Made by a program: the position numbers and the translations under genes. Under the pieces are notes generated by a model. The model was given only the letters and a program-made list of their open reading frames with translations. It made no database searches and was not told where the DNA came from. This document shows positions 1 through 64,000 of a DNA stretch of 64,000 nt, in pieces (positions within the stretch are counted from its first letter, which is position 1; every line of letters begins with the position of its first letter). Source of the stretch: Antarctobacter heliothermus (GTDB lineage Bacteria; Pseudomonadota; Alphaproteobacteria; Rhodobacterales; Rhodobacteraceae); contig NZ_CP022540.1 of the NCBI RefSeq assembly GCF_002237555.1, forward strand, positions 2,240,501 through 2,304,500. The letters are read 5' to 3'.

Positions 1-454
<454 letters not shown>

Positions 455-502
455 TCAAGTGTGACCGTGACTTGTACAGGCCCGTGCTCGCGTCAGCACC
501 GC

Positions 503-649
503 CTACTCTGTCAAAGTCAGTGCGAACTTGGCGTGAAGCGCCCGCGGCATTTCGTTGTCAGATGTCACTGACTGAGGGCGAATACCGCTGAGGTCGTTGG
601 TCTGACAGAAGCGTTCGATGTGGAGGTCCGGCGCGCGGGCCGTGATCAT
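503..649 (-). CDS. Possible small protein (48 aa), coupled to the ORF upstream
   Basis: Reading begins at ATG 649, which shares one base with the TGA of the ORF at 649-912 (TGATG), the usual arrangement for translational coupling. It encodes 48 residues beginning MITARAPDLHIERF and ending FALTLTE. No family recognised, no signal peptide, no membrane segment. The overlap is the only positive argument; it could equally be the tail of a decayed gene joined by a frameshift. Confidence 0.25.
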   Translation of the reverse strand: MITARAPDLHIERFCQTNDLSGIRPQSVTSDNEMPRALHAKFALTLTE

Positions 650-912
650 CAGTCAACCTCGTCGAGCCGTGCCTCGAAGACGCCCAAACGATGCGGCCGG
701 GCTCCGTTGTGGTCCGTTTTGACCGAGACGCGGACCTCAGGCCAACGCACACCCTGATAGGTTGCGTGTTCCAGCGAGTTGGACCTGGTGGCATTGAACC
801 CACCAAGCTCAGAGTCTGTACACGACCCCTGGGCGGCATAGTCGGCGCAAAAGGCGCCCACACCGGTAGTCCGGGTCAGTTCGAGAACGACAACGACCCC
901 TGCGAACGACAT
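649..912 (-). CDS. Possible hypothetical protein (87 aa)
   Basis: 87-residue open frame on the minus strand starting MSFAGVVVVLELTR and ending EARLDEVD. No convincing ribosome-binding site precedes ATG 912. No family recognised; the hydrophobic start is too short for a clear membrane helix. The stop overlaps the start of a second small ORF (503-649). It may be a gene remnant. Codon use looks acceptable for this genome but the length is weak evidence. Confidence 0.3.
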   Translation of the reverse strand: MSFAGVVVVLELTRTTGVGAFCADYAAQGSCTDSELGGFNATRSNSLEHATYQGVRWPEVRVSVKTDHNGARPHRLGVFEARLDEVD

Positions 913-1094
913 GAAACACTGCTGTTCACCCTATGCTTGCAACTGCGACGCTCACTAGCGGCATGGGTTCGTCGGCGGCGGGACAAATTCGGCAAACTGG
1001 CGGCGGGGCGCGTCGTTCAAAAATGTTTGACAGGTCACTTATCGCAGGCGGAAGATGAGGTCAGGTCATTCTACCAAAAGCTAAAGGAACACCA

Positions 1095-1499
1095 ATGAAA
1101 CGATTTTTGACATTGATTCTTGCCAGTCTGATTGCCAGTCAGGCCGCCGCCGATTCCTGCTGGGATCACAACGGATCGGTGATGCGTTTACAGGCGCAAG
1201 GCAACAGCCGTTGGATCAGCTACGAGACAACGCCGCACAACTGGCAATGGCCGGCGGGCGTGCGTCCCGGCACCTTGTTGTTCAACGGGGTCAAGAATGG
1301 CAACTGGTATTCGGGTACGGCGCGCGTATTCTCCAGCGCTTGTCCCGGTAGCCCCAGCGAGTACCATGTAGAGGGGCCGGTCGCGGCAAACCAATTGCGC
1401 GTGCAGGTCAGCGGTGATCGACAGGTTTTTCACAACTGTCAGCCCACGGGTCAGTGGACGACCGATACGCTGGTCTTCACCTATCTCTACGACTGCTGA
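1095..1499 (+). CDS. Small secreted protein of unknown function
   Basis: 134 residues with a classical Sec signal peptide: MKRF, a hydrophobic core (LTLILASLIASQ) and an AAA-type cleavage site before DSCWDHNG. The mature part, about 114 residues, is rich in W, Y, G, S and N and has four cysteines (DSCWD, SSACPGS, HNCQP, final YDC), which suggests two disulphides and a periplasmic or exported location. An AAAGGAAC ribosome-binding site sits just before ATG 1095. A hairpin terminator follows at 1582-1610, so it is probably monocistronic. No function recognised. Confidence 0.75.
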   Translation: MKRFLTLILASLIASQAAADSCWDHNGSVMRLQAQGNSRWISYETTPHNWQWPAGVRPGTLLFNGVKNGNWYSGTARVFSSACPGSPSEYHVEGPVAANQLRVQVSGDRQVFHNCQPTGQWTTDTLVFTYLYDC

Positions 1500-1581
1500 A
1501 CGCGTTTGGCGGCCTGTGCCGCATTAGGCCCGGTCGGCTGCCAAAGGTCGGTACGCCCCGGCTGCCGTGTGATTTTTCGTA

Positions 1582-1610
1582 CGCCGCCCCGCGCCTTGCA
1601 CGGGGCGGCG
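1582..1610 (+). terminator. Rho-independent terminator after the secreted-protein gene
   Basis: Perfect 10-bp stem CGCCGCCCCG / CGGGGCGGCG with a 9-base loop, followed by TCGTTTT. It lies about 80 bases after the stop at 1499 and before the flavoprotein gene at 1700. Confidence 0.65.
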
Positions 1611-1699
1611 TCGTTTTCCCTACCTGAGATGTCGGGCGCGCGCGGCGCGGGTCTGCGCGGCGCGCTATGCACTCTTTCAAAGAACGGGAGAGTCGTGTG

Positions 1700-4201
1700 A
1701 TGAAAACCCATGTCAAAGCTTTGGTCGTCGGCGGCGGTGCCGTCGGCACCTCGATTGCCTATCATCTGGCCAAGGCGGGCTGGGATGACGTGATGCTGCT
1801 GGAACGCGATGAACTGACGTCGGGCAGCACATGGCATGCGGCTGGCCTGTTGCCCTACTTCAACATGTCTTTCGCCACGACCCACATCCACGACTACTCA
1901 ATCCGGTTCTACAAAACGCTGGAAGAAGAGACCGGGCTGAACGCTGGGTTTTCCGTGGTTGGCAACCTGCGCATGGCCCAGACGCAAGAGCGCATGGACG
2001 AATATATGCTCTATGCCTCGACCGCCGAGACCTGCGGTGTGCCCTATGAATGGATGACGCCCGCGCAGATCAAGGACCGCTGGCCGCTGATCCGCACCGA
2101 AGATCTGGAAGGTGCGCTGTATCATCCGACGGACGGGTACATTAACCCAGCGGATGTCACGATGGCCATGGCCAAGGGCGCGCGCCAAAGGGGGGTCTTG
2201 ATCGAACGCAAGTGGCAGGCGGATGGCTATCACTGGACCGGAGAGCATTGGGAGGTCACGGTCACCAAGATGGTCGAAAGGGGCGGAAACCTGGTCCCAA
2301 GCGACGAACAGATGGTCATCATCGCCGAACATGTGGTCACCGCCACGGGCAACCACGCGCAACGCACCGCGCAACTTCTGGGGATCAAGATCCCGGCCAT
2401 CCCGGTCGAACATCAGTTCATCGTGATGGAGCAGGATCCGGCCCTCGTCGAATTCCGTAAGACAAACGCCGAGCATCCTGTCATCCGCGACGCCGATGCA
2501 CAAAGCTATGTGCGTGAGGAACGGGGCGGCTGGATCCTGGGCGTCTATGAAAAACACGCGCCCGCGCGCTTTGCCTATGGCGTGCCGGACAGTTTCCGCG
2601 CCGATCTGTTCCAGTTGGATCTGGAACGGATCGAGGCGCAATACATGGCGATGATCCACCGGATCCCGTCCTGCGAAGACTGTGGCCTCAAGGACGATTT
2701 CAACGGTCCAATTTGCTATACGCCCGACGGCAACCCGCTGCTTGGCCCCGCGCCCGGACTGCGCAACATGTGGCTGGCCGAAGGCTTTTCCTTCGGGATC
2801 ACCGCAGCGGGCGGCACCGGTCACTACCTTGCGCAGCTGATGGTAGAGGGCGAGGCAGAGATCGACATGGCCTCACTTGACCCGAAACGGTTCGGCGGCT
2901 GGATGACCACCGAATACGCCGTGACCAAGAACGAAGAAGCCTATGAACACGTCTACATTCTGCACCACCCGGATGAGGAACGCCCAGCCGCCCGTCCGCT
3001 GCGCACCGCGCCTGCCTATGATCGCCAAAAAGCGTTGGGCGCGCAATTCGGCTGTGTGAATGGCTGGGAGCGGCCAAACTACTACGGGCCGCTGGATGCG
3101 CCGGGCTCGTTTGACCATGACGCGCGGTCGTTCCGCCGTGGTGGCTGGTGGCACCATGCGGTGGAAGAGGCCAAGGCTGTGCGGGAGAGCGTGGGCCTGA
3201 TTGACGCTACCGCCTTCACCAAACACATCGTCGAAGGACCGGGGGCAACGCAGTTCCTCGACTGGTTCACCTGCAACAAACTGCCCAAGGTCGGCCGCAT
3301 CAACCTGACCTACGCGCTGACCAGTCACGGGACAACGCGCACGGAATACACCATCGTACGGCTGGATGAGGACCGCTACTACCTTGTCTCTGCAGGCGCT
3401 TGGACAGCCTATGACAGCGACTTTCTGCAAAAAGCGATAGAGGACAAGCGGGCTGAGTTTGGCTGGATCTCTTGCCATGACGTGACAACGCAGTGGGGGG
3501 TCTTTGCCATTGCCGGGCCGAAATCGCGCGATGTACTCAAGGAGATCGTCAAGGATGCCGACCCCAACATCGTGCTGTCCAACAAACGGTTCCCATGGCT
3601 GACCATGCGCAACATCGAACTAGGCATGGTGCCGGTCATGGCGATCCGCGTCGCCTATACTGGTGAGCTTGGCTGGGAACTGCACCACCCGATTGAGATG
3701 CAGAACAACCTGTGGGACCAATTGGTGAGCGCAGGGGAAAAGCACGGGATGAAGCTGGTCGGCGCTCGGGCGCAAAACTGGCTGCGGCAGGAGAAATCCT
3801 ACCGCGCTTTCGGCAACGAACTCGGTCGTGACGCCACCCCGCTGGAGGCCGATCTGCCACGCTTTGTCGACCTGTCCAAGGAGTTCCACGGCAAGGCAAA
3901 GCTGGAAGAGACCGGCATCCGCTCCAAATGCGTGACCCTACTGATCGACGGCCCGTCGGATGCGGACCCTTGGGGGCGAGAGGCGCTGTATGCCGCGGAC
4001 GGCACTCGCGTCGGGCGCCTGACCTCAGGCGGGTATTCGGTTCACTTTGGCAAGTCCGTTGGCATGGGCTACGTCAAACCCGAACACGCGATTGAAGGCA
4101 CGGCGCTGAAGGTCAAGATGCTGGATCAACTTTGGGACGCTACCGTGACCCACGACAGTCCCTATGATCCCAAAAACGAAGTCATTCGCAAAGACGGCTG
4201 A
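1700..4201 (+). CDS. FAD-dependent dimethylglycine/sarcosine dehydrogenase-like protein with GcvT domain
   Basis: 833-residue two-domain demethylase. The N-terminal D-amino-acid-oxidase fold shows the dinucleotide motif GGGAVGTS near residue 10 and STWHAAGL near 45, where this family carries the histidine that binds FAD covalently. The C-terminal half (from about residue 430) is a GcvT-type aminomethyltransferase domain that in relatives hands the released one-carbon unit to tetrahydrofolate. Length matches DMGDH/SarDH family proteins. I chose ATG 1700, preceded by GGGAGAG, over an upstream in-frame ATG at 1667. Likely substrate is dimethylglycine or a related N-methyl amine; sarcosine oxidase at 43-48 kb would take the next step. 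Exact substrate is inferred, not seen. Confidence 0.85.
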   Translation: MKTHVKALVVGGGAVGTSIAYHLAKAGWDDVMLLERDELTSGSTWHAAGLLPYFNMSFATTHIHDYSIRFYKTLEEETGLNAGFSVVGNLRMAQTQERMDEYMLYASTAETCGVPYEWMTPAQIKDRWPLIRTEDLEGALYHPTDGYINPADVTMAMAKGARQRGVLIERKWQADGYHWTGEHWEVTVTKMVERGGNLVPSDEQMVIIAEHVVTATGNHAQRTAQLLGIKIPAIPVEHQFIVMEQDPALVEFRKTNAEHPVIRDADAQSYVREERGGWILGVYEKHAPARFAYGVPDSFRADLFQLDLERIEAQYMAMIHRIPSCEDCGLKDDFNGPICYTPDGNPLLGPAPGLRNMWLAEGFSFGITAAGGTGHYLAQLMVEGEAEIDMASLDPKRFGGWMTTEYAVTKNEEAYEHVYILHHPDEERPAARPLRTAPAYDRQKALGAQFGCVNGWERPNYYGPLDAPGSFDHDARSFRRGGWWHHAVEEAKAVRESVGLIDATAFTKHIVEGPGATQFLDWFTCNKLPKVGRINLTYALTSHGTTRTEYTIVRLDEDRYYLVSAGAWTAYDSDFLQKAIEDKRAEFGWISCHDVTTQWGVFAIAGPKSRDVLKEIVKDADPNIVLSNKRFPWLTMRNIELGMVPVMAIRVAYTGELGWELHHPIEMQNNLWDQLVSAGEKHGMKLVGARAQNWLRQEKSYRAFGNELGRDATPLEADLPRFVDLSKEFHGKAKLEETGIRSKCVTLLIDGPSDADPWGREALYAADGTRVGRLTSGGYSVHFGKSVGMGYVKPEHAIEGTALKVKMLDQLWDATVTHDSPYDPKNEVIRKDG

Positions 4202-4217
4202 AGCGGCCGCACCTCCT

Positions 4218-4274
4218 CCCGGTTTCTTCTGTCCAAAAATATCCCGGGGGAGTCGACCGAAGGGAGACGGGGGG
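4218..4274 (+). repeat. Intergenic repeat, copy 1 (downstream of the flavoprotein gene)
   Basis: A block of about 57 bases starting 17 bases after the stop at 4201. Key segments are CTTCTGTCC, AAATATCCCGGGGGAG and AAGGGAGACGGGGG. The same block occurs inverted at 8634-8692, directly after the ccoS stop, so both copies have the same orientation relative to the gene before them. Each is followed by a GC-rich hairpin. Probably a transcript-end element family. Confidence 0.75.
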
Positions 4275-4353
4275 CATGCTGCAAGCATGCCTTGGGCATG
4301 ACGCCCCCCACACCTTGCCACAGGCGCAAGGCCGGATATGTTGACAAGAGACG

Positions 4354-4375
4354 GGGCGCACATCGCGCCCTTTTT
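4354..4375 (+). terminator. Short hairpin with T-run just before ytoQ
   Basis: GGGCGC, loop ACATC, GCGCCC, then TTTTT. It ends 18 bases before the ytoQ start at 4393. It could end read-through from the flavoprotein gene or attenuate ytoQ. The stem is only 6 bp. Confidence 0.45.
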
Positions 4376-4392
4376 CATGGAAAGGAGCGGAC

Positions 4393-4842
4393 ATGGGACT
4401 GAACGTCTATCTTTCAGGAGAGATCCACACCGACTGGCGCGAACAGATCATCGAAGGCGCACAGGGTTTGGACATCACGTTCAACGCGCCGGTAACAGAC
4501 CACGGTGCCAGCGACGATTGCGGCGTAGAGATCCTCGGGCAGGAACCCGACAAGTTCTGGCACGACCACAAGGGCGCGCAGGTCAACGCAATTCGCACCC
4601 GCAAGGGAATTGCCGATGCCGATGTCGTTGTCGTCCGCTTTGGCGACAAATACAAACAATGGAACGCAGCCTTTGACGCAGGCTATGCCAGTGCTCTGTC
4701 GAAATCGCTGATTATCCTGCAACCGCCTGAACACGATCACGCCCTGAAAGAGGTGGATGCCGCCGCCCTGGCAGTCGCCCGCACGCCGGAACAGGTGGTG
4801 CAGGTGTTGCGCTATGTTCTGACCGGGACATTGCCCGGCTGA
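4393..4842 (+). CDS. ytoQ: YtoQ family protein
   Basis: 149-residue soluble protein of the YtoQ family, a group related to nucleoside 2-deoxyribosyltransferase folds whose role is not established. Visible features: start MGLNVYLSGEIHTDWR, the stretch FNAPVTDHGASDDCG, and RTRKGIADADVVVVRFG followed by QWNAAFDAGYA, all typical of the family. AAAGGAG precedes ATG 4393. The next gene starts within the stop codon (overlap at 4842), so the two are co-translated. Family call is firm; function is unknown. Confidence 0.85.
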   Translation: MGLNVYLSGEIHTDWREQIIEGAQGLDITFNAPVTDHGASDDCGVEILGQEPDKFWHDHKGAQVNAIRTRKGIADADVVVVRFGDKYKQWNAAFDAGYASALSKSLIILQPPEHDHALKEVDAAALAVARTPEQVVQVLRYVLTGTLPG

Positions 4843-5399
4843 TGAGCAAGCCGGATGTGAAAAGTACCTTCGCGACGCCGAACGGACTGACGTTCTGGAT
4901 GGATTACCGGGGGCCGGGCGAAATGCCGACGATCCGGACAAAGGACACCGCCATCTGGATCCGTTTTCTTCCAGAGCAGTTTCGGTCCAAGCAGGCCTTT
5001 CTGATGGCCTGCGACGGGGGGACATGGCTGTTCACTTGTCCCGCCGCATCGTCAATGTTGGACACTTCCGAATATGAGGATCTTCGGGCCCGAAACCCGG
5101 ACCTCGACATGGCCATCGCGGGGATCGCACGATCCTATGCCTGGATCGAGCGGCTTCGCGGAAATTCGGGTGTGAAGGAGCATGAGGTCAATGCAAACGC
5201 AGGTTTCAATGATCGCGCCCAGCAAAGCCGGATCACGGACCTTTTCTGCGACCTGATGGCGTGGAGCGCCTTGAATGGTCCGGCTGCCTTGGCGCGCGGT
5301 GGATACATCCATTCTGATCTGACGCTCCAGCCGGGTCTTGTGGGGTTCGACAAACCCCTTCAAGCCCGGCTGGATGCCGGCGAGTTCATCGGGGTCTGA
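4842..5399 (+). CDS. Conserved hypothetical protein, coupled to ytoQ
   Basis: 185 residues with no family recognised. It starts at ATG 4842, overlapping the ytoQ stop by one base (TGATG). No signal peptide or membrane helix. The sequence reads as a soluble globular protein with WMDYRG and FLMACDGGTW early and GGYIHSDLTLQPG late. It ends immediately before the convergent glutathione transferase gene with no spacer, so the two stop codons are back to back. Function may relate to YtoQ because of the coupling, but this is only context. Confidence 0.6.
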   Translation: MSKPDVKSTFATPNGLTFWMDYRGPGEMPTIRTKDTAIWIRFLPEQFRSKQAFLMACDGGTWLFTCPAASSMLDTSEYEDLRARNPDLDMAIAGIARSYAWIERLRGNSGVKEHEVNANAGFNDRAQQSRITDLFCDLMAWSALNGPAALARGGYIHSDLTLQPGLVGFDKPLQARLDAGEFIGV

Positions 5400-6101
5400 T
5401 CAGCCTTCACGCGGCGGAATGTTCAGCCCGCGTTGCACAGCTGGACGCGCCAGAAAGCGGTCCAGATACGCGACAGCGTTTGGGTGATCGAACCAGCCAA
5501 TGGCCGCTTGAGTGCCGTAAAAGTCCAACGCCTTCAGCCAGGGCGCGATGGCGATATCGGCGATGGAATACTCTCCGGCGATCCAGTCCTGGCCTTCCAG
5601 CTGTTTTTCCACAACGTTCAACAGCCGCTTGCCCTCGACGACGAACCGCTCCCGCGGGCGGGGATCTTCGATCTCGGCCCCGGCGAACTTCGAGAAATAG
5701 CCAAGCTGCCCCAGCATGGGGCCAAGCCCGCCCATTTGAAACATCAGCCATTGGGTGATCGTGTGGCGGTCGCTTGCAGTTTTACCCGTCAGCTTGCCGG
5801 TCTTTTCTGCCAGATACAGAAGGATCGCGCCGCTTTCGAACAAGGCCAGCGGGGCGCCGTCAGGTCCGTCTGGATCAATGATCGCAGGGATCTTGTTGTT
5901 GGGGTTCAAGCTGAGGAACTCTGCGCTTTTTACATCCGCAGCGCTGAGCGTGACGCGATGAGCCTCGTACGGCAGGCCGATTTCCTCCAACATGATCGAT
6001 ACTTTCACACCGTTCGGCGTGGGAAACGAGTAAAGCTGGAGTCGGTCAGGGTGCTGGGCGGGCCAGCGCGTGGAGACGGGGTGAGTGGTCAGATCAAACA
6101 T
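5400..6101 (-). CDS. Glutathione S-transferase family protein
   Basis: 233-residue cytosolic thiol-transferase-like protein. The thioredoxin-fold N-terminal domain contains LYSFPTPNGVKVSIMLEE, a glutathione-binding NPNNKIPAI loop (the cis-proline site) and ALFESGAILLYLAE, followed by a helical C-terminal domain with DWIAGEYSIADIAIAPW. This pattern resembles the YfcG/YghU-type disulphide-bond oxidoreductase branch, where the start motif is TxNGxKV. ATG 6101 is the only good start near the motif. Monocistronic, convergent with the ytoQ pair. The substrate cannot be told from sequence. Confidence 0.85.
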   Translation of the reverse strand: MFDLTTHPVSTRWPAQHPDRLQLYSFPTPNGVKVSIMLEEIGLPYEAHRVTLSAADVKSAEFLSLNPNNKIPAIIDPDGPDGAPLALFESGAILLYLAEKTGKLTGKTASDRHTITQWLMFQMGGLGPMLGQLGYFSKFAGAEIEDPRPRERFVVEGKRLLNVVEKQLEGQDWIAGEYSIADIAIAPWLKALDFYGTQAAIGWFDHPNAVAYLDRFLARPAVQRGLNIPPREG

Positions 6102-6250
6102 GGGTCGGGCCTTCCTGTGGTTTGGGGGAAAGCTAGGTATCTTTTTCCCTGTTTCACAGGCCGGCGAATGTGCGATTGCGCAGACCTGATACGCAAGGGG
6201 AGCGCATGTCCGGTGGAAAACCGGTTGCGCCGGAACATGGGAAAAACGGA

Positions 6251-6679
6251 ATGATTCAGGAATTCAGGGATTTTATCGCCAAGGGCAATGTCATGGACAT
6301 GGCCGTCGGTATCATCATCGGCGCGGCCTTCACCGCGATTGTTGCGTCTCTGGTGGGTGACATCATCAACCCGATCATTGCGCTGTTCACAGGCGGGGTC
6401 GATTTCTCGGGTTGGTTCTATGCGCTGGACGGAAACGAATACGCGTCGATTGCCGTGGCGGAAGAGGCCGGTGCGCCGATCTTTGCCATCGGTCGCTTTG
6501 TCATGGCGATCATCAACTTTCTGATCATCGCCTTTGTGGTCTTCATGCTGGTCAAGATGGTTAACCGCATCAAGGACGCCGCCGCCGAACCGGAAGAAGC
6601 GGTTGAAGCAGCCCCCAAGGGCCCGAGCGAAGTTGATCTGCTGGTCGAGATCCGCGATTCACTGAAGGCGCGCGGCTAA
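6251..6679 (+). CDS. mscL: Large-conductance mechanosensitive channel MscL
   Basis: Pentameric inner-membrane channel that opens under hypo-osmotic stress. From ATG 6251 the protein is 142 residues. It has the MscL signature ([23 protein letters not shown]) in helix 1, a periplasmic loop, a second helix ([19 protein letters not shown]) and a charged C-terminal bundle. The usual family start is a short M-x-x-EF leader, so 6251 fits length best. A start at ATG 6206 has a stronger ribosome-binding site (AAGGGGAG) and would add 15 residues. A GC hairpin downstream separates it from ald. Confidence 0.92.
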
Positions 6680-6751
6680 GATCCCGCCAGTTGGGGCAGA
6701 GGGCTGGGCGTTCCGCGCTCTGGCCACTGCCCCCCAAAAAAACTATCGGTT

Positions 6752-6783
6752 CGCCCCGGCTGCGGTCTTGCGCTGCCGGGGCG
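6752..6783. terminator. GC-rich hairpin between convergent mscL and ald
   Basis: Nine-bp stem CGCCCCGGC / GCCGGGGCG with a 14-base loop; GTTT follows on the plus strand. It lies between two convergent genes and may serve mscL. T-run is weak, so the terminator call is moderate. Confidence 0.45.
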
Positions 6784-6795
6784 GTTTCGTCCAAG

Positions 6796-7914
6796 TCAGG
6801 CCTTGATCAGCGATTGTGAGGACGTGACCTCCAGCCCCTGCGCCTCGCCGACCGCGTCATAGGTCAGCTTGCCAGCATGAACGTTCAACCCGTTCAGCAG
6901 GTGCGGATCGTCCGCGCAGGCCTGTTTCCACCCTTTGTCGGCCAGCGCCAGCATGAACGGCATGGTCGCATTGCCCAGCGCGATGGTCGAGGTCCGTGCA
7001 ACGGCACCCGGCATGTTGGCCACGCAATAGTGCATGATCCCATCCACCTCATAGATCGGGTCGGCGTGCGTGGTTGCCTTTGAGGTCTCGAAACAACCCC
7101 CCTGGTCAATGGCCACATCGACTAGAACCGCCCCCGGTTTCATGGTTGGGAAATCGGCACGTTTGACCAGTTTCGGGGCGGCTGCTCCGGGGATCAGCAC
7201 CGCGCCGATGATCATGTCAGCCAGTGTCAGATGCTCGGCCAGCAGACCGGCGCTGGAGTAGCCGGTGCGGAAGATGCCGCCAAACGCATCGTCAAGATAG
7301 CGCAGGCGGGGCAGGGAGCGGTCCAGCACGGTTACATCCGCGCCCATCCCGGCGGCGATGCGCGCCGCATGGGTGCCGACGACGCCGCCGCCTATGACCA
7401 CAACCCGCGCCGGGCCGACACCTGGGACTCCTCCCATCAGCACGCCGCGCCCGCCATTCGCCTTTTGCAGTGTCCATGCACCAACCTGTGGCGCAAGACG
7501 GCCTGCGACCTCGGACATCGGTGCCAGTAGCGGCAGGCCGCCACGATCGTCGGTCACGGTTTCATAGGCGATGCAGGTGGCCCCGGAGGCCAGCAGATCC
7601 TGTGTCTGTTCCGGATCGGGAGCCAGATGCAGATAGGTGAACAGCAGCTGGCCCTCGCGCAACATGGCACGCTCGCCGGCCTGCGGTTCCTTGACCTTGA
7701 CGATCATGTCGGCGGTGGCAAAGATTTCCTTTGCGGTTTCCGCCATGCGCGCGCCAGCGTCAGTGTAATCGGTATCGGTGAATCCGGCCCCCATGCCGGC
7801 CCCGGTTTGCACAATGACGTCATGTCCGTGCTCGACCGCCTCTCGGGCGGCGTTGGGTGTCAGGCCGACACGGAATTCCTGGGGCTTGATCTCGGTCGGG
7901 CAACCGATCTTCAT
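6796..7914 (-). CDS. ald: Alanine dehydrogenase
   Basis: 372-residue NAD-dependent enzyme converting L-alanine to pyruvate and ammonium. Seen: start [20 protein letters not shown], the substrate-side FTYLHLA motif, and the nucleotide-binding [14 protein letters not shown] near residue 170. C-terminal motifs include [14 protein letters not shown] and [13 protein letters not shown], all characteristic. Length matches the family (about 370). The open frame extends 75 codons upstream into the divergent regulator's promoter region, but ATG 7914, preceded by a GAGGAGG-type site, gives the standard N-terminus. It is divergent from an Lrp/AsnC regulator at 8051, the usual partner controlling ald. Confidence 0.95.
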
Positions 7915-8050
7915 GGCGAATCCTCCTCGCGTTGTGGGCGGGATTATGTCACCGGCACCTTGCAAATGGCTGCCTACCTTGCTTTCACTATCGGCAGGCG
8001 GCGCACGATTTGTCGACGGATGATCGAATTTGACGGAGGTTCTTGCGCAG

Positions 8051-8509
8051 ATGGCACTTGACGAGACAGACAAGCGTATCTTGCGTGTGATCCAGCGCAA
8101 GGGGCGTATTTCGAACGCCGACCTGTCGGAGGCCGTCAACCTGTCTCCCTCAGCCTGTCACCGGCGGGTGCAGCGATTGGAAACCGAAGGCTATGTGAGG
8201 GACTATGTCGCCCTGCTGGATGCGCGGCGGATGGGGCTGCCTGCGACAGTCTTTGTCGAGATCAAGCTGACGGCGCAGGCCGACGAGGTTCTGGATGCCT
8301 TCGAGAAGGCGGTGGCGCGGGTGCCTTCGGTGCTGGAGTGTCATTTGATGGCCGGGACGGCGGATTACATTTTGAAGGTGGTGGCCGAAGATACAGAGGA
8401 TTTCGCCCGCATCCACCGGCAGTACCTGACCCGGCTGCCGGGCGTGGCGCAGATGCAGAGTTCCTTTGCGTTGCGCACGGTATTTCGGACGACGGCGCTG
8501 CCAGTCTGA
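8051..8509 (+). CDS. Lrp/AsnC family transcriptional regulator (probable ald activator)
   Basis: About 152 residues. The N-terminal winged helix-turn-helix begins LDETDKRILRVIQRKGR and continues ADLSEAVNLSPSACHRRVQRLE. The C-terminal RAM domain, which binds amino acids, ends with HRQYLTRLPGVAQMQSSFALRTV. ATG 8051 gives the usual M-x-LDxxD start; a TTG at 8030 is in frame but extends beyond the family start. It is divergent from ald across about 136 bases, so it likely binds there and switches ald with alanine, as AldR/Lrp-type regulators do in related bacteria (inference). Confidence 0.88.
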   Translation: MALDETDKRILRVIQRKGRISNADLSEAVNLSPSACHRRVQRLETEGYVRDYVALLDARRMGLPATVFVEIKLTAQADEVLDAFEKAVARVPSVLECHLMAGTADYILKVVAEDTEDFARIHRQYLTRLPGVAQMQSSFALRTVFRTTALPV

Positions 8510-8633
8510 GGTGGGGTGGGGGACCAATCATGCCGACGCATGTTGCGGGTCCGGGTCTTGCACGTTCCGCCGCGATGTCTGTGACCAGTCAGGGCCGACG
8601 GTGCCAAGGTTCGGAACGAGCAAGGGGGCGCTG

Positions 8634-8692
8634 CCCCCGTCTCCCTTTGGTCGTCTCCCCCGGGATATTTTCAGGACAGAAGAAGCCGGGGG
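8634..8692 (-). repeat. Intergenic repeat, copy 2 (directly after ccoS)
   Basis: Reverse-strand copy of the block at 4218-4274, sharing CTTCTTCTGTCC, AAAATATCCCGGGGGAG and AAGGGAGACGGGGG. It begins right at the ccoS stop codon and is followed by a GGGGGC-AGC-GCCCCC hairpin. The block itself can pair CCCCCGG with CCGGGGG across about 20 bases. Confidence 0.75.
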
Positions 8693-8854
8693 TTAGTCCT
8701 GTTTGGGATGGTCGTCGTATTCGCCCGAGAGAATTCTCTGCGCGTCTCCTTCGGGGTCGTCGTACTGGTTGGACCTTAGGGTGAAGACGAAAAAGGCTAG
8801 GCCGAGGCCGCCAAGGATCAGAGAAATCGGGATCAGATAGGTCAGGATGTTCAC
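8693..8854 (-). CDS. ccoS: Cytochrome cbb3 oxidase maturation protein CcoS
   Basis: 53-residue single-span membrane protein needed for cofactor insertion into cbb3 oxidase in relatives. The start is GTG 8854, with AGGAGA six bases upstream; the nearby ATG is out of frame. It has an N-terminal helix (LIPISLILGGLGLAFFVFTL) and then the typical short tail with a DDPEGDAQRIL motif, as in other CcoS proteins. It is the last gene of ccoGHIS, 15 bases after ccoI. Its small size and GTG start make it easy to miss. Confidence 0.9.
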   Translation of the reverse strand: MNILTYLIPISLILGGLGLAFFVFTLRSNQYDDPEGDAQRILSGEYDDHPKQD

Positions 8855-8869
8855 CGCATGTCTCCTGTT

Positions 8870-11056
8870 TCAGCGCAATCGCAGGGCGTTGAGCGAGACG
8901 GTAATCGAACTGGCGGACATGGCCAATGCGGCAATCAGCGGCGAGCAGAGCCCAGCTACTGCCAGCGGCACGGCAATCACATTGTACCAGGTGGCCACGG
9001 TAAAATTTTCGCGAATGCGGCGGGTCGCCTTGCGGGCGGTCGATATGGCGTCGGGAATTGGCGCTAGTGTTCCACCCAGCAGGACGATGTCCGAGGCCAC
9101 ACGGGCCGCATCCAGTGCCGAAGCGGGAGAGATCGAGGCGTGTGCAGCGGTCAGCGCTGCCGTGTCGTTCAGGCCGTCGCCCACCATCAGGACATGTGCG
9201 CCGGATTGGGTCAGTTGTTCGATCCGGGCGGATTTGTCCTGCGGCAGCGCCTCTGCCACCCATTGCGTTATGCCGAGACGGTTTGCCAGTGCCTCGACCG
9301 CGAGAGGAGTATCCCCCGAGATGAGAACGATCTTCAGCCCGGCCTGTTTGAGCGCGGACACAGTTTCCCCGGCCCCTGCGCGCAGCCGGTCGGTGAATAG
9401 AAAGCCCTGTGCCGGTCCGTCCCCCACGCGCAGCCATGCGGCCGTCTGAATGGCGTGCCCGCCGCCGACCCATGAAGCACGTCCGAGCCGCACCTTTTCT
9501 CCATGCCAGGTGCCTTGGGTGCCGTGGCCGGGGATTTCCGTCACATTTACGATGTTGGCAGGTTTGATCCCGGCGTCGCGTGCGGCGGCTGACAGGGATT
9601 GTGAAAGCGGGTGGCTGGATCCTTCGGCCAGAGCCAGTGCGATTTCCAGATCGCGTTGGGTGAAGTCGCCAAGATTGGTCAGTTCGGGTGTGCCAGCGGT
9701 CAGTGTCCCGGTCTTGTCAAAGACCACCGTATCGACCTGGGCCAGACGTTCCAGCGCTGTAGAATCCTTGATCAGCAATCCGCGCTTGAACAGTCGACCG
9801 GAAGCGGCGGTTGTCACCGCCGGAACCGCAAGGCCCAGCGCACACGGGCAGGTGATGATCAGCACGGCTGCAGCAATATTGAGGGCAACTCGCAGATCGC
9901 CGGTGACGGCAAGCCAGCCAAGGAAGGCCAGCGCCGACAGTATATGAACCCCTGGCGCGTAGAGTTTTGCTGCGCGGTCAGCCAAAGAAGTATAGCGCGA
10001 GCGACCGGATTCCGCCACAGCCACCAGATCAGCCATGCGGTGTAAAGAGGTATCGCGACCCACAGCGCTGGCGCGCACCACCAGCGGTCCTGTCAGGTTG
10101 ACCTCACCGGCGCTGACCGTGTGGCCGGGTTCAGCGAAAACCGGCAGGGTCTCGCCTGTCAGCAGAGAGCGGTCCAGTTCAGACGTGCCTTGGGTGATCT
10201 CGCCGTCCACTGGCATCCGCCCGCCGGGGCGCACGCGGATCAAATCGCCGACGAGCAAGTCGCTGACTGACACTTGTTCATCGCCACCTGCCGTCACCCG
10301 CCATGCGCGCGGCACTTCCAGCGCGGCCAGTTCTTCGGCGGCGGACCGTGCGACAGACCGGGTGCGGTGATCGAGGTACCGCCCCGTGAGCAGGAAAAAG
10401 GTAAGCGTGATGGCCGCGTCGAAGTAGGCGTGTTCCCCCGATAGCGAGGTTTCCCAGAGAGAGGTGCCCACCGCCAGCAGAATTGCCAAAGAAATCGGCA
10501 CGTCCATGTTCAGACGGCGCGCCGACAAGGCAGTCCATGCGTTGCGGAAGAAAGGCATCCCGGAAAAGGCCACGGCCGGCAGGACAATGGCGGCGGAAAT
10601 CCAGTGGAACAGATCGCGGGTGGGCCCCTCGGCCCCGGACCAGACTGCGACCGACAAGAGCATGACGTTCATCGCCGCGAAACCCGCCACAGCAAGCCGC
10701 ATCAGCAGATCGCGACCTGCTTTATCCGTGGCCGTCGCTGACAGGGCGCTGTTGTCCAGCTCATGCGCCTCATAGCCTGCGCGCTCGACCACCGGAATGA
10801 CATCGGCGGCGGTCAGATCCGGTGCGGCCTCAATGCTCACCCGCTTGAGCGTCAGATTGACCCGTGCCGAGCGTATGCCCGGCACGTCGTTCAACGCCCT
10901 CTCGACCGATGCCATGCAGGCCGCGCAGTGGATTGTGGGCAGCGACAGGACGATATGTGCCTCTGCCGGGGCGGATTGTGCGGCCAGCGCCTCTGCCGCA
11001 GGGGCGGCGGCGCAGGCGGGACAGGCAGAGGCGGGCGGGCGCATCGTGGCGGTCAT
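8870..11056 (-). CDS. ccoI: Copper-translocating P-type ATPase CcoI (FixI)
   Basis: 728-residue inner-membrane pump that supplies copper for the CuB site of cbb3 oxidase. Seen in order: a cysteine-rich leader (ACPACAAAP), a heavy-metal-associated domain with HCAACMASVERAL near residue 45, eight-helix topology, and the actuator loop. The metal-site CPC motif (ITCPCALGLA) precedes the phosphorylation site VFDKTGTLTAG and the hinge MVGDGLNDTAAL. Length matches FixI/CcoI. It starts one base after the ccoH stop and is followed by ccoS, the canonical GHIS order. Confidence 0.95.
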   Translation of the reverse strand: MTATMRPPASACPACAAAPAAEALAAQSAPAEAHIVLSLPTIHCAACMASVERALNDVPGIRSARVNLTLKRVSIEAAPDLTAADVIPVVERAGYEAHELDNSALSATATDKAGRDLLMRLAVAGFAAMNVMLLSVAVWSGAEGPTRDLFHWISAAIVLPAVAFSGMPFFRNAWTALSARRLNMDVPISLAILLAVGTSLWETSLSGEHAYFDAAITLTFFLLTGRYLDHRTRSVARSAAEELAALEVPRAWRVTAGGDEQVSVSDLLVGDLIRVRPGGRMPVDGEITQGTSELDRSLLTGETLPVFAEPGHTVSAGEVNLTGPLVVRASAVGRDTSLHRMADLVAVAESGRSRYTSLADRAAKLYAPGVHILSALAFLGWLAVTGDLRVALNIAAAVLIITCPCALGLAVPAVTTAASGRLFKRGLLIKDSTALERLAQVDTVVFDKTGTLTAGTPELTNLGDFTQRDLEIALALAEGSSHPLSQSLSAAARDAGIKPANIVNVTEIPGHGTQGTWHGEKVRLGRASWVGGGHAIQTAAWLRVGDGPAQGFLFTDRLRAGAGETVSALKQAGLKIVLISGDTPLAVEALANRLGITQWVAEALPQDKSARIEQLTQSGAHVLMVGDGLNDTAALTAAHASISPASALDAARVASDIVLLGGTLAPIPDAISTARKATRRIRENFTVATWYNVIAVPLAVAGLCSPLIAALAMSASSITVSLNALRLR

Positions 11057-11057
11057 G

Positions 11058-11522
11058 TCAGCGGGTCACCGTCATTTCCAGACGTTGCTGAAACGGTGTT
11101 CCGTCCAGTGCAGTCGCCGTGAGCCAGACATCCCAGTTGCCTGGGCGCAGGGTTTCATAGGCGACATAGGCATGGCCGTTGAAGGTGAACTCTGGCTCAA
11201 TGTCGTCGCTTACATTGGTCGGACGCCCGACCTTGGCATGTAGCCGTGACGCCTGAACAGGACGCCCCTCTGGATCGGTGATGGAGAGGATCAGCATGTC
11301 GTCTTCCAGACGCGCCGCGACCGTCCATCCCAGGCTTTCCTGAACCGCGCGGCGCTTGTCGAATGTCTGGCTGGCGACGTAGGAATTGGCGACTTCTAGT
11401 CCGGGGAACGTACTGACCGCACTGACTGCCAGCACGATATTCACGCCGATAATGACCGCGAACGCTCCGCCGAAGATACCAAAGACGTGCCAGCCCTTGA
11501 GGGTGAATTCCTTGCCAGCCAT
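11058..11522 (-). CDS. ccoH: cbb3 oxidase assembly protein CcoH (FixH)
   Basis: 154-residue protein with one N-terminal membrane helix (HVFGIFGGAFAVIIGVNIVLAVSAV) and a periplasmic FixH domain containing SYVASQTFDKRRAVQESLGW and a C-terminal beta-rich part (GNWDVWLTATALDG). It works with CcoI in delivering copper and stabilising the oxidase in relatives. Its ATG overlaps the ccoG stop by one base and its stop is followed directly by ccoI, so GHI are tightly coupled. Confidence 0.92.
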   Translation of the reverse strand: MAGKEFTLKGWHVFGIFGGAFAVIIGVNIVLAVSAVSTFPGLEVANSYVASQTFDKRRAVQESLGWTVAARLEDDMLILSITDPEGRPVQASRLHAKVGRPTNVSDDIEPEFTFNGHAYVAYETLRPGNWDVWLTATALDGTPFQQRLEMTVTR

Positions 11523-12955
11523 CAGTTCGCCTTTCCGTTGAAAAAGGTATCGTTGTGTGCGCGATCGCCGTTGGTGAGATCCTCGACCCAGAACCGGAAT
11601 TCCGTGCGCTCCGCGGCTGCGGGGCCGGAGGACGTTGGCGCAATGACGTATACCTTTTGCAGATAGGTTGCGTTTGCTGGAACGTCCACGGTTTCATAGG
11701 GCGTGCCTTCTAGCTGGATCCGCAGGGTTGGATCGCCGGTCAGCGTGATGCGGAACGGTCGGTCCTCGCCGTGCTTGTTGAGCAGGCGAACGTCGTAGGT
11801 GTTGCGGATAGATCCGTCCGACAGGGTCACAAATGTCGGGTTGCGCACCGGGGCCACCGTCATTTCAATCTCTGGCCGGATGAACAGCGCAAAGACAAGA
11901 CCGATGCCGACAAGACCCCAAAGGGTGGTGTACATGATGGTGCGTGGCCGAAAGATGTGTTTCCAGACCGGGCGCGGATCATGACCGGCGCGTTCGCGCG
12001 GCTCGTCCGAAAAGGCCAGATAGTCAATAAGCCCGCGCGGCTTGCCGATTTTGGCCATCACGTCGTCACAGGCGTCGATACATAGCGCACAGGTGATGCA
12101 TTCCATTTGCTGGCCGTCACGAATGTCGATGCCCATCGGGCAGACGTTGACGCAGGCCATGCAGTCGATGCAGTCACCCAGATTTTCGGCACCTTCGGCC
12201 TTGCGGTGCTTCCCGCGCGGTTCGCCGCGCCATTCGCGATAGCCGACGGTCAGGGTTTCCTCATCCATCATCGCAGCCTGAATACGCGGCCACGGGCAGG
12301 CATAGATGCAGATCTGTTCACGCGCGAAACCGCCGAAAAAGAACGTCGTCAGCGTCAGGATCAGCATCGTGATATAGGCAGCGGGATGGGCCTGTCCCGT
12401 GACGAGATCCACCAGCAGGGTGGGCGCGTCAGCAAAATAGAACACCCAGGCACCGCCTGTCGCCAGTCCGATCAGGAACCAAGCCACCCATTTGGTCGCG
12501 CGAAGGCGCATCTTGCGGAAATCCATCTTCTTCTGGCGATGTAGACGCAGTCGGGCGTTGCGATCGCCCTCAATCCAGCGTTCCACGAGGATGAACAGAT
12601 CGGTCCAGACGGTCTGCGGACATGCATAGCCGCACCACACTCTCCCCAGCGCCGAGGTGAACAGGAACAGGCCAAGACCCGCCATGATCAGCAAACCCGC
12701 CACAAAGTAAAACTCGTGCGGCCAGATTTCGATCCAGAAGAAAAAGAAGCGGCGATTGGCAAGGTCGATCAGCACCGCCTGATCGGGCAGTTGCGGCCCA
12801 CGGTCCCAGCGCAGCCAAGGGGTGATGTAGTAGATCCCCAGCGTTACGATCATGATGATCCACTTGAGATTGCGGAAGCTGCCACTGACCCGTTTGGGAA
12901 AAATCGGTTCGCGGGATGCGTACAGGGAGGGCGGCGGGGCATTGCTGTCGGACAC
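11522..12955 (-). CDS. ccoG: cbb3 maturation Fe-S membrane protein CcoG (RdxB/FixG)
   Basis: 477-residue polyferredoxin-like membrane protein, a cupric reductase in relatives. Several N-terminal helices include WCGYACPQTVWTD. Two ferredoxin-type clusters follow: CIDCMACVNVCPMGID and CITCALCIDAC. The C-terminus is an Ig-like periplasmic domain. It starts with GTG 12955. A TTGACCTGTATCAA box is centred 70 bases upstream, which would place an FNR-dependent start site about 29 bases before the GTG. It is the first gene of ccoGHIS, separated from ccoP by a LysR gene. Confidence 0.95.
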   Translation of the reverse strand: MSDSNAPPPSLYASREPIFPKRVSGSFRNLKWIIMIVTLGIYYITPWLRWDRGPQLPDQAVLIDLANRRFFFFWIEIWPHEFYFVAGLLIMAGLGLFLFTSALGRVWCGYACPQTVWTDLFILVERWIEGDRNARLRLHRQKKMDFRKMRLRATKWVAWFLIGLATGGAWVFYFADAPTLLVDLVTGQAHPAAYITMLILTLTTFFFGGFAREQICIYACPWPRIQAAMMDEETLTVGYREWRGEPRGKHRKAEGAENLGDCIDCMACVNVCPMGIDIRDGQQMECITCALCIDACDDVMAKIGKPRGLIDYLAFSDEPRERAGHDPRPVWKHIFRPRTIMYTTLWGLVGIGLVFALFIRPEIEMTVAPVRNPTFVTLSDGSIRNTYDVRLLNKHGEDRPFRITLTGDPTLRIQLEGTPYETVDVPANATYLQKVYVIAPTSSGPAAAERTEFRFWVEDLTNGDRAHNDTFFNGKAN

Positions 12956-13018
12956 GGCGGATTCGCTCCGTTGGAATGGAATTTGTGCCGGTTCTCACAG
13001 ACCGCGGCGTGCGCAGCT

Positions 13019-13032
13019 TTGACCTGTATCAA
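13019..13032 (-). promoter_or_regulatory. FNR/FnrL box upstream of ccoG
   Basis: TTGACCTGTATCAA: TTGAC-N4-ATCAA, a one-mismatch dyad of the FNR consensus TTGAT-N4-ATCAA. Its centre is about 70 bases from the ccoG GTG. If it acts at -41.5, transcription starts near 12984. It sits just past the stop of the LysR gene, in the right place to drive ccoGHIS alone. Confidence 0.8.
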
Positions 13033-13047
13033 TTTTGAGTTTGAAAC

Positions 13048-13923
13048 TCAGCTTTTACGCGCTTCGCGGCGGAGCCAGTTCAGGAACGCCTTGAGAGGTG
13101 GGCGCGGGACACCGGGGCGCGTGACAATGTGATACCCCTTTTCCTTGTTGTCTTCGAACAGTTTCCGAAGGCGTCCGGCGCGGATATCTGGTTCGACAAA
13201 CACACCTGCGACGATGGCGATGCCTTGGCCCGAGCGAGCCGCCTCTAGCATCAGGTTGCCCGGCATTGCGGTAAAGCCGCGGCCTGCGTCCCGGTCCACG
13301 CCGTTCTTGGCAAACCAGTCGGTCGCCTCGTTGGTGCCCAGTTCCTGAAGCCAGTGATAATCGCGCAAATCGGACGGCGAGGTGATTTCCCGGTGACCGA
13401 CAAGGTCCGGGGCCGCAACGACAACGATGGGGGAGCGGATCAGCGGTTCTGACAGCAGGCCGGGCCATGAACCGTCGCCATAGCGCAGGGCAAGATCGAT
13501 GCCGCCGGGTTCCAGTGTCTGAACCTTGGCGGAGGGGTCGATCATCAGGTTGATGTCGGGGTGCGCCTCGCGGAAGACGCTTAGTCGCGGCATCAGCCAG
13601 GAAGCTGCCAAAGTAGGAGTGACGGAAATCTGCAACGGGCGCGAGGCGTCTGCGCCGGTCAACGCCTCAATTGTCTGGGCAATGTCACCAAAGGCATCAA
13701 TCAAGACGCGGGCCAGTGTCTCACCCTCGGGTGTCAGTGCCAGCTTGCGGCCCGAACGGTCCAGCAGCGCAACGCCCAGATGTGTTTCCAGCGCGCGCAT
13801 CTGCTGACTGATGGCAGCGTGGCTAACATTCAAGAGATCTCCCGCCGCATTGACGGAGCGCGCCTGGGCATAGGCCGCAAAGGCACGAAGAGAGGCAAGA
13901 GGGGGGAGCGTTGACCAGTTCAT
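13048..13923 (-). CDS. LysR family transcriptional regulator, GcvA-like
   Basis: 291 residues. The N-terminal winged helix-turn-helix begins LPPLASLRAFAAYAQARSVNAAG and includes SHAAISQQMRALETHLG; a periplasmic-binding-like effector domain follows. The SLRAFAAxA/HAAISQQ pattern places it in the GcvA-like branch. ATG 13923 gives the standard N-terminus; the frame stays open 75 codons upstream but that region overlaps two divergent small ORFs. It lies between ccoP and ccoG, in their direction, where Rhodobacteraceae normally have no gene. A TGTAA-N7-TTACA dyad lies right at its start. Effector and targets unknown. Confidence 0.88.
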   Translation of the reverse strand: MNWSTLPPLASLRAFAAYAQARSVNAAGDLLNVSHAAISQQMRALETHLGVALLDRSGRKLALTPEGETLARVLIDAFGDIAQTIEALTGADASRPLQISVTPTLAASWLMPRLSVFREAHPDINLMIDPSAKVQTLEPGGIDLALRYGDGSWPGLLSEPLIRSPIVVVAAPDLVGHREITSPSDLRDYHWLQELGTNEATDWFAKNGVDRDAGRGFTAMPGNLMLEAARSGQGIAIVAGVFVEPDIRAGRLRKLFEDNKEKGYHIVTRPGVPRPPLKAFLNWLRREARKS

Positions 13924-13924
13924 G

Positions 13925-13941
13925 TGTAATTTCAGGTTACA
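13925..13941. promoter_or_regulatory. LysR-type operator candidate
   Basis: TGTAATTTCAGGTTACA is an inverted repeat TGTAA-N7-TTACA and contains the T-N11-A core typical of LysR binding sites. It lies 2-18 bases before the LysR start and about 82 bases before the divergent small ORF at 14023, suitable for autorepression and activation of the divergent transcript. Confidence 0.55.
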
Positions 13942-14022
13942 TAATGGATTTATTCTTGAGTCGCATGAAAGCCGCGTTCGGGTCAAGTTGGTTGCAGAGT
14001 TGAACATGTCATGGAGGCTTTG

Positions 14023-14178
14023 ATGTTCGGAATACTTGCAAGAAGTTTTCTCACCGCAACCCGGAATGCCCCGGACTCGCATCCGCGCCTGCCGGAGGCG
14101 CTGCCCAAGTTGAGTTGGATCGACGAGGACCTGCCGTTCCGCAAGCACGCCGGATCAAGGAGTGGACGCGATGATTGA
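14023..14178 (+). CDS. Possible small protein (51 aa) divergent from LysR
   Basis: ATG 14023 has a strong ribosome-binding site (GGAGG at 14013-14017, 5-base spacing). The product is 51 residues: MFGILARSFLTATRN, a proline-rich middle, then LSWIDEDLPFRKHAG and a basic end. No family recognised. Its stop overlaps the start of a second ORF at 14171 by 8 bases. Divergence from a LysR regulator with a shared operator-like dyad is the usual layout for a regulator and its target, which supports these as real. Confidence 0.5.
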   Translation: MFGILARSFLTATRNAPDSHPRLPEALPKLSWIDEDLPFRKHAGSRSGRDD

Positions 14179-14323
14179 TCCCGTTGTCTATCTGCCAGAC
14201 CTTTGGCGCGCGCCGGACCCGACAAGGCGCAGCCTGACTGGCCCGCGACCAAGGTCCGCTGCCGAAGTGCTCAGGGCGCGCCGTGGTTTCATGATGTGGG
14301 ACAAAGGGGCGCTGGCGTCCTAG
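14171..14323 (+). CDS. Possible small protein (50 aa), overlapping the previous ORF
   Basis: Starts at ATG 14171 inside the end of the 14023 ORF, with AAGGAG nine bases upstream. 50 residues: MIDPVVYLPDLWRAPDPTRR, then a basic stretch SAAEVLRARRGFMMWDKGALAS. No family recognised; no signal or membrane segment. The good ribosome-binding site and overlapping stop/start suggest translational coupling. About 190 bases of featureless DNA follow before the ccoP terminator. Confidence 0.5.
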   Translation: MIDPVVYLPDLWRAPDPTRRSLTGPRPRSAAEVLRARRGFMMWDKGALAS

Positions 14324-14510
14324 GAAACGCGCGAACAGGACAGGACACCAGCGCCATACCCCGACCGATATTGGCGGGGGACTACGGCGTCGGGATGTGT
14401 TCCCCGACGACCTTGCCACCAATCTATAGGTGTTGAGAGCGGGTGCCTTGACTTGGGTCAAGCGGCGATGGTCCGCGACGATTATTTGCGAGAGGAGCGG
14501 CGTCCAACCC

Positions 14511-14542
14511 AAAAAAGAAACCCCCGCCAACGGCGGGGGTTT
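14511..14542 (-). terminator. Strong terminator after ccoNOQP
   Basis: Perfect 11-bp stem AAACCCCCGCC / GGCGGGGGTTT (14518-14542) with a 3-base loop; reading on the minus strand a T6 run follows at 14511-14516. It lies 20 bases after the ccoP stop, so ccoNOQP ends here and does not run into the LysR gene. Confidence 0.85.
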
Positions 14543-14561
14543 CAGTTTTGTTTGAGGGAAA

Positions 14562-15449
14562 TCAGTCTTCCGAGGCTTCGCCACCGCCTAGACCGTGGAC
14601 ATAGGTCGCAACGGCGCGGATCTCGGCCTCGCTCAGTTCGGCCCCGCCCATGGGCGGCATCACACCAAAGCGCGAGTTGTAGACGGTCTGGTACAGCGAG
14701 TCGTAGTCGCCGCCATACAGCCAGATCGCATCCGTCAGGTTGGGGGCACCCTGATAGCGGTCGCCGGTGCCGTCTTCCATATGGCAGCCCGAGCAGTTGA
14801 TCTCAAAGACTTCGGCACCCGCTTCGGCGGCGGTCGCATCCTTCGGGGTCTGCCCGGAAAGTTGCATCACATAGTTGACGGCCTGAACGACCTCTTCCTC
14901 GACCAACAGTTCGTCGCGGCCAAAGGCCGGCATTTCAGACCAGCGGGCCATGTCATCCACCTCGTTGCGGATGCCGTGGCTGACCGTTTCATGGATTGCC
15001 TCGATGGACCCTCCCCACAGCCAATCGTCGTCAAGCAGGTTGGGATAGCCCTTGGCCCCGGCCGCACCCGACCCGTGACACTGGGCGCACCATGTCAGAA
15101 AGACCGCCGCACCAGCGTTGTTGGCGTAGGTCAGCAGTTCCTGATCATCGGCAATTGCACCCAGATCAGCCGCCGCCAGTTTGGCATTGATCGGGGCCAG
15201 TTCTGCCTCATGCGCCTCAATCGCCTTGGCGACGTTGACGCGTGTGGAAAAGCCCAGCAGACCCGGCGTTGCTGCCTTGATGCCCGGCCAAGCGGGGTAG
15301 GCGATAGAATAGCCGATCGCCCAGACGATGCAGGCGTAGAAGGTATAGAGCCACCATTTTGGCAGCGGCTTGTTGTACTCCTTGATGCCGTCCCATTCGT
15401 GGCCCGTCGTCTCATAGTCGAGATCGTCGTGATTTTTCTTGTCACTCAT
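14562..15449 (-). CDS. ccoP: cbb3 oxidase dihaem cytochrome c subunit CcoP
   Basis: 295-residue membrane-anchored subunit passing electrons to CcoO/CcoN. N-terminal FixP domain with the EYNKPLPKWWLYTFYACIVW helix region, then two cytochrome c domains with CAQCH near residue 130 and CSGCH near 220. Later methionines (SEMPAFG, GVMPPMGG) are suitable axial ligands. Last gene of ccoNOQP, 12 bases after ccoQ, followed by a strong terminator. Length matches the family. Confidence 0.96.
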   Translation of the reverse strand: MSDKKNHDDLDYETTGHEWDGIKEYNKPLPKWWLYTFYACIVWAIGYSIAYPAWPGIKAATPGLLGFSTRVNVAKAIEAHEAELAPINAKLAAADLGAIADDQELLTYANNAGAAVFLTWCAQCHGSGAAGAKGYPNLLDDDWLWGGSIEAIHETVSHGIRNEVDDMARWSEMPAFGRDELLVEEEVVQAVNYVMQLSGQTPKDATAAEAGAEVFEINCSGCHMEDGTGDRYQGAPNLTDAIWLYGGDYDSLYQTVYNSRFGVMPPMGGAELSEAEIRAVATYVHGLGGGEASED

Positions 15450-15461
15450 GTCCTGGGCTCC

Positions 15462-15653
15462 TTATTGCGCAGGGTCGTCCCCGAGGGACGCGGCAGGTCT
15501 GTCGTCATGACGAAACGGGATGTTGGCGATATCCTCGTGGACCTTTCGCGATCCGGGCCGAAAGGCCCAGATCACGATCCCCACAAAAATGGCGAACATC
15601 ACAAGCAACGCCCAGCTGTCGGCCAGTTGGCGGAGAAAAGAATAGGTTTCCAT
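15462..15653 (-). CDS. ccoQ: cbb3 oxidase small subunit CcoQ
   Basis: 63-residue single-helix membrane protein (METYSFLRQLADSW, then the span LLVMFAIFVGIVIWAF and a RPGSRKVHEDIA tail). CcoQ stabilises the oxidase and affects its O2 sensitivity in relatives. Position between ccoO (11 bases) and ccoP (12 bases) fixes the call. Confidence 0.92.
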   Translation of the reverse strand: METYSFLRQLADSWALLVMFAIFVGIVIWAFRPGSRKVHEDIANIPFRHDDRPAASLGDDPAQ

Positions 15654-15664
15654 ATCTGTTCCCC

Positions 15665-16393
15665 TTACCGGCTTGCGTCAGGCGTGAAGGTCGAGAAATC
15701 GACCAACGTACCCAACATTTGCAAATAGGCGATCAGCGCGTCCGCCTCAGAGATGCCGGGGGCACCGTCAAAGTTGCGCACATTGACCTTGTCACCATAG
15801 CGCTCCAGCAGGCCGTCATAGTCACTGTCGGGGTCCGCCTGTGCCTTGAAATCGGCCTGAGCGGCCTCGATCATTTCATCCGTATAGGGAACGCCGACAA
15901 AGCGGTTTGTGCTGAGCAGGTCGGCGATATAGGTGCCCTCGATCAGCTTGGCTTCGAGAAAGCCGTACTTGGGCATGACGGACTCGGGCACCACCGATTG
16001 CGGGTTGCGCAGGTGATCGACGTGCCATTCGTCCGAATAGCGACCGCCGACGCGGGCCAGATCCGGTCCGGTCCGCTTGGAGCCCCACTGGAACGGATGG
16101 TCATATTTGCTTTCCGCCGCAAGGCTGTAGTGGCCATAACGTTCGACCTCGTCCCGCATCGGTCGGATCATCTGGCTGTGGCAAACATAACAACCTTCGC
16201 GGATGTAGACATCGCGCCCTGCCAGTTCCAACGGGGTGTAAGGGCGCATGCCCTCGACGTCCTCGATGGTGTTTTCGAGGTAGAACAGCGGCACGATCTG
16301 CACCAGTCCCCCGATGGTCACCACGAGGAAGGCAAAGATGGCCAGCAGCGTGACGTTCTTTTCGAGAACAGCGTGTTTGTTGAGAATGCTCAT
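15665..16393 (-). CDS. ccoO: cbb3 oxidase monohaem cytochrome c subunit CcoO
   Basis: 242 residues: an N-terminal membrane anchor ([22 protein letters not shown]), [22 protein letters not shown] with the single haem c site (CYVCH), and the conserved [21 protein letters not shown]. Later [12 protein letters not shown] supplies the methionine ligand. Length and motifs match CcoO/FixO. It lies 12 bases after ccoN. Confidence 0.96.
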
Positions 16394-16405
16394 TTCCCGG
16401 TCTCC

Positions 16406-18016
16406 TTATTCGGCCGGTGTGGCGTGGGCCGTGGCGGCGTTGGCCTCAACAGCCGGCGAGCGCCTGGCAGTCATCCACAGGTTGTAGCACATGATCAGGG
16501 CACCAGCGACGTAGAGCCCCCCACCCAGAGCACGCACAACGTACATCGGGAACTTTGCGCCCACGGTGTCAGCGAAGGAGTTCACAAGGTAGCCGTTCGC
16601 ATCCACTTCGCGCCACATCAGGCCCTCCATGATGCCCGTCACCCACATCGATGCCGCGTAGAGAACGATACCGATAGTCGCGAGCCAGAAGTGCCACGAC
16701 ACCATCGATAGCGAATACAGACGCTCACGGTTCCACAGTTTGGGCACCAGATAGTACAATGCGCCGAAGGTGATCATGCCGTTCCAGCCAAGCGCGCCAG
16801 AGTGGACATGGCCGATAGTCCAGTCGGTGTAGTGCGACAGCGAATTCACCGCGCGGATCGACATCATCGGGCCTTCGAAGGTCGACATGCCGTAGAAACC
16901 AATAGAGATCACCATCATACGGATGACCGGATCGGTGCGCAGTTTGTCCCATGCACCAGACAGCGTCATCAGGCCGTTGATCATGCCCCCCCAGGACGGC
17001 ATCCACAGCACGACAGAGAACACCATGCCAAGGGTCGAGGCCCAGTCAGGCAACGCAGTGTAGTGCAAGTGGTGCGGACCGGCCCAGATATACAGGAAGA
17101 TCAGCGCCCAGAAGTGGATGATTGACAGTTTGTAGCTGAACACCGGGCGTTCTGCCTGCTTCGGAACGAAGTAGTACATCATGCCCAGAAAGCCTGCGGT
17201 CAGGAAAAAGCCCACGGCGTTGTGGCCGTACCACCACTGCACCATGGCGTCCTGAACGCCGGAAAAGACCTGAACGGACTTGGAGCCCCAGATCGACACC
17301 GGGATCGACAGGTTGTTGAACAGGTGCAACATGGCTACGGTCAGAATGAAGGACAGGTAGAACCAGTTGGCCACATAGATGTGGGGTTCTTTCCGCTTGA
17401 CCACAGTGCCGACAAAAACTGCCAGATAGGCGACCCAGACCACCGTCAACCAGATGTCGACGTGCCATTCCGGTTCGGCGTATTCCTTGGATTGCGTTCC
17501 GCCCAGCACATACCCTGTCGCGGCCAAAACGATGAACAGCTGATAGCCCCAGAAGACAAACCATGCGAGGTTGCCGCCCCACAGCCGCGCCGCCGAGGTG
17601 CGCTGTACGACGTAAAAGGACGTGGCGATCAGAGCGTTGCCGCCAAAGGCAAAGATTACGGCCGATGTGTGCAGAGGACGCAGGCGACCAAAGTTCATAT
17701 AGCCTTCGGCCCAGTCAAAGTTCAGCCCCGGAAAGGCCAGCTGTGTGGCGATGAACGTGCCGACGACAAAGCCGATCACGCCCCAAAAGGCGGTGGCAAT
17801 CACACCATATCGGATCACGCCGTCCATATATTCGTGTTGCGGAGCCGGTGTCACCGGCTCATCGGTGCGGCGCAAGACCCACACGAACAATCCGGCGGAA
17901 ACCGCCAGAATGATGATCGCATGAATCATGTAAGCCACATCGCGTGCGTAATTGATCGCGATCATCGAGAAGATCGCGATCAAGCCCAGCACGATAAGCT
18001 TGAGATAATTCAACAT
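16406..18016 (-). CDS. ccoN: cbb3-type cytochrome c oxidase catalytic subunit CcoN
   Basis: 536-residue multi-helix haem-copper oxidase subunit that reduces O2 with high affinity. Seen: the low-spin haem histidine motif [16 protein letters not shown], the CuB region [11 protein letters not shown] and [13 protein letters not shown], and the haem b site [16 protein letters not shown] 18016 follows AAGGGACG and gives the family N-terminus; an upstream in-frame start at 18067 would add 17 odd residues. An FNR box (18109-18122) upstream and first place in ccoNOQP indicate low-O2 induction. Confidence 0.97.
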
Positions 18017-18108
18017 TTTTCGTCCCTTCGTCTGACCCAAACGATTCTTTGACCGCGAGGGCGTCATTTGACTGCACCCCTGTTAGCTATGTTACGCCAA
18101 AGGCATCT

Positions 18109-18122
18109 TTGATCTGCATCAA
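18109..18122 (-). promoter_or_regulatory. FNR/FnrL box for ccoN
   Basis: TTGATCTGCATCAA is a perfect FNR consensus dyad. Its centre at 18115.5 puts a class II start near 18074-18077 on the minus strand, and TAGCTA (18084-18089) lies where a -10 box would be. That predicts a leader of about 60 bases for ccoN. Confidence 0.9.
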
Positions 18123-18140
18123 TGGAAGCAGACGGATGTG

Positions 18141-18154
18141 TTGACCCGCGTCAA
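18141..18154 (+). promoter_or_regulatory. Second FNR-like box, facing the universal stress gene
   Basis: TTGACCCGCGTCAA is a perfect dyad, TTGAC-N4-GTCAA, differing from the FNR consensus by one symmetric change per half. Centre 18147.5 predicts a plus-strand start near 18189, 33 bases before the stress-protein ATG at 18222. Confidence 0.75.
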
Positions 18155-18221
18155 AGTGCGACGAAAGGCGCAGCGATAACCTGTGCGCATGGAGCCGACG
18201 GAAATGCAGACGGAGATGCAC

Positions 18222-19061
18222 ATGTACTTTAAATCTATCCTGACCGTGGTAACGGACAGCGAGTTGCTGCCTTCCACCATCTCGCACGCCGCGAGTTTAG
18301 CTGAATCCTACGACGCGCATCTGACCGCCCTTTGTTTCGGCGTCGACCGAACCCAGACCGGCTACTACTACGCCGGGGCCAACGCGATGGTTCTGCAGGA
18401 AACGCTTTCGCGGGCCACCAAAGAGGCCGAGGCGCTGGCCGCCGACGTCCGCGAGGCACTGGGACGGACCAATGCGGTGTGGGGCGTGGACCACGGGGTT
18501 GCGCAACTGGCTGACATCGGACGTCATGTCGCGTCGCGCGCCCGGTTCTCTGACCTCGTTGTTTTGCCGCAACCCTATGGCGACGGCAAAGGCGTGGAAC
18601 TGGAGCCCGTGCTTGAGGGGGCACTGTTCGACGGTCAGGTGCCGGTGCTGGTCGTGCCCGACAACGTCGAACCCAAGGCGCGACCTAAACGCGTGGTCGT
18701 TGGCTGGAACGAGGGCAACGAGGCGCTGCGCGCCCTGCGCTGCGCCCTACCTTTGCTGACCACAGCCGAAAATGTCCATGTGGTTGTGATCGACCCACCC
18801 AAGCACGGACCAAACAGATCCGATCCAGGGGGGATGGTGTCCGAATTCCTTGCCCGCCATGGGGTCAAGACCGAGGTAGACGTTCTGGCCAAGACGTTGC
18901 CGCGCGTATCGGATGTGCTGCTGCGCCATGTGTCGGATCTGGACGCCGACATGGTTGTCATGGGGGCTTACGGGCATTCGCGTTTTCGCGAGGCCATCCT
19001 TGGCGGCGCGACGCGCAACATGCTGGAACAGGCGGGTGTGCCGGTCTTCATGGCACACTGA
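18222..19061 (+). CDS. Tandem-domain universal stress protein
   Basis: 279 residues with two UspA-like halves. The second half has the ATP-binding pattern VVVGWNEGNEALRAL and ends MVVMGAYGHSRFREAILGGATRNML with the G-x9-G(S/T) type loop. The first half is more diverged. Several in-frame starts exist (18189, 18204, 18216, 18222); I chose 18222 because CGGAG lies six bases upstream and the FNR box would start transcription near 18189, leaving a normal leader. Divergent from ccoN with paired FNR boxes, so probably induced at low O2. A hairpin follows the stop. Confidence 0.85.
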   Translation: MYFKSILTVVTDSELLPSTISHAASLAESYDAHLTALCFGVDRTQTGYYYAGANAMVLQETLSRATKEAEALAADVREALGRTNAVWGVDHGVAQLADIGRHVASRARFSDLVVLPQPYGDGKGVELEPVLEGALFDGQVPVLVVPDNVEPKARPKRVVVGWNEGNEALRALRCALPLLTTAENVHVVVIDPPKHGPNRSDPGGMVSEFLARHGVKTEVDVLAKTLPRVSDVLLRHVSDLDADMVVMGAYGHSRFREAILGGATRNMLEQAGVPVFMAH

Positions 19062-19082
19062 AACAAGGCGCACTGTATCGCA

Positions 19083-19111
19083 AGACGGCGCTCCACCACG
19101 GGGCGCCGTCT
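19083..19111 (+). terminator. Hairpin after the universal stress gene
   Basis: Stem AGACGGCGC / GCGCCGTCT, 11-base loop, 21 bases after the stop at 19061. No long T-run follows, and the convergent phzF-like gene ends at 19140, so it may serve both. Confidence 0.5.
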
Positions 19112-19139
19112 CTTGACGTCATTGACCTGTGGTCTCGGT

Positions 19140-20075
19140 TCAGTCGGTGGGCGCTGTGATGTAGCCTTCACTGATCGGCACCGCAGATCCGCCGACATAA
19201 ACGGCCTGAAGGGCGTCACCCTTGGTCACGATGCGCAGATCGATCTGACTGGGTCGGCCCATGTCGGCCCCCTGAAGCAGGCTCAGACAGGTTTCGCCCT
19301 CAGACAGGGTTCCGGCGCTCAATAGTTGCGCGGCAAAAATGGCAGAAGCCGATCCGGTTGCGGGGTCTTCGGGGATACCATCGCCGGGCGCGAACATTCG
19401 GGCAGAGAAATCAACACCGTCTCCTTTGGTGTACAGGTAAAGTGCGTTCACCCGAGTGGCTGCGGTCAATGCCTCCCATGCAGCACCAGTTGGACGTGCG
19501 GCCGTCAATGCATGGTGATCGCACACCGGCGCATAGGCAAACGACGGTCCGCCCTGCCAAAGCCCTGGCCGGTGCGTACCAAAACCGATTTGCCCCGGCG
19601 ACAGGCCAAGGGCTGCGGCGATCGCCGCGTCGTCTGGCATATGGCCGGCCTCGACCGCATGTGGCAGGATCGGGGCGCGAAACTCCGCTGCGATCCGGCC
19701 GTCCTTTCGCCAGACTCGCACCGGGACAAGCCCCGCGACCTCTTCCAGCGTAATCTCGGTTTCAAAGTCGCACAATGGCGCCGATTCCAACGCCAGGTGA
19801 ATGGCGCAGCCGATGGTCGGATGTCCGGCAAAGGGGATCTCTGCCGTCGGAAAGAAAATTCGGACGCTGGCTGAGTGCGTCGGATCGGCAGGACGCCGCA
19901 CAAAAATCGTCTCTGACAGGTTGAATTCTCGCGCAATGGTCTGCATCGCGGAGTCGCTTAGCCTGTCTGCGTTTTCGACAATCGCCAGCGGATTGCCGGA
20001 AAATGGCGTTTCCGTAAAGACATCGTAGGTGACGAACGCCAGTTTGTCAGACAAGCAATCCACCGTCCGCATCAT
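19140..20075 (-). CDS. PhzF family protein
   Basis: 311-residue diaminopimelate-epimerase-fold protein. Seen: the N-terminal VFTETPFSGNPLAIVENA, the catalytic glutamate motif EFNLSETIFV, FFPTAEIPFAGHPTIG (the GHPT motif), and C-terminal IPEDPATGSASAIF, all diagnostic of PhzF. Enzyme activity in non-phenazine species is mostly unknown (isomerase or epimerase). The start at 20075 overlaps the 3' end of fnrL by 29 bases, so the two share a transcript. Confidence 0.9.
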   Translation of the reverse strand: MMRTVDCLSDKLAFVTYDVFTETPFSGNPLAIVENADRLSDSAMQTIAREFNLSETIFVRRPADPTHSASVRIFFPTAEIPFAGHPTIGCAIHLALESAPLCDFETEITLEEVAGLVPVRVWRKDGRIAAEFRAPILPHAVEAGHMPDDAAIAAALGLSPGQIGFGTHRPGLWQGGPSFAYAPVCDHHALTAARPTGAAWEALTAATRVNALYLYTKGDGVDFSARMFAPGDGIPEDPATGSASAIFAAQLLSAGTLSEGETCLSLLQGADMGRPSQIDLRIVTKGDALQAVYVGGSAVPISEGYITAPTD

Positions 20076-20796
20076 CGCCTGCTTCTTCCATCAGGCGGGC
20101 CATGTCTGGCACGGTGACTTGGCGTTTGCCTTCCAGTTCGATCACTCCGTCCTTGCGCAGGGCAGAGATTTGGCGACTGACAGTTTCCAGTGTCAGACCC
20201 AGGTAATCGGCCATGGCCTCACGCGTTAGCGGAAGGTTGAAGGTGACACTGCCCGTGCCCGATCCGCGCATGTTCAACGTGGCATCGCGGCGCGCGATGA
20301 TCGACAACAGCGAAGCGATCTTTTCGCGTGCCGTCTTGCGGCCCAGTACCAGCATCCATTCGCGCGCGGCATCCAGTTCATCCAGCGTCATTTCCAGCAG
20401 GCGCTGGGCAATATGCGGCGTGCGGTGCATCATGTCCTCGAAAGGCGAGCGCCGAAAACAGCACATCACCACATCGGTTGTCGCGACGACATCATAGGCT
20501 GCGGTGTTGCGGCCCGGACGCCCGACAAAATCGCTGGGGAGCAACAGACCAACCATTTGGGTGCGACCGTCCTCCATCGCCTGGCTGAGCGTTGCGATTC
20601 CTGACACGACGGAGCCGACAAAATCCATCCGGTCACCAGCCCAGATGATCGACTGGCCGGCTTGGAATTTGCGATAGTATTTGATCTGTTCGAGTTTTTC
20701 GAGCTCATCGCTTTCACACCGTGCGCAGACCGCTCTGTGTCGGATCGGGCAGTCGCTGCAATCGGGCGCTATGGAAAAACTACGTTCATTCAGCAT
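20047..20796 (-). CDS. fnrL: Oxygen-responsive regulator FnrL
   Basis: 249-residue Crp/Fnr-family activator holding an O2-labile [4Fe-4S] cluster. Cysteines 13, 16 and 24 (with 27 beside them) form the N-terminal set, and the internal one is 112 or 113 (VVMCCFRR). The C-terminal recognition helix reads LTLETVSRQISAL, with the E-SR residues that contact FNR boxes. I chose ATG 20796; a TTG at 20823 lies inside an FNR box. The box is 14-27 bases before this ATG, which suggests autoregulation. It likely controls the FNR boxes at ccoN, ccoG, usp and hemN in this window. Coupled to the downstream phzF-like gene. Confidence 0.95.
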   Translation of the reverse strand: MLNERSFSIAPDCSDCPIRHRAVCARCESDELEKLEQIKYYRKFQAGQSIIWAGDRMDFVGSVVSGIATLSQAMEDGRTQMVGLLLPSDFVGRPGRNTAAYDVVATTDVVMCCFRRSPFEDMMHRTPHIAQRLLEMTLDELDAAREWMLVLGRKTAREKIASLLSIIARRDATLNMRGSGTGSVTFNLPLTREAMADYLGLTLETVSRQISALRKDGVIELEGKRQVTVPDMARLMEEAGDDADGGLLV

Positions 20797-20809
20797 CAGA
20801 ATTGCCTTT

Positions 20810-20823
20810 TTGATCTGCGTCAA
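20810..20823 (+). promoter_or_regulatory. FNR/FnrL box between fnrL and hemN
   Basis: TTGATCTGCGTCAA, a near-perfect FNR dyad (one mismatch). Its centre, 20816.5, is 42.5 bases before the hemN ATG. A class II start would fall at 20858, right at the start codon. On the other side it lies 14-27 bases before the fnrL ATG, a position expected to repress rather than activate fnrL. Confidence 0.85.
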
Positions 20824-20858
20824 GGCTCTGCGGTCTTTCGCAGCCTAACCGTACTTTC

Positions 20859-22214
20859 ATGACGAAGCGAACACAACTCGCGCGGCTGGGCCTCTTCGAC
20901 GCCAAAGTGCCGCGATACACATCATATCCTACAGCGCCCCACTTTGATGGGGATGTCGGACCCGCACTATATCAGGACTGGATCCGCTCCATTCCTGAAA
21001 ATGGTAACATATCCCTCTATTTGCATGTTCCATTTTGCCGCAGACTCTGCTGGTTCTGTGCTTGTCGGACGCAGGGAACGGCCACCTTGGGCCCGGTAGA
21101 GGCTTATGTAGGCGATCTGCAACGAGAACTTGCGCTCTTGCGCACTGTTTTGCCGCAGGGTGTGCGGCTGTCGCGACTGCATTGGGGGGGCGGGACACCC
21201 ACACTGTTGTCGCCGGACCTGATGAAACGGCTGATGGACTCGATTCGCGAGGTTGCCGACTTTGCCGAAGGGTATGAATTCTCGGTCGAGATCGATCCGA
21301 ATGAAATCGACGAGTCGCGGCTGGACGTCCTTGCCGCAAGCGGCATGAACCGGGCCTCCATCGGGGTTCAGGATTTCGATCCGCAGATCCAGGCGGCCAT
21401 CGGGCGTGAGCAAGGATATGAACTGACCCGCGACACGGTTGAGATGATCCGATCGCGTGGCGTCCACAGCCTGAACGCCGACATTCTGTTTGGGCTGCCC
21501 TTTCAAACGAATGCAAGGATCACCGAAACGGTGCAGAAATTGCTGAGTTTCGCCCCGGATCGGGTGGCCTTGTATGGTTATGCGCATGTGCCGTGGATGG
21601 CAAAACGCCAGCAATTGTTGCCCTCCGAGGCCCTGCCCTCGCCTCAAGAGAGGCTAGAGTTGTTCGAAACCGCCCGGCGGCTATTTGTCTGGGACGGCTA
21701 CGATGAAATCGGAATCGATCACTTTGCAACCAAAGAAGACGGTCTGTCGGTGGCAAATCGTGAAGGACGGCTGCGGAGGAATTTTCAGGGCTATACGGAT
21801 GACGTATCGGACTACCTGATCGGGGTAGGGGCCTCTTCGATCTCGAAATTTCCGCAAGGTTTCGCGCAGAATGCATCTGCCACATCCAAACATGTGGCCG
21901 CGATCCGCGACGGTCAATTTTCGACCGCCCGAGGGCATATGCTGAAGGGTGAGGATCAGATGCGCGGACGCTTGATCGAGGCGCTGATGTGCGATTTCCG
22001 GATTAATGCGGATGAGATCCTGCGGGATTTCGACATCTCGCGGGAACGCCTGTTTGAAATGTTCCGCGACGCGAACGCATCGTTCGAGAACATCATGGAA
22101 ATCACCGAGGACGGGCTTTTCCTGCCCGAAGCGGCACGCCCGCTGACCCGCATGGTGGCGCGGGCTTTTGACGGCTATGAGCTAAGCCGGGCCGGGCATT
22201 CCAGCGCAATCTGA
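20859..22214 (+). CDS. hemN: Oxygen-independent coproporphyrinogen III dehydrogenase HemN
   Basis: 451-residue radical SAM enzyme making protoporphyrinogen when O2 is scarce. The cluster motif CRRLCWFC (Cys60, 64, 67; CX3CX2C) follows LYLHVPFC. The GGGTPTLL motif, VEIDPNEID and RASIGVQDFDPQIQAAIGR match HemN rather than HemW. Full length is about 450 residues, as expected. ATG 20859 has no clear ribosome-binding site and lies where an FNR-dependent transcript would begin, so it may be leaderless. Divergent from fnrL. Confidence 0.95.
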   Translation: MTKRTQLARLGLFDAKVPRYTSYPTAPHFDGDVGPALYQDWIRSIPENGNISLYLHVPFCRRLCWFCACRTQGTATLGPVEAYVGDLQRELALLRTVLPQGVRLSRLHWGGGTPTLLSPDLMKRLMDSIREVADFAEGYEFSVEIDPNEIDESRLDVLAASGMNRASIGVQDFDPQIQAAIGREQGYELTRDTVEMIRSRGVHSLNADILFGLPFQTNARITETVQKLLSFAPDRVALYGYAHVPWMAKRQQLLPSEALPSPQERLELFETARRLFVWDGYDEIGIDHFATKEDGLSVANREGRLRRNFQGYTDDVSDYLIGVGASSISKFPQGFAQNASATSKHVAAIRDGQFSTARGHMLKGEDQMRGRLIEALMCDFRINADEILRDFDISRERLFEMFRDANASFENIMEITEDGLFLPEAARPLTRMVARAFDGYELSRAGHSSAI

Positions 22215-22239
22215 ACTGGGGCGGGCTGGGCGCCCTGCC

Positions 22240-23829
22240 TTATGCGATGTTGAGCGCCGCCGCCAAGAGCGTGCGGGTGTATTCGGTTTGTGGGGCGTTA
22301 AAGATGTCCTGCGCAGAGCCGTATTCCACCACATCACCCTGTTTCATCACGATGACCTTGTGGCTCATCGCACGGATCACCTTGAGGTCGTGCGAAATGA
22401 ACAGGTAGGCAAGGTTGTATTTACGTTGCAGGTCGCGCAGCAGGTTCACGATCTGGACCTGCACCGTCATATCCAATGCCGAGGTCGGCTCATCCAGCAC
22501 CAGCAGGCGTGGGCGCAGCACCATGGCGCGGGCGATGGCGATGCGCTGGCGCTGACCGCCGGAAAACTCATGCGGATAGCGGTGCATGGTCATCGGGTCC
22601 AGACCGACCTCTACCATGACCTCGGCCACCAGTTCGCGGTGCGAACGACCATCTGGCGCGCCATGCACCTGCAGCCCTTCGGCGATGATCTGTTCGCAGG
22701 TCATGCGTGGACTGAGCGACCCATAGGGGTCCTGAAAGACAATCTGCATTTCAGAGCGCAACTTGCGCAGTCGCTTGGTCGACCAAGCGTTCACGTCCTG
22801 TCCCCGGTAGGTGATTTGCCCCTCAGAGCTGATCAGACGCATGATTGCCAGCGCAAGTGTTGTCTTGCCTGACCCGCTTTCACCCACGATCCCCACTGTC
22901 TCTCCTGCGCGCACTGCGATCGAGGCGTCGTTGACTGCCTTGACGTATCCCACTGTGCGTTTCATCAGCCCGCGCTGGATCGGGAACCAGATCTTGAGGT
23001 TGTCGGTGCTGGCGATCAGTTCCGCGCCTTCATCCACCGGGTCGGGCGTGCCGGTGCTTTCGGCCGACAACAGCATCTGCGTGTAGGGGTGTTGCGGGTT
23101 GGCAAAGATTTCCGAGGTCTTACCCTGTTCGACGATCTCGCCATTCTTCATCACGCAGACCCGGTCGGCGATCTTGCGCACGATGCCTAGGTCATGGGTG
23201 ATGAACAGCAGGCTCATGTCTTCGGCCTCTTTCAGGCCGGCCAACAGATCGAGAATCTGCGCCTGAATGGTCACGTCCAACGCGGTTGTCGGCTCATCCG
23301 CGATCAACAGTTCCGGCCCGTTGGCCAGCGCCATGGCGATCATCACGCGCTGGCGTTGCCCACCCGACAATTGGTGCGGGTAGGCCCCCAGTCGCGATTC
23401 CGCGTCGCGTATGCCGACCTTGGTCAGCAGTTCGATGATGCGGGTGCGGGCGGCATCGCCACTAAGCCCCTGATGTAATTCAAGGCTCTCACGGATCTGC
23501 TTTTCCAGCGTGTGCAGCGGATTGAGAGAGGTCATCGGCTCTTGAAAGATAAAGCTGATGTCGTTGCCGCGCACGTCGCGAAGGTGCTTGTCCGTCGCAC
23601 CGATCATCTCGGTCCCGTTGTACAGAACCGATCCCTGAACACGCGCGGAATCGCCCAGCAAGGATACCGTGGACAACGCGGTGACAGACTTACCCGACCC
23701 GGACTCGCCCACCAAAGCGACGGTTTCGCCTTTTTCGATCTCAAAGCTGACGCCCTTGACGGCCGGGATAGTCACGCCGTCCTGACGAAAGCCGACCTTG
23801 AGGTCGCGGACCTGTAGCAAAGCGCTCAT
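22240..23829 (-). CDS. yejF: Peptide ABC importer, fused double ATPase (YejF type)
   Basis: 529 residues with two ATP-binding domains in one chain. Each has Walker A ([26 protein letters not shown]), signature LSGGQRQRV or FSGGQRQRI, and Walker B ([24 protein letters not shown]). Fused DppD/DppF-like ATPases are typical of YejF in the yejABEF system, which imports oligopeptides and, in enterics, microcin C. The start overlaps the yejE stop by four bases (ATGA). Last gene of the operon. Confidence 0.93.
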
Positions 23830-25013
23830 GAGAAGGTCTTTCTGGGGTCAAAGGCGTCACGCACCCCTTCGAAGATGAAGACCAGCAGCGACAACATGAT
23901 CGCGAAAACCGCGAAGGAGGTGAAGGCCAGCCAAGGTGCCTGCAGGTTCTGTTTCGCCTGAAGCGTCATTTCCCCCAATGAGGGGGAAGAAGACGGCAAG
24001 CCGAAACCAAGAAAATCCAGACCCGCCAGTGTGCTGATTGTTCCAGTCACGATGAAAGGCAGGAAAGTGACAGTGGCCACCATGGCGTTGGGCAACATGT
24101 GACGGAACATGATTGTCCAGTTCGACACTCCCAGTGCCTTGGCTGCGCGGACGTATTCCAAATTGCGGGCACGCAGAAACTCTGCCCGCACCACGCCCAC
24201 CAGAGCGGTCCAGCCAAACAGGATCGTTAGAAAGACCAAAAGCCAGAAACTTCGCCCCAGAATCGCGAAGAGGATGATGATGATATACAGCGAAGGCGTC
24301 GCGCCCCAGACCTCGATCACCCGCTGAAAGACCAGATCCAGCCAGCCGCCGAAATAGCCCTGCAGCGCCCCGGCGGTGATGCCGATGAGAGAGGCGCAGA
24401 CCGTCACGATCAGCGTAAAGATGATGGAAAGGCGGAACCCGTAAATCACCCGTGCCACGACATCGCGTTTGGTGTCATCCGTGCCCAGCCAGTTCTGATC
24501 GTTGGGGGGCAGGGGGGCCGCGCCGGGACGGTCCACCGGGGTGTCATAGCTGTAGGGAATCGGTGGCCAAAGCAGCCAACCTTTTTGAAAGCCATCGTCG
24601 GTCAGAGTGCCGGCTCTGGCGTCCTCGATCATGCTATCGGGGTCGTCAAAACACCGTTCCAGCCCGCCGGTGGTGATCAGGCAGCGCACCTCCGGGTCGC
24701 GGTACGCGGCCTCTGTGCGGAAATCGCCACCAAACTCTGTCTCCGGGTAAAAGTTGAAAATCGGTGTGTAATACTCACCCCGAAAGTTGACCAGGATGGG
24801 TTTGTCGTTGGCGAGGAACTCGGCGAACAGCGACAGACCGAACAGAAACATGAAGATCCACAACGACCACAGCGCCCGGCGGTTGCGTTTGAAGTTGTTC
24901 CAACGCCGTTTGTTGAGCGGTGAGAGGGTGAACAGACCCTTTTGGGGCTCTGGCGGAACGGTGATGTCCGGGTCCGCCTTGGGAGTCGTCTCTGGTTGAG
25001 GAGTGGCAACCAT
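23826..25013 (-). CDS. yejE: Peptide ABC importer permease (YejE type)
   Basis: 395-residue inner-membrane permease. N-terminal NKRRWNNFKRNRRALWSLWIF helix, a long periplasmic insert typical of YejE (FRGEYYTPIFNFYPETEFGG), then five helices with the coupling EAA-type loop (LEYVRAAKALGVSNWTIMFR). Three bases after yejB and overlapping yejF. Confidence 0.93.
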   Translation of the reverse strand: MVATPQPETTPKADPDITVPPEPQKGLFTLSPLNKRRWNNFKRNRRALWSLWIFMFLFGLSLFAEFLANDKPILVNFRGEYYTPIFNFYPETEFGGDFRTEAAYRDPEVRCLITTGGLERCFDDPDSMIEDARAGTLTDDGFQKGWLLWPPIPYSYDTPVDRPGAAPLPPNDQNWLGTDDTKRDVVARVIYGFRLSIIFTLIVTVCASLIGITAGALQGYFGGWLDLVFQRVIEVWGATPSLYIIIILFAILGRSFWLLVFLTILFGWTALVGVVRAEFLRARNLEYVRAAKALGVSNWTIMFRHMLPNAMVATVTFLPFIVTGTISTLAGLDFLGFGLPSSSPSLGEMTLQAKQNLQAPWLAFTSFAVFAIMLSLLVFIFEGVRDAFDPRKTFS

Positions 25014-25016
25014 CTA

Positions 25017-26105
25017 TCAGCCCTCCCGCTTTTCAAAGTCGATGCGCGGATCGACAACGACGTACATCAGGTCGGAAATCAATCCGACGACAAGGCCGAT
25101 CATCGACGTGATGAACAGCGTGCCAAAGATCACCGGATAGTCGCGCGCCACAGCCGCCTCAAATCCCAGACGCCCCAGACCGTCGAGGCTAAAAATGGTC
25201 TCGATGATGATCGAGCCGCCAAAGAACACGCCGATAAACACACCCGGCAGCCCGGCAATCACGATCAGCATCGCGTTGCGAAAGACGTGGCCATACAGCA
25301 CACCCTTTTCCGACAGGCCCTTGGCGCGGGCGGTCATGACGTACTGTTTCTTGATCTCGTCCAGAAAGCTGTTCTTTGTCAGCAATGTCAGCGTTGCAAA
25401 GGCCGAAATGGTCGAGGCAAAGATCGGCAAGGCAATATGCCAGAAATAATCGACCACTTTCATGAAGATGTTCATCTCTGCCCAGTTATCAGAGGTCAGC
25501 CCCCGGATCGGAAAAATCTGCCAATAGGAGCCACCGGCAAAGAGCACCAGCAGCAGGATGGCAAAGAGAAAGCCGGGGATGGCGTAGGCGACGATGATCA
25601 CGCCGCTGGTCCATGTGTCAAAGCTGGTGCCATCCTTGACCGCCTTGCGAATGCCCAGCGGGATCGACACGAGATAGGCAATCAGCGTCGACCACAGGCC
25701 CAGCGAGATCGACACCGGCATCTTTTCCAGCACCAGATCGATCACACCGATGGAACGGAAATAGCTCTCTCCGAAATCCAGCCGCATGTAGTTCCACATC
25801 ATGTTCAGGAACCGTTCCAGCGGCGGCTTGTCGAAACCGAACTGGCGTTCGAGATCGGCGATGAACTCTGGCGGCAGGCCACGGGCACCGGCATAGGCGT
25901 CGTTGCCTCCGCCCATGGTGCCGGCCTCTGGCGTTTCTGATGCACCGGCGAATCCGCCGAAGACATCGCCCTGACCCTCGATCTGGGCGATGATCTGTTC
26001 AATCGGGCCGCCGGGGACAAACTGCACCAGAACAAAGTTGATGATCATGATCCCCAGAAGGGTGGGGATAATGAGCAGGAGGCGGCGGAGGATATAGGCT
26101 CCCAT
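25017..26105 (-). CDS. yejB: Peptide ABC importer permease (YejB type)
   Basis: 362-residue permease, start MGAYILRRLLLIIPTLLGIMIINFVL, which is the DppB/YejB N-terminal helix. A periplasmic insert rich in G and E and a C-terminal EAA loop (QYVMTARAKGLSEKG) follow. The longer N-terminal insert favours YejB over DppB. One base separates it from yejA. Confidence 0.93.
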   Translation of the reverse strand: MGAYILRRLLLIIPTLLGIMIINFVLVQFVPGGPIEQIIAQIEGQGDVFGGFAGASETPEAGTMGGGNDAYAGARGLPPEFIADLERQFGFDKPPLERFLNMMWNYMRLDFGESYFRSIGVIDLVLEKMPVSISLGLWSTLIAYLVSIPLGIRKAVKDGTSFDTWTSGVIIVAYAIPGFLFAILLLVLFAGGSYWQIFPIRGLTSDNWAEMNIFMKVVDYFWHIALPIFASTISAFATLTLLTKNSFLDEIKKQYVMTARAKGLSEKGVLYGHVFRNAMLIVIAGLPGVFIGVFFGGSIIIETIFSLDGLGRLGFEAAVARDYPVIFGTLFITSMIGLVVGLISDLMYVVVDPRIDFEKREG

Positions 26106-26106
26106 G

Positions 26107-28056
26107 TCAGTCTAGGTGACCTTTCGCCTTGAGTGCTGCGGCCTTTTCAGGATTGACCCACCAGAAGCTCAGGTAGCCCAGATCGTAGGGCGGGATGGTC
26201 TCCGGGTGTTCGTACATGTCGAAATAAGCCACCCAACTGTCCGCGATATACCCCGTCGGGATCACAAAGAACTCATATCGCAGCGCACGGTCCAGAGCCA
26301 TCAGCGCCACGTCTGTCTCATCCTGGCTTTCCGCGACAAAGCTGGCGTCGATAATCGCATCCACCAGCGGGCTGGCCAGACCGGCGGGGTTGAACAGGCT
26401 GAATTCGGCCTCGGCGGACCCGTACATCTGGGTCAGACCGCCGCCCGTCGACAAAAAGCTGCCGTAGCGGGTGGAATACAGGATGTCATAGTCCCGTTCG
26501 CGGCGGCGCAACGTGTACTGCGACGGATCGACTTTTTCAAAGCTGGCATCCACGCCGATCTGGCGCAGGTTCTGTACAAAGATGTCGTGCATCCCCTCGA
26601 CAGAGGACTCGATGTTCGACGGGATCAGCATGTTGACCTTGAGCGTCTCACCCTTGTCGTTGCGCGCCAGCCCGTCCTGACCCACGGTCCATCCCGCCTC
26701 TTGCAGCAGCCCCATCGCCTCTCGCCGTGTGCGGCGCGACGGGAGACTGTCAGAGGGATCAGAGACGTGCATGGTCCAGACGTCTTCGGCAAGCAGGTCT
26801 TCGGGGACGACATCGCCCAATGATTTCAGGAATTCCAGCTCCGCGCCCTCGGGCTTTGCCTTGGCCTCGACATGGGTGCCTTCGACAAAGGAACTGCGCG
26901 TTGTGTACAGGCCGTGCAGCAGCGACTCGTTCGACCATTCAAAGTTGAAGGCCAACGCAATCGCCTCGCGCACGCCTTTGTCGGCGAACTGCGGCTTGGC
27001 AAGGTTAAAGACAAAACCGGTGGGGTTCGGCGGGCTGCCGTCCGGGATTTCCTCCAGCTTGACGATGCCTTGCTTGGCCTTGGGAAAATCGTAGGCCGTG
27101 GCCCACTGCTTGGGGTCGCTTTCGATCTTGAAGGTATATGCCCCCGCCTTGAACGCCTCAAATGACGCGGTCTGATCGGCAAAGTATTCGACCTGAATGG
27201 TGTCGTAGTTATAACGCCCGACGTTATACGGCCGATCTTTGCCCCAATAATCCGGGTTCCGCTTGTAAACGATGCGGCGGTTCACGTCGAAACTGTCCAG
27301 CTTGTACGGCCCGGACCCCATCGCCACCTCAAGGCGCGGTTCATCCAACCGGCGGTTTTCCAGATCGGCCTCGAACCATGCCTTGGAAAAGACCGGGGTA
27401 GAGCCCACAGTTTCGATCCGCGACCGTTTGGTGAGTTCAGAGTTGAAGGTGAATTTCACCGTGTAGGTGTCCAGCGCCTCGACGCTGTCGATCATGCGGC
27501 CCACGGCCTGTGCGTATGACGGCAGGCCCTGCGTGACGAACAGCTTGTGGGAATAGATCACATCCTCTGCCGTGACGGGCGAGCCATCCCAAAATGTCGC
27601 GTCCTCGCGCATGTGAAAGATCACCCAGTCGCGGCTTTCGGGGTATTCGATGCTTTCGCACAGGATGCAGTAGTACTGCCCGACCGAATCCTCTGTCGAT
27701 TCAATCAACTGGTCGTATTGCAGGGTTGTCAGGGCACCGGGGCGCCCCTTGCGCGAATAGGGGTTGAGGCTGTCGAAGGTGCCCGTTGCACCTAGCACCA
27801 GTTTGCCGCCCTTGGGCGCGTCGGGGTTGACGAAATCAAAGTGGCTGTAGTCCGCCGGATAGTCGAGATTGCCGAAGTAGGAGTAGCCGTGCGCCGTGAT
27901 GACATTGTCATCGCTGTCTTGCGCCAGCGACGCGACACCCCAGAGCGCGAGCCCGATGGCTAGCGTTCCGGTTGCTATGAGACGCAAATCCACTGCGGGT
28001 CGCGTTCGCACGGCGCTGCGGTTTTGAGGACGTTTGGCCTGGATCGTCATCGTCAT
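26107..28056 (-). CDS. yejA: Peptide ABC importer solute-binding protein (YejA type)
   Basis: 649-residue periplasmic binding protein (SBP_bac_5 family). It has a signal peptide (basic start, hydrophobic LIATGTLAIGLALWGVASLAQD) and then the YejA hallmarks GYSYFGNLDYPADYSHFDFVNPDAPKGG and a long C-terminal lobe ending near YDLGYLSFWWV. The start at 28056 is shown, but AGGGAG is spaced better for the next in-frame ATG at 28050, two codons on. First gene of yejABEF; peptides are the likely ligand. Confidence 0.93.
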   Translation of the reverse strand: MTMTIQAKRPQNRSAVRTRPAVDLRLIATGTLAIGLALWGVASLAQDSDDNVITAHGYSYFGNLDYPADYSHFDFVNPDAPKGGKLVLGATGTFDSLNPYSRKGRPGALTTLQYDQLIESTEDSVGQYYCILCESIEYPESRDWVIFHMREDATFWDGSPVTAEDVIYSHKLFVTQGLPSYAQAVGRMIDSVEALDTYTVKFTFNSELTKRSRIETVGSTPVFSKAWFEADLENRRLDEPRLEVAMGSGPYKLDSFDVNRRIVYKRNPDYWGKDRPYNVGRYNYDTIQVEYFADQTASFEAFKAGAYTFKIESDPKQWATAYDFPKAKQGIVKLEEIPDGSPPNPTGFVFNLAKPQFADKGVREAIALAFNFEWSNESLLHGLYTTRSSFVEGTHVEAKAKPEGAELEFLKSLGDVVPEDLLAEDVWTMHVSDPSDSLPSRRTRREAMGLLQEAGWTVGQDGLARNDKGETLKVNMLIPSNIESSVEGMHDIFVQNLRQIGVDASFEKVDPSQYTLRRRERDYDILYSTRYGSFLSTGGGLTQMYGSAEAEFSLFNPAGLASPLVDAIIDASFVAESQDETDVALMALDRALRYEFFVIPTGYIADSWVAYFDMYEHPETIPPYDLGYLSFWWVNPEKAAALKAKGHLD

Positions 28057-28218
28057 CTCCCTGTCGCCCTGTCACCCGGCGGGTCTGCCCGGCAATTTGG
28101 CGGTCTTCCTGCTTAGTTCTAAGCTAAGTTTTCCGCGAGACCACATTCAAGTCGAGATTACGGAAACGTCAACGGCGCGAAGGCGCCGAGGCGGGGATAT
28201 GTATGTGACATGCGCACG

Positions 28219-28246
28219 AAAAAGGACCGCCCAAACCGGACGGCCC
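28219..28246 (-). terminator. Terminator after the cytochrome c552 gene
   Basis: On the minus strand, GGGCCGTCC and GGGCGGTCC pair over 9 bp (two G-T pairs) with a 5-base loop, followed by TTTTT. It is about 40 bases after the stop at 28284. Confidence 0.7.
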
Positions 28247-28283
28247 CAATAACTGGCCCGATCTGGACCAGAACGCGATGTGA

Positions 28284-28796
28284 TCAGCCGCCGGTAGTTT
28301 CAAGATACGCGATCAGGTTCACGCGATCTTCGGCCTTTTTCAAACCGGCAAAGCCCATTGTGGTGCCGGGGGCAAAGCCTTTGGGGTTTTCGAGGAAGGC
28401 AAAGAGGTTTTCCGGCGACCAGACGTCTGCAACTTCGCTCAGTTTGCCCGAGTAGTTGAAGCCATCGACAGCGCCCACGTTCCGCGCCACGACGCCGTCA
28501 AGATGCGGGCCGGTTGCGTTGCTGCCGTCCAGCTTGTGGCAGGCGCGGCATTTGCTCCAGACCTTTTCGCCCTTGCCGGCATCGGCTGCGGCCATGAGCG
28601 CGGCAAAGTCCACTTCGACCGCTTCGACCGGTTCCGCCTCTTCGACCAGAATCGCGAACCCTGCGGCGTGCTCTTCTTCGCCGTGGCCGCCGCCCGTGTG
28701 ATACAGGCCCTCTGCGGCCCATTTGCCCATCAGGAAGATCAGCAAGGCGCCGCAGACGCCGCCGACGATCTTGGTAAAGGTCATGGTATCGAACAT
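28284..28796 (-). CDS. cycM: Membrane-anchored cytochrome c552 (CycM type)
   Basis: 170-residue cytochrome linking the bc1 complex to terminal oxidase in relatives. N-terminal anchor (FTKIVGGVCGALLIFLMGKWAAEG), a charged linker (EEAEPVEAVEVD), then a class I cytochrome c domain with KCRACHKLDG and the methionine ligand region APGTTMGFAG. Size and layout match Paracoccus c552. ATG 28796 chosen; the in-frame start at 28862 would add 22 residues before the anchor. Monocistronic with a clear terminator. Confidence 0.9.
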   Translation of the reverse strand: MFDTMTFTKIVGGVCGALLIFLMGKWAAEGLYHTGGGHGEEEHAAGFAILVEEAEPVEAVEVDFAALMAAADAGKGEKVWSKCRACHKLDGSNATGPHLDGVVARNVGAVDGFNYSGKLSEVADVWSPENLFAFLENPKGFAPGTTMGFAGLKKAEDRVNLIAYLETTGG

Positions 28797-28920
28797 GGGA
28801 AGCCCTGCTTGTTTTATGTCGGTGTCGGGCGCGTATCTATTGCTTTCCATCCCTCTGGGCAAGCGGTAGAAGGCGCGACCAATCGCCCGTTTGTACGGGT
28901 CGTGTGACGAGGGGCCGGAA

Positions 28921-29754
28921 ATGACGCAACGGATTGCCTTTCAGGGAGAGTTGGGCGCCTATTCCCATCAGGCCTGCACAGAGGCCCGCCCGGGTGCGGA
29001 CGTGCTGCCTTGCCGGTCGTTTGAGGACGTGATTGCAGCGGTGCGCGGCGGACAGGCCGAACTGGCCATGCTGCCGGTCGAGAACTCGACCTATGGTCGT
29101 GTGGCCGACATTCACCGTCTGCTGCCCGAAAGTGGCCTGAAGATTGTTGGTGAGGCTTTCGTTCGCGTTCATATCAGCCTCATGGCGCTGCCCGGCGTTC
29201 AGGTTGAAGAGCTGGCGCGGGTGCGGGCGCACCCCGTCTTGTTGCCGCAGGCGCAGAGCTTTTTGACGAAATACGCCATTCAGGGCGTGGCGGCCCCTGA
29301 CAGTGCGGGGGCGGCGGCGGAACTGGCGCGGACCGAGGCGCGTGATGAGGGGGTTCTGGCGTCGGATCTGGCGGCGGAGATTTATGGGCTGCACATTCTG
29401 GCCCGTCATATTGAGGACCACGCCCACAACACCACGCGGTTCCTGTTGATGGCCCCCGATCCGGACACATCGCGGCGGGGCAGCGCGCGGATGATCACGA
29501 CCTTTGTCTTTCAGGTCCGCAACATTCCGGCGGCGCTGTATAAGGCGATGGGGGGCTTTGCCACCAATGGGGTCAACATGACCAAGCTGGAAAGCTATAT
29601 GGTGGGCGGGTCTTTCACGGCGACTCAGTTCTATGCGGATATTGAGGGGCACCCCGAGGATCCGGGTGTTCGGCGGGCGCTGGAAGAGCTGGACTATTTC
29701 ACCGACATGCTGGAGATTCTGGGCGTTTATCCGCGTGATCCACGTCGGGATTGA
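28921..29754 (+). CDS. pheA: Prephenate dehydratase
   Basis: 277-residue enzyme converting prephenate to phenylpyruvate, the phenylalanine branch. Seen: FQGELGAYSHQAC at the start, LPVENSTYGRVADIH, NTTRFLLM (the conserved TRF motif), then a regulatory ACT domain with ALYKAMGGFATNGVNMTKLES (the ESRP-like site reads LESYM). ATG 28921 gives the standard start. It lacks a chorismate mutase domain. Divergent from the cytochrome gene. Confidence 0.95.
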   Translation: MTQRIAFQGELGAYSHQACTEARPGADVLPCRSFEDVIAAVRGGQAELAMLPVENSTYGRVADIHRLLPESGLKIVGEAFVRVHISLMALPGVQVEELARVRAHPVLLPQAQSFLTKYAIQGVAAPDSAGAAAELARTEARDEGVLASDLAAEIYGLHILARHIEDHAHNTTRFLLMAPDPDTSRRGSARMITTFVFQVRNIPAALYKAMGGFATNGVNMTKLESYMVGGSFTATQFYADIEGHPEDPGVRRALEELDYFTDMLEILGVYPRDPRRD

Positions 29755-29771
29755 GGCACGGAAAATGAGGG

Positions 29772-29787
29772 TGTCCACGCGTGGACA
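29772..29787. promoter_or_regulatory. 16-bp perfect palindrome after pheA
   Basis: TGTCCACGCGTGGACA, 17 bases after the pheA stop. Perfect dyad without a spacer or T-run, so a protein site or a short hairpin; no known operator recognised. Confidence 0.35.
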
Positions 29788-29893
29788 GATCCTCGGCTTA
29801 TAAAAAATCAATGGGTTGCAGAGGCGTTTTTACCTCTGCTTAACCTTTTGGCCCGCTGCGACAATCTTCAGGTGCGAGGTTGCGCGCCCCGGA

Positions 29894-30001
29894 GCGTGTC
29901 GCGTTCAATTGAATTCATTCGTCGGGCTGAACGTGTTGTGCTTTGCAAACGCTGTCTCAGCCCGACGAAAGCATTGCTGACTCCGATCAAACGCGACACG
30001 C
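29894..30001. repeat. Two-step inverted repeat next to ogt
   Basis: Outer arms GCGTGTCGCGTT (29894-29905) and AACGCGACACGC (29990-30001) and inner arms TTCGTCGGGCTGA (29918-29930) and TCAGCCCGACGAA (29957-29969) pair perfectly. The linkers between them differ (12 and 20 bases), and the left one contains TTCAATTGAA. The element starts one base beyond the ogt stop codon. Not a simple terminator; possibly a small palindromic mobile element. Confidence 0.7.
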
Positions 30002-30002
30002 C

Positions 30003-30458
30003 TTAGATCAGCAGCCCGCCCGCGCCTTCGTGCCGCAAAAGCCAGACCTTGGTTTCGACGCCTGTGCCGCCGGAAAAACCGCCCAATCCGTTGGCGCCCA
30101 GTACCCGATGACACGGGATGAGCAGCGGGATGGGGTTGCCGCCACAGCCTCGGCCAACAGCCTGTGCAGGGGCGCCGAGGGCCTTGGCAATCTCACCGTA
30201 GGTGGTGGTTTCGCCAAAGGGGATGGCGGCGATTTTGGCGCAGACCTGTTGCTGAAAATCACTCGCCGCAACCGTCAGGGGCAGGTCGAAATCCGTCAGC
30301 GTTCCGTCGAAATAGGCGGCGACCTGTTCGGCGGCGCGGCGCAACAGCGGTGTGTCGTCGGCGGCCGTGCTAGTGATCCATGTCGCACTTGTGATCTGGC
30401 CACCGGTTTCAGTGATCTCAAACGGGCCGGTGGGTGTGGCGACGCAGAGGCGGGGCAT
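30003..30458 (-). CDS. ogt: Methylated-DNA-protein cysteine methyltransferase
   Basis: 151-residue suicide repair protein that takes alkyl groups off O6-alkylguanine. It has an N-terminal RNase-H-like part, then DFQQQVCAKIAAIPFGETTTYGEIAKALG (recognition helix region) and the active-site LLIPCHRVLG with the acceptor cysteine. ATG 30458 overlaps the stop of the upstream Fe-S protein gene by one base (TGATG), so the two are co-translated. Length fits Ogt/MGMT. Confidence 0.92.
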   Translation of the reverse strand: MPRLCVATPTGPFEITETGGQITSATWITSTAADDTPLLRRAAEQVAAYFDGTLTDFDLPLTVAASDFQQQVCAKIAAIPFGETTTYGEIAKALGAPAQAVGRGCGGNPIPLLIPCHRVLGANGLGGFSGGTGVETKVWLLRHEGAGGLLI

Positions 30459-31624
30459 CAGCCTGCCCACCAGTTTTGCGGTTTGACGCGTGCGCCGTGA
30501 TCCCGGGCCAGCCAGAGCGCGAGACGGCGAAACCGTGACAGGGCCAACCGTCGCCAGACCCGTGCCGTCCAATGGGTATAGTCGCGGTTGAAGGGGCAGA
30601 CCCGCAGGCAGATGGCGCAGTCGGAAGCGAGCTTGGCCCAGAAGCCGAAGCATTTTTCCGCATCCGAGGTCCATTTGCGCACGCCTTTGATGGCAGAGCG
30701 GTTGGGGCGGTCAGTCGAGGGCGCGCCATAGGGCAGGGCGGCCACCGGGCAGGCATCGGCGCATTTGGTGCAAATGTCGCAAAAGGCGGCCACACCCAAG
30801 GGTCGCGGCGTGTCATGGGTCAGAGGCAGGTCGGTGAAGATCTTGGAGAACCGCAGGCGCGGGCCAAGTTGCGGGGTGATCACCAATTGGTTGCGGGCGT
30901 ATTCGCCCAAGCCCGCCTTGACCGCGTAGGGAATGACCAATGCGGTGTCGTTCATCGAGGCCACCGCCTGATAGCCAAGGTTGCGGATGAAGGTGGCCAG
31001 TTGCAGTGCCACAGCCGCCTCATGGCTATACGCCTTGCCAGTTGCGGCCCCCGCCAAGGCCGAGGGGTAGGTGGCGACCAGATCGGCGTCCATCTCATGA
31101 CCCAGCACGATGACGCTGGTCAGCCCCTCTGGCAGGTCGTGCGGGGCCTCTGACATGTCGCGGGTGTCGACGCGGGCGGAGTAAAGCCAGCGGCGGTCGA
31201 AATCGGTGATGCCGCAAAGCTGCGCACCAAAGAATCGCGCGGTGCGTTTGACCTCTGCCGCCATGCGGGCCGGATCATCGACGGGGACGCGATCAGGGGA
31301 GACGGGGGTGTCGGCGCTGAGCGCCGCCTGAAACCCCTCACGCCGACCTTGGGCGGCGTGGCGGTCGGTCATGATGTCGGAAATCAGCCAAGACGCGTTG
31401 CGCAGGGCAAAATCGCGTTGGGTAAAGCCGTCTCCGCGTCGGGGCGCGGCCTCGATCCTATAGGAGGCGAAAAACGCGTCGGTGCGCGGGGAGCGGACGG
31501 ACTCGTCCCACATGGCGCGGCTGAAGATGTCGTCGCGCTGGGCGAAGGGTTCAAAGGTTTCGTCCACCTCGATCCCGGCGGCGGCGTCGTCTGCGTGCTT
31601 TGCGCTGTTGGCGGGCCATGTCAT
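30458..31624 (-). CDS. Reductive-dehalogenase-like double [4Fe-4S] protein, soluble
   Basis: 388 residues. The region 120-150 (VKRTARFFGAQLCGITDFDRRWLYS) and AGLGEYARNQLVITPQLGPRLRF followed by TDLPL resemble the cobamide-binding core of the RdhA superfamily. Two cluster motifs follow: Cys282/285/288/292 (CDICTKCADACP) and Cys325 with 336/339/343 (DCAICLRVCPFN). KWTSDAEKCFGFW between them is RdhA-like, not QueG-like. There is no twin-arginine signal and no RdhB anchor, and unlike NpRdhA-type enzymes no fused reductase domain. QueG (epoxyqueuosine reductase) is the alternative, with related clusters. Translationally coupled to ogt. Substrate unknown. Confidence 0.65.
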   Translation of the reverse strand: MTWPANSAKHADDAAAGIEVDETFEPFAQRDDIFSRAMWDESVRSPRTDAFFASYRIEAAPRRGDGFTQRDFALRNASWLISDIMTDRHAAQGRREGFQAALSADTPVSPDRVPVDDPARMAAEVKRTARFFGAQLCGITDFDRRWLYSARVDTRDMSEAPHDLPEGLTSVIVLGHEMDADLVATYPSALAGAATGKAYSHEAAVALQLATFIRNLGYQAVASMNDTALVIPYAVKAGLGEYARNQLVITPQLGPRLRFSKIFTDLPLTHDTPRPLGVAAFCDICTKCADACPVAALPYGAPSTDRPNRSAIKGVRKWTSDAEKCFGFWAKLASDCAICLRVCPFNRDYTHWTARVWRRLALSRFRRLALWLARDHGARVKPQNWWAG

Positions 31625-31729
31625 GCGGCAACGCTAGGCGCGGGCGACGCTGCGCACAAGAAACATGTCGCTATCGGGATTGACCCCCGCGCGCCTGCAC
31701 CGAAGGTTGGGCGCAAACAGGAGGGCATC

Positions 31730-32683
31730 ATGGCCACGGGATTTATCGGACTGGGCGCGGTCGGCGCCAAACTGGCGGGCAACCTGCACCGCAATGGCGT
31801 GGCCTTGCGGGTCTTTGATCTGGACCCCGCCAAGATGGCGCAATTCGTTGAGGCCGGGGCCGAGGCGGGCACATCGGCGGCGGATGTCATGGCGGCCTGT
31901 GACATTGTCATTACCTCTCTGCCCAGCCCGGCGGCCTCGGAGGCGGTTCTGGCGCAGATGTTGCCGGAAATGGCACCGGGCAAGACATGGGTCGAAATGT
32001 CGACCACCGACCCGGCCGTGATCGTGGAACAGGCGGCACGGGTTGCGGCCAAGGGGGCGATTGCGGTCGAGGCACCGGTGTCGGGCGGCTGTCACCGGGC
32101 AGCGACGGGCAATATCTCTGTCTTTTGTGGCGCGCCGCGCGCGACCTTTGAGGCGATTCTGCCGCTGTTGACGATTCTGGGGCGGCAGGTTCTGCACACC
32201 GGCGACGTCGGCACCGCGTCCAAGCTGAAGGTGATGACCAACTATCTGGCCACCGCAAACCTGCTGACGTTGTGCGAGGCGCTGACCACCATGCAGGCCG
32301 CCGGGCTGGACATGGCCACGACCTATGAGGCGATCCGGGTGTCCTCTGGCACGTCGTTTGTGCATGAAACCGAAAGCCAGTTGATCCTGTCGGGCAGCCG
32401 CGACGTGGATTTTGCGCTGGATCTGGTGATGAAGGATGTGGGCCTGTTTCAGGCGCTGGCCGATGCGCATGGCGTGCCTCTGGAGCTGTCGCCGCTGGTG
32501 ATTTCGATGATCAAGGACGGGCAGGCGCGGTTTGGCGCGCAGGCGCAGTCCGACCGGATGATCGAGCGGCTGGAAGAGGCCACCGGCCTGTCCGTGCGCG
32601 CGCCGGGATTCCCGCAGGAGTTGGTCGACGATGAGCCGCCCGCGCGCGGGGCCGAGGTGATTGTGCGCCGGGAGACCGTGTAG
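31730..32683 (+). CDS. 3-hydroxyisobutyrate dehydrogenase family protein
   Basis: 317-residue NAD(P)-dependent beta-hydroxyacid dehydrogenase. Seen: GFIGLGAVGAKLAG nucleotide-binding start, VEAPVSGGCHRAATGN (the substrate motif), and KLKVMTNYLATANLL with the catalytic lysine region. ATG 31730 follows CAGGAGGG. Could act on 3-hydroxyisobutyrate, tartronate semialdehyde or related acids; the family does not resolve this. Divergent from the RdhA-like gene across about 105 bases. Confidence 0.88.
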   Translation: MATGFIGLGAVGAKLAGNLHRNGVALRVFDLDPAKMAQFVEAGAEAGTSAADVMAACDIVITSLPSPAASEAVLAQMLPEMAPGKTWVEMSTTDPAVIVEQAARVAAKGAIAVEAPVSGGCHRAATGNISVFCGAPRATFEAILPLLTILGRQVLHTGDVGTASKLKVMTNYLATANLLTLCEALTTMQAAGLDMATTYEAIRVSSGTSFVHETESQLILSGSRDVDFALDLVMKDVGLFQALADAHGVPLELSPLVISMIKDGQARFGAQAQSDRMIERLEEATGLSVRAPGFPQELVDDEPPARGAEVIVRRETV

Positions 32684-32777
32684 CGCCGCCAAGAATCCGG
32701 GGCCGCGAAGCTATCCGGGGCTTTCCCCTGTGCGATGCGCCCAGTAGGAGGGATGAGCGCAATGGCGGGGAAGAGAC

Positions 32778-33257
32778 ATGGCACAGGAAGAACTGGCACG
32801 GATCACGGCCTCGGCCTCGCGGCGGGTGATCGGTGTGGGCTCTATGATGGGGCTGGGGGCGTTGGTGGTCTATGTGGCCCTCAGCACGCCCGAGATGGCC
32901 CTTGGCTGGAAGGCCGTGTTGGTTGCGCTGGGCATCGTCGGGCTGGTTCTGGCGCAGTTGATGTGGCAGTCGACCGGCCATGTGCTGATCCTGACCGAAG
33001 AGGCGCTGACCGACAGCGACGGCACGGTTGTGGCGCGGCTGGAGAATGTGGCCAAGGTGGACCGGGGCATGTTCGCGATGAAGCCGTCGAACGGGTTTCT
33101 GGTGATCCTCAAAGAGCCGGGGCCGCGCGCGTGGCGGCCGGGCCTGTGGTGGCGGTTGGGACGGCGGGTGGCCGTGGGCGGTGTGACCGCCGGATCGCAG
33201 ACGCGCCCGGTGGCTGACGTGATGATCCATCTGCTGCACAACCGGGACAACGGGTAG
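32778..33257 (+). CDS. Small membrane protein of unknown function
   Basis: 159 residues with two adjacent predicted helices (VGSMMGLGALVVYVAL and VLVALGIVGLVLAQLMW) and a soluble C-terminal domain with LTEEALTDSDGTVVARLENVAKVDRGMFAMKP, which looks like a PH-like/DUF membrane-associated fold. No family recognised with confidence. ATG 32778, preceded by GAAGAG. It ends before a strong bidirectional terminator. Confidence 0.7.
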   Translation: MAQEELARITASASRRVIGVGSMMGLGALVVYVALSTPEMALGWKAVLVALGIVGLVLAQLMWQSTGHVLILTEEALTDSDGTVVARLENVAKVDRGMFAMKPSNGFLVILKEPGPRAWRPGLWWRLGRRVAVGGVTAGSQTRPVADVMIHLLHNRDNG

Positions 33258-33296
33258 GCAGCGGGACGGGGCCGACGGATTGGACTTGATCTGACG

Positions 33297-33330
33297 AAAA
33301 AGGGCTGCGGTCGATGCCGCAGCCCTTTTT
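33297..33330. terminator. Strong bidirectional terminator
   Basis: Perfect 14-bp stem AAAAAGGGCTGCGG / CCGCAGCCCTTTTT with a 6-base loop. It ends the small membrane protein gene on the plus strand and the left TadG/TadE cluster (last gene stop 33352) on the minus strand. Confidence 0.9.
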
Positions 33331-33351
33331 GTTTTGCAGTCGGGTCGGAGG

Positions 33352-33903
33352 TCAGGCCGATTGATCGTAGACCACCTGCGGCGCATAGCGCGGGCGGGTA
33401 AAGCTGTAGGTGCGGATTTCAAAGGCATCGAGACCCACGCTGATGGCCGGATTGTAGGCATCCCAGGTTTCCACCATGATCAACTGGTCGCCATTGGTGC
33501 CCGAGGGCAGTTTGTCGGCGTAGGTGGTCAGGTCGCCGGTGTTGAGCACCGGCTGATCGCCGCGTTCATCGGACCAGACCACGCTCCAGCCGCCATGGCT
33601 GTCGCTGTACTGGACCACCGTGACGCGCAGGTCGCTGTCTGCGCCGTTGGTCTTGGTCAGGTGACGCAAGAGGCCCTGGGCGTTGGTGAGGTAGTCCGGG
33701 GTGATCGCCGCCGTTTCGCGTGAGATCATGTCGCCGATCACATAGTTGGCTTTTTGGTTGACCGCCTGCTGGCGGAAGGCGTCGAAGTAGGTCCAGCCGA
33801 CGCCAAACAGAAACAGCAGCGCAGGGAAGACGATGACCGCCTCGACGTTGACGAACCCACGGGTGTCAGTCGCGAAACGCTTGAGGAACGAAGGAAGGCG
33901 CAT
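33352..33903 (-). CDS. TadE/TadG-like pilus-associated protein (left cluster, second)
   Basis: 183 residues. Short N-terminal charged region (LKRFATDTRGFVNVEAVIVFPALLFLFG) with the TadE glutamate before the hydrophobic helix, then a periplasmic domain ending FTRPRYAPQVVYD. The same ending, FTRPRFAPK, occurs in the protein at 42621-43181, so the two are paralogues. It follows the other TadE-like gene by 12 bases. Minor pilins of this type are processed and placed with the Flp/Tad apparatus in relatives; no Tad secretion ATPase genes are in this window. Confidence 0.75.
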   Translation of the reverse strand: MRLPSFLKRFATDTRGFVNVEAVIVFPALLFLFGVGWTYFDAFRQQAVNQKANYVIGDMISRETAAITPDYLTNAQGLLRHLTKTNGADSDLRVTVVQYSDSHGGWSVVWSDERGDQPVLNTGDLTTYADKLPSGTNGDQLIMVETWDAYNPAISVGLDAFEIRTYSFTRPRYAPQVVYDQSA

Positions 33904-33915
33904 GGCTGGATCTCC

Positions 33916-34449
33916 TCAGCTGGGTTCGTAGACAAAGGCAGAGGTCGACACGATGGCGGTATAGCCCTCGTCGTCCTTGGGCAAGCTGGCGTTCAGCGTG
34001 GCCGCCGGGGTGGCGGGACGGAACTTGAAACAGGCGCGCAGGAACATCAGCTGCCCGCCGCCGCCGTGGCTGAAGGCGCGTTGCGGTGTGGCCTCTTGGC
34101 TGACGTCGACGCAATCGGCGGTGGCTGGCGGTTCAGCGTAGTTGCGCATGTTCAGCGGGACCATCTCAAGGTGCAGCATGCTGGTGCAGTTTTGCAGCAC
34201 AGTGGTCTTGTCACAGATCGCCGCCTTGAGCGCGTCATGGGTGGGCGCGGTCACGCCGATCTTGACCTCACGCACGGTCTGATCCAGCGCGCGTTCCAGT
34301 TGGGTGTGGCGCACGGTGATCGTACCGATTTCGACCGTGGACACGATCAGGCCGACGAACAGCGGTAGCCACAGAGCGTAGGGGACAATGGCGTTGCCGG
34401 CCTCGTCGGCCCAGAAGCGGCGCAGGGGGGAAAGAAAGGCGCGGGTCAT
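33916..34449 (-). CDS. TadE-like pilus-associated protein (left cluster, first)
   Basis: 177 residues: N-terminal segment ADEAGNAIVPYALWLPLFVGLI with a TadE-type helix, then a cysteine-containing periplasmic part ending GYTAIVSTSAFVYEPS. The right-cluster protein at 42079-42615 ends GYAQIVVTSAFVQEPR and shares the ICD...C pattern, so these are paralogues. ATG overlaps the tadG stop by four bases. Note proline in place of the usual glutamate in the helix (IVPYA versus TIEFA on the right). Confidence 0.75.
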   Translation of the reverse strand: MTRAFLSPLRRFWADEAGNAIVPYALWLPLFVGLIVSTVEIGTITVRHTQLERALDQTVREVKIGVTAPTHDALKAAICDKTTVLQNCTSMLHLEMVPLNMRNYAEPPATADCVDVSQEATPQRAFSHGGGGQLMFLRACFKFRPATPAATLNASLPKDDEGYTAIVSTSAFVYEPS

Positions 34450-36089
34450 TGGGTCAACCTCAGTTGGGTGATGGTGTTGGCGATAGAGGCAAAGGTTTCT
34501 TCGAGGTCGGCTCCGTTGACGTCAAAGAAGTGGGCGGGCGACGAGGCGCAGTTGCGCATGGCATCCAGACCGCGCTGCGGTGCCTCAAATCCGATGGCGA
34601 AGACAACGACACCCTGTGCCTTGGCCGCGTCGCAGATGCTTTCGAGGCGGTTGTCGGCCGGGTCCGCGCCCACTGTGGCCTCATAAGCGTAGTAGATGTC
34701 GCTGTAAGTGCTGTAGGTAACGTAGCCATCATAATAGGGACGCTGGTACATCTTGCTGCCGACGGCGCGTGTGCCGAAGCGGGCGAACAGTTCGGCGTTG
34801 GTCATGCGGCGGGCGTTGGAACCACCGTCGGGCGTGCCACGATAGCGGTAACTCGACGAATATCCCTCATAACGCTGCCAGAAATAGGTGTCGTTGTCGC
34901 TGCCTGTGTTGTCGACCACGCGCAGTGAGAACCGGTCGTCCGACGGATCGCTGTTGCCGCGTTCGTCGATCCAGACGTCCGAATACCCGTATTTGTGCTG
35001 TGGTTTCAGGTCGTATTGGGTGGTGTTTTCACCGTCGGTCATGATGACCACATATTTTGAGCTTTCCGGGTCCGCGTAGGACGCCGGACGCACGGCGAAA
35101 TCCGGATCGACCAGCCCATCGTCGGACATCGCGGCAATCGCCGGGCGCGCCGCCGGATCAAGCAGGGCGGCCCCCCATTTCATCCCAAGGTCGATGGCAG
35201 TGTTGCCGCCTGCATTCAGAGAGTCGATGTGGGCCTTGAGCGTCGCGGGATCGGACCGATGCGCGATGACGGCGCTGGTGTCGCCGGTGCGGCACCAGGG
35301 GCTGGCGATCTCTGTGGAATTGACGTTGGTCGAGTTCAGATCGAAATGCGCAAGGCGGGTCAGTTCCTCACTGGGGGAGATTGCCGCCTGATCAAAGTCG
35401 GATTGGTCGAACGTCACGCAGTTTGAATAGTCATGCAGGTCGTCCAGCGTGAAATAGCTGGCCGTTGTGGCGCCGAGGTTCACGGTCGCGTTGTAGGGCA
35501 CGATGGATATCGTGGTTAGCGCCTGACCGTCCTCCGGCATCATGATGTCGACAAAGCTGCGCGCGGCATTGCGCATGTTGATGATCTTGCTGTTCCAGCC
35601 CATCGAGCCGGACACATCGAGCACCATGGAAATTTCGATATTGGCGGTGGCGTGTTCGGCGGTGGCCCTGCCGAAGGCGTCCAGCGTGTCGACCCCAATC
35701 AGCGACATGAAGTCGGATGAGATGGCGGACTGACCGATGGCGGACACCCGTTTGGCGGTCATGCTCTGCTCGACGTCAATCGAGGTCAGCGCTTCGCCCA
35801 GCCCCATGGCGGCAAAGTACTCTTCGACAACCTGCTGGGGCGCGATGGTGTTTTCGATGTTGGCGGCGGCCAGCACGGCGCGGTCCAGTGTGTTCTGCAC
35901 TTTGATGCGCTTTAGCTCGGCGTGCATCATATCGATGCCGACCCCGCCAAAAACCATCATGACCAGCGATCCAACGATGGCGAGGTAGGACATGTTCCCG
36001 GAGGTATCTGCGGCAAACGCGCGAAGGCGCGACGAGAACGCGAAGCGGCTGTCTATGACGCCGGTCAGGCTGGTGGTCGATTTCAACAT
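34446..36089 (-). CDS. tadG: TadG-like protein with von Willebrand A domain (left cluster)
   Basis: 547-residue protein, single N-terminal helix (NMSYLAIVGSLVMMVFGGVGIDMM) followed by a large extracytoplasmic VWA domain. The metal-site motif VLDVSGSM is near residue 155 and VIMTDGENTT near 330. The C-terminus ends FASIANTITQLRLTQ, as in the other two TadG copies (RQINNLRLIQ). It lacks the long WGNGDQDAPG insert of the right-cluster copies but has a Y-rich stretch. Heads a three-gene operon ending at a strong terminator. Confidence 0.85.
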   Translation of the reverse strand: MLKSTTSLTGVIDSRFAFSSRLRAFAADTSGNMSYLAIVGSLVMMVFGGVGIDMMHAELKRIKVQNTLDRAVLAAANIENTIAPQQVVEEYFAAMGLGEALTSIDVEQSMTAKRVSAIGQSAISSDFMSLIGVDTLDAFGRATAEHATANIEISMVLDVSGSMGWNSKIINMRNAARSFVDIMMPEDGQALTTISIVPYNATVNLGATTASYFTLDDLHDYSNCVTFDQSDFDQAAISPSEELTRLAHFDLNSTNVNSTEIASPWCRTGDTSAVIAHRSDPATLKAHIDSLNAGGNTAIDLGMKWGAALLDPAARPAIAAMSDDGLVDPDFAVRPASYADPESSKYVVIMTDGENTTQYDLKPQHKYGYSDVWIDERGNSDPSDDRFSLRVVDNTGSDNDTYFWQRYEGYSSSYRYRGTPDGGSNARRMTNAELFARFGTRAVGSKMYQRPYYDGYVTYSTYSDIYYAYEATVGADPADNRLESICDAAKAQGVVVFAIGFEAPQRGLDAMRNCASSPAHFFDVNGADLEETFASIANTITQLRLTQ

Positions 36090-36439
36090 TTTGGCACCTT
36101 TTCAACCGCGTCGCTCAGCACCCCCATGCCGCGACCGGTTCAGTTTGATGACAATTTTATGCCATTTTAAAATGGCCAAACTTGGGCAATCGAACCCGTC
36201 TTTGCCTTGTTTCAGACGTGGCCCGCGCCACAGTGGGGCATGAATCGCAGGGTTTGTTTCAAACTTTCAGGCTAATCCGGGCCTTGTGCGGCTGTGATCC
36301 GGTCGATGCACGATTCGGGCAAAAGCAGGGTTGGGATGTGGCAGGGGCCGGGCTAGGCTTGGTTTTGCGGGTTCCCGTCAAGAGGAGCCACAGGCGCAGG
36401 GCGTATAGTCCGCGCGCGCAATGGAAAGGAAGGAAACCC
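36090..36439. other. Intergenic region between divergent tadG and glutamate dehydrogenase
   Basis: 350 bases with no gene. It must hold promoters for both flanking operons. A perfect 16-bp AT-cored palindrome, GCCATTTTAAAATGGC (36161-36176), is 72 bases from the tadG start and is the best operator candidate. The plus-strand frame of the dehydrogenase is open through much of the region, but the residues do not look coding. Confidence 0.6.
36161..36176. promoter_or_regulatory. 16-bp palindrome, candidate operator
   Basis: GCCATTTTAAAATGGC is a perfect dyad with no spacer, in the shared promoter region of the left Tad cluster and the glutamate dehydrogenase gene. Not a recognised motif. Confidence 0.45.
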
Positions 36440-37894
36440 ATGTCCATCGCAAAATCCCGACCCGTCGTACCCTTGAACGAGCCGACGTTTCGGCAGTCTG
36501 TCGATCTGATGTACAACCGCGCCGTGGCGCTGATGGACCTGCCGCCGGGACTCGAGGAAAAGATCCGGGTCTGCAACGCCACCTATACGGTGCGTTTCGG
36601 CGTGCGGCTGCGCGGCAAGATCCAGACCTTTACCGGGTATCGGTCGGTGCATTCCGAACATATGGAGCCGGTCAAGGGCGGCATCCGCTTTGCCACCTCT
36701 GTCAATCAGGACGAGGTCGAGGCGCTGGCCGCGCTGATGACCTATAAGTGTGCGCTGGTGGAGACGCCGTTTGGCGGCTCCAAGGGCGGGCTATGCGTTG
36801 ATCCGCGGCAGTATGATGAACATGAGATGGAGCAGATCACCCGCCGTTTTGCCTATGAGCTGATCAAGCGCGACCTGATCAACCCATCGCAGAACGTGCC
36901 CGCGCCTGACATGGGCACCAGTGAGCGTGAGATGGCATGGATCGCCGACCAGTACCGGCGCATGAACACCACAGACATCAACGGCAACGCCTGCGTTACG
37001 GGCAAACCCACCAATGCCGGGGGTATTCAGGGCCGGACAGAGGCGACAGGGCGCGGCGTGCAATACGCGTTGAAAGAGTTCTTTCGCCATCCCGAGGACA
37101 TGGCCAAGGCGGGCCTTGACGGCACGCTGGACGGCAAGACGGTGATTGTTCAGGGGCTCGGCAACGTGGGTTATCACGCGGCCAAGTTCCTGCAGGAAGA
37201 GGACGGCGCGCGGGTCATCGGCATCATCGAACGCGACGGCGCGCTGTTCAATCCGGCGGGGTTGAACGTGGAGGCGGTGCATCAGTGGATCGTCAAACAT
37301 GGCGGCGTGACGGGGTATCCCGATGCCAACCACACCGCCGAAGGCGCGGCAGTGCTGGAGGAAGCGTGTGACATCCTGATTCCGGCGGCGCTGGAGGGGG
37401 TGATCAACCTGGGCAACGCCCACCGGATCAAGGCCTCGATGATCATCGAGGCCGCCAACGGGCCGATCACGGCGGGGGCCGACGACATCCTGCGCGAAAA
37501 GGGCACGGTGATTATCCCCGACATGTATGCCAACGCAGGCGGTGTGACGGTGTCCTATTTCGAATGGGTCAAGAACCTCAGCCATATTCGATTTGGCCGG
37601 ATGCAGCGCCGACAGGAAGAAGCCCGTCATGAGCTGATCGTGCGTGAGCTGGAGCGGCTGGACCGCTATCTGGGCGATGCGTGGTCCATGTCGCCGGACT
37701 TCAAGGCCAAGTATCTGCGCGGCGCGGGAGAGCTGGAGCTAGTGCGCTCGGGTCTCGATGACACCATGCGGATCGCCTATCAATCGATGCGTGAGGTCTG
37801 GCACAGCAGGCCCGACGTGACCGACCTGCGCACCGCCGCCTTTATCGTGGCAATTGGCCGGGTCGCGGCGAGTTATCGCGCCAAGGGGCTCTGA
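36440..37894 (+). CDS. gdhA: Glutamate dehydrogenase (Glu/Leu/Phe/Val family)
   Basis: 484-residue NAD(P)-dependent enzyme linking glutamate and 2-oxoglutarate plus ammonium. Seen: the catalytic lysine region LMTYKCALVETPFGGSKGG, PAPDMGTSEREMAW, and TEATGRGVQYALKE. The Rossmann motif VIVQGLGNVGYHAAKF is at about residue 235. ATG 36440 follows AAGGAAGGAAA. The tail after the core is extended by about 50 residues relative to the short hexameric type. It sits between two outward-facing Tad clusters with no obvious functional link. Terminator-like hairpin at 37917. Confidence 0.9.
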   Translation: MSIAKSRPVVPLNEPTFRQSVDLMYNRAVALMDLPPGLEEKIRVCNATYTVRFGVRLRGKIQTFTGYRSVHSEHMEPVKGGIRFATSVNQDEVEALAALMTYKCALVETPFGGSKGGLCVDPRQYDEHEMEQITRRFAYELIKRDLINPSQNVPAPDMGTSEREMAWIADQYRRMNTTDINGNACVTGKPTNAGGIQGRTEATGRGVQYALKEFFRHPEDMAKAGLDGTLDGKTVIVQGLGNVGYHAAKFLQEEDGARVIGIIERDGALFNPAGLNVEAVHQWIVKHGGVTGYPDANHTAEGAAVLEEACDILIPAALEGVINLGNAHRIKASMIIEAANGPITAGADDILREKGTVIIPDMYANAGGVTVSYFEWVKNLSHIRFGRMQRRQEEARHELIVRELERLDRYLGDAWSMSPDFKAKYLRGAGELELVRSGLDDTMRIAYQSMREVWHSRPDVTDLRTAAFIVAIGRVAASYRAKGL

Positions 37895-37916
37895 CTCTGA
37901 TGCGGATCTGGTGAAC

Positions 37917-37940
37917 AGGGCGGCCCGAGAGGGTCGCCCT
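37917..37940 (+). terminator. Terminator after glutamate dehydrogenase
   Basis: AGGGCGGCCC / GGGTCGCCCT, a 10-bp stem with one G-T pair and a 4-base loop, followed by TTTCG; 22 bases after the stop. Confidence 0.65.
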
Positions 37941-38098
37941 TTTCGATTGAGGCAGAGAGGATGCGGCGCGACTTTGTCAAAAATCCTCGGCGTTCGCCAC
38001 ATTCTCGCCGCAGTCCTGACCAGAGCCTTGACCGAATCTTACCCGAAAACGGCCTCTGTACCGCGCACCAATCCCGGCGGCGTCAACGGAGACCCATC

Positions 38099-40006
38099 AT
38101 GGCACGATTTGCATTCTCCCCCCGTCCGGCCCAGCTGCGCGCCTCCGGCGCGATCGGGCGTTTTTGCGATAATGATGGGGGCAACATCACGATCTATTCC
38201 GTCTATATCGTGCTGCTGACGCTCACTATCATGGGCGCGTCGGTCGATCTGATGCGGCAAGAGGCGTCGCGTGCCCGGCTGCAGACCACGCTGGACCGCG
38301 CGGTTCTGGCCGCCGCCGATCTGGATCAGTTCCAAACGCCCAGCGACGTGGTGAGCGATTACGTCGCCAAGGCCGGGTTGGACAGCTACGTCACAGGGGT
38401 CGACGTCACGCTGGGCCTGAATGAGCGGACGGTCAGCGCGGATGCCGCCTCTAGCCTGTCGACGATCTTTCTGCGGATGTCGGGACGCGACATGTTGCCG
38501 GCGAACGCACTGGCCACCGCCGAAGAGCGGATCGCCAATGTCGAAATCAGCCTTGTCCTCGATGTGTCGGGGTCGATGCGCTACGACGAGCGGATGGACA
38601 ACCTCAAGCCGGCCGCCAAGGCCTTTGTGGAAAAGGTCATGTCCGGCGGCACTGAAAGTGTTACGACCCTGAACCTGATCCCCTTCGCCGGGCAGGTGAA
38701 CCCGGGCGACATCATGTTTGACTATTTCCTTGGCAAACGACCCAAGATCAAGGGCAACAACGGTTGGGGCAACGGCGATCAGGACGCGCCCGGCGGGTCG
38801 CTGTGCAACAACAACGCCGAAAACTACGATGAAGGACTGGCCGACCCTTCCTGCGCGGATGGCGCGGACGGACCTGTGGCGGGGGGCTTTTTCTCAGCCT
38901 GGCCGCAGGCGATCTCGAACGTTGTGGTCTATTTCGACACCGATGGCGACGATATCTATGATGTCGCCCACAAGATCGAGGATTTCCCCGAGGACGCCCC
39001 GCGCGATGCGGACGATTTTTTCAAGGGGGCGGTGGCCTACTTGATGGCACAGGACAGCGACCTGACCGATCCGGCGCAGTTCCTTGGCATCTCGATCAAG
39101 GGCGGCAAAGAAAAGAACCGCTATTTCCAAGTCAAAGGTAACCTGAACGGCGCCACCTCTGATCTTGGCCCGACCAAGAACAAAGGCAAGATCCCCGGCA
39201 ACACCTATTCCTATTCGCAGATTGACTATCTCCTGTGGGAAGCGGCCTATGCCGGTCCCGAGGCCGAAGAGACCGGCCCGGCGGTCAACGTCAACATGCC
39301 CGGCTCTTGCGTCGAGATTGACGGTTTCGAATTTGCCAACTCCAGTCTGCCACTGTCCGATGAATACGTTCCGATCTTTCACCATTGGGCGATTGACCCT
39401 TCGGTCATGGACTGGGGCTGGTGCCCGGGCGAACAAATGGCCATTCAGTATTATTCTGATAACGCCGCAAGCCTGACGCAGTTCATTGACGACATCCGGA
39501 TGCATGACGGCACGGGTGCGCAGTTCGGCATGAAGTACGCATTGGCGCTGCTGGACCCCACAACCCGCGATGCGGTCAGCCACCTGATCGACGCGGGCCT
39601 GATCGAAAGCCGCTTTGAGGGGCGCCCGATTGACTGGCACGACCCGGAGACCGAGAAATACATCGTTATGATGACGGACGGGCAGGTGACCGACCAATTC
39701 CGGCCCAACGATCCCGATGCGCCAATCAATGGTGAGGTCGAACTGCTTGATCAGGGCGCGAGCAGCTACAACGTTCGCACCGCCCGGGCCGCCAACCTCG
39801 ACCATCTGTATCAACAGTGTGAGCTGGCGCGCACGCGCGGGGTGACCGTCTTTACCATTGCCTTTGAAACCACAGTGCAGGCGGCCGAGGAAATGCGCCT
39901 GTGCGCCTCTTCTGATAGCCATTTCTTCCATGTTCATGGCGGGGAAATTGTTGACGCCTTTGACAGCATCGCGCGTCAGATCAACAATCTAAGGCTTATC
40001 CAATGA
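38099..40006 (+). CDS. tadG: TadG-like VWA protein, right cluster copy 1
   Basis: 635 residues. N-terminal helix (GGNITIYSVYIVLLTLTIMGASVDLM), VWA metal site LVLDVSGSM near residue 157 and VMMTDGQ near 520. Between them lies an insert with NNGWGNGDQDAPGG and a calcium-loop-like DTDGDDIYDVAHKIEDFP, then GISIKGGKEKNRYFQVKG. The next gene encodes a close paralogue of the same length. ATG 38099 gives the same N-terminal layout. Probably a secreted/anchored adhesin-like part of a Tad system; function inferred from family only. Confidence 0.85.
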   Translation: MARFAFSPRPAQLRASGAIGRFCDNDGGNITIYSVYIVLLTLTIMGASVDLMRQEASRARLQTTLDRAVLAAADLDQFQTPSDVVSDYVAKAGLDSYVTGVDVTLGLNERTVSADAASSLSTIFLRMSGRDMLPANALATAEERIANVEISLVLDVSGSMRYDERMDNLKPAAKAFVEKVMSGGTESVTTLNLIPFAGQVNPGDIMFDYFLGKRPKIKGNNGWGNGDQDAPGGSLCNNNAENYDEGLADPSCADGADGPVAGGFFSAWPQAISNVVVYFDTDGDDIYDVAHKIEDFPEDAPRDADDFFKGAVAYLMAQDSDLTDPAQFLGISIKGGKEKNRYFQVKGNLNGATSDLGPTKNKGKIPGNTYSYSQIDYLLWEAAYAGPEAEETGPAVNVNMPGSCVEIDGFEFANSSLPLSDEYVPIFHHWAIDPSVMDWGWCPGEQMAIQYYSDNAASLTQFIDDIRMHDGTGAQFGMKYALALLDPTTRDAVSHLIDAGLIESRFEGRPIDWHDPETEKYIVMMTDGQVTDQFRPNDPDAPINGEVELLDQGASSYNVRTARAANLDHLYQQCELARTRGVTVFTIAFETTVQAAEEMRLCASSDSHFFHVHGGEIVDAFDSIARQINNLRLIQ

Positions 40007-40122
40007 ACTGTGTATCTGGGCGTTTACTCGGCGTTAACTATTCTAAAGGGTATGTTAATTCATATCAAATCTTGAATAAGTCCCGAGTCTCGCCCGAATT
40101 TGCCGCAAAAACGGCCCAATTG

Positions 40123-40137
40123 TTAACCATTGCTTAC
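40123..40137 (+). promoter_or_regulatory. CtrA-like site before the second VWA tadG
   Basis: TTAACCATTGCTTAC fits TTAA-N7-TTAA with one mismatch and contains the CtrA half-site TTAACCAT. It ends 38 bases before ATG 40175, and CtrA controls pili in other alphaproteobacteria. Single-motif evidence. Confidence 0.4.
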
Positions 40138-40174
40138 TTCCGCCAAAACAGTCTTATTCGATGGGAGTGCAACT

Positions 40175-42082
40175 ATGAACAGCCGCAAGATGCTAAGGTC
40201 GAAGCTGGTGCGCTTCCGGACCCGGGACGACGGCAACATCACTATCTTCTCTGTCATGATGGCCCTTTTGATCCTGGTTATATCCGGGGCAGCGGTGGAC
40301 ATCATGCGATTTGAGGCCACACGGGCCGTCCTGCAGACCAATATGGACCGCGCCGTTCTTGCGGCGGCGGATCTTGATCAGGTGCAGACATCGGATGCGG
40401 TCGTCGCCGACTACATGGCCAAAGCCGGGATGGACCATGTCCTGTCCGGTTCGCAAATTACGCATGGTGCGAACCACCGGACGGTCAGGGCCTGGGGCGA
40501 AACAACGATCCCGACCTTTTTCCTGAAAATGAGCGGCTATGACGAATTGACCCCACCCGCCGTCAGCGTGGCCGAGGAAATGATTTCTAACGTTGAAATC
40601 AGCCTCGTGCTCGATATTTCAGGCTCCATGCGGTACAACGACCGCATGACAAAGCTGAAGCCGGCGGCGCAGGCCTTTGTCTCCAAAGTCATGACCGACC
40701 AGACAGAAGGCGTGACCACCCTGAACCTTGTTCCCTTTGCGGGGCAGGTGAACCCGGGCGACATCCTGTTTGACTACTTCCGCGGCGAACGCCCGAAGCA
40801 AAAGCAGAACAACGGCTGGGGCAACGGCGATCAGGACGCGCCCGGCAATTCGCTGTGCAACAACAATGCCGAAAACTACGACGAAGGACTGGCTGACCCC
40901 TCTTGTTCCGATGGCTCTGACCCGACGTCTGTGGCGAATGGCCATTTCCCGACCTGGGGCAACGACATCTCGAACATCGTGCTCTACTTCGACACCGATG
41001 GTGACGACATCTACAACCGCGCCCACAAGATCGAGGATTTCCCCGACGACGGGCCGCGCGATGCCGACGATTTCTTCAAGGGTGCGGTCGCCTACATGAT
41101 CGCACACGACAACCAAATCACTGATCCAAGCCAGTTCCTGGGTATCTCGATCAAAGGCGGCAAAGAAAAGACGCGCTATTTCCAGGTCAAGGGCGACCAG
41201 AACGGCACCGAGTCCGATCTTGGCCCGACCAAGAACAATGGCAAGATCCCCGGCGACACATTCGATTACGGTGATATCGACTATGACGCGTGGGAGGCTA
41301 GCTATGTGTCGCCGAACCCCGAGCCGGACCCGGATGCGGAAACGACGGAACCTGATCCGGTCAACATCAACATGCCAGGGTCCTGCATCGAGATCTATAA
41401 CGCTGAGTTCGACACCACCGAGATGCCGCAGTCGGATGACTATGTCCCGCATTTCATGTTCTGGCCGATCGAGACCTCTGTGATGGACTGGGGCTGGTGC
41501 CCGGGTGAAGACACTGCAATCCAGTACTATTCCGACGACAAGGACTCTTTGATCCAGTTCATCGGTGACATGCGGATGCACGATGGTACCGGCACGCAGT
41601 ACGGCATGAAGTACGGTCTTGCGCTGCTGGATCCGAACAACCGGGACGAGGTGAGCCACCTTATTGCCAACGGTCTTGTGGCATCGCGTTTCGAGGGCCG
41701 CCCGATCGACTGGCACGACCCCGAGACCGAGAAATATATCGTGCTGATGACGGATGGGCAGACCACGGACCAATTCCGCCCGAACGATCCGCGCGATCCG
41801 CTGAACGGCGAGACCGAACTTCAGGTCCAGGGCGGCGGCAGCTACTACACCCTGACGTCGCAGTCGACCAACGTGACCAACCTGCAAAAGCAATGCAACC
41901 TGGCCAAGGCCAATGGCGTGACTGTCTTTACCATTGCCTTCGAGACCAGCAGTTCGGCCGCGGACGACATGCGCCAGTGCGCCTCTTCGGACAGTCACTT
42001 CTTCTACGTCTACGGAGACGAAATCGAAGATACGTTTGACACAATCGCCCGCCAGATCAACAACCTGAGGCTGATCCAATGA
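40175..42082 (+). CDS. tadG: TadG-like VWA protein, right cluster copy 2
   Basis: 635 residues, exactly the length of the copy at 38099-40006. Same order: helix (ITIFSVMMALLILVISGAAVDIM), metal site LVLDISGSM, insert NNGWGNGDQDAPGN, loop DTDGDDIYNRAHKIEDFP, WDWGWCPGE-like region and VLMTDGQTTD. It differs in carrying a PNPEPDPDAETTEPDP acidic segment absent from copy 1. The start ATG 40175 follows GGGAG. The 168-base gap to copy 1 holds a CtrA-like site, so it may have its own promoter. The stop overlaps the next ATG by four bases. Confidence 0.88.
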   Translation: MNSRKMLRSKLVRFRTRDDGNITIFSVMMALLILVISGAAVDIMRFEATRAVLQTNMDRAVLAAADLDQVQTSDAVVADYMAKAGMDHVLSGSQITHGANHRTVRAWGETTIPTFFLKMSGYDELTPPAVSVAEEMISNVEISLVLDISGSMRYNDRMTKLKPAAQAFVSKVMTDQTEGVTTLNLVPFAGQVNPGDILFDYFRGERPKQKQNNGWGNGDQDAPGNSLCNNNAENYDEGLADPSCSDGSDPTSVANGHFPTWGNDISNIVLYFDTDGDDIYNRAHKIEDFPDDGPRDADDFFKGAVAYMIAHDNQITDPSQFLGISIKGGKEKTRYFQVKGDQNGTESDLGPTKNNGKIPGDTFDYGDIDYDAWEASYVSPNPEPDPDAETTEPDPVNINMPGSCIEIYNAEFDTTEMPQSDDYVPHFMFWPIETSVMDWGWCPGEDTAIQYYSDDKDSLIQFIGDMRMHDGTGTQYGMKYGLALLDPNNRDEVSHLIANGLVASRFEGRPIDWHDPETEKYIVLMTDGQTTDQFRPNDPRDPLNGETELQVQGGGSYYTLTSQSTNVTNLQKQCNLAKANGVTVFTIAFETSSSAADDMRQCASSDSHFFYVYGDEIEDTFDTIARQINNLRLIQ

Positions 42083-42615
42083 CAAATCGCCTGAACGCTT
42101 TCCTGAACAGGTTCCGCCGTGAAGAAGACGGGACAGCCACGATCGAATTCGCAGTCTACTTTACGATCTTCTTCTTCATTCTCGCGGCTGCAGTCGAGAT
42201 GGGATACATGAACCTGCGCCACGCGCTGCTGGAACGGGGGGTGGATCTTGCAACCCGCGAAATCCGCCTCAACACCGGCGACATCCCGACCTACGAGGAA
42301 GTGCGGCAGAAGATCTGCGATGAGGCTGTGATCGTCGACGGCTGCGCCGACAACCTCCGGCTGGAAATGCTAGAGGTCGATCCGCGCAACTTTGCCGCCA
42401 TTCCGCCGGGGGCCGATTGCAAGAACGCCGAGGAAGAGCCGCGCCCACTGCGCAGTTTTGTGGCCGGTCTGGACAACCAGTTGATGCTGGTCCGTGCCTG
42501 CCTGAAATACAAGCCCGCCATGCCGACCACCTCCTTTGGTCTGGCATTGAACAAGGACGCGCAGGGCTATGCCCAGATTGTCGTCACGTCCGCCTTTGTC
42601 CAGGAACCGAGGTAA
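42079..42615 (+). CDS. TadE-like pilus-associated protein (right cluster, first)
   Basis: 178 residues: REEDGTATIEFAVYFTIFFFILA with the TadE glutamate five residues after the DG, one helix, then a cysteine-bearing periplasmic domain (KICDEA, DGCAD, ADCKN, RACLK). C-terminus GYAQIVVTSAFVQEPR is shared with the left-cluster gene at 33916-34449. ATG overlaps the tadG stop (ATGA). Probably processed by a prepilin peptidase as minor pseudopilin (inference). Confidence 0.8.
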   Translation: MTNRLNAFLNRFRREEDGTATIEFAVYFTIFFFILAAAVEMGYMNLRHALLERGVDLATREIRLNTGDIPTYEEVRQKICDEAVIVDGCADNLRLEMLEVDPRNFAAIPPGADCKNAEEEPRPLRSFVAGLDNQLMLVRACLKYKPAMPTTSFGLALNKDAQGYAQIVVTSAFVQEPR

Positions 42616-42620
42616 GCGCC

Positions 42621-43181
42621 ATGACATTTCCCAAGATCCAATCCCACCTGAGCCGCTTTGCCGAAGATACCAAAGGCAACATCGCAATCGAAAGCCTGAT
42701 CTGGTTGCCGTTCATCCTGTTCCTGCTGGCGGCCACGTTCTCGCTGCATGACGCGTTCCGCTACAAGGCGCTGAACGTCAAGGCAGCCTACACGATCTCG
42801 GACGCGATCTCACGCGAGACGGACCCGATTGACGGCACCTATCTGGACGGCATGGTCGAACTGTTGGACTTTCTGGTCCGGCCGGGCGGCGAGTCGTCGC
42901 TGCGGGTGACACTGGTGCGTTACAACGGCAATACGTCCAGCTATGAATCCGAATGGTCACGGACGCGAGGCGGTCTGGGTGAGTTGCAAAGCGCGCAACT
43001 GTCTCAGATGCACGACAAGTTGCCGACCATGTTGCACAATGAACGTGTGATCGTTGTCGAAACTGAGACAAATTACGCGCCGCCGTTCGCTATTCCGGGT
43101 CTCACCGGGGCGGGACTGTTCTACAACTACGGCTTTACCCGCCCACGTTTCGCGCCCAAGATCGTGTGGAGCGACAGTTAA
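42621..43181 (+). CDS. TadE/TadG-like pilus-associated protein (right cluster, second)
   Basis: 186 residues. Starts MTFPKIQSHLSRFAED, then NIAIESLIWLPFILFLLAATFSL with the IES glutamate and one helix. Further pairs with the left-cluster protein at 33352-33903 are AYTISDAISRET versus NYVIGDMISRET and FTRPRFAPKIVW versus FTRPRYAPQVVY. ATG 42621 is five bases after the previous stop. Last gene of the cluster; a hairpin with TTTT follows. Confidence 0.78.
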   Translation: MTFPKIQSHLSRFAEDTKGNIAIESLIWLPFILFLLAATFSLHDAFRYKALNVKAAYTISDAISRETDPIDGTYLDGMVELLDFLVRPGGESSLRVTLVRYNGNTSSYESEWSRTRGGLGELQSAQLSQMHDKLPTMLHNERVIVVETETNYAPPFAIPGLTGAGLFYNYGFTRPRFAPKIVWSDS

Positions 43182-43215
43182 GCACAACATTGCTGCAACT
43201 GCACAAAAACGTCAT

Positions 43216-43258
43216 GTCCTGTCGCTTGGGGGAATTGATCCCGGGCGGCAGGACTGCT
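43216..43258 (+). terminator. Hairpin after the right Tad cluster
   Basis: GTCCTG pairs with CAGGAC with further GC pairs inside, followed by TGCTTTTG. It lies between the pilus gene stop (43181) and the soxB start. Long imperfect stem, so confidence is moderate. Confidence 0.4.
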
Positions 43259-43289
43259 TTTGTGCATCCCGGTTCACTTGGAGGGGGCG

Positions 43290-44543
43290 ATGCGCTTTTC
43301 CGGACTCAGAGTTCTTGCTGAAGGGCTTACAGGAAATCGCGGCTGGAAGCCGCACTGGCGCGACCCGGCGCCTAAGGCAGAGTATGACGCCATCATCATT
43401 GGTGGTGGTGGGCATGGTTTGGCCACGGCTTTCTACCTTGCCAAGGAGCACGGGCTGACCAACATCGCCGTGTTGGAAAAGGGCTATCTGGGCGGCGGCA
43501 ACGTCGGTCGGAACACGACCATCGTGCGCGCCAACTATGGGCTGCCCGGCAATTCTGAATTCTATTCCCATTCCCTGAAGCTGTGGGAAGGGATGGAACA
43601 AGAGCTGAACTTTAACACGATGATGAGCCAGCGCGGCGTGCTGAACCTGTTTCATTCGGACGGGCAGCGGGATGCCTATGCCCGGCGCGGCAATGCAATG
43701 CGCAATCAAGGCGACGATGCCGAGTTGCTGAATGCCGAAACTGTGCGCGAGATGGTGCCCTTTCTGGATTTCGACAACGGGCGCTTTCCGATCTACGGCG
43801 GGCTGTTGCAGCGGCGTGGCGGCACCGCACGGCATGACGCGGTTGCCTGGGGCTATGCGCGGGGCGCGGACCAGCGCGGCGTCGATCTGATTCAGAACTG
43901 CGAAGTGACCGGCATCGACATCGAAGGCGGTAAAGTGACCGGGGTGCAGACCTCTCGAGGGGCCATCCGGGCCAAGAAGGTGGGCATTGTTGTCGCCGGC
44001 CGTTCCGGGCAGGTGGCGGGGCTGGCCGGGATGCGTCTGCCGATCGAATCCCATGTGTTGCAGGCCTTTGTCACCGAGGGGCTGAAGCCCTGCATCGACA
44101 ACGTCGTGACCTATGGCATGGGGCATTTCTACATCAGCCAGTCCGACAAGGGCGGGCTGGTCTTTGGCGGCGATCTGGATTTCTACGCCTCATATGCGGC
44201 GCGCGGCAACCTGCCGATGGCGGAGCATGTAATGGAGGCGGCCATGACACTGATGCCGATGATCGGCAAGGCGCGGGTGCTGCGCAGTTGGGGCGGCATC
44301 ATGGACATGTCGCCGGACGGTTCTCCGATCATCGACAAAACCGGGATCGAGGGGCTCTATCTGAACTGCGGCTGGTGTTACGGCGGCTTTAAGGCGGTGC
44401 CGGGATCGGGCTATTCCTTTGCGCATTTGCTGGCCACGGACCGCCACCATGAGCCTGCTGCGCGGTTCCGGCTGGACCGGTTCACCACTGGCCACGGGTT
44501 GATGGATGAGGAGGGAACCGGTGCGCAACACAACCTCCACTGA
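43290..44543 (+). CDS. soxB: Sarcosine oxidase beta subunit
   Basis: 417-residue FAD/FMN subunit of heterotetrameric sarcosine oxidase, which oxidises sarcosine to glycine with one-carbon transfer to folate and H2O2. Seen: MRFSGLRVLAEGLTGNRGWKP, the motif AIIIGGGGHGLATAFYLAKEHG, GGNVGRNTTIVRANY (the covalent FMN histidine region NxGR), and SPIIDKTGIEGLYLNCGWCYGGFKA. ATG 43290 follows GGAGGGGG. First gene of soxBDAG. Confidence 0.96.
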   Translation: MRFSGLRVLAEGLTGNRGWKPHWRDPAPKAEYDAIIIGGGGHGLATAFYLAKEHGLTNIAVLEKGYLGGGNVGRNTTIVRANYGLPGNSEFYSHSLKLWEGMEQELNFNTMMSQRGVLNLFHSDGQRDAYARRGNAMRNQGDDAELLNAETVREMVPFLDFDNGRFPIYGGLLQRRGGTARHDAVAWGYARGADQRGVDLIQNCEVTGIDIEGGKVTGVQTSRGAIRAKKVGIVVAGRSGQVAGLAGMRLPIESHVLQAFVTEGLKPCIDNVVTYGMGHFYISQSDKGGLVFGGDLDFYASYAARGNLPMAEHVMEAAMTLMPMIGKARVLRSWGGIMDMSPDGSPIIDKTGIEGLYLNCGWCYGGFKAVPGSGYSFAHLLATDRHHEPAARFRLDRFTTGHGLMDEEGTGAQHNLH

Positions 44544-44651
44544 TGCCGTTCGTCTGCAAGACATGTGCATGCAATCTGCATGGGATCTGCGCGCTGTTTG
44601 TGCGGCGTGCTTGCCGGGTTGCGAACCTGGATTGCTACGAGGTGTAAAAAC

Positions 44652-44918
44652 ATGCGGCTGACCTGTCCGATTTGCGGGCCGCGCGACCGGCGCGAGTTTT
44701 ACTATCAGGGTGACGCGATGATGCTGGACCGTCCGGATGCCGACGCCGCGCCGCAGGTTTGGGCCGATTGGCTGCATCTGCGCGACAACCCGGCGGGCCG
44801 CACGCGCGAACTATGGTATCACGAGGCGGGCTGCTCCGCGTGGTTGGCAGTGGAACGCGATACCGTCACGCATGAGATTTTTGCGGTCGAACTGGTGGAG
44901 AGCGCAGATGCGGATTGA
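44652..44918 (+). CDS. soxD: Sarcosine oxidase delta subunit
   Basis: 88-residue zinc-binding small subunit. Start MRLTCPICGPRDRREFYYQGD holds the CxxC pair, with a further CSAW later (HEAGCSAWLAVERDT). ATG 44652 follows the short gap after soxB. The 3' end overlaps the start of soxA by 11 bases. Length matches SoxD. Confidence 0.95.
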   Translation: MRLTCPICGPRDRREFYYQGDAMMLDRPDADAAPQVWADWLHLRDNPAGRTRELWYHEAGCSAWLAVERDTVTHEIFAVELVESADAD

Positions 44919-47844
44919 CGGCAAAGGCCGGGTGGATCGTAGTCGCCGGCTAAGCTTTTCCTTCGACGGCAAGCCCTACACCGGGTTTGCGGGCGATACG
45001 CTGGCCTCTGCTCTGTTGGGCGCGGATGTGCGTCTGATGGGGCGCAGTTTCAAATACCACCGTCCGCGCGGGCCTGTGACTGCCGGGTCCGAAGAACCCA
45101 ACGCGCTGGTGACTGTGACGCGGGACGGGGATACCGATCCCAACATCCGTGCCACGGTGCAGGAGATTTACAGCGGGCTGGAGGTGGTTAGTCAGAACCG
45201 CTGGCCTTCGCTGGATGTGGACCTGCTTAGCGTGAACAACCTGGCCGCGCCGTTCTTTGGCGCGGGGTTCTACTACAAGACCTTCATGTGGCCCAAAAGT
45301 TTCTGGGAAAAGCTGTATGAGCCGATGATCCGCCGGGCGGCGGGTCTGGGCGCGCTGTCGGGCAAGTCCAACGCCGAACGCTATGAAAAGGCCTATGCCT
45401 TTTGCGACGTGCTGGTGATTGGCGGCGGGCCTGCCGGATTGATGGCGGCCCATGCCGCCAGCCGGACCGGAGCCGAGGTGATCCTGTGCGACGAGGGGTT
45501 CGATTGCGGCGGGCGACTGGCGTCCGAAGAGGAAGAGGTGGACTGTCAGCCGGGCCATGCATGGGCGCATGCCATGGCGGCGGAACTGGCGACTCTGCCG
45601 AATGTGCGCTTGATGCCACGCACCACGGTTACGGGGGCCTATGACGGCGGCACCTATGGCGCGCTGGAACGCGTGACGCATCATCTCGCCAATCCGGGCG
45701 ACGCTCCGGTGGAATGTTTCTGGCGGATCGCTGCGAAACGCACGGTGCTGTGCGCCGGTGCGATGGAGCGACACATCGCGTTCCGCGACAACGACCGCCC
45801 CGGCGTGATGATGGCGGGCGCGCTGCGCAGCTATCTCAATCGGTGGGGGGTGGTGCCGGGGCAGCGGGTGGCGGTCTTTGGCAACAATGATGATGCGCAC
45901 CGGACGGCGCGTGACATGCAAGCGGCGGGTGTCAAGGTTGAGGCGCTGGTGGATAGCCGTCATGACGCGCAGAACCTTGCGGGCGACGTGCCGTTTTTCC
46001 CCGGTTGGCAAGTGTCCCGCGCGCTTGGCGGCAAGGGGCTGGAGGCGATTGACCTGACGGGGCCGCAAGGTGCGCTGAAACGCCTGCAGGTCGACGCGCT
46101 GGGCGTGTCCGGAGGGTGGAACCCGTCGGTGCATCTGACCTGCCACCTGAACGGGCGTCCGGTCTGGAACGATCAGATCGCCGCATTCGTGCCGCGCGAT
46201 GGAGCTGTGCCGGACATGAGTGTTGCGGGTTCTGCGCGCGGCACTTTCTCAACCACAGGCTGCTTGCGCGAAGGCGCAGAGGCGGGGTTCGAAGCGGCCA
46301 CTGCGCTGGGCTTCAGCGGAGCGATGCCGGTGATCCCCGAGGCCGAAAATGCGGCTTACCGCGTGCGGCGGCTGTGGGCGGTGGCGGGCAAGGGGCGTGC
46401 TTGGCTGGATTTCCAGAACGATGTGACCGTGAAGGACGTCAAACAGGCCGCGACCGAGAATTACAAAAGCGTCGAGCATATGAAGCGCTACACGACGCAG
46501 GGCATGGCCACGGATCAGGGCAAAAGCTCGAACGTGTCGGCCTTGGCGGTTCTGGCCGATGCCACGGGCCGCGACATTCCCGAGACCGGCACAACCACCT
46601 TTCGCCCGCCTTATGTGCCTGTACCGATTGCAGTGATGGGGGCGGGGGCGCAGGGCGCAGGTTTTGCCCCACAACGCTATACCACCTCGCATGAGGGCAG
46701 TGTGGCGCGTGGTGCGCCGATGGTTGAGGCGGGGCTGTGGTATCGGCCCTCGTATTTTCCCAAACCGGGCGAAACCACTTGGCGCGAAAGCTGTGACCGT
46801 GAGGTCCGGATGGTGCGGGAAGCGGTTGGCGTCTGCGATGTGTCGACCCTTGGCAAGATCGATTTGCAGGGCCGCGATGTCGGCGCGTTCCTCGATTTTG
46901 TCTACTCCAACACCTTCTCGACGCTGAAGCCGGGGCGGGTGCGCTATGGGCTGATGCTGCGCGAAGACGGGCATGTCATGGATGATGGCACCACGGCGCG
47001 GCTGTCTGACACCCAGTGGGTCATGACGACGACAACCGCAGCGGCGGGGCCGGTGATGAAGCACCTCGACTGGGTGCGGCAGGCCTATTGCAGCCACATG
47101 GATGTGCGGTTCGTATCCGTCACCGAGCAATGGGCGCAGTTTGCGGTTGCCGGACCTAAATCTCGTGAGTTGTTGAACGCGCTGCTGGATCAGCCCATCG
47201 ACGACGACAGCTTTCCGTTTATGCAGAACGGGCCGGTTAGCATCGGCGGTATTGCGGCGCGGCTGTTCCGCATCTCTTTTTCGGGCGAGCATGCCTATGA
47301 AATCGCGGTGCCTGCGCGCTATGGTGCCAGCCTCTTTGAGGTGTTGCTGGGCCGGGCCGAGGCGCTGGGCGGTGGTCCCTACGGGATGGAGGCTCTGAAC
47401 GTTATGCGGATCGAGAAAGGGCATATCACCCATGCCGAGATTCACGGCCGCACAACCGCCTTTGACATCGGCTTTGCGCGGATGGTGTCGGCCAAGAAGG
47501 ACTGTATCGGTAAGGCGCTGGCGGCCCGGCCCGGCATGGTGGCCGAGGAACGAGAGCAATTGGTTGGCTTGCGGCCCGAGACCGTGGGCAACACCCTGAC
47601 CGCAGGGGCGCATCTGTTCGACGAGGGGGCCGAGGCGGTGCGGGTCAACGATCAGGGCTATATCACCTCGGTCGGTTTTTCGCCGACGCTGGGCACCTTT
47701 CTGGGTCTGGGTTTTCTGCGCAATGGGCGTGCGCGCCATGGCGAAAAGGTGCGGATGGTCGATCACCTGCGTGGGGTCGAAGAGGTCTGTGTTGTGACCG
47801 ACCCGGTGGCGTTTGATGCGGATGGAGGACGGTTGCGTGGTTGA
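44908..47844 (+). CDS. soxA: Sarcosine oxidase alpha subunit
   Basis: 978-residue NAD-binding and folate-domain subunit. Start MRIDGKGRVDRSRRLSF leads into a ferredoxin-like PYTGFAGDTLASALLG part, then the dinucleotide motif VLVIGGGPAGLMAAHAASR. C-terminal half is GcvT-like with GEHAYEIAVPARYG and FDIGFARMV. ATG 44908 overlaps soxD. Length matches SoxA (about 970). It hands the methylene unit to tetrahydrofolate in characterised enzymes. Confidence 0.96.
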   Translation: MRIDGKGRVDRSRRLSFSFDGKPYTGFAGDTLASALLGADVRLMGRSFKYHRPRGPVTAGSEEPNALVTVTRDGDTDPNIRATVQEIYSGLEVVSQNRWPSLDVDLLSVNNLAAPFFGAGFYYKTFMWPKSFWEKLYEPMIRRAAGLGALSGKSNAERYEKAYAFCDVLVIGGGPAGLMAAHAASRTGAEVILCDEGFDCGGRLASEEEEVDCQPGHAWAHAMAAELATLPNVRLMPRTTVTGAYDGGTYGALERVTHHLANPGDAPVECFWRIAAKRTVLCAGAMERHIAFRDNDRPGVMMAGALRSYLNRWGVVPGQRVAVFGNNDDAHRTARDMQAAGVKVEALVDSRHDAQNLAGDVPFFPGWQVSRALGGKGLEAIDLTGPQGALKRLQVDALGVSGGWNPSVHLTCHLNGRPVWNDQIAAFVPRDGAVPDMSVAGSARGTFSTTGCLREGAEAGFEAATALGFSGAMPVIPEAENAAYRVRRLWAVAGKGRAWLDFQNDVTVKDVKQAATENYKSVEHMKRYTTQGMATDQGKSSNVSALAVLADATGRDIPETGTTTFRPPYVPVPIAVMGAGAQGAGFAPQRYTTSHEGSVARGAPMVEAGLWYRPSYFPKPGETTWRESCDREVRMVREAVGVCDVSTLGKIDLQGRDVGAFLDFVYSNTFSTLKPGRVRYGLMLREDGHVMDDGTTARLSDTQWVMTTTTAAAGPVMKHLDWVRQAYCSHMDVRFVSVTEQWAQFAVAGPKSRELLNALLDQPIDDDSFPFMQNGPVSIGGIAARLFRISFSGEHAYEIAVPARYGASLFEVLLGRAEALGGGPYGMEALNVMRIEKGHITHAEIHGRTTAFDIGFARMVSAKKDCIGKALAARPGMVAEEREQLVGLRPETVGNTLTAGAHLFDEGAEAVRVNDQGYITSVGFSPTLGTFLGLGFLRNGRARHGEKVRMVDHLRGVEEVCVVTDPVAFDADGGRLRG

Positions 47845-48388
47845 ATTGACAGCTTTGACACCCTGCAACGGGATTTTGCCGATACAAACGGGGGAGACGA
47901 CCCTGAGCGAGGTCGATCCGGGCCGGATCACCGCATTGATGCCGTTCAAGGGGCAGTCCGCGGATCTGACGACCGCGTTGCAGGCGGCGCATGGCCTGCG
48001 CTTTCCAGAACCGGGGCAAACCACCGTGGCCGAGGGCGCATCCTGTGTCTGGACGGCGCGGGGACAGGCCTTTTTGATGGGTCCGGCGCCGGATGACAGC
48101 CTAGCGCGCTTTGCCTCTGTGACAGATCAGTCGGACGCCTGGACGGTCGTTTTGTTGGCGGGTCTGGATGCCGAGGACGTGCTGGCGCGGCTTGTCCCGA
48201 TTGATCTGCGCCTGTCGGCCTTCCCCGAAGGGGCGGCGGCGCGGACGTTGTGCCAGCATATGACGGTTCACATCAGTCGGCGGGCGGAGGGGCTGCAACT
48301 GATGGCGTTCCGGTCGATGGCGCGGACTCTTGCCCATGACATCGGTGAGGCCATGGCCTCGGTTGCCGGGAGGCGTGCGGCGGGCTAA
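47837..48388 (+). CDS. soxG: Sarcosine oxidase gamma subunit
   Basis: 183-residue small subunit. Recognised from MVELTALTPCNGILP, VWTARGQAFLMGPAPDD, TDQSDAWTVVLLAG and the late FRSMARTLAHDI. I chose GTG 47837: GGAGG is eight bases upstream and the start MVEL is the usual one; ATG 47816/47822 are alternatives. It overlaps the soxA stop by eight bases, so it is co-translated. No folate genes (purU, folD) follow here, unlike many sox loci. Confidence 0.93.
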   Translation: MVELTALTPCNGILPIQTGETTLSEVDPGRITALMPFKGQSADLTTALQAAHGLRFPEPGQTTVAEGASCVWTARGQAFLMGPAPDDSLARFASVTDQSDAWTVVLLAGLDAEDVLARLVPIDLRLSAFPEGAAARTLCQHMTVHISRRAEGLQLMAFRSMARTLAHDIGEAMASVAGRRAAG

Positions 48389-48430
48389 ATGGCCCTCTTG
48401 CCGCAGGTGAGCCAGAGGAGAGTGAGTGTC

Positions 48431-48706
48431 ATGCGTGTGTTGGCAATGATCGCTGTGATCGGAATGACGGCATCCGGCTCTGTGGCGCAGGATGTCGATA
48501 AATGTGCCCTGACGGAAACATGGTTCAACGCCGCCGTGCAGGCGCGGCTGGACGGTGACACCATCGGCACGGTGCGCCGCGCGTTGCGCAAGGATATGGA
48601 CCGGACGGCCGCCGAACAATTGGCCGAGTTCGTCTTTGCCCTACCCGAAGAGGCGCTGACGCCCGAGGTGGCCAAGGCCGCCCGCACCCAGTGTGAGGCG
48701 CTCTGA
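48431..48706 (+). CDS. Small periplasmic protein of unknown function
   Basis: 91 residues with a signal peptide: MRVLAMIAVIGMTASGSVAQ, cleavage probably after VAQ. The mature part of about 70 residues has two cysteines (DKCALTE, RTQCEAL), suggesting one disulphide, and is mostly helical. ATG 48431 follows GAGGAGAG. It lies after soxG and before dnaG in the same direction, with no family recognised. Confidence 0.7.
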   Translation: MRVLAMIAVIGMTASGSVAQDVDKCALTETWFNAAVQARLDGDTIGTVRRALRKDMDRTAAEQLAEFVFALPEEALTPEVAKAARTQCEAL

Positions 48707-48788
48707 TTCACAGCAGGACGGGACTGTTCGTCTGTCACGCGGTTGACGGCCTCTTGGCATTGGCGCCGCAAAGCCCGATATTGGCTGC

Positions 48789-50753
48789 ATGAGTCTCCCC
48801 CCCGGTTTTCTGGATGAACTGCGCAATCGCTCCAGCCTCGCACAGGTGGTGGGGCGCAAAGTGCTGTGGGACAACCGGAAATCCAATCAGGGCAAGGGCG
48901 ACCTGTGGGCGCCGTGCCCGTTTCATCATGAAAAGACCGCGTCCTTTCACGTCGATGACCGCAAGGGGTATTATTACTGCTTTGGCTGCCACGCCAAAGG
49001 CGATGCGATTTCCTTTGTGCGCGAGACGGAAAACGTGAGCTTCATGGAAGCGATCGAGATTCTGGCACAAGAGGCGGGCATGGAAGTGCCCAAGGAAGAT
49101 CCTCGCGCGCAACAAAAGGCGGACCGCCGGACGCAACTGGTCGAAGTCATGGAACAGGCTGTCGGGTTCTTTCGCCTGCAACTGAAGACGGGGGCAGGGG
49201 CCGAGGCGCGCGCCTATCTGGCGCGGCGCGGTCTGGATGAGGCGGCGCTGGAACGCTGGGAAATCGGTTTTGCCCCGCCGGGTTGGGAAAACCTGCGAGA
49301 GGCCTTGGCGGGGCGGGGCGTGTCGCCCGACCTGATGCTGGCCGCCGGACTGGTCAAAGCGTCGGACAAGGGGCGCGCGCCCTATGATGTGTTCCGCAAC
49401 CGAATCATGTTTCCGATCCGTGATGCGCGCGGCCGGGCGATTGCCTTTGGCGGGCGGGCGATGGACCCGGATGACAACGCCAAATACCTGAATTCTCCGG
49501 AAACCGAACTGTTCGACAAGTCGCGCAACCTGTTCAATTTCAAACCCGCGCGCGAGGCATCGGGACGGGGGCAGACCCTGATCGTCGGTGAGGGCTACAT
49601 GGATGTGATCGCGCTGTCCGAAGCCGGGTTCACGGCCTCTGTCGCGCCGCTGGGCACTGCGGTGACTGAGTCGCAGTTGCAATTGATGTGGCGCGTTTCG
49701 GATGAACCGGTGATTGCGCTGGACGGCGACAAGGCCGGGTTGAAGGCTGCCTACCGGGTGATCGACGTCGCCCTGCCGCTGTTGGAGGCGGGCAAAGGCC
49801 TGCGCTTTGCCATCATGCCAGAGGGCAAAGACCCGGACGATCTGTTGCGGGCCGAGGGGCCGGAGGCCGTCAAGACGGTGTTGGATGCGGCGATGCCCAT
49901 GGTGCAACTGCTGTGGCGGCAAGAGACCGAGGGTTTGGTGCTGGACAGCCCGGAACGCAAGGCGGCGCTGGACAAGGCTCTGCGCGCGCGGATCGGCAAG
50001 ATCCAAGACCCCAGCCTGCGTCATCACTATGGCGAGGCGATCAAGGAACTGCGGTTTCAGGCCTTTCGCGCGCAACGCCCGCAGCAGGCCCCACGCCAAC
50101 AGCAGGCCTATCGCGGCAAGGGGTTCAAACCTTTTCAGCCTCCAGCAGTGCCAACGGCTGGGGCAAAGGCGTCATTCCTCGCCTCGTCCGGTGAAGATGG
50201 GGAGCGCCGCTTGCGGTTGGAGGTGATCCTGGCCGCCGTTCTGTCTGCGCCGGGCATCGCCGAGGGGTTCGAGACGGAGTTAGAGGACATGCCCTGCGCC
50301 GACGGGACGCTGGCGGCCTTGCGGGACGCGATTCTCGACAGTATCGCCGAACCAGAGACGATGACCCGGCGCGCAGAGGCGGTGATCGGGGCGGAAGCCC
50401 TTGAAAATCTTTTGATGGGACGCCATGTGGCGGTGGTGCCCTGTATTCGCACGCCCGGAAATGCCGACCAAGCGCGGCTGACCGTGGCAGAGGAACTGGC
50501 GAAGCTCGCCGCCGCCGACGGGTGGCAAGTAGAACTGAACGAAGCCGTGGAGGACCTGGCCGACCATGCTGATGAGGCGCTGACATGGCGTCTTGCAGAG
50601 GCCGCAAGGGTTCGCGCGCAGGCGGGTCGCCGCCGGGATGAAGATGATGCCGAATATGACGTGGGGCCAAACGGGGCCCCGATTGACCGTGAGGAACGCA
50701 GCGCGTTCGATTCGCTCCTGTCGCAGATTCGATTCGACAAGGGCCGAAAATGA
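48789..50753 (+). CDS. dnaG: DNA primase
   Basis: 654-residue primase laying RNA primers for replication. Seen: the CHC2 zinc motif CPFHHEKTASFHVDDRKGYYYCFGCHAKGD, the TOPRIM core VGEGYMDVIALSEAG, the metal-site DGDKAG motif, and a helical C-terminal part that contacts DnaB helicase in relatives. ATG 48789 is the natural start. Followed by rpoD after about 120 bases, the conserved dnaG-rpoD order. Confidence 0.97.
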   Translation: MSLPPGFLDELRNRSSLAQVVGRKVLWDNRKSNQGKGDLWAPCPFHHEKTASFHVDDRKGYYYCFGCHAKGDAISFVRETENVSFMEAIEILAQEAGMEVPKEDPRAQQKADRRTQLVEVMEQAVGFFRLQLKTGAGAEARAYLARRGLDEAALERWEIGFAPPGWENLREALAGRGVSPDLMLAAGLVKASDKGRAPYDVFRNRIMFPIRDARGRAIAFGGRAMDPDDNAKYLNSPETELFDKSRNLFNFKPAREASGRGQTLIVGEGYMDVIALSEAGFTASVAPLGTAVTESQLQLMWRVSDEPVIALDGDKAGLKAAYRVIDVALPLLEAGKGLRFAIMPEGKDPDDLLRAEGPEAVKTVLDAAMPMVQLLWRQETEGLVLDSPERKAALDKALRARIGKIQDPSLRHHYGEAIKELRFQAFRAQRPQQAPRQQQAYRGKGFKPFQPPAVPTAGAKASFLASSGEDGERRLRLEVILAAVLSAPGIAEGFETELEDMPCADGTLAALRDAILDSIAEPETMTRRAEAVIGAEALENLLMGRHVAVVPCIRTPGNADQARLTVAEELAKLAAADGWQVELNEAVEDLADHADEALTWRLAEAARVRAQAGRRRDEDDAEYDVGPNGAPIDREERSAFDSLLSQIRFDKGRK

Positions 50754-50876
50754 GCGTCGTATTGGTGACGAACTGGTAAACAAATAAGGTTAAACGGGTG
50801 TGCGAATCACTTTATCGCGTTATTGAGACGTTTCAACGAATCGCCCCGTTCCCGAGCCCCCCATCAGGAGAGCCGC

Positions 50877-52868
<1,992 letters not shown>

Positions 52869-52871
52869 GCG

Positions 52872-53156
52872 ATGTCGTTGTTGAAACGTCTTTTCGGGGG
52901 TGGCGGCGCGGATAAGACGCCCGCCGCCCCTGCTGCTGCCATCGACTACGAAGGCTACAGGATCATCCCGCAGCCGTCGCCCGAGGGTGGTCAGTACCGC
53001 ATCGGTGCGCTGATTGAGGGTGAAGTGAACGGCGAGACCAAGAGCCATCACCTGATCCGCGCGGACCTGATCCGGGATGCGGATGAGGCTGCGGATGCGT
53101 CGATCCGCAAAGCCAAGCAGATGATCGACCAGATGGGCGCCCGCCTGTTCGACTGA
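52872..53156 (+). CDS. HlyU-like protein
   Basis: 94 residues: MSLLKRLFGGGGADKTPA, a short helix-forming core YEGYRIIPQPSPEGGQYRIGALIEGE, and HHLIRADLIRDADEAAD. This is the HlyU family (also seen as DUF in alphaproteobacteria). Despite the name, a role in gene activation is shown only for vibrio proteins, so function here is uncertain. It lies 3 bases after rpoD and may be read-through from it. Confidence 0.75.
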   Translation: MSLLKRLFGGGGADKTPAAPAAAIDYEGYRIIPQPSPEGGQYRIGALIEGEVNGETKSHHLIRADLIRDADEAADASIRKAKQMIDQMGARLFD

Positions 53157-53173
53157 ACAGCGATTGGCCCCCG

Positions 53174-53518
53174 ATGATATTTGCGGACATGACGGACCGG
53201 ATGGTCCTTAGCCTGGGCTTTTTCGGGCTTGCCATCTTGGTTAACCTGCTGGCCTTTGCCTTGTTTGGTCTGGACAAGCGGCGCGCGCGCCGGAGGCAAT
53301 GGCGGGTTCCAGAACGCAACCTGTTGACCCTTGCTGTGCTGGGCGGGTCGGTCGGTGCCAAGATCGGCCAGCGTGTCTTTCGTCACAAGACGAGCAAGCA
53401 GCCGTTTGCCGGGATATTGAACGCGATCTGTCTGATGCAGGTGGTTGCCGCCGTGGCCATGATGATCCCCACCAGCCGCGAGTGGATTTTGTCCGGCGTG
53501 TCGTTTCTTTCGAGGTGA
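53174..53518 (+). CDS. DUF1294 membrane protein
   Basis: 114 residues. One or two helices: LGFFGLAILVNLLAFALFG at the start and GGSVGAKIGQRVF region, then ILNAICLMQVVAAVAMMIP. The central FGLDKRRARRRQWRVPERNL pattern with HKTSKQPF is the DUF1294 signature. Function unknown. ATG 53174, 17 bases after the HlyU-like gene. It is convergent with the hydrolase at 53571. Confidence 0.8.
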   Translation: MIFADMTDRMVLSLGFFGLAILVNLLAFALFGLDKRRARRRQWRVPERNLLTLAVLGGSVGAKIGQRVFRHKTSKQPFAGILNAICLMQVVAAVAMMIPTSREWILSGVSFLSR

Positions 53519-53570
53519 TCCGGATGTGATGGGTGCGGGACGCGCGGTTGACCAGCGCGCCCCGACTGGC

Positions 53571-54476
53571 TCAGGTCAGGTGCTCGTTGAAAAACGCAAT
53601 TGTGCGCTCCCATGCGAGTTCTGCAGCCGCCTCATCGTAGCGGGGGGTGCTGTCGTTGTGGAAACCGTGGTTCACGCCGGGATAGATATGCGCGGTGTAG
53701 GTCTTGCCGTGCTCTTTCAGCGCGGCCTCATAGGCGGGCCAACCTTCGTTGATGCGCTCATCCAGTTCTGCGTATTGCAACAGCAAGGGTGCCTGAATTT
53801 TCGGCACGTCCTCGACGCTGGCCTGTCGGCCATAGAACGGGACAGAGGCCCCCAGTTCGGGATAGGCCACCGCCAGCGCGTTGCACACGCCGCCGCCATA
53901 GCAGAACCCGACGCAGCCGACCTTACCCGTGGTGTCCGCGTGATCGGCAAGGAATTCATAGGCGGCGAAGAAGTCGTTCATCAGCTTTACGCCATCGACG
54001 GTTTGCTGCAGGTCGCGCCCGTCCGCGTCGTTGCCGGGATAGCCGCCGACGCTGGTCAGACCGTCCGGGGCCAATGCGATGAACCCGGCCTTGGCAGCAC
54101 GGCGTGCCACGTCCTCAATATAGGGGTTCAGGCCGCGGTTCTCATGTACGACCACGATTGCCGGCAGCGGGCCGGTGGCATTTGCGGGTCGCACCAGATA
54201 TCCCCGGACGCTGCCGTGCCCGTTGGGAGAGGGGTATTCGATATAGTCCGCAACGATTTCGGGATCGTTAAAGCTGACCTGTTCGGCCATGGCATAGTTC
54301 GGTGACAGCATGTTCAGCAGGGCAAGTGCGGTCAGGCCGCCAACGGCAAATTTGCCTGCCTGATCCAGAAACTCGCGCTTTGTGATGCGCCCGTGCGCGT
54401 AAAAATCATACAGATCCAATAGATCCTGGTCAAAATCAGCCGCCGTCATGCGGCGTTGCGGGGTCTGGTCGTTCAT
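53571..54476 (-). CDS. Dienelactone hydrolase family protein
   Basis: 301 residues, alpha/beta hydrolase. Seen: N-terminal region with a hydrophobic stretch ([18 protein letters not shown]) that may be an export signal, then [12 protein letters not shown], nucleophile motif VGFCYGGG (Cys), LLQYAELD (Asp) and NHGFHND (His), the DLH triad. The Cys nucleophile distinguishes it from esterases. ATG 54476 is chosen over a frame open to 54845. Substrate unknown. Confidence 0.82.
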
Positions 54477-54566
54477 CTGTAGGCTCCCTGAAATCCGCCT
54501 CGGTCCGTTGCGGCGCCGAAGTTCGGGTGCCAAAAGGATAGCCATGATTTGACGCGAGGGAAGAGG

Positions 54567-54989
54567 GTGCCGAATAACGTTTTCACGATCAGCACGCGCG
54601 GGCCGGGCCTGTATGAGATTACCGCTGAGGTGAGGGCGTGGGTTGCGCAGGCCGGGTTGGCTGACGGGCTGTGCGCCTTGTTCGTCCGCCATACCTCGGC
54701 CAGTCTGGTTGTTCAGGAGAATGCCGACCCGGACGTGCGCCGCGATCTGGAGGCGTTCTTTGCTCGGCTGGTGCCCGATGCGGATGCACCAGAGATGGCC
54801 TATCTGACCCACCGCTATGAGGGGCCTGATGACATGCCCGCCCATATCAAGGCGGCGCTGTTGCCGGTCAGCCTATCGATCCCGATAGTGAATGGCCGGC
54901 TGGCGCTGGGCACATGGCAGGGGATCTATCTGTTCGAACATCGCAGCGCGCCGCATCGCCGCGACGTGGTGTGCCATCTTTCCGGGTGA
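54567..54989 (+). CDS. yjbQ: YjbQ family protein (thiamine phosphate synthase-like fold)
   Basis: 140 residues. [45 protein letters not shown] and [21 protein letters not shown] are the UPF0047/YjbQ signature, with conserved His and Asp residues. I chose GTG 54567: AGGGA is five bases upstream. TTG 54549 would add six residues. Biochemical role is weakly known (reported thiamine phosphate synthase activity in E. coli YjbQ). Confidence 0.88.
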
Positions 54990-55080
54990 GGAATTCCGCC
55001 ATTGTTCCGACCCGCCGGACTGATAGGGTCAGCGCCATAACTGCCAAGCTTTTCAAACCGTTTGTTTCGGGAATGAACAC

Positions 55081-55833
55081 ATGTCACGCATGACCAAAGG
55101 TCGGGCGTTTTTCGCCGTTGGTCTCCTGCTCGTCGCGGGCGGAGCGGGGGCGGTGATCGGCCTGCCGGAATATCTGGCCCGCCAGAGCGGCGTGGCCTCG
55201 ACCTGTCTGGACGTCGAAGACCGCGCGCGGTTCTGCCGCTTTATCGGCGGCCCACTGCAGATGTCCGGTGAACCGGTGTTCATGGAGAATTTCCACCACG
55301 CCTTTCTGCCGACGCTGGCCAAGATCGATTTCATCGACGCCACCGGTGACAGATGGACCGCGCCGCCGAACACGCTGACTGATGGGGCCACGATCCCGGT
55401 GATCTTTGCGCCGCTGATCGGGGATCGCCAAAGCCGCGAGTACCTGATGGCGGCGGCGTTGCACGATGCCTATTGCGGTGTCGGGAACGAAGGGCTGGCC
55501 ACGTTCCGGACCCGGTCGTGGCGCGAGGTGCACCGCATGTTCTTTGAGGCGTTGCTGGTCAACGGCACACCGCCCAAAAAGGCCAAGATCATGTATGCCG
55601 CCGTCTTTCTGGGCGGCCCCCGCTGGGATGAACCAGAGCGGTCGCTGAGCCACCTGCCAGAGGCAGTCTTGCGGCAGGAAATGGAATGGTGTCTGAAATG
55701 GATCGAACTGACCGATCCTACGCCAGACGAAATCGAACAATGGATGGAAGAGCGGGAAAAGGCGCTGTTGTCTGGTGAACCGCAGGCCATTCCCGACTAT
55801 CTTCGTGATGCCAAGGACCCGAGAAACCTGTGA
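55081..55833 (+). CDS. DUF1353 protein with N-terminal helix
   Basis: 250 residues. Membrane anchor or signal (FFAVGLLLVAGGAGAVIGLP), then the DUF1353 core with TLTDGATIPVIFAPLIGD and the metal-like HDAYC (ALHDAYCG), ending in a charged acidic tail. DUF1353 proteins are often phage or tail related, but nothing else here suggests a phage. Stop overlaps the start of the next gene (TGA/GTG). Confidence 0.72.
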   Translation: MSRMTKGRAFFAVGLLLVAGGAGAVIGLPEYLARQSGVASTCLDVEDRARFCRFIGGPLQMSGEPVFMENFHHAFLPTLAKIDFIDATGDRWTAPPNTLTDGATIPVIFAPLIGDRQSREYLMAAALHDAYCGVGNEGLATFRTRSWREVHRMFFEALLVNGTPPKKAKIMYAAVFLGGPRWDEPERSLSHLPEAVLRQEMEWCLKWIELTDPTPDEIEQWMEEREKALLSGEPQAIPDYLRDAKDPRNL

Positions 55834-57374
55834 CCAAAGCCATTGACGCCGCCGATGCCTGGATCGCGGACCATGCCGGGGATCTCTCCGACTGGTGTGC
55901 GCAGATTTTCGACTATGCGGAACCCGCGTGGCGCGAATACCGATCAGCGGCGTGGTACGTCGAGCGACTTCGCGCTGAGGGGTTTGAGGTAGAAGAGGGC
56001 TCTGGCGGGATGCCAACGGCGTTTTGCGCCCGCTGGCAGCAGGGGGAGGGGCCGATGGTCGGCATGTATGCCGAATACGACGCCGTCCCGGCCAATTGTC
56101 AGGCACCTGTGCCTTTTGAGGCCCCGCGCGCCGGGCTGGGCTCGCTTGCCGCCGGCCACACCGATCCGCATTCGGCCTTGGGTATGGGCGCACTGGCTGG
56201 CGTTCTGGCCACCAAGGCCGCGATGCAGGCGCAGGGCATCCCCGGCGGATTGCAGATCACCGGAGAGCCCGCGGAAAAGATCCGAGGCTCAAAGCCGATC
56301 CACGCCGCCGCCGGGTATTATGACGGGCTGGCGGCGATGCTGTCATGGCACCCGTTCTACATGCTTCCGCTGTGCAACACCGTGCGCTGGGACACCCATT
56401 GCGGCGCGGCCTACAGCTTTGTCTATCGGTTTCGGTGTGAGGTGCCGCAGGACTGGATGCGGGGCGGGAACGGCGCGCCGCCGATCCCGCAAAGCCATTC
56501 GGACGTGCGTGCGCCCGGGGCCAATGATGCACTGATTACAATGTACCAGCTGGGGCGGTCCCTGCGGGAGTCGATGCTGCCGCATCGCGGCGGCTGGTCC
56601 GTGTCAGAGGCGATCCTGTCCACCGGGCAGGCTAGCGCCGACAATCTGCCCGCTCGGCAGGCCGATCTGCAATACATGATCCGCGTGCCCGATCTGGACA
56701 TGGCCGAACAGATCTCTGCGCAACTGGACCGGCTGGCAGAGAATGTGGCCCAGATGACCGGCTGTACGGTCGAAAAGATATGGGTCAGCAAATCCCGCCC
56801 TGGACTGCCCAATCATGCGCTGGCCAACCTTGCGTGGGAAGCTCTGCAGGAGGTCGGCGCGCCGGAGTATGGTTCTCGGGCGCTGGGTCTGGCCCGGCAG
56901 GTGCAGGCGGCCTGTGGGCAGGATCGTACGGACGATCCGCTGATCCCCGAATGCACCCGTCTGATCGCGCCGCAAGAGGCAGAGGCGATCCTGCGCCGCG
57001 ATCTGCCGCCAGCCCAGCTAAACAGCACCTCGGATGACTATACCGACATGTGTTGGCATGCGCCCACGGCGCGGATTTACATCGCGCGCCCGGCGCTGCG
57101 TGGGGGGCCATATCCACCTTGGGCGATGAACGCGCAGGGGGGAATCCCTGAACTGATTGACCCAACCGTTGTGACCGCCGGTCGCGTTCTGTCGCGTACT
57201 GCGTTGCGATTGCTCACCGATTCCGGCGCACGCGACACCGCAGCCAAGGAGTTCACCCGCCGCCGCGCCGCCAATCCGATCCCGCCCTTGGCCGATTATC
57301 CGCCCGCGGTAGATTTGCCTTGGCCCGAATATGTTACCACCGCACGCGGGCGGCATTGGCACATTCCGGGCTGA
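55830..57374 (+). CDS. M20 family amidohydrolase, AbgB-like
   Basis: 514-residue zinc-dependent hydrolase. Seen: MYAEYDAVPA (metal-binding Asp), GHTDPHSALGMGALAGV (His motif), ITGEPAEKIRGSKP (Glu motif) and STSDDYTDMCWHAPT. The layout matches p-aminobenzoyl-glutamate hydrolase subunit B-like proteins; the single copy with no AbgA partner here makes the true substrate uncertain. Starts with GTG 55830, overlapping the previous stop by four bases. Confidence 0.85.
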   Translation: MTKAIDAADAWIADHAGDLSDWCAQIFDYAEPAWREYRSAAWYVERLRAEGFEVEEGSGGMPTAFCARWQQGEGPMVGMYAEYDAVPANCQAPVPFEAPRAGLGSLAAGHTDPHSALGMGALAGVLATKAAMQAQGIPGGLQITGEPAEKIRGSKPIHAAAGYYDGLAAMLSWHPFYMLPLCNTVRWDTHCGAAYSFVYRFRCEVPQDWMRGGNGAPPIPQSHSDVRAPGANDALITMYQLGRSLRESMLPHRGGWSVSEAILSTGQASADNLPARQADLQYMIRVPDLDMAEQISAQLDRLAENVAQMTGCTVEKIWVSKSRPGLPNHALANLAWEALQEVGAPEYGSRALGLARQVQAACGQDRTDDPLIPECTRLIAPQEAEAILRRDLPPAQLNSTSDDYTDMCWHAPTARIYIARPALRGGPYPPWAMNAQGGIPELIDPTVVTAGRVLSRTALRLLTDSGARDTAAKEFTRRRAANPIPPLADYPPAVDLPWPEYVTTARGRHWHIPG

Positions 57375-57506
57375 ACGCGCCTTATCTAGCGGCGGCAAAT
57401 CACCACTACCCAAATTCTGGCGGCTCCCCTATACTGACTGTGGATAAGTGGGGGCCAACCCCATGACCAGAGGCAGGATCATCAAGAAAAACGAGGGGAT
57501 GGGCCT

Positions 57507-57974
57507 ATGCGCTGCCCGTTTTGCGGAAATATCGACACCCAGGTGAAGGACTCTCGCCCGGCCGAGGACCATGTATCGATCCGGAGGCGCCGGTTTTGTC
57601 CGGCGTGCGGCGGGCGGTTCACCACCTACGAACGCGTGCAGTTGCGCGACCTTGTCGTCATCAAGACGAGCGGTCGGCGCGAAGATTTTGACCGGGACAA
57701 GCTGGAACGCTCTATTCGCATGGCGTTGCAGAAACGCCCGCTGGACCCGGAACGCATTGACCAGATGATCTCTGGCATTGTGCGGCGACTGGAAAGTATG
57801 GGCGAGACGGACATTCCGTCCAAGATGATCGGTGAGATTGTCATGGAAACGCTGTCGCGGATCGACACTGTGGCCTATGTTCGCTTCGCCAGCGTCTATA
57901 AGAACTTTCAGGCGGCCGACGATTTCGACAAGTTTGTCAGCGAGTTGCGTCCCGAAGGTCAGGTCGAAAAGTGA
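57507..57974 (+). CDS. nrdR: Transcriptional repressor NrdR
   Basis: 155 residues. Zinc ribbon Cys3/6 and Cys31/34 ([17 protein letters not shown]), then an ATP-cone domain ([18 protein letters not shown]) that senses ATP/dATP and controls ribonucleotide reductase genes. Standard ATG 57507; the first four residues match the family exactly. Stop overlaps the next start by four bases, the usual nrdR-ribD arrangement. Confidence 0.97.
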
Positions 57975-59074
57975 CATCGAACGACCGACGCCACATGGCC
58001 CACGCGCTTGGGTTGGGTCGGCGTGGCATGGGGCAATGTTGGCCGAACCCGGCGGTCGGCTGTGTCATCGTCCGCGATGGCCGTGTGGTCGGTCGCGGGT
58101 GGACGCAGCCGGGCGGGCGACCACATGCGGAAACCGTGGCGCTGGAGCAGGCTGGAGAGGCCGCGCGCGGAGCCACCGCCTATGTCACGCTGGAGCCTTG
58201 TGCGCATCACGGTAAGACGCCGCCTTGTTGCGAGGCGCTGGTGGCAGCGGGGATCGCCCGCGTCGTCGCGCCTATTGCCGACAGCGATCCCAGGGTCGAC
58301 GGCCAAGGCTTTGACTACCTTCGCAAAAATGGGGTTGATGTCACAACCGGTATCGGCGCTGAACAGGCGCTGTTGGATCATGCCGGGTTCTTTTTGCGCC
58401 TCTCTCAGGGGCGGCCTTGGGTCACGCTTAAACTTGCCATGACGCTGGACGGGCGGATCGCCACGGCCACCGGCGAAAGCCAGTGGATCACCGGACCCGC
58501 TGCGCGGCGCGCAGTGCATGGTCTGCGCGCCACGCATGATGCGGTTATGGTCGGGGCAGGGACAGCGCGGGCCGATGATCCGCAGCTGACGGTGCGCGGT
58601 TTTGGCGACCGCCAACAGCCTGTACGTATTGTCGTGTCGCGCCTGATCGACGTTCCTTTGATGAGTTATCTGGCGCAAAGCGCCAGAGATGTGCCGCTGT
58701 GGTTTTGTCACGGCCCCGAGGCGCGCAGCGAGTTGCGCTCTGCCTGGGACGGGATCGGTGCACGACTTCTGTCCTGCCAGATCTCTGGTGGGCGCATAGA
58801 TCCCCATGCGATGCTGCGCACCCTCGGCGCCGAGGGGCTTACTCGGGTGTTCTGTGAAGGCGGCGGGCAATTGGCCGGATCGTTGCTGATGCATGACCTC
58901 GTGGATGAACTGCACGTCTTTTCTGCTGGTATGGCACTGGGCGCGGAGGGCCATCCAGGGATCGGAGCGCTGGGCGTGGCGCGCCTTGACGAAGCCCCCC
59001 GGTTTCAGCTTGTGGATGTAATGTCCGAGGGTGCGGACATCCATCACGTTTGGCGTCGGCGGCTGGACGGCTAA
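57971..59074 (+). CDS. ribD: Bifunctional riboflavin biosynthesis protein RibD
   Basis: 367-residue deaminase/reductase for riboflavin. The N-terminal deaminase shows [23 protein letters not shown] and the zinc motif [13 protein letters not shown]; the C-terminal reductase starts [26 protein letters not shown] and has [14 protein letters not shown]. Overlaps nrdR by four bases. After its stop a CtrA-like site and no clear terminator. Confidence 0.97.
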
Positions 59075-59083
59075 ACCAGCACG

Positions 59084-59099
59084 TTAACAAATGGTTAAC
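59084..59099. promoter_or_regulatory. CtrA-like box after ribD
   Basis: TTAACAAATGGTTAAC matches TTAA-N7-TTAAC, the full CtrA consensus form, with exact spacing. It lies 10 bases past the ribD stop between convergent genes (kpsC stop at 59199), an odd place for a promoter element. Confidence 0.5.
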
Positions 59100-59198
59100 A
59101 GAGCCATTTGCGTGGCTGACCATGCGTCTGCGTCTTGTGGATATATCTGGAAATAACTTTTAGATCAGGTTGATGGACCAATGAGCTGCCATGGGACG

Positions 59199-61235
59199 TT
59201 AACGGCGCCAAAGATGGGCCCGGCTGGCCAGCGCGCCTTGTAGTTTTGCCAGTCCTCGGTTGAGAGGGCCGGGCGACGGAATCCTGCCGGATTTCAAACG
59301 GCTGACGACCGTTTCGACCGAACAAGGTGAAGATGTCGTAGGGTCGAAATAGCGGGGATAGTCAATCAGAGTGGCGTGGGCCAATGCGTCCAGAGTTGGG
59401 CGCGGGCCATGCAACCTGCGGGCGGGCACCGGCGCCAGATCGCGCGTCAGACCCCACCCCGCGTAAAACGGCGCGCCCAGCGTCACCACACGACATCCGC
59501 GCATCAACGCCTCGAACCCGGTGAGTGAGGTCATGGTCCAGACCTCATCGACCTCTCGCAACAGCGCGCCGATATCGCAGTTTGACAGCACGGCATCGGC
59601 CCAACGATCGGGATCGTCGACCTTGCCGGACCGCAATCCGGCTTCGACGTCGGGATGGGGTTTCCAAAGGATCACGGAGTCGGGGTTTTCGGCCCGGACA
59701 CGGGCCAGAAGATCCGCGTTTCGACCCATAGTAGGGCTGCCTGTGAGGATCGACGCGTCATCCTCGACCTGTCCGGGGACAAGAATGCGATGCCCGGGCG
59801 GGAGAGTTGGCGGATCTCCGGAAAGATTGTATTTGGATAAGCCGCCGGCCACCAGTGCCCGAACAAGGCTGTGGATACGTTGGGTTTGGTCCGGTCTCAT
59901 CTTTGACGCTCGGCGCTGAATCCACGTCTCAAGCGCCGATGTGCGGGTCGGATCGTAGTAAATTCCCGCATCATCCAGCACCAAAGAGAGCGGCGGCACC
60001 AAATCAGCGCCCAAACCGCGTGATCTGAGGAATCCATCTTCTACCCGCACCGTTTCGCCCTGTGCCTTGCCCGCCCAACACATCTGTCGGCGAGCCTCGG
60101 CCCGCGCGATGTCCCCAGCTTTACCCACATCATCTTCAAAGCGCAGGCGCTTTTGCTGGCCAAAGAATTTCTGCAACGGGGCTCTTTTCCACAGCCGCAT
60201 CCCCGAGGCGACCCAACCGGCTCGATCCTCGCGCCATGCGCGTGCGCGGGCCTCCAGCGCGCCCAGAATATCCTCAATGTCGCACAGGGTGTCGCTGTGC
60301 GGATCGTACCAACGCGGATAGAGGATCATCGCACCCGCGCAAAGCTGCGCCCGGGTCAGGGGGCGGGTCCGGCGGGCGATGACGTCTTCGTCCTCTGTAA
60401 GCCCCCATCCGGCGTAGAAGGGCAGGCCAAACACCCGAGGACGGTGCCCGGCCATGATCGCCTCAAACCCCATCTGCGAGGAGACGGTGTACACCGCCGT
60501 CGCGCCCCCCAATAGCAACCAAGGTGAGGCTGGCCCGTCATAGAGCGACACGGTCTCGCCAGTGTCGGCATCGGTGAAGTGGCCATCGCGATAGCCTGCG
60601 CCTGTTTCCGGGTGTGTTTTCAGTACGATGCGCGCGCCGGGGTTCTCCTCACGCGCGACAAACAGCATCTCCAGAAACCGCGACCGATCCGCGCCACTGG
60701 CCCGCACAGAGGCATCGCCACGGGTCTGGTCTATGACCAGAACATAGCCGGGCTCGGGCACATCGACGTCCAGCCGGGTGGCGGAATACTTGCTCAGATG
60801 CGCCTCTTGCATCCGGGCTGCAACACCGCGCGCACGGTCCAGCAGCGCGGTATCGTCCAGCGGATGCGTGTTCAGAAGCGTCTCAAGGTCGGACGGCGCG
60901 CGCCCGTCGAAATGCACGCCCGTGTGGTCGATCAACAGCCCCAGAGGCGGCTCTCCGGCGCGCCCCGGGTGCAAAGAGCGCAGAAAGGCGTCCTCGACCC
61001 GCACCAGCCCCGCGCCGGTCTTTGCGGCCATAGCCTCCCCCCGGTGGGCATAGGGGGACTGGCCCCAGACACCGATCAGGTCGCCAGCGCCGGGACGTCC
61101 CAAAGACACGCGGTAGCCCGCCAGCGACAGAATTCGCCGCAGCCTGCGCTGCCACACAAACCCGCCGTTGTAGACAAAAAAACGCCGGGGGTCGTGGCCC
61201 CCGGCGTTACCTGTCTTTTCACCCGATCCCTGCAA
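59199..61235 (-). CDS. kpsC: Capsule polysaccharide beta-Kdo transferase KpsC-like protein
   Basis: 678-residue cytoplasmic protein with two homologous transferase halves, as in KpsC, which builds the poly-Kdo linker of capsules. Repeated motifs are RRFFVYNGGF, VEDAFLRSL/VEDGFLRSR, GVHFDGRAPSDLE/GIYYDPTRTSALE, LKTHPETG/WKPHPDVE, GFEAIMAG/GFEALMRG and FYAGWGLT in both halves. Start is uncertain: TTG 61235 has no ribosome-binding site, and a terminator-like hairpin (61174-61208) falls inside the first 20 codons; GTG 61157 is an alternative but drops the VYNGG motif. It follows the interrupted export gene by 6 bases. Confidence 0.9.
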   Translation of the reverse strand: MQGSGEKTGNAGGHDPRRFFVYNGGFVWQRRLRRILSLAGYRVSLGRPGAGDLIGVWGQSPYAHRGEAMAAKTGAGLVRVEDAFLRSLHPGRAGEPPLGLLIDHTGVHFDGRAPSDLETLLNTHPLDDTALLDRARGVAARMQEAHLSKYSATRLDVDVPEPGYVLVIDQTRGDASVRASGADRSRFLEMLFVAREENPGARIVLKTHPETGAGYRDGHFTDADTGETVSLYDGPASPWLLLGGATAVYTVSSQMGFEAIMAGHRPRVFGLPFYAGWGLTEDEDVIARRTRPLTRAQLCAGAMILYPRWYDPHSDTLCDIEDILGALEARARAWREDRAGWVASGMRLWKRAPLQKFFGQQKRLRFEDDVGKAGDIARAEARRQMCWAGKAQGETVRVEDGFLRSRGLGADLVPPLSLVLDDAGIYYDPTRTSALETWIQRRASKMRPDQTQRIHSLVRALVAGGLSKYNLSGDPPTLPPGHRILVPGQVEDDASILTGSPTMGRNADLLARVRAENPDSVILWKPHPDVEAGLRSGKVDDPDRWADAVLSNCDIGALLREVDEVWTMTSLTGFEALMRGCRVVTLGAPFYAGWGLTRDLAPVPARRLHGPRPTLDALAHATLIDYPRYFDPTTSSPCSVETVVSRLKSGRIPSPGPLNRGLAKLQGALASRAHLWRR
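61174..61208 (-). terminator. Hairpin with T7 run overlapping the kpsC start region
   Basis: Minus strand: AACGCCGGGGG, 6-base loop, CCCCCGGCGTT, then T-run (61176-61182). A perfect 11-bp stem 34 bases past the export-gene stop. It lies in the first kpsC codons from TTG 61235, where the T-run encodes FF of RRFFVY. Confidence 0.75.
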
Positions 61236-61241
61236 GGGAGG

Positions 61242-62029
61242 TCAGCCCCCGGTCAGCGTGTCGGCGGCAGAGGTGATTGTGGTCACCGCGCCCAAAGTGC
61301 CGGTAAACGAGGCGATGACCTTGTTCCACTGGGTAAAGGGTGCTTCGGTCACATACAGCGTGTCCTGATCGCGGATGACGAAATCGCGCGCCATAAACAT
61401 GCCGTTGGGCTCTGTCAGGTCCAGCACATAGACCATCCGCTGTGCGCCGATTAGATCGTCGCGGCCCAGCACCTGATTGGCGATCTCTGCCGGTTCATTG
61501 CGCAGCACAAACACGCCGGTCGGATCGGCAGAGGCGGACAGCAATCCGCCGACCTGCGCGATGGCCTCAACCGCCGAGATAACCTGTGTTTCAAACGGCA
61601 CGCGGGCCTGTGTGCCGGTCGCGCCCAAGGCGGTGAAAGAGCGGGTGTCTTCCTCGACCAGAACCCGGTCGCCGCCGCGCAGGGCGATGTCGAACTTGGG
61701 GTTCTCGTAGAGGTCCTGGAACCAGATCTTGCCCTTTTGGTCGCCGCGCAGGACTGTCACCTGCGCGATTTCCGGCTGGATCGTGATGCCACCTGCGCGC
61801 GCCAGCATGGCCGACAAGGTGCGGGTGGGGCGCTCGATCGCAAAGACGCCCTGACTGCCGACCGCGCCGACAAGGCTCACGGTGGATCCGTCACCCGCCA
61901 GACGCCGCACCTCGACCTGCGGGTCGGGTGTCTGGTCTTCGAGGCGTTCGGTGATGATCTGGCGAATGCGCTCTGGCGTGTTGCCCGCCGCGCGGATGCG
62001 GCCTGCGTAGGGGACAAAGACAAAGCCCG
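61242..62029 (-). pseudogene. Wza/KpsD-like polysaccharide export protein, 3' part (split by IS element)
   Basis: C-terminal piece of a capsule/exopolysaccharide outer-membrane export lipoprotein. In frame after the target duplication it reads VFVPYAGRIRAAG, then TPERIRQIITERL and DPQVEVRRLAGDG (end of the export domain). Two SLBB-type ligand domains follow (GVFAIERPTRTLSAMLARAGG; QVISAVEAIAQVGGLL). Joining 63406-63772 to 61242-62020 gives 1,146 bases, divisible by three, and a 381-residue product. On its own this piece lacks a start and signal. Directly upstream of kpsC, so polar loss is likely as well. Confidence 0.92.
62021..62029. repeat. Target site duplication, left copy
   Basis: CAAAGCCCG, directly before the left end of the IS element; identical copy at 63406-63414. 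Nine bases, as expected for IS256-family insertions. Confidence 0.92.
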
Positions 62030-63405
62030 GAGATATGCGCAGAAGTTGGTGACGCGTGATCAGGCGGCGTTTTGAAGTTGGCGGACGCCGTCGCGGAACT
62101 CAACCCCGCTGATGACCTCCGGGAGGCGATTCCGCCCGTCGAGTTTTCGCCATTTCGTCTGAGCAGACATCATCAGCCGGAAAGCCATGGCGAGCCCAGT
62201 CTTGCGGCTGAGGCAGCCCTTGGTGCGTTTCGTCCTGTGTCTGACGGTGGCGAACGTGCTCTCGATCGGATTTGACGTCCGGATGTGTTTCCAGTGTTCG
62301 GCCGGGTAGTCGTAGAAGGTCAGTAGTGCATCCCGATCCTTGACCAACTTGGCGACTGCCTTGTCCCATTTCACGCCGTAGGCATCGACGAAGAAGTCGA
62401 AGGCGGCCGACGCCGCGGCTCGGGTTTCGGCCTGCCAGATGTCGTGCAGGTGCGCCTTGGCCTTGGCTTGCACCGATTTCGGCAGCGCGTTGAGCACGTT
62501 CATGGTTTTGTGGAGCCAGCACCGCTGCTCCTGTGTCGAGGGGAAGACCTCGCGCAGTGCCGCCCAGAACCCCAGGGCGCCGTCGCCTATGGCGAGCTTG
62601 GGATCCTGCTTCAGTCCGCGGCGTTTGAGATCGAGCAGAACCTCGCGCCAACTCTGAGTGCTTTCGCGGAAGCCGTCGGTCATGGCCAGCAGCTCCTTGC
62701 GGCCGTATTCATCCGCACCCACGATCACCAAAACGCATTGTTTTTCCTCGGCCCTTCGCGGCTTGAAATAGACGCCGTCGGCCCAGATGTAGAGAAACCG
62801 CCGGGTGCCGAGGTCACGCTTTTCCCAGGCCTCGTACTCGGACCACCAGTCCGCTTTCAGCCGCGTGATCGTAGTGGCCGAGAGGCCCTTGGCGTGTGGC
62901 CCCAGCAGGGCGGCAAGCGCCTCACTGAAATCGCCGGTGGACACGCCCTTCAGGTAAAGCCAGGGCAGCAGCTCTTCGACCGACTTTGCCTTGCGCAGAT
63001 ACCGCGGCAGGATGCTGGGCGTGAACGCGATCTTGTCCGTGCCCGGCTTGCGGTCCCGCACACGCGGCACCGTCACGGCAACAGGCCCGACACCGGTCAA
63101 AATCTCACGCTCGGGCAGGTGCCCATGACGAACCAGTCTTGCGCGACCATCCTCAAGCTTGTGATCGGCAAAGGCGCCAAGCAGCGTGGACAGTTCCGCC
63201 TCAATCGCCTGCTCGATCAGCTTGCGCGCGCCGTCCCGGATGAGGTCGGTCAGCGGGTCCGGCGAAATCCCGGATGGATCAGATAGCTGGGTGATGGTAT
63301 TCTCTTGCATGTGGCATATCCCTTTCTCGGTTGAGAATTGACGGCGCTTCGACACCGCCATGATATGTCGCCCCTCAGGGCATCACCAACTTTCGCGCAT
63401 ATCTC
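62030..63405 (-). mobile_element. IS256-family insertion sequence (1,376 bp)
   Basis: Left end GAGATATGCGCAGAAGTTGG and right end (reversed) GAGATATGCGCGAAAGTTGG match over at least 20 of 22 positions, and the next bases continue similarly (TGACGC / TGATGC). One transposase gene fills it. Flanked by 9-bp direct repeats CAAAGCCCG. Size, repeat length and transposase family agree with IS256. It sits inside a polysaccharide export gene. Perfect target duplications mean the insertion is recent or at least unrearranged. Confidence 0.95.
62060..63310 (-). CDS. IS256-family transposase
   Basis: 416-residue DDE transposase (mutator family). Recognised from DPLTDLIRDGARKLIEQAIEAELSTLLG, GPVAVTVPRVRDRK, the first Asp region YIWADGVYFKPR, the second LAIGDGALGFWAALREVFP, the WLHKTMNVLNALPKSVQ segment and the late SNPIESTFATVRHRT with the final catalytic Glu. 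ATG 63310 follows AAAGGGA; an open frame to 63361 reaches the IR region. Apparently intact, so it may be active. Confidence 0.95.
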   Translation of the reverse strand: MQENTITQLSDPSGISPDPLTDLIRDGARKLIEQAIEAELSTLLGAFADHKLEDGRARLVRHGHLPEREILTGVGPVAVTVPRVRDRKPGTDKIAFTPSILPRYLRKAKSVEELLPWLYLKGVSTGDFSEALAALLGPHAKGLSATTITRLKADWWSEYEAWEKRDLGTRRFLYIWADGVYFKPRRAEEKQCVLVIVGADEYGRKELLAMTDGFRESTQSWREVLLDLKRRGLKQDPKLAIGDGALGFWAALREVFPSTQEQRCWLHKTMNVLNALPKSVQAKAKAHLHDIWQAETRAAASAAFDFFVDAYGVKWDKAVAKLVKDRDALLTFYDYPAEHWKHIRTSNPIESTFATVRHRTKRTKGCLSRKTGLAMAFRLMMSAQTKWRKLDGRNRLPEVISGVEFRDGVRQLQNAA

Positions 63406-63414
63406 CAAAGCCCG
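63406..63414. repeat. Target site duplication, right copy
   Basis: CAAAGCCCG, immediately after the right end of the IS element; pairs with 62021-62029. Confidence 0.92.
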
Positions 63415-63772
63415 CGCCATCCACCTGAACCTCTTCGAGGATCGTGGCATTGGCGGTTTCTGCGGCCAGCAGCCCGTCGTCGACGTTTTCCCAGATCGTC
63501 AGGCCCAGCGTATCGCCGGGGCGGATCGTGTCCGATCCGAGCAGGCTGGCGTTTTTAAAGGTATCGGAAAAGCCAAGTGAGGGCACCACGGCGGTAGCGC
63601 GCGTCACCCGGTCATTGACGGAGACGATGAAGGCATCGCCTTCGCGTTGTACGGAACCGGCAAAGATTTCACGTTTGTTGGGACCAACGCGGGGCAGGCC
63701 GCAGGACGCAACAAGCGATACCGCGACCAGGAACGCGATTCCACGCGCCCACCGGGAAATGGGTTGTTTCAC
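63406..63772 (-). pseudogene. Wza/KpsD-like polysaccharide export protein, 5' part (split by IS element)
   Basis: N-terminal piece: GTG 63772 start after GGAGA, lipoprotein signal ending LVASC (lipobox Cys), then the export domain opening IRPGDTLGLTIWENVDDGLL. Translation runs about seven codons into the IS (GDMRESW) and stops at 63383, leaving a 129-residue fragment with the lipobox but without the SLBB domains, so it should not build an export pore. Confidence 0.92.
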
Positions 63773-63866
63773 TGCTCGGTCTCCTCGACCTTGTTATTCT
63801 GCCTCAGGTTTTTTGTTTAACCTACGGGACTCCGGCATTAATTGCCAGTCCGGCGTTCCGCGTGGC

Positions 63867-64000
63867 CTAGTGCACCACGCGCAACTGTTGCCGTGGGGCC
63901 GCGGTGCCATGGCTGAGCGCATCATAGGGATCATCCGGCGACAGCATCATGTCGACCACCTGCCGCAGCAGTTGCCGCCGCCCTCGGGCAGAGTAAAAAC
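63867..64000 (-). CDS. C-terminal 43 residues of the next gene (cut by window edge)
   Basis: Minus-strand frame open from the window edge to TAG 63867-63869: FYSARGRRQLLRQVVDMML, then SPDDPYDALSHG and a basic end. Too little to assign. Its place just upstream of the export gene, in the same direction, suggests another capsule-locus gene. Confidence 0.55.
   Translation of the reverse strand, partial: FYSARGRRQLLRQVVDMMLSPDDPYDALSHGTAAPRQQLRVVH

Follow-up and report, generated by a model that had tools for sequence, protein, structure and literature searches.

In Staphylococcus and in Pseudoalteromonas, IS256-family elements are reported to insert reversibly into genes essential for biofilm formation and to be excised again (excerpt of PMC5649170, where Ziebuhr 1999 is cited among others), and in the marine bacterium Pseudoalteromonas atlantica the mobilization of IS492 has been tied to variation in EPS (excerpt of PMC2536512, which refers to Bartlett 1989 and Higgins 2007). 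The locus of Antarctobacter heliothermus described here resembles the staphylococcal phase variation covered in the first of these excerpts in that an IS256-family element interrupts a surface-polysaccharide gene, and it resembles the P. atlantica case of the second in combining a marine bacterium with a link between IS mobilization and extracellular polysaccharide. It differs from the staphylococcal case in that reversibility is reported there, whereas the A. heliothermus strain of the window is known from the interrupted allele of one assembly. The kind of event is already known, marine bacteria included, and its mechanism adds nothing new; an earlier note on this DNA had offered the locus as a marine example, but as such it is not the first, being preceded both by IS492 in P. 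atlantica and by the IS256-family insertions in Pseudoalteromonas that the excerpts mention. Within the limited literature searched, we found neither a published IS-split wza with precise excision nor an IS disruption of exopolysaccharide genes in Rhodobacteraceae. IS492 belongs to a different IS family from the A. heliothermus element. It is reportedly excised precisely and at high frequency, going by the title of Higgins 2007, in contrast to the split gene described below, which is known from the interrupted allele alone.

The window analyzed here, a stretch of 64,000 nucleotides of the A. heliothermus genome, contains a wza-type gene that is read from the minus strand and lies in two parts. 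The 5' part (63406..63772) has a GTG start and 122 whole codons that hold the first part of the Poly_export domain, together with a VASC near the N terminus that we read by eye and take to be lipobox-like. The 3' part (61242..62029) has 261 codons and carries the rest of Poly_export and the SLBB domains. The outer limits of the gene, 61242 and 63772, had been placed correctly in the earlier note. Residue 122 is the last one before the split, which falls within Poly_export. The frame of the N part continues into the IS before it meets a stop, which gives a total of 129 aa, and a Pfam search with this ORF alone matched no family. The C piece in the window gives an SLBB_2 match and a partial Poly_export match (positions 35-75 of 77), and it is without a signal sequence. 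In the uninterrupted product of the type strain (P0001, 381 residues), Poly_export (PF02563, 54.3 bits, residues 82-161) and SLBB_2 (PF22461, 54.8 bits) are both found, which bears out the export motif and SLBB C terminus read earlier from the window. When P0001 is compared with the PDB, eight distinct sequences are matched, six of which are named Wza, and the best four have E values of 2.6e-26 to 3e-25. The gene product is like the Wza-type OPX proteins that serve group 2-like capsule systems containing KpsS and KpsC in its Poly_export and SLBB_2 domains, its length of 381, its sequence match to solved Wza and possibly also its lipobox-like N terminus, and kpsS and kpsC adjoin its gene.

Between the two parts of the gene lies a complete IS256-family insertion sequence of 1376 bp (62030..63405, minus strand), whose extent follows from its boundaries and terminal repeats and from near-identical copies elsewhere in the genome. 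The terminal inverted repeats, GAGATATGCGC, are perfect over 11 of 11 bases, and 23 of the first 26 bases match. The transposase (62060..63361) reads from the minus strand, the direction of the interrupted gene, and is 433 aa long with no internal stops; it scores 316 bits against the NCBIfam IS256 equivalog NF033543 (cut-off 150) and 205.9 bits against Pfam Transposase_mut PF00872 (cut-off 21, E 1.2e-60). The element is flanked on both sides by the same 9 bp, CAAAGCCCG, at 62021..62029 and 63406..63414, and we judge this duplication not to be due to chance because 11 of the 15 full copies in the genome carry an exact duplication of 8-9 bp. The matching ends, the 9-bp duplication and the complete transposase had all been recognized in the earlier note, and each holds up. 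The element shares with the IS256 family at large the kind of transposase, terminal repeats that are short and perfect, target duplications of 8-9 bp and the multicopy burst, and it differs in host and target alone.

The N piece and the C piece were searched separately against relatives; 370 loci were confirmed, and the best 80 were used. In all of these best 80 of 370 loci, the two pieces align, in a single frame, to neighboring stretches of DNA that form one 381-residue gene, the N and C matches overlap by exactly two codons, and no element is found at the equivalent site. The two-codon overlap in one frame means that the uninterrupted gene comprises 381 codons plus a stop, 382 in all, as the 9-bp duplication predicts and as joining the two pieces had already suggested. 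The closest relatives of the locus among the best 80 of 370 are Antarctobacter and Mameliella. In the A. heliothermus type strain DSM 11445, the same 9-mer, CAAAGCCCG, is present once, as an empty site, and the gene is open and encodes 381 residues. In two stretches of 6.8 kb and 0.6 kb, the DNA of this strain is 88.3% and 91.4% identical to the window, respectively, and a genome of the same genus (G001) matches the protein of the type strain at 100%. The earlier note had proposed comparison with close relatives and had held its reading open to relatives without the joined sequence; what the relatives carry is the intact 381-residue gene. The notion that the site is a recurrent target of elements in relatives was also considered, and it was rejected since there is no insertion in the best 80 of 370 loci.

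A survey of 120 family genomes at a match threshold of E 1e-55 extends this picture. The gene is matched in 108 of the 120, and the two-piece gene occurs in the A. heliothermus window genome only. The best match is near end-to-end in 105 of the 107 other genomes, although the weakest full-length matches, at about 37-45% identity, may be paralogues. The two short best matches are in G051 and in G136, where the match begins at base 4 of its contig, and four near-full-length rows among the 107 list one internal stop codon each. In a larger survey at E 1e-40, at least 271 of 295 family genomes match; the splitting rate was taken from the 120-genome set instead.

The window genome (5,331,190 bp, 4 contigs) contains 15 full copies of the element, of which 13, including the wza copy, are identical and two have one substitution; this count does not include a fragment of 243 bp (C1:3999689) or a diverged relative at C2:301 kb. 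The exact duplication found at 11 of the 15 is 9 bp in the case of the wza copy, and one of the four copies without an exact duplication (C2:46) has a duplication offset by one base. These four copies indicate that rearrangement has affected the IS population too, though not the wza copy. Four of the 15 are inserted in genes that appear to be non-mobile: wza, a gene for a flavodoxin-fold reductase, one for a response regulator and, at its 3' end, one for a chemotaxis receptor. The apparent splits outside wza are at G000:C2:15181 (L094, reductase), G000:C1:4619125 (L099, response regulator) and G000:C1:520647 (L091, receptor). Another copy (L097) sits in an IS110-type transposase gene, and one (L096) adjoins what is doubtfully an integrase-core fragment, its match being below the Pfam cut-off. 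A second, diverged IS256-family transposase with 56% protein identity is encoded on the 372-kb contig (G000:C2:301097-302281).

Outside this genome the element is less well matched. The transposase has a match at 1e-20 in four of six genus genomes, the window's own included, and the best match by score in the five others covers 355 of the 433 residues at 74%. In the type-strain-like draft G001, the transposase pieces reach about 100 residues at most and are 72-92% identical, and there is one distant match at 27%. No full-length identical transposase is found in the five other genus genomes, where some matches lie at contig ends and draft copies may be cut. The element DNA matches 8 of 40 relatives and is full length in none of them. 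Among plasmid records, from which the window genome's own may be left out, 11 match the element; nine are in the 80-90% band, at ~80-87% identity, and the hosts in this band include Paracoccus, Marinovum, Sulfitobacter and Rhodobacter. The near-identity of the 15 copies points to recent copying and, judged by this likeness, the set is a recent burst of transposition.

The explanation we favor, and consider very probable, is that an IS256-family element from this recent burst transposed into wza of the kpsS-wza-kpsC capsule cluster, so that Wza was lost and the loss was tolerated. In this mechanism, a recently active element would have transposed into the wza-type outer-membrane export gene, duplicating 9 bp and cutting the protein after residue 122 within Poly_export. 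The N part would then be made as a 129-aa lipoprotein fragment, and the C part would be left without a signal sequence. The insertion would be one product of the burst of 15 full copies, and it probably persists because loss of the gene was tolerated, or even mildly favored, in the history of the strain. The features of the element and of the uninterrupted gene strongly support the view that the split wza represents ordinary insertional inactivation. Judging from the anatomy of the gene, the split Wza is almost certainly non-functional, and since the exporter is cut within its first domain, export via the split protein should fail, as would be expected for the Wza family.

The surroundings of the gene bear on how far this loss may reach. 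A kpsC-like gene (59199..61235, minus strand; 678 aa, Capsule_synth PF05159) lies directly downstream of wza. The upstream neighbor is a kpsS-like gene of 430 aa, identified like kpsC by ORF and Pfam, whose 3' end is in the window (63867..64000, minus strand) and which extends past it (L105:8368-9660). Both frames are open. In all of the best 80 of 370 relative loci, kpsS, wza and kpsC follow one another in this order on a single strand, and ribD and/or ribE is found at 79 of these best 80; the rib and kps labels were assigned from sequence and Pfam. Where wza and kpsC meet, just past the wza stop, there is a terminator-like GC-rich hairpin followed by a T run (61181..61208, minus strand), which lies within the 5' end of the kpsC frame. 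By the rule applied (the first perfect stem of at least 8, followed by at least 4 T among the next 9 bases, within 100 bases of the wza stop), such a hairpin is present in 38 of the best 80 of 370 relatives, and kpsC may be attenuated at this putative structure. A sigma-70-like promoter was sought in 61180-64000 and none was found, the test being weak for this bacterial group.

Elsewhere in the genome, a whole-genome Pfam search found no Capsule_synth beyond the kpsS/kpsC locus. The genome contains three KpsE-like matches, all below the curated cut-off, and five ABC-2 permeases, and the arrangement differs from other Wza-type OPX systems with KpsS and KpsC in that the KpsE-like candidates and ABC-2 permeases are elsewhere, paired at C1:561-564 kb and C3:16.5-18.7 kb. 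Two further Poly_export proteins, of 381 aa and 488 aa, are encoded. The gene for the former (L147:7487-8632, minus strand) is near a YjbH gene, and its product is 33% identical to the split Wza; the gene for the latter is near a sugar transferase and near what we judge by eye to be sugar-nucleotide genes. The five other genus genomes likewise each match the split Wza query at 31-34%, and these similar identities suggest that the L147 gene is probably a conserved paralogue. The two additional Poly_export genes rule out the cluster as the sole export route, and they could allow partial compensation of export. The claim in the earlier note that the capsule path is off is thus reasonable for the split Wza itself, but it has to be softened for the cell as a whole in view of these two proteins.

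A different account of why the insertion is found in this strain is that capsule loss was itself favored, for example through phage or gene transfer agent binding or during long laboratory or diatom co-culture, with the IS burst supplying the mutation. There is a precedent in Rhodobacter capsulatus 37b4, which is capsule-less and neither binds nor receives RcGTA (excerpt of PMC10218006), and the gene is otherwise conserved, with one split among the 108 matches in 120 family genomes. However, according to the same excerpt, 37b4 misses the biosynthesis cluster rcc01081-01086 and not wza, and that cluster may be unrelated to the kpsS-wza-kpsC trio. The evidence in A. heliothermus, moreover, concerns a single locus in a single strain, in which the neighboring kpsS and kpsC remain open, and neutral loss accounts for the same data. 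On balance, we consider selected loss possible but rather unlikely.

We find it improbable that the insertion acts as a phase switch, as the earlier note had suggested, in which the element would leave wza precisely at a useful frequency and the population would consist of capsule-on and capsule-off cells. The element retains what precise loss requires: its ends are intact, its transposase is open and the 9-bp duplication is exact. With ends and duplication intact, such loss is possible in principle, and reversible insertion of IS256-family elements is reported for Staphylococcus and Pseudoalteromonas in the excerpt of PMC5649170. Against this, the assembly contains the interrupted allele alone, with one copy of each gene piece; none of the best 80 of 370 relative loci has an element at the site; and the gene is near end-to-end in 105 of 107 other family genomes, the weakest of which may be paralogues. 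The same element is also present at 14 other places in the genome, which indicates that its insertion in wza needs no special role. Given one assembly and a 15-copy burst, phase variation is not the default reading. Finally, although the copies exceed short-read length and are nearly identical, a classical cause of misassembly, an assembly error or contamination that misplaced the element among 15 near-identical copies is extremely improbable, since the wza copy is bordered by a matching 9-bp duplication of its own, its flanks show collinearity with relatives in all of the best 80 of 370 loci, and the genome is in 4 contigs, which suggests long reads. Chance repeats are likewise unlikely, in view of the matching duplication and the collinearity.

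With insertional inactivation as the preferred explanation, any annotation with a working Wza at the conserved kpsS-wza-kpsC locus in the A. heliothermus strain of the window would need correcting, and this strain is predicted to differ from its relatives in its capsule. Should the insertion instead prove to be a switch, capsulated and bare cells would be mixed and would differ in their interactions with phage, gene transfer agents or algae. If the capsule serves as a phage or gene transfer agent receptor here, as it does for RcGTA in R. capsulatus, we would be dealing with a naturally occurring capsule mutant.
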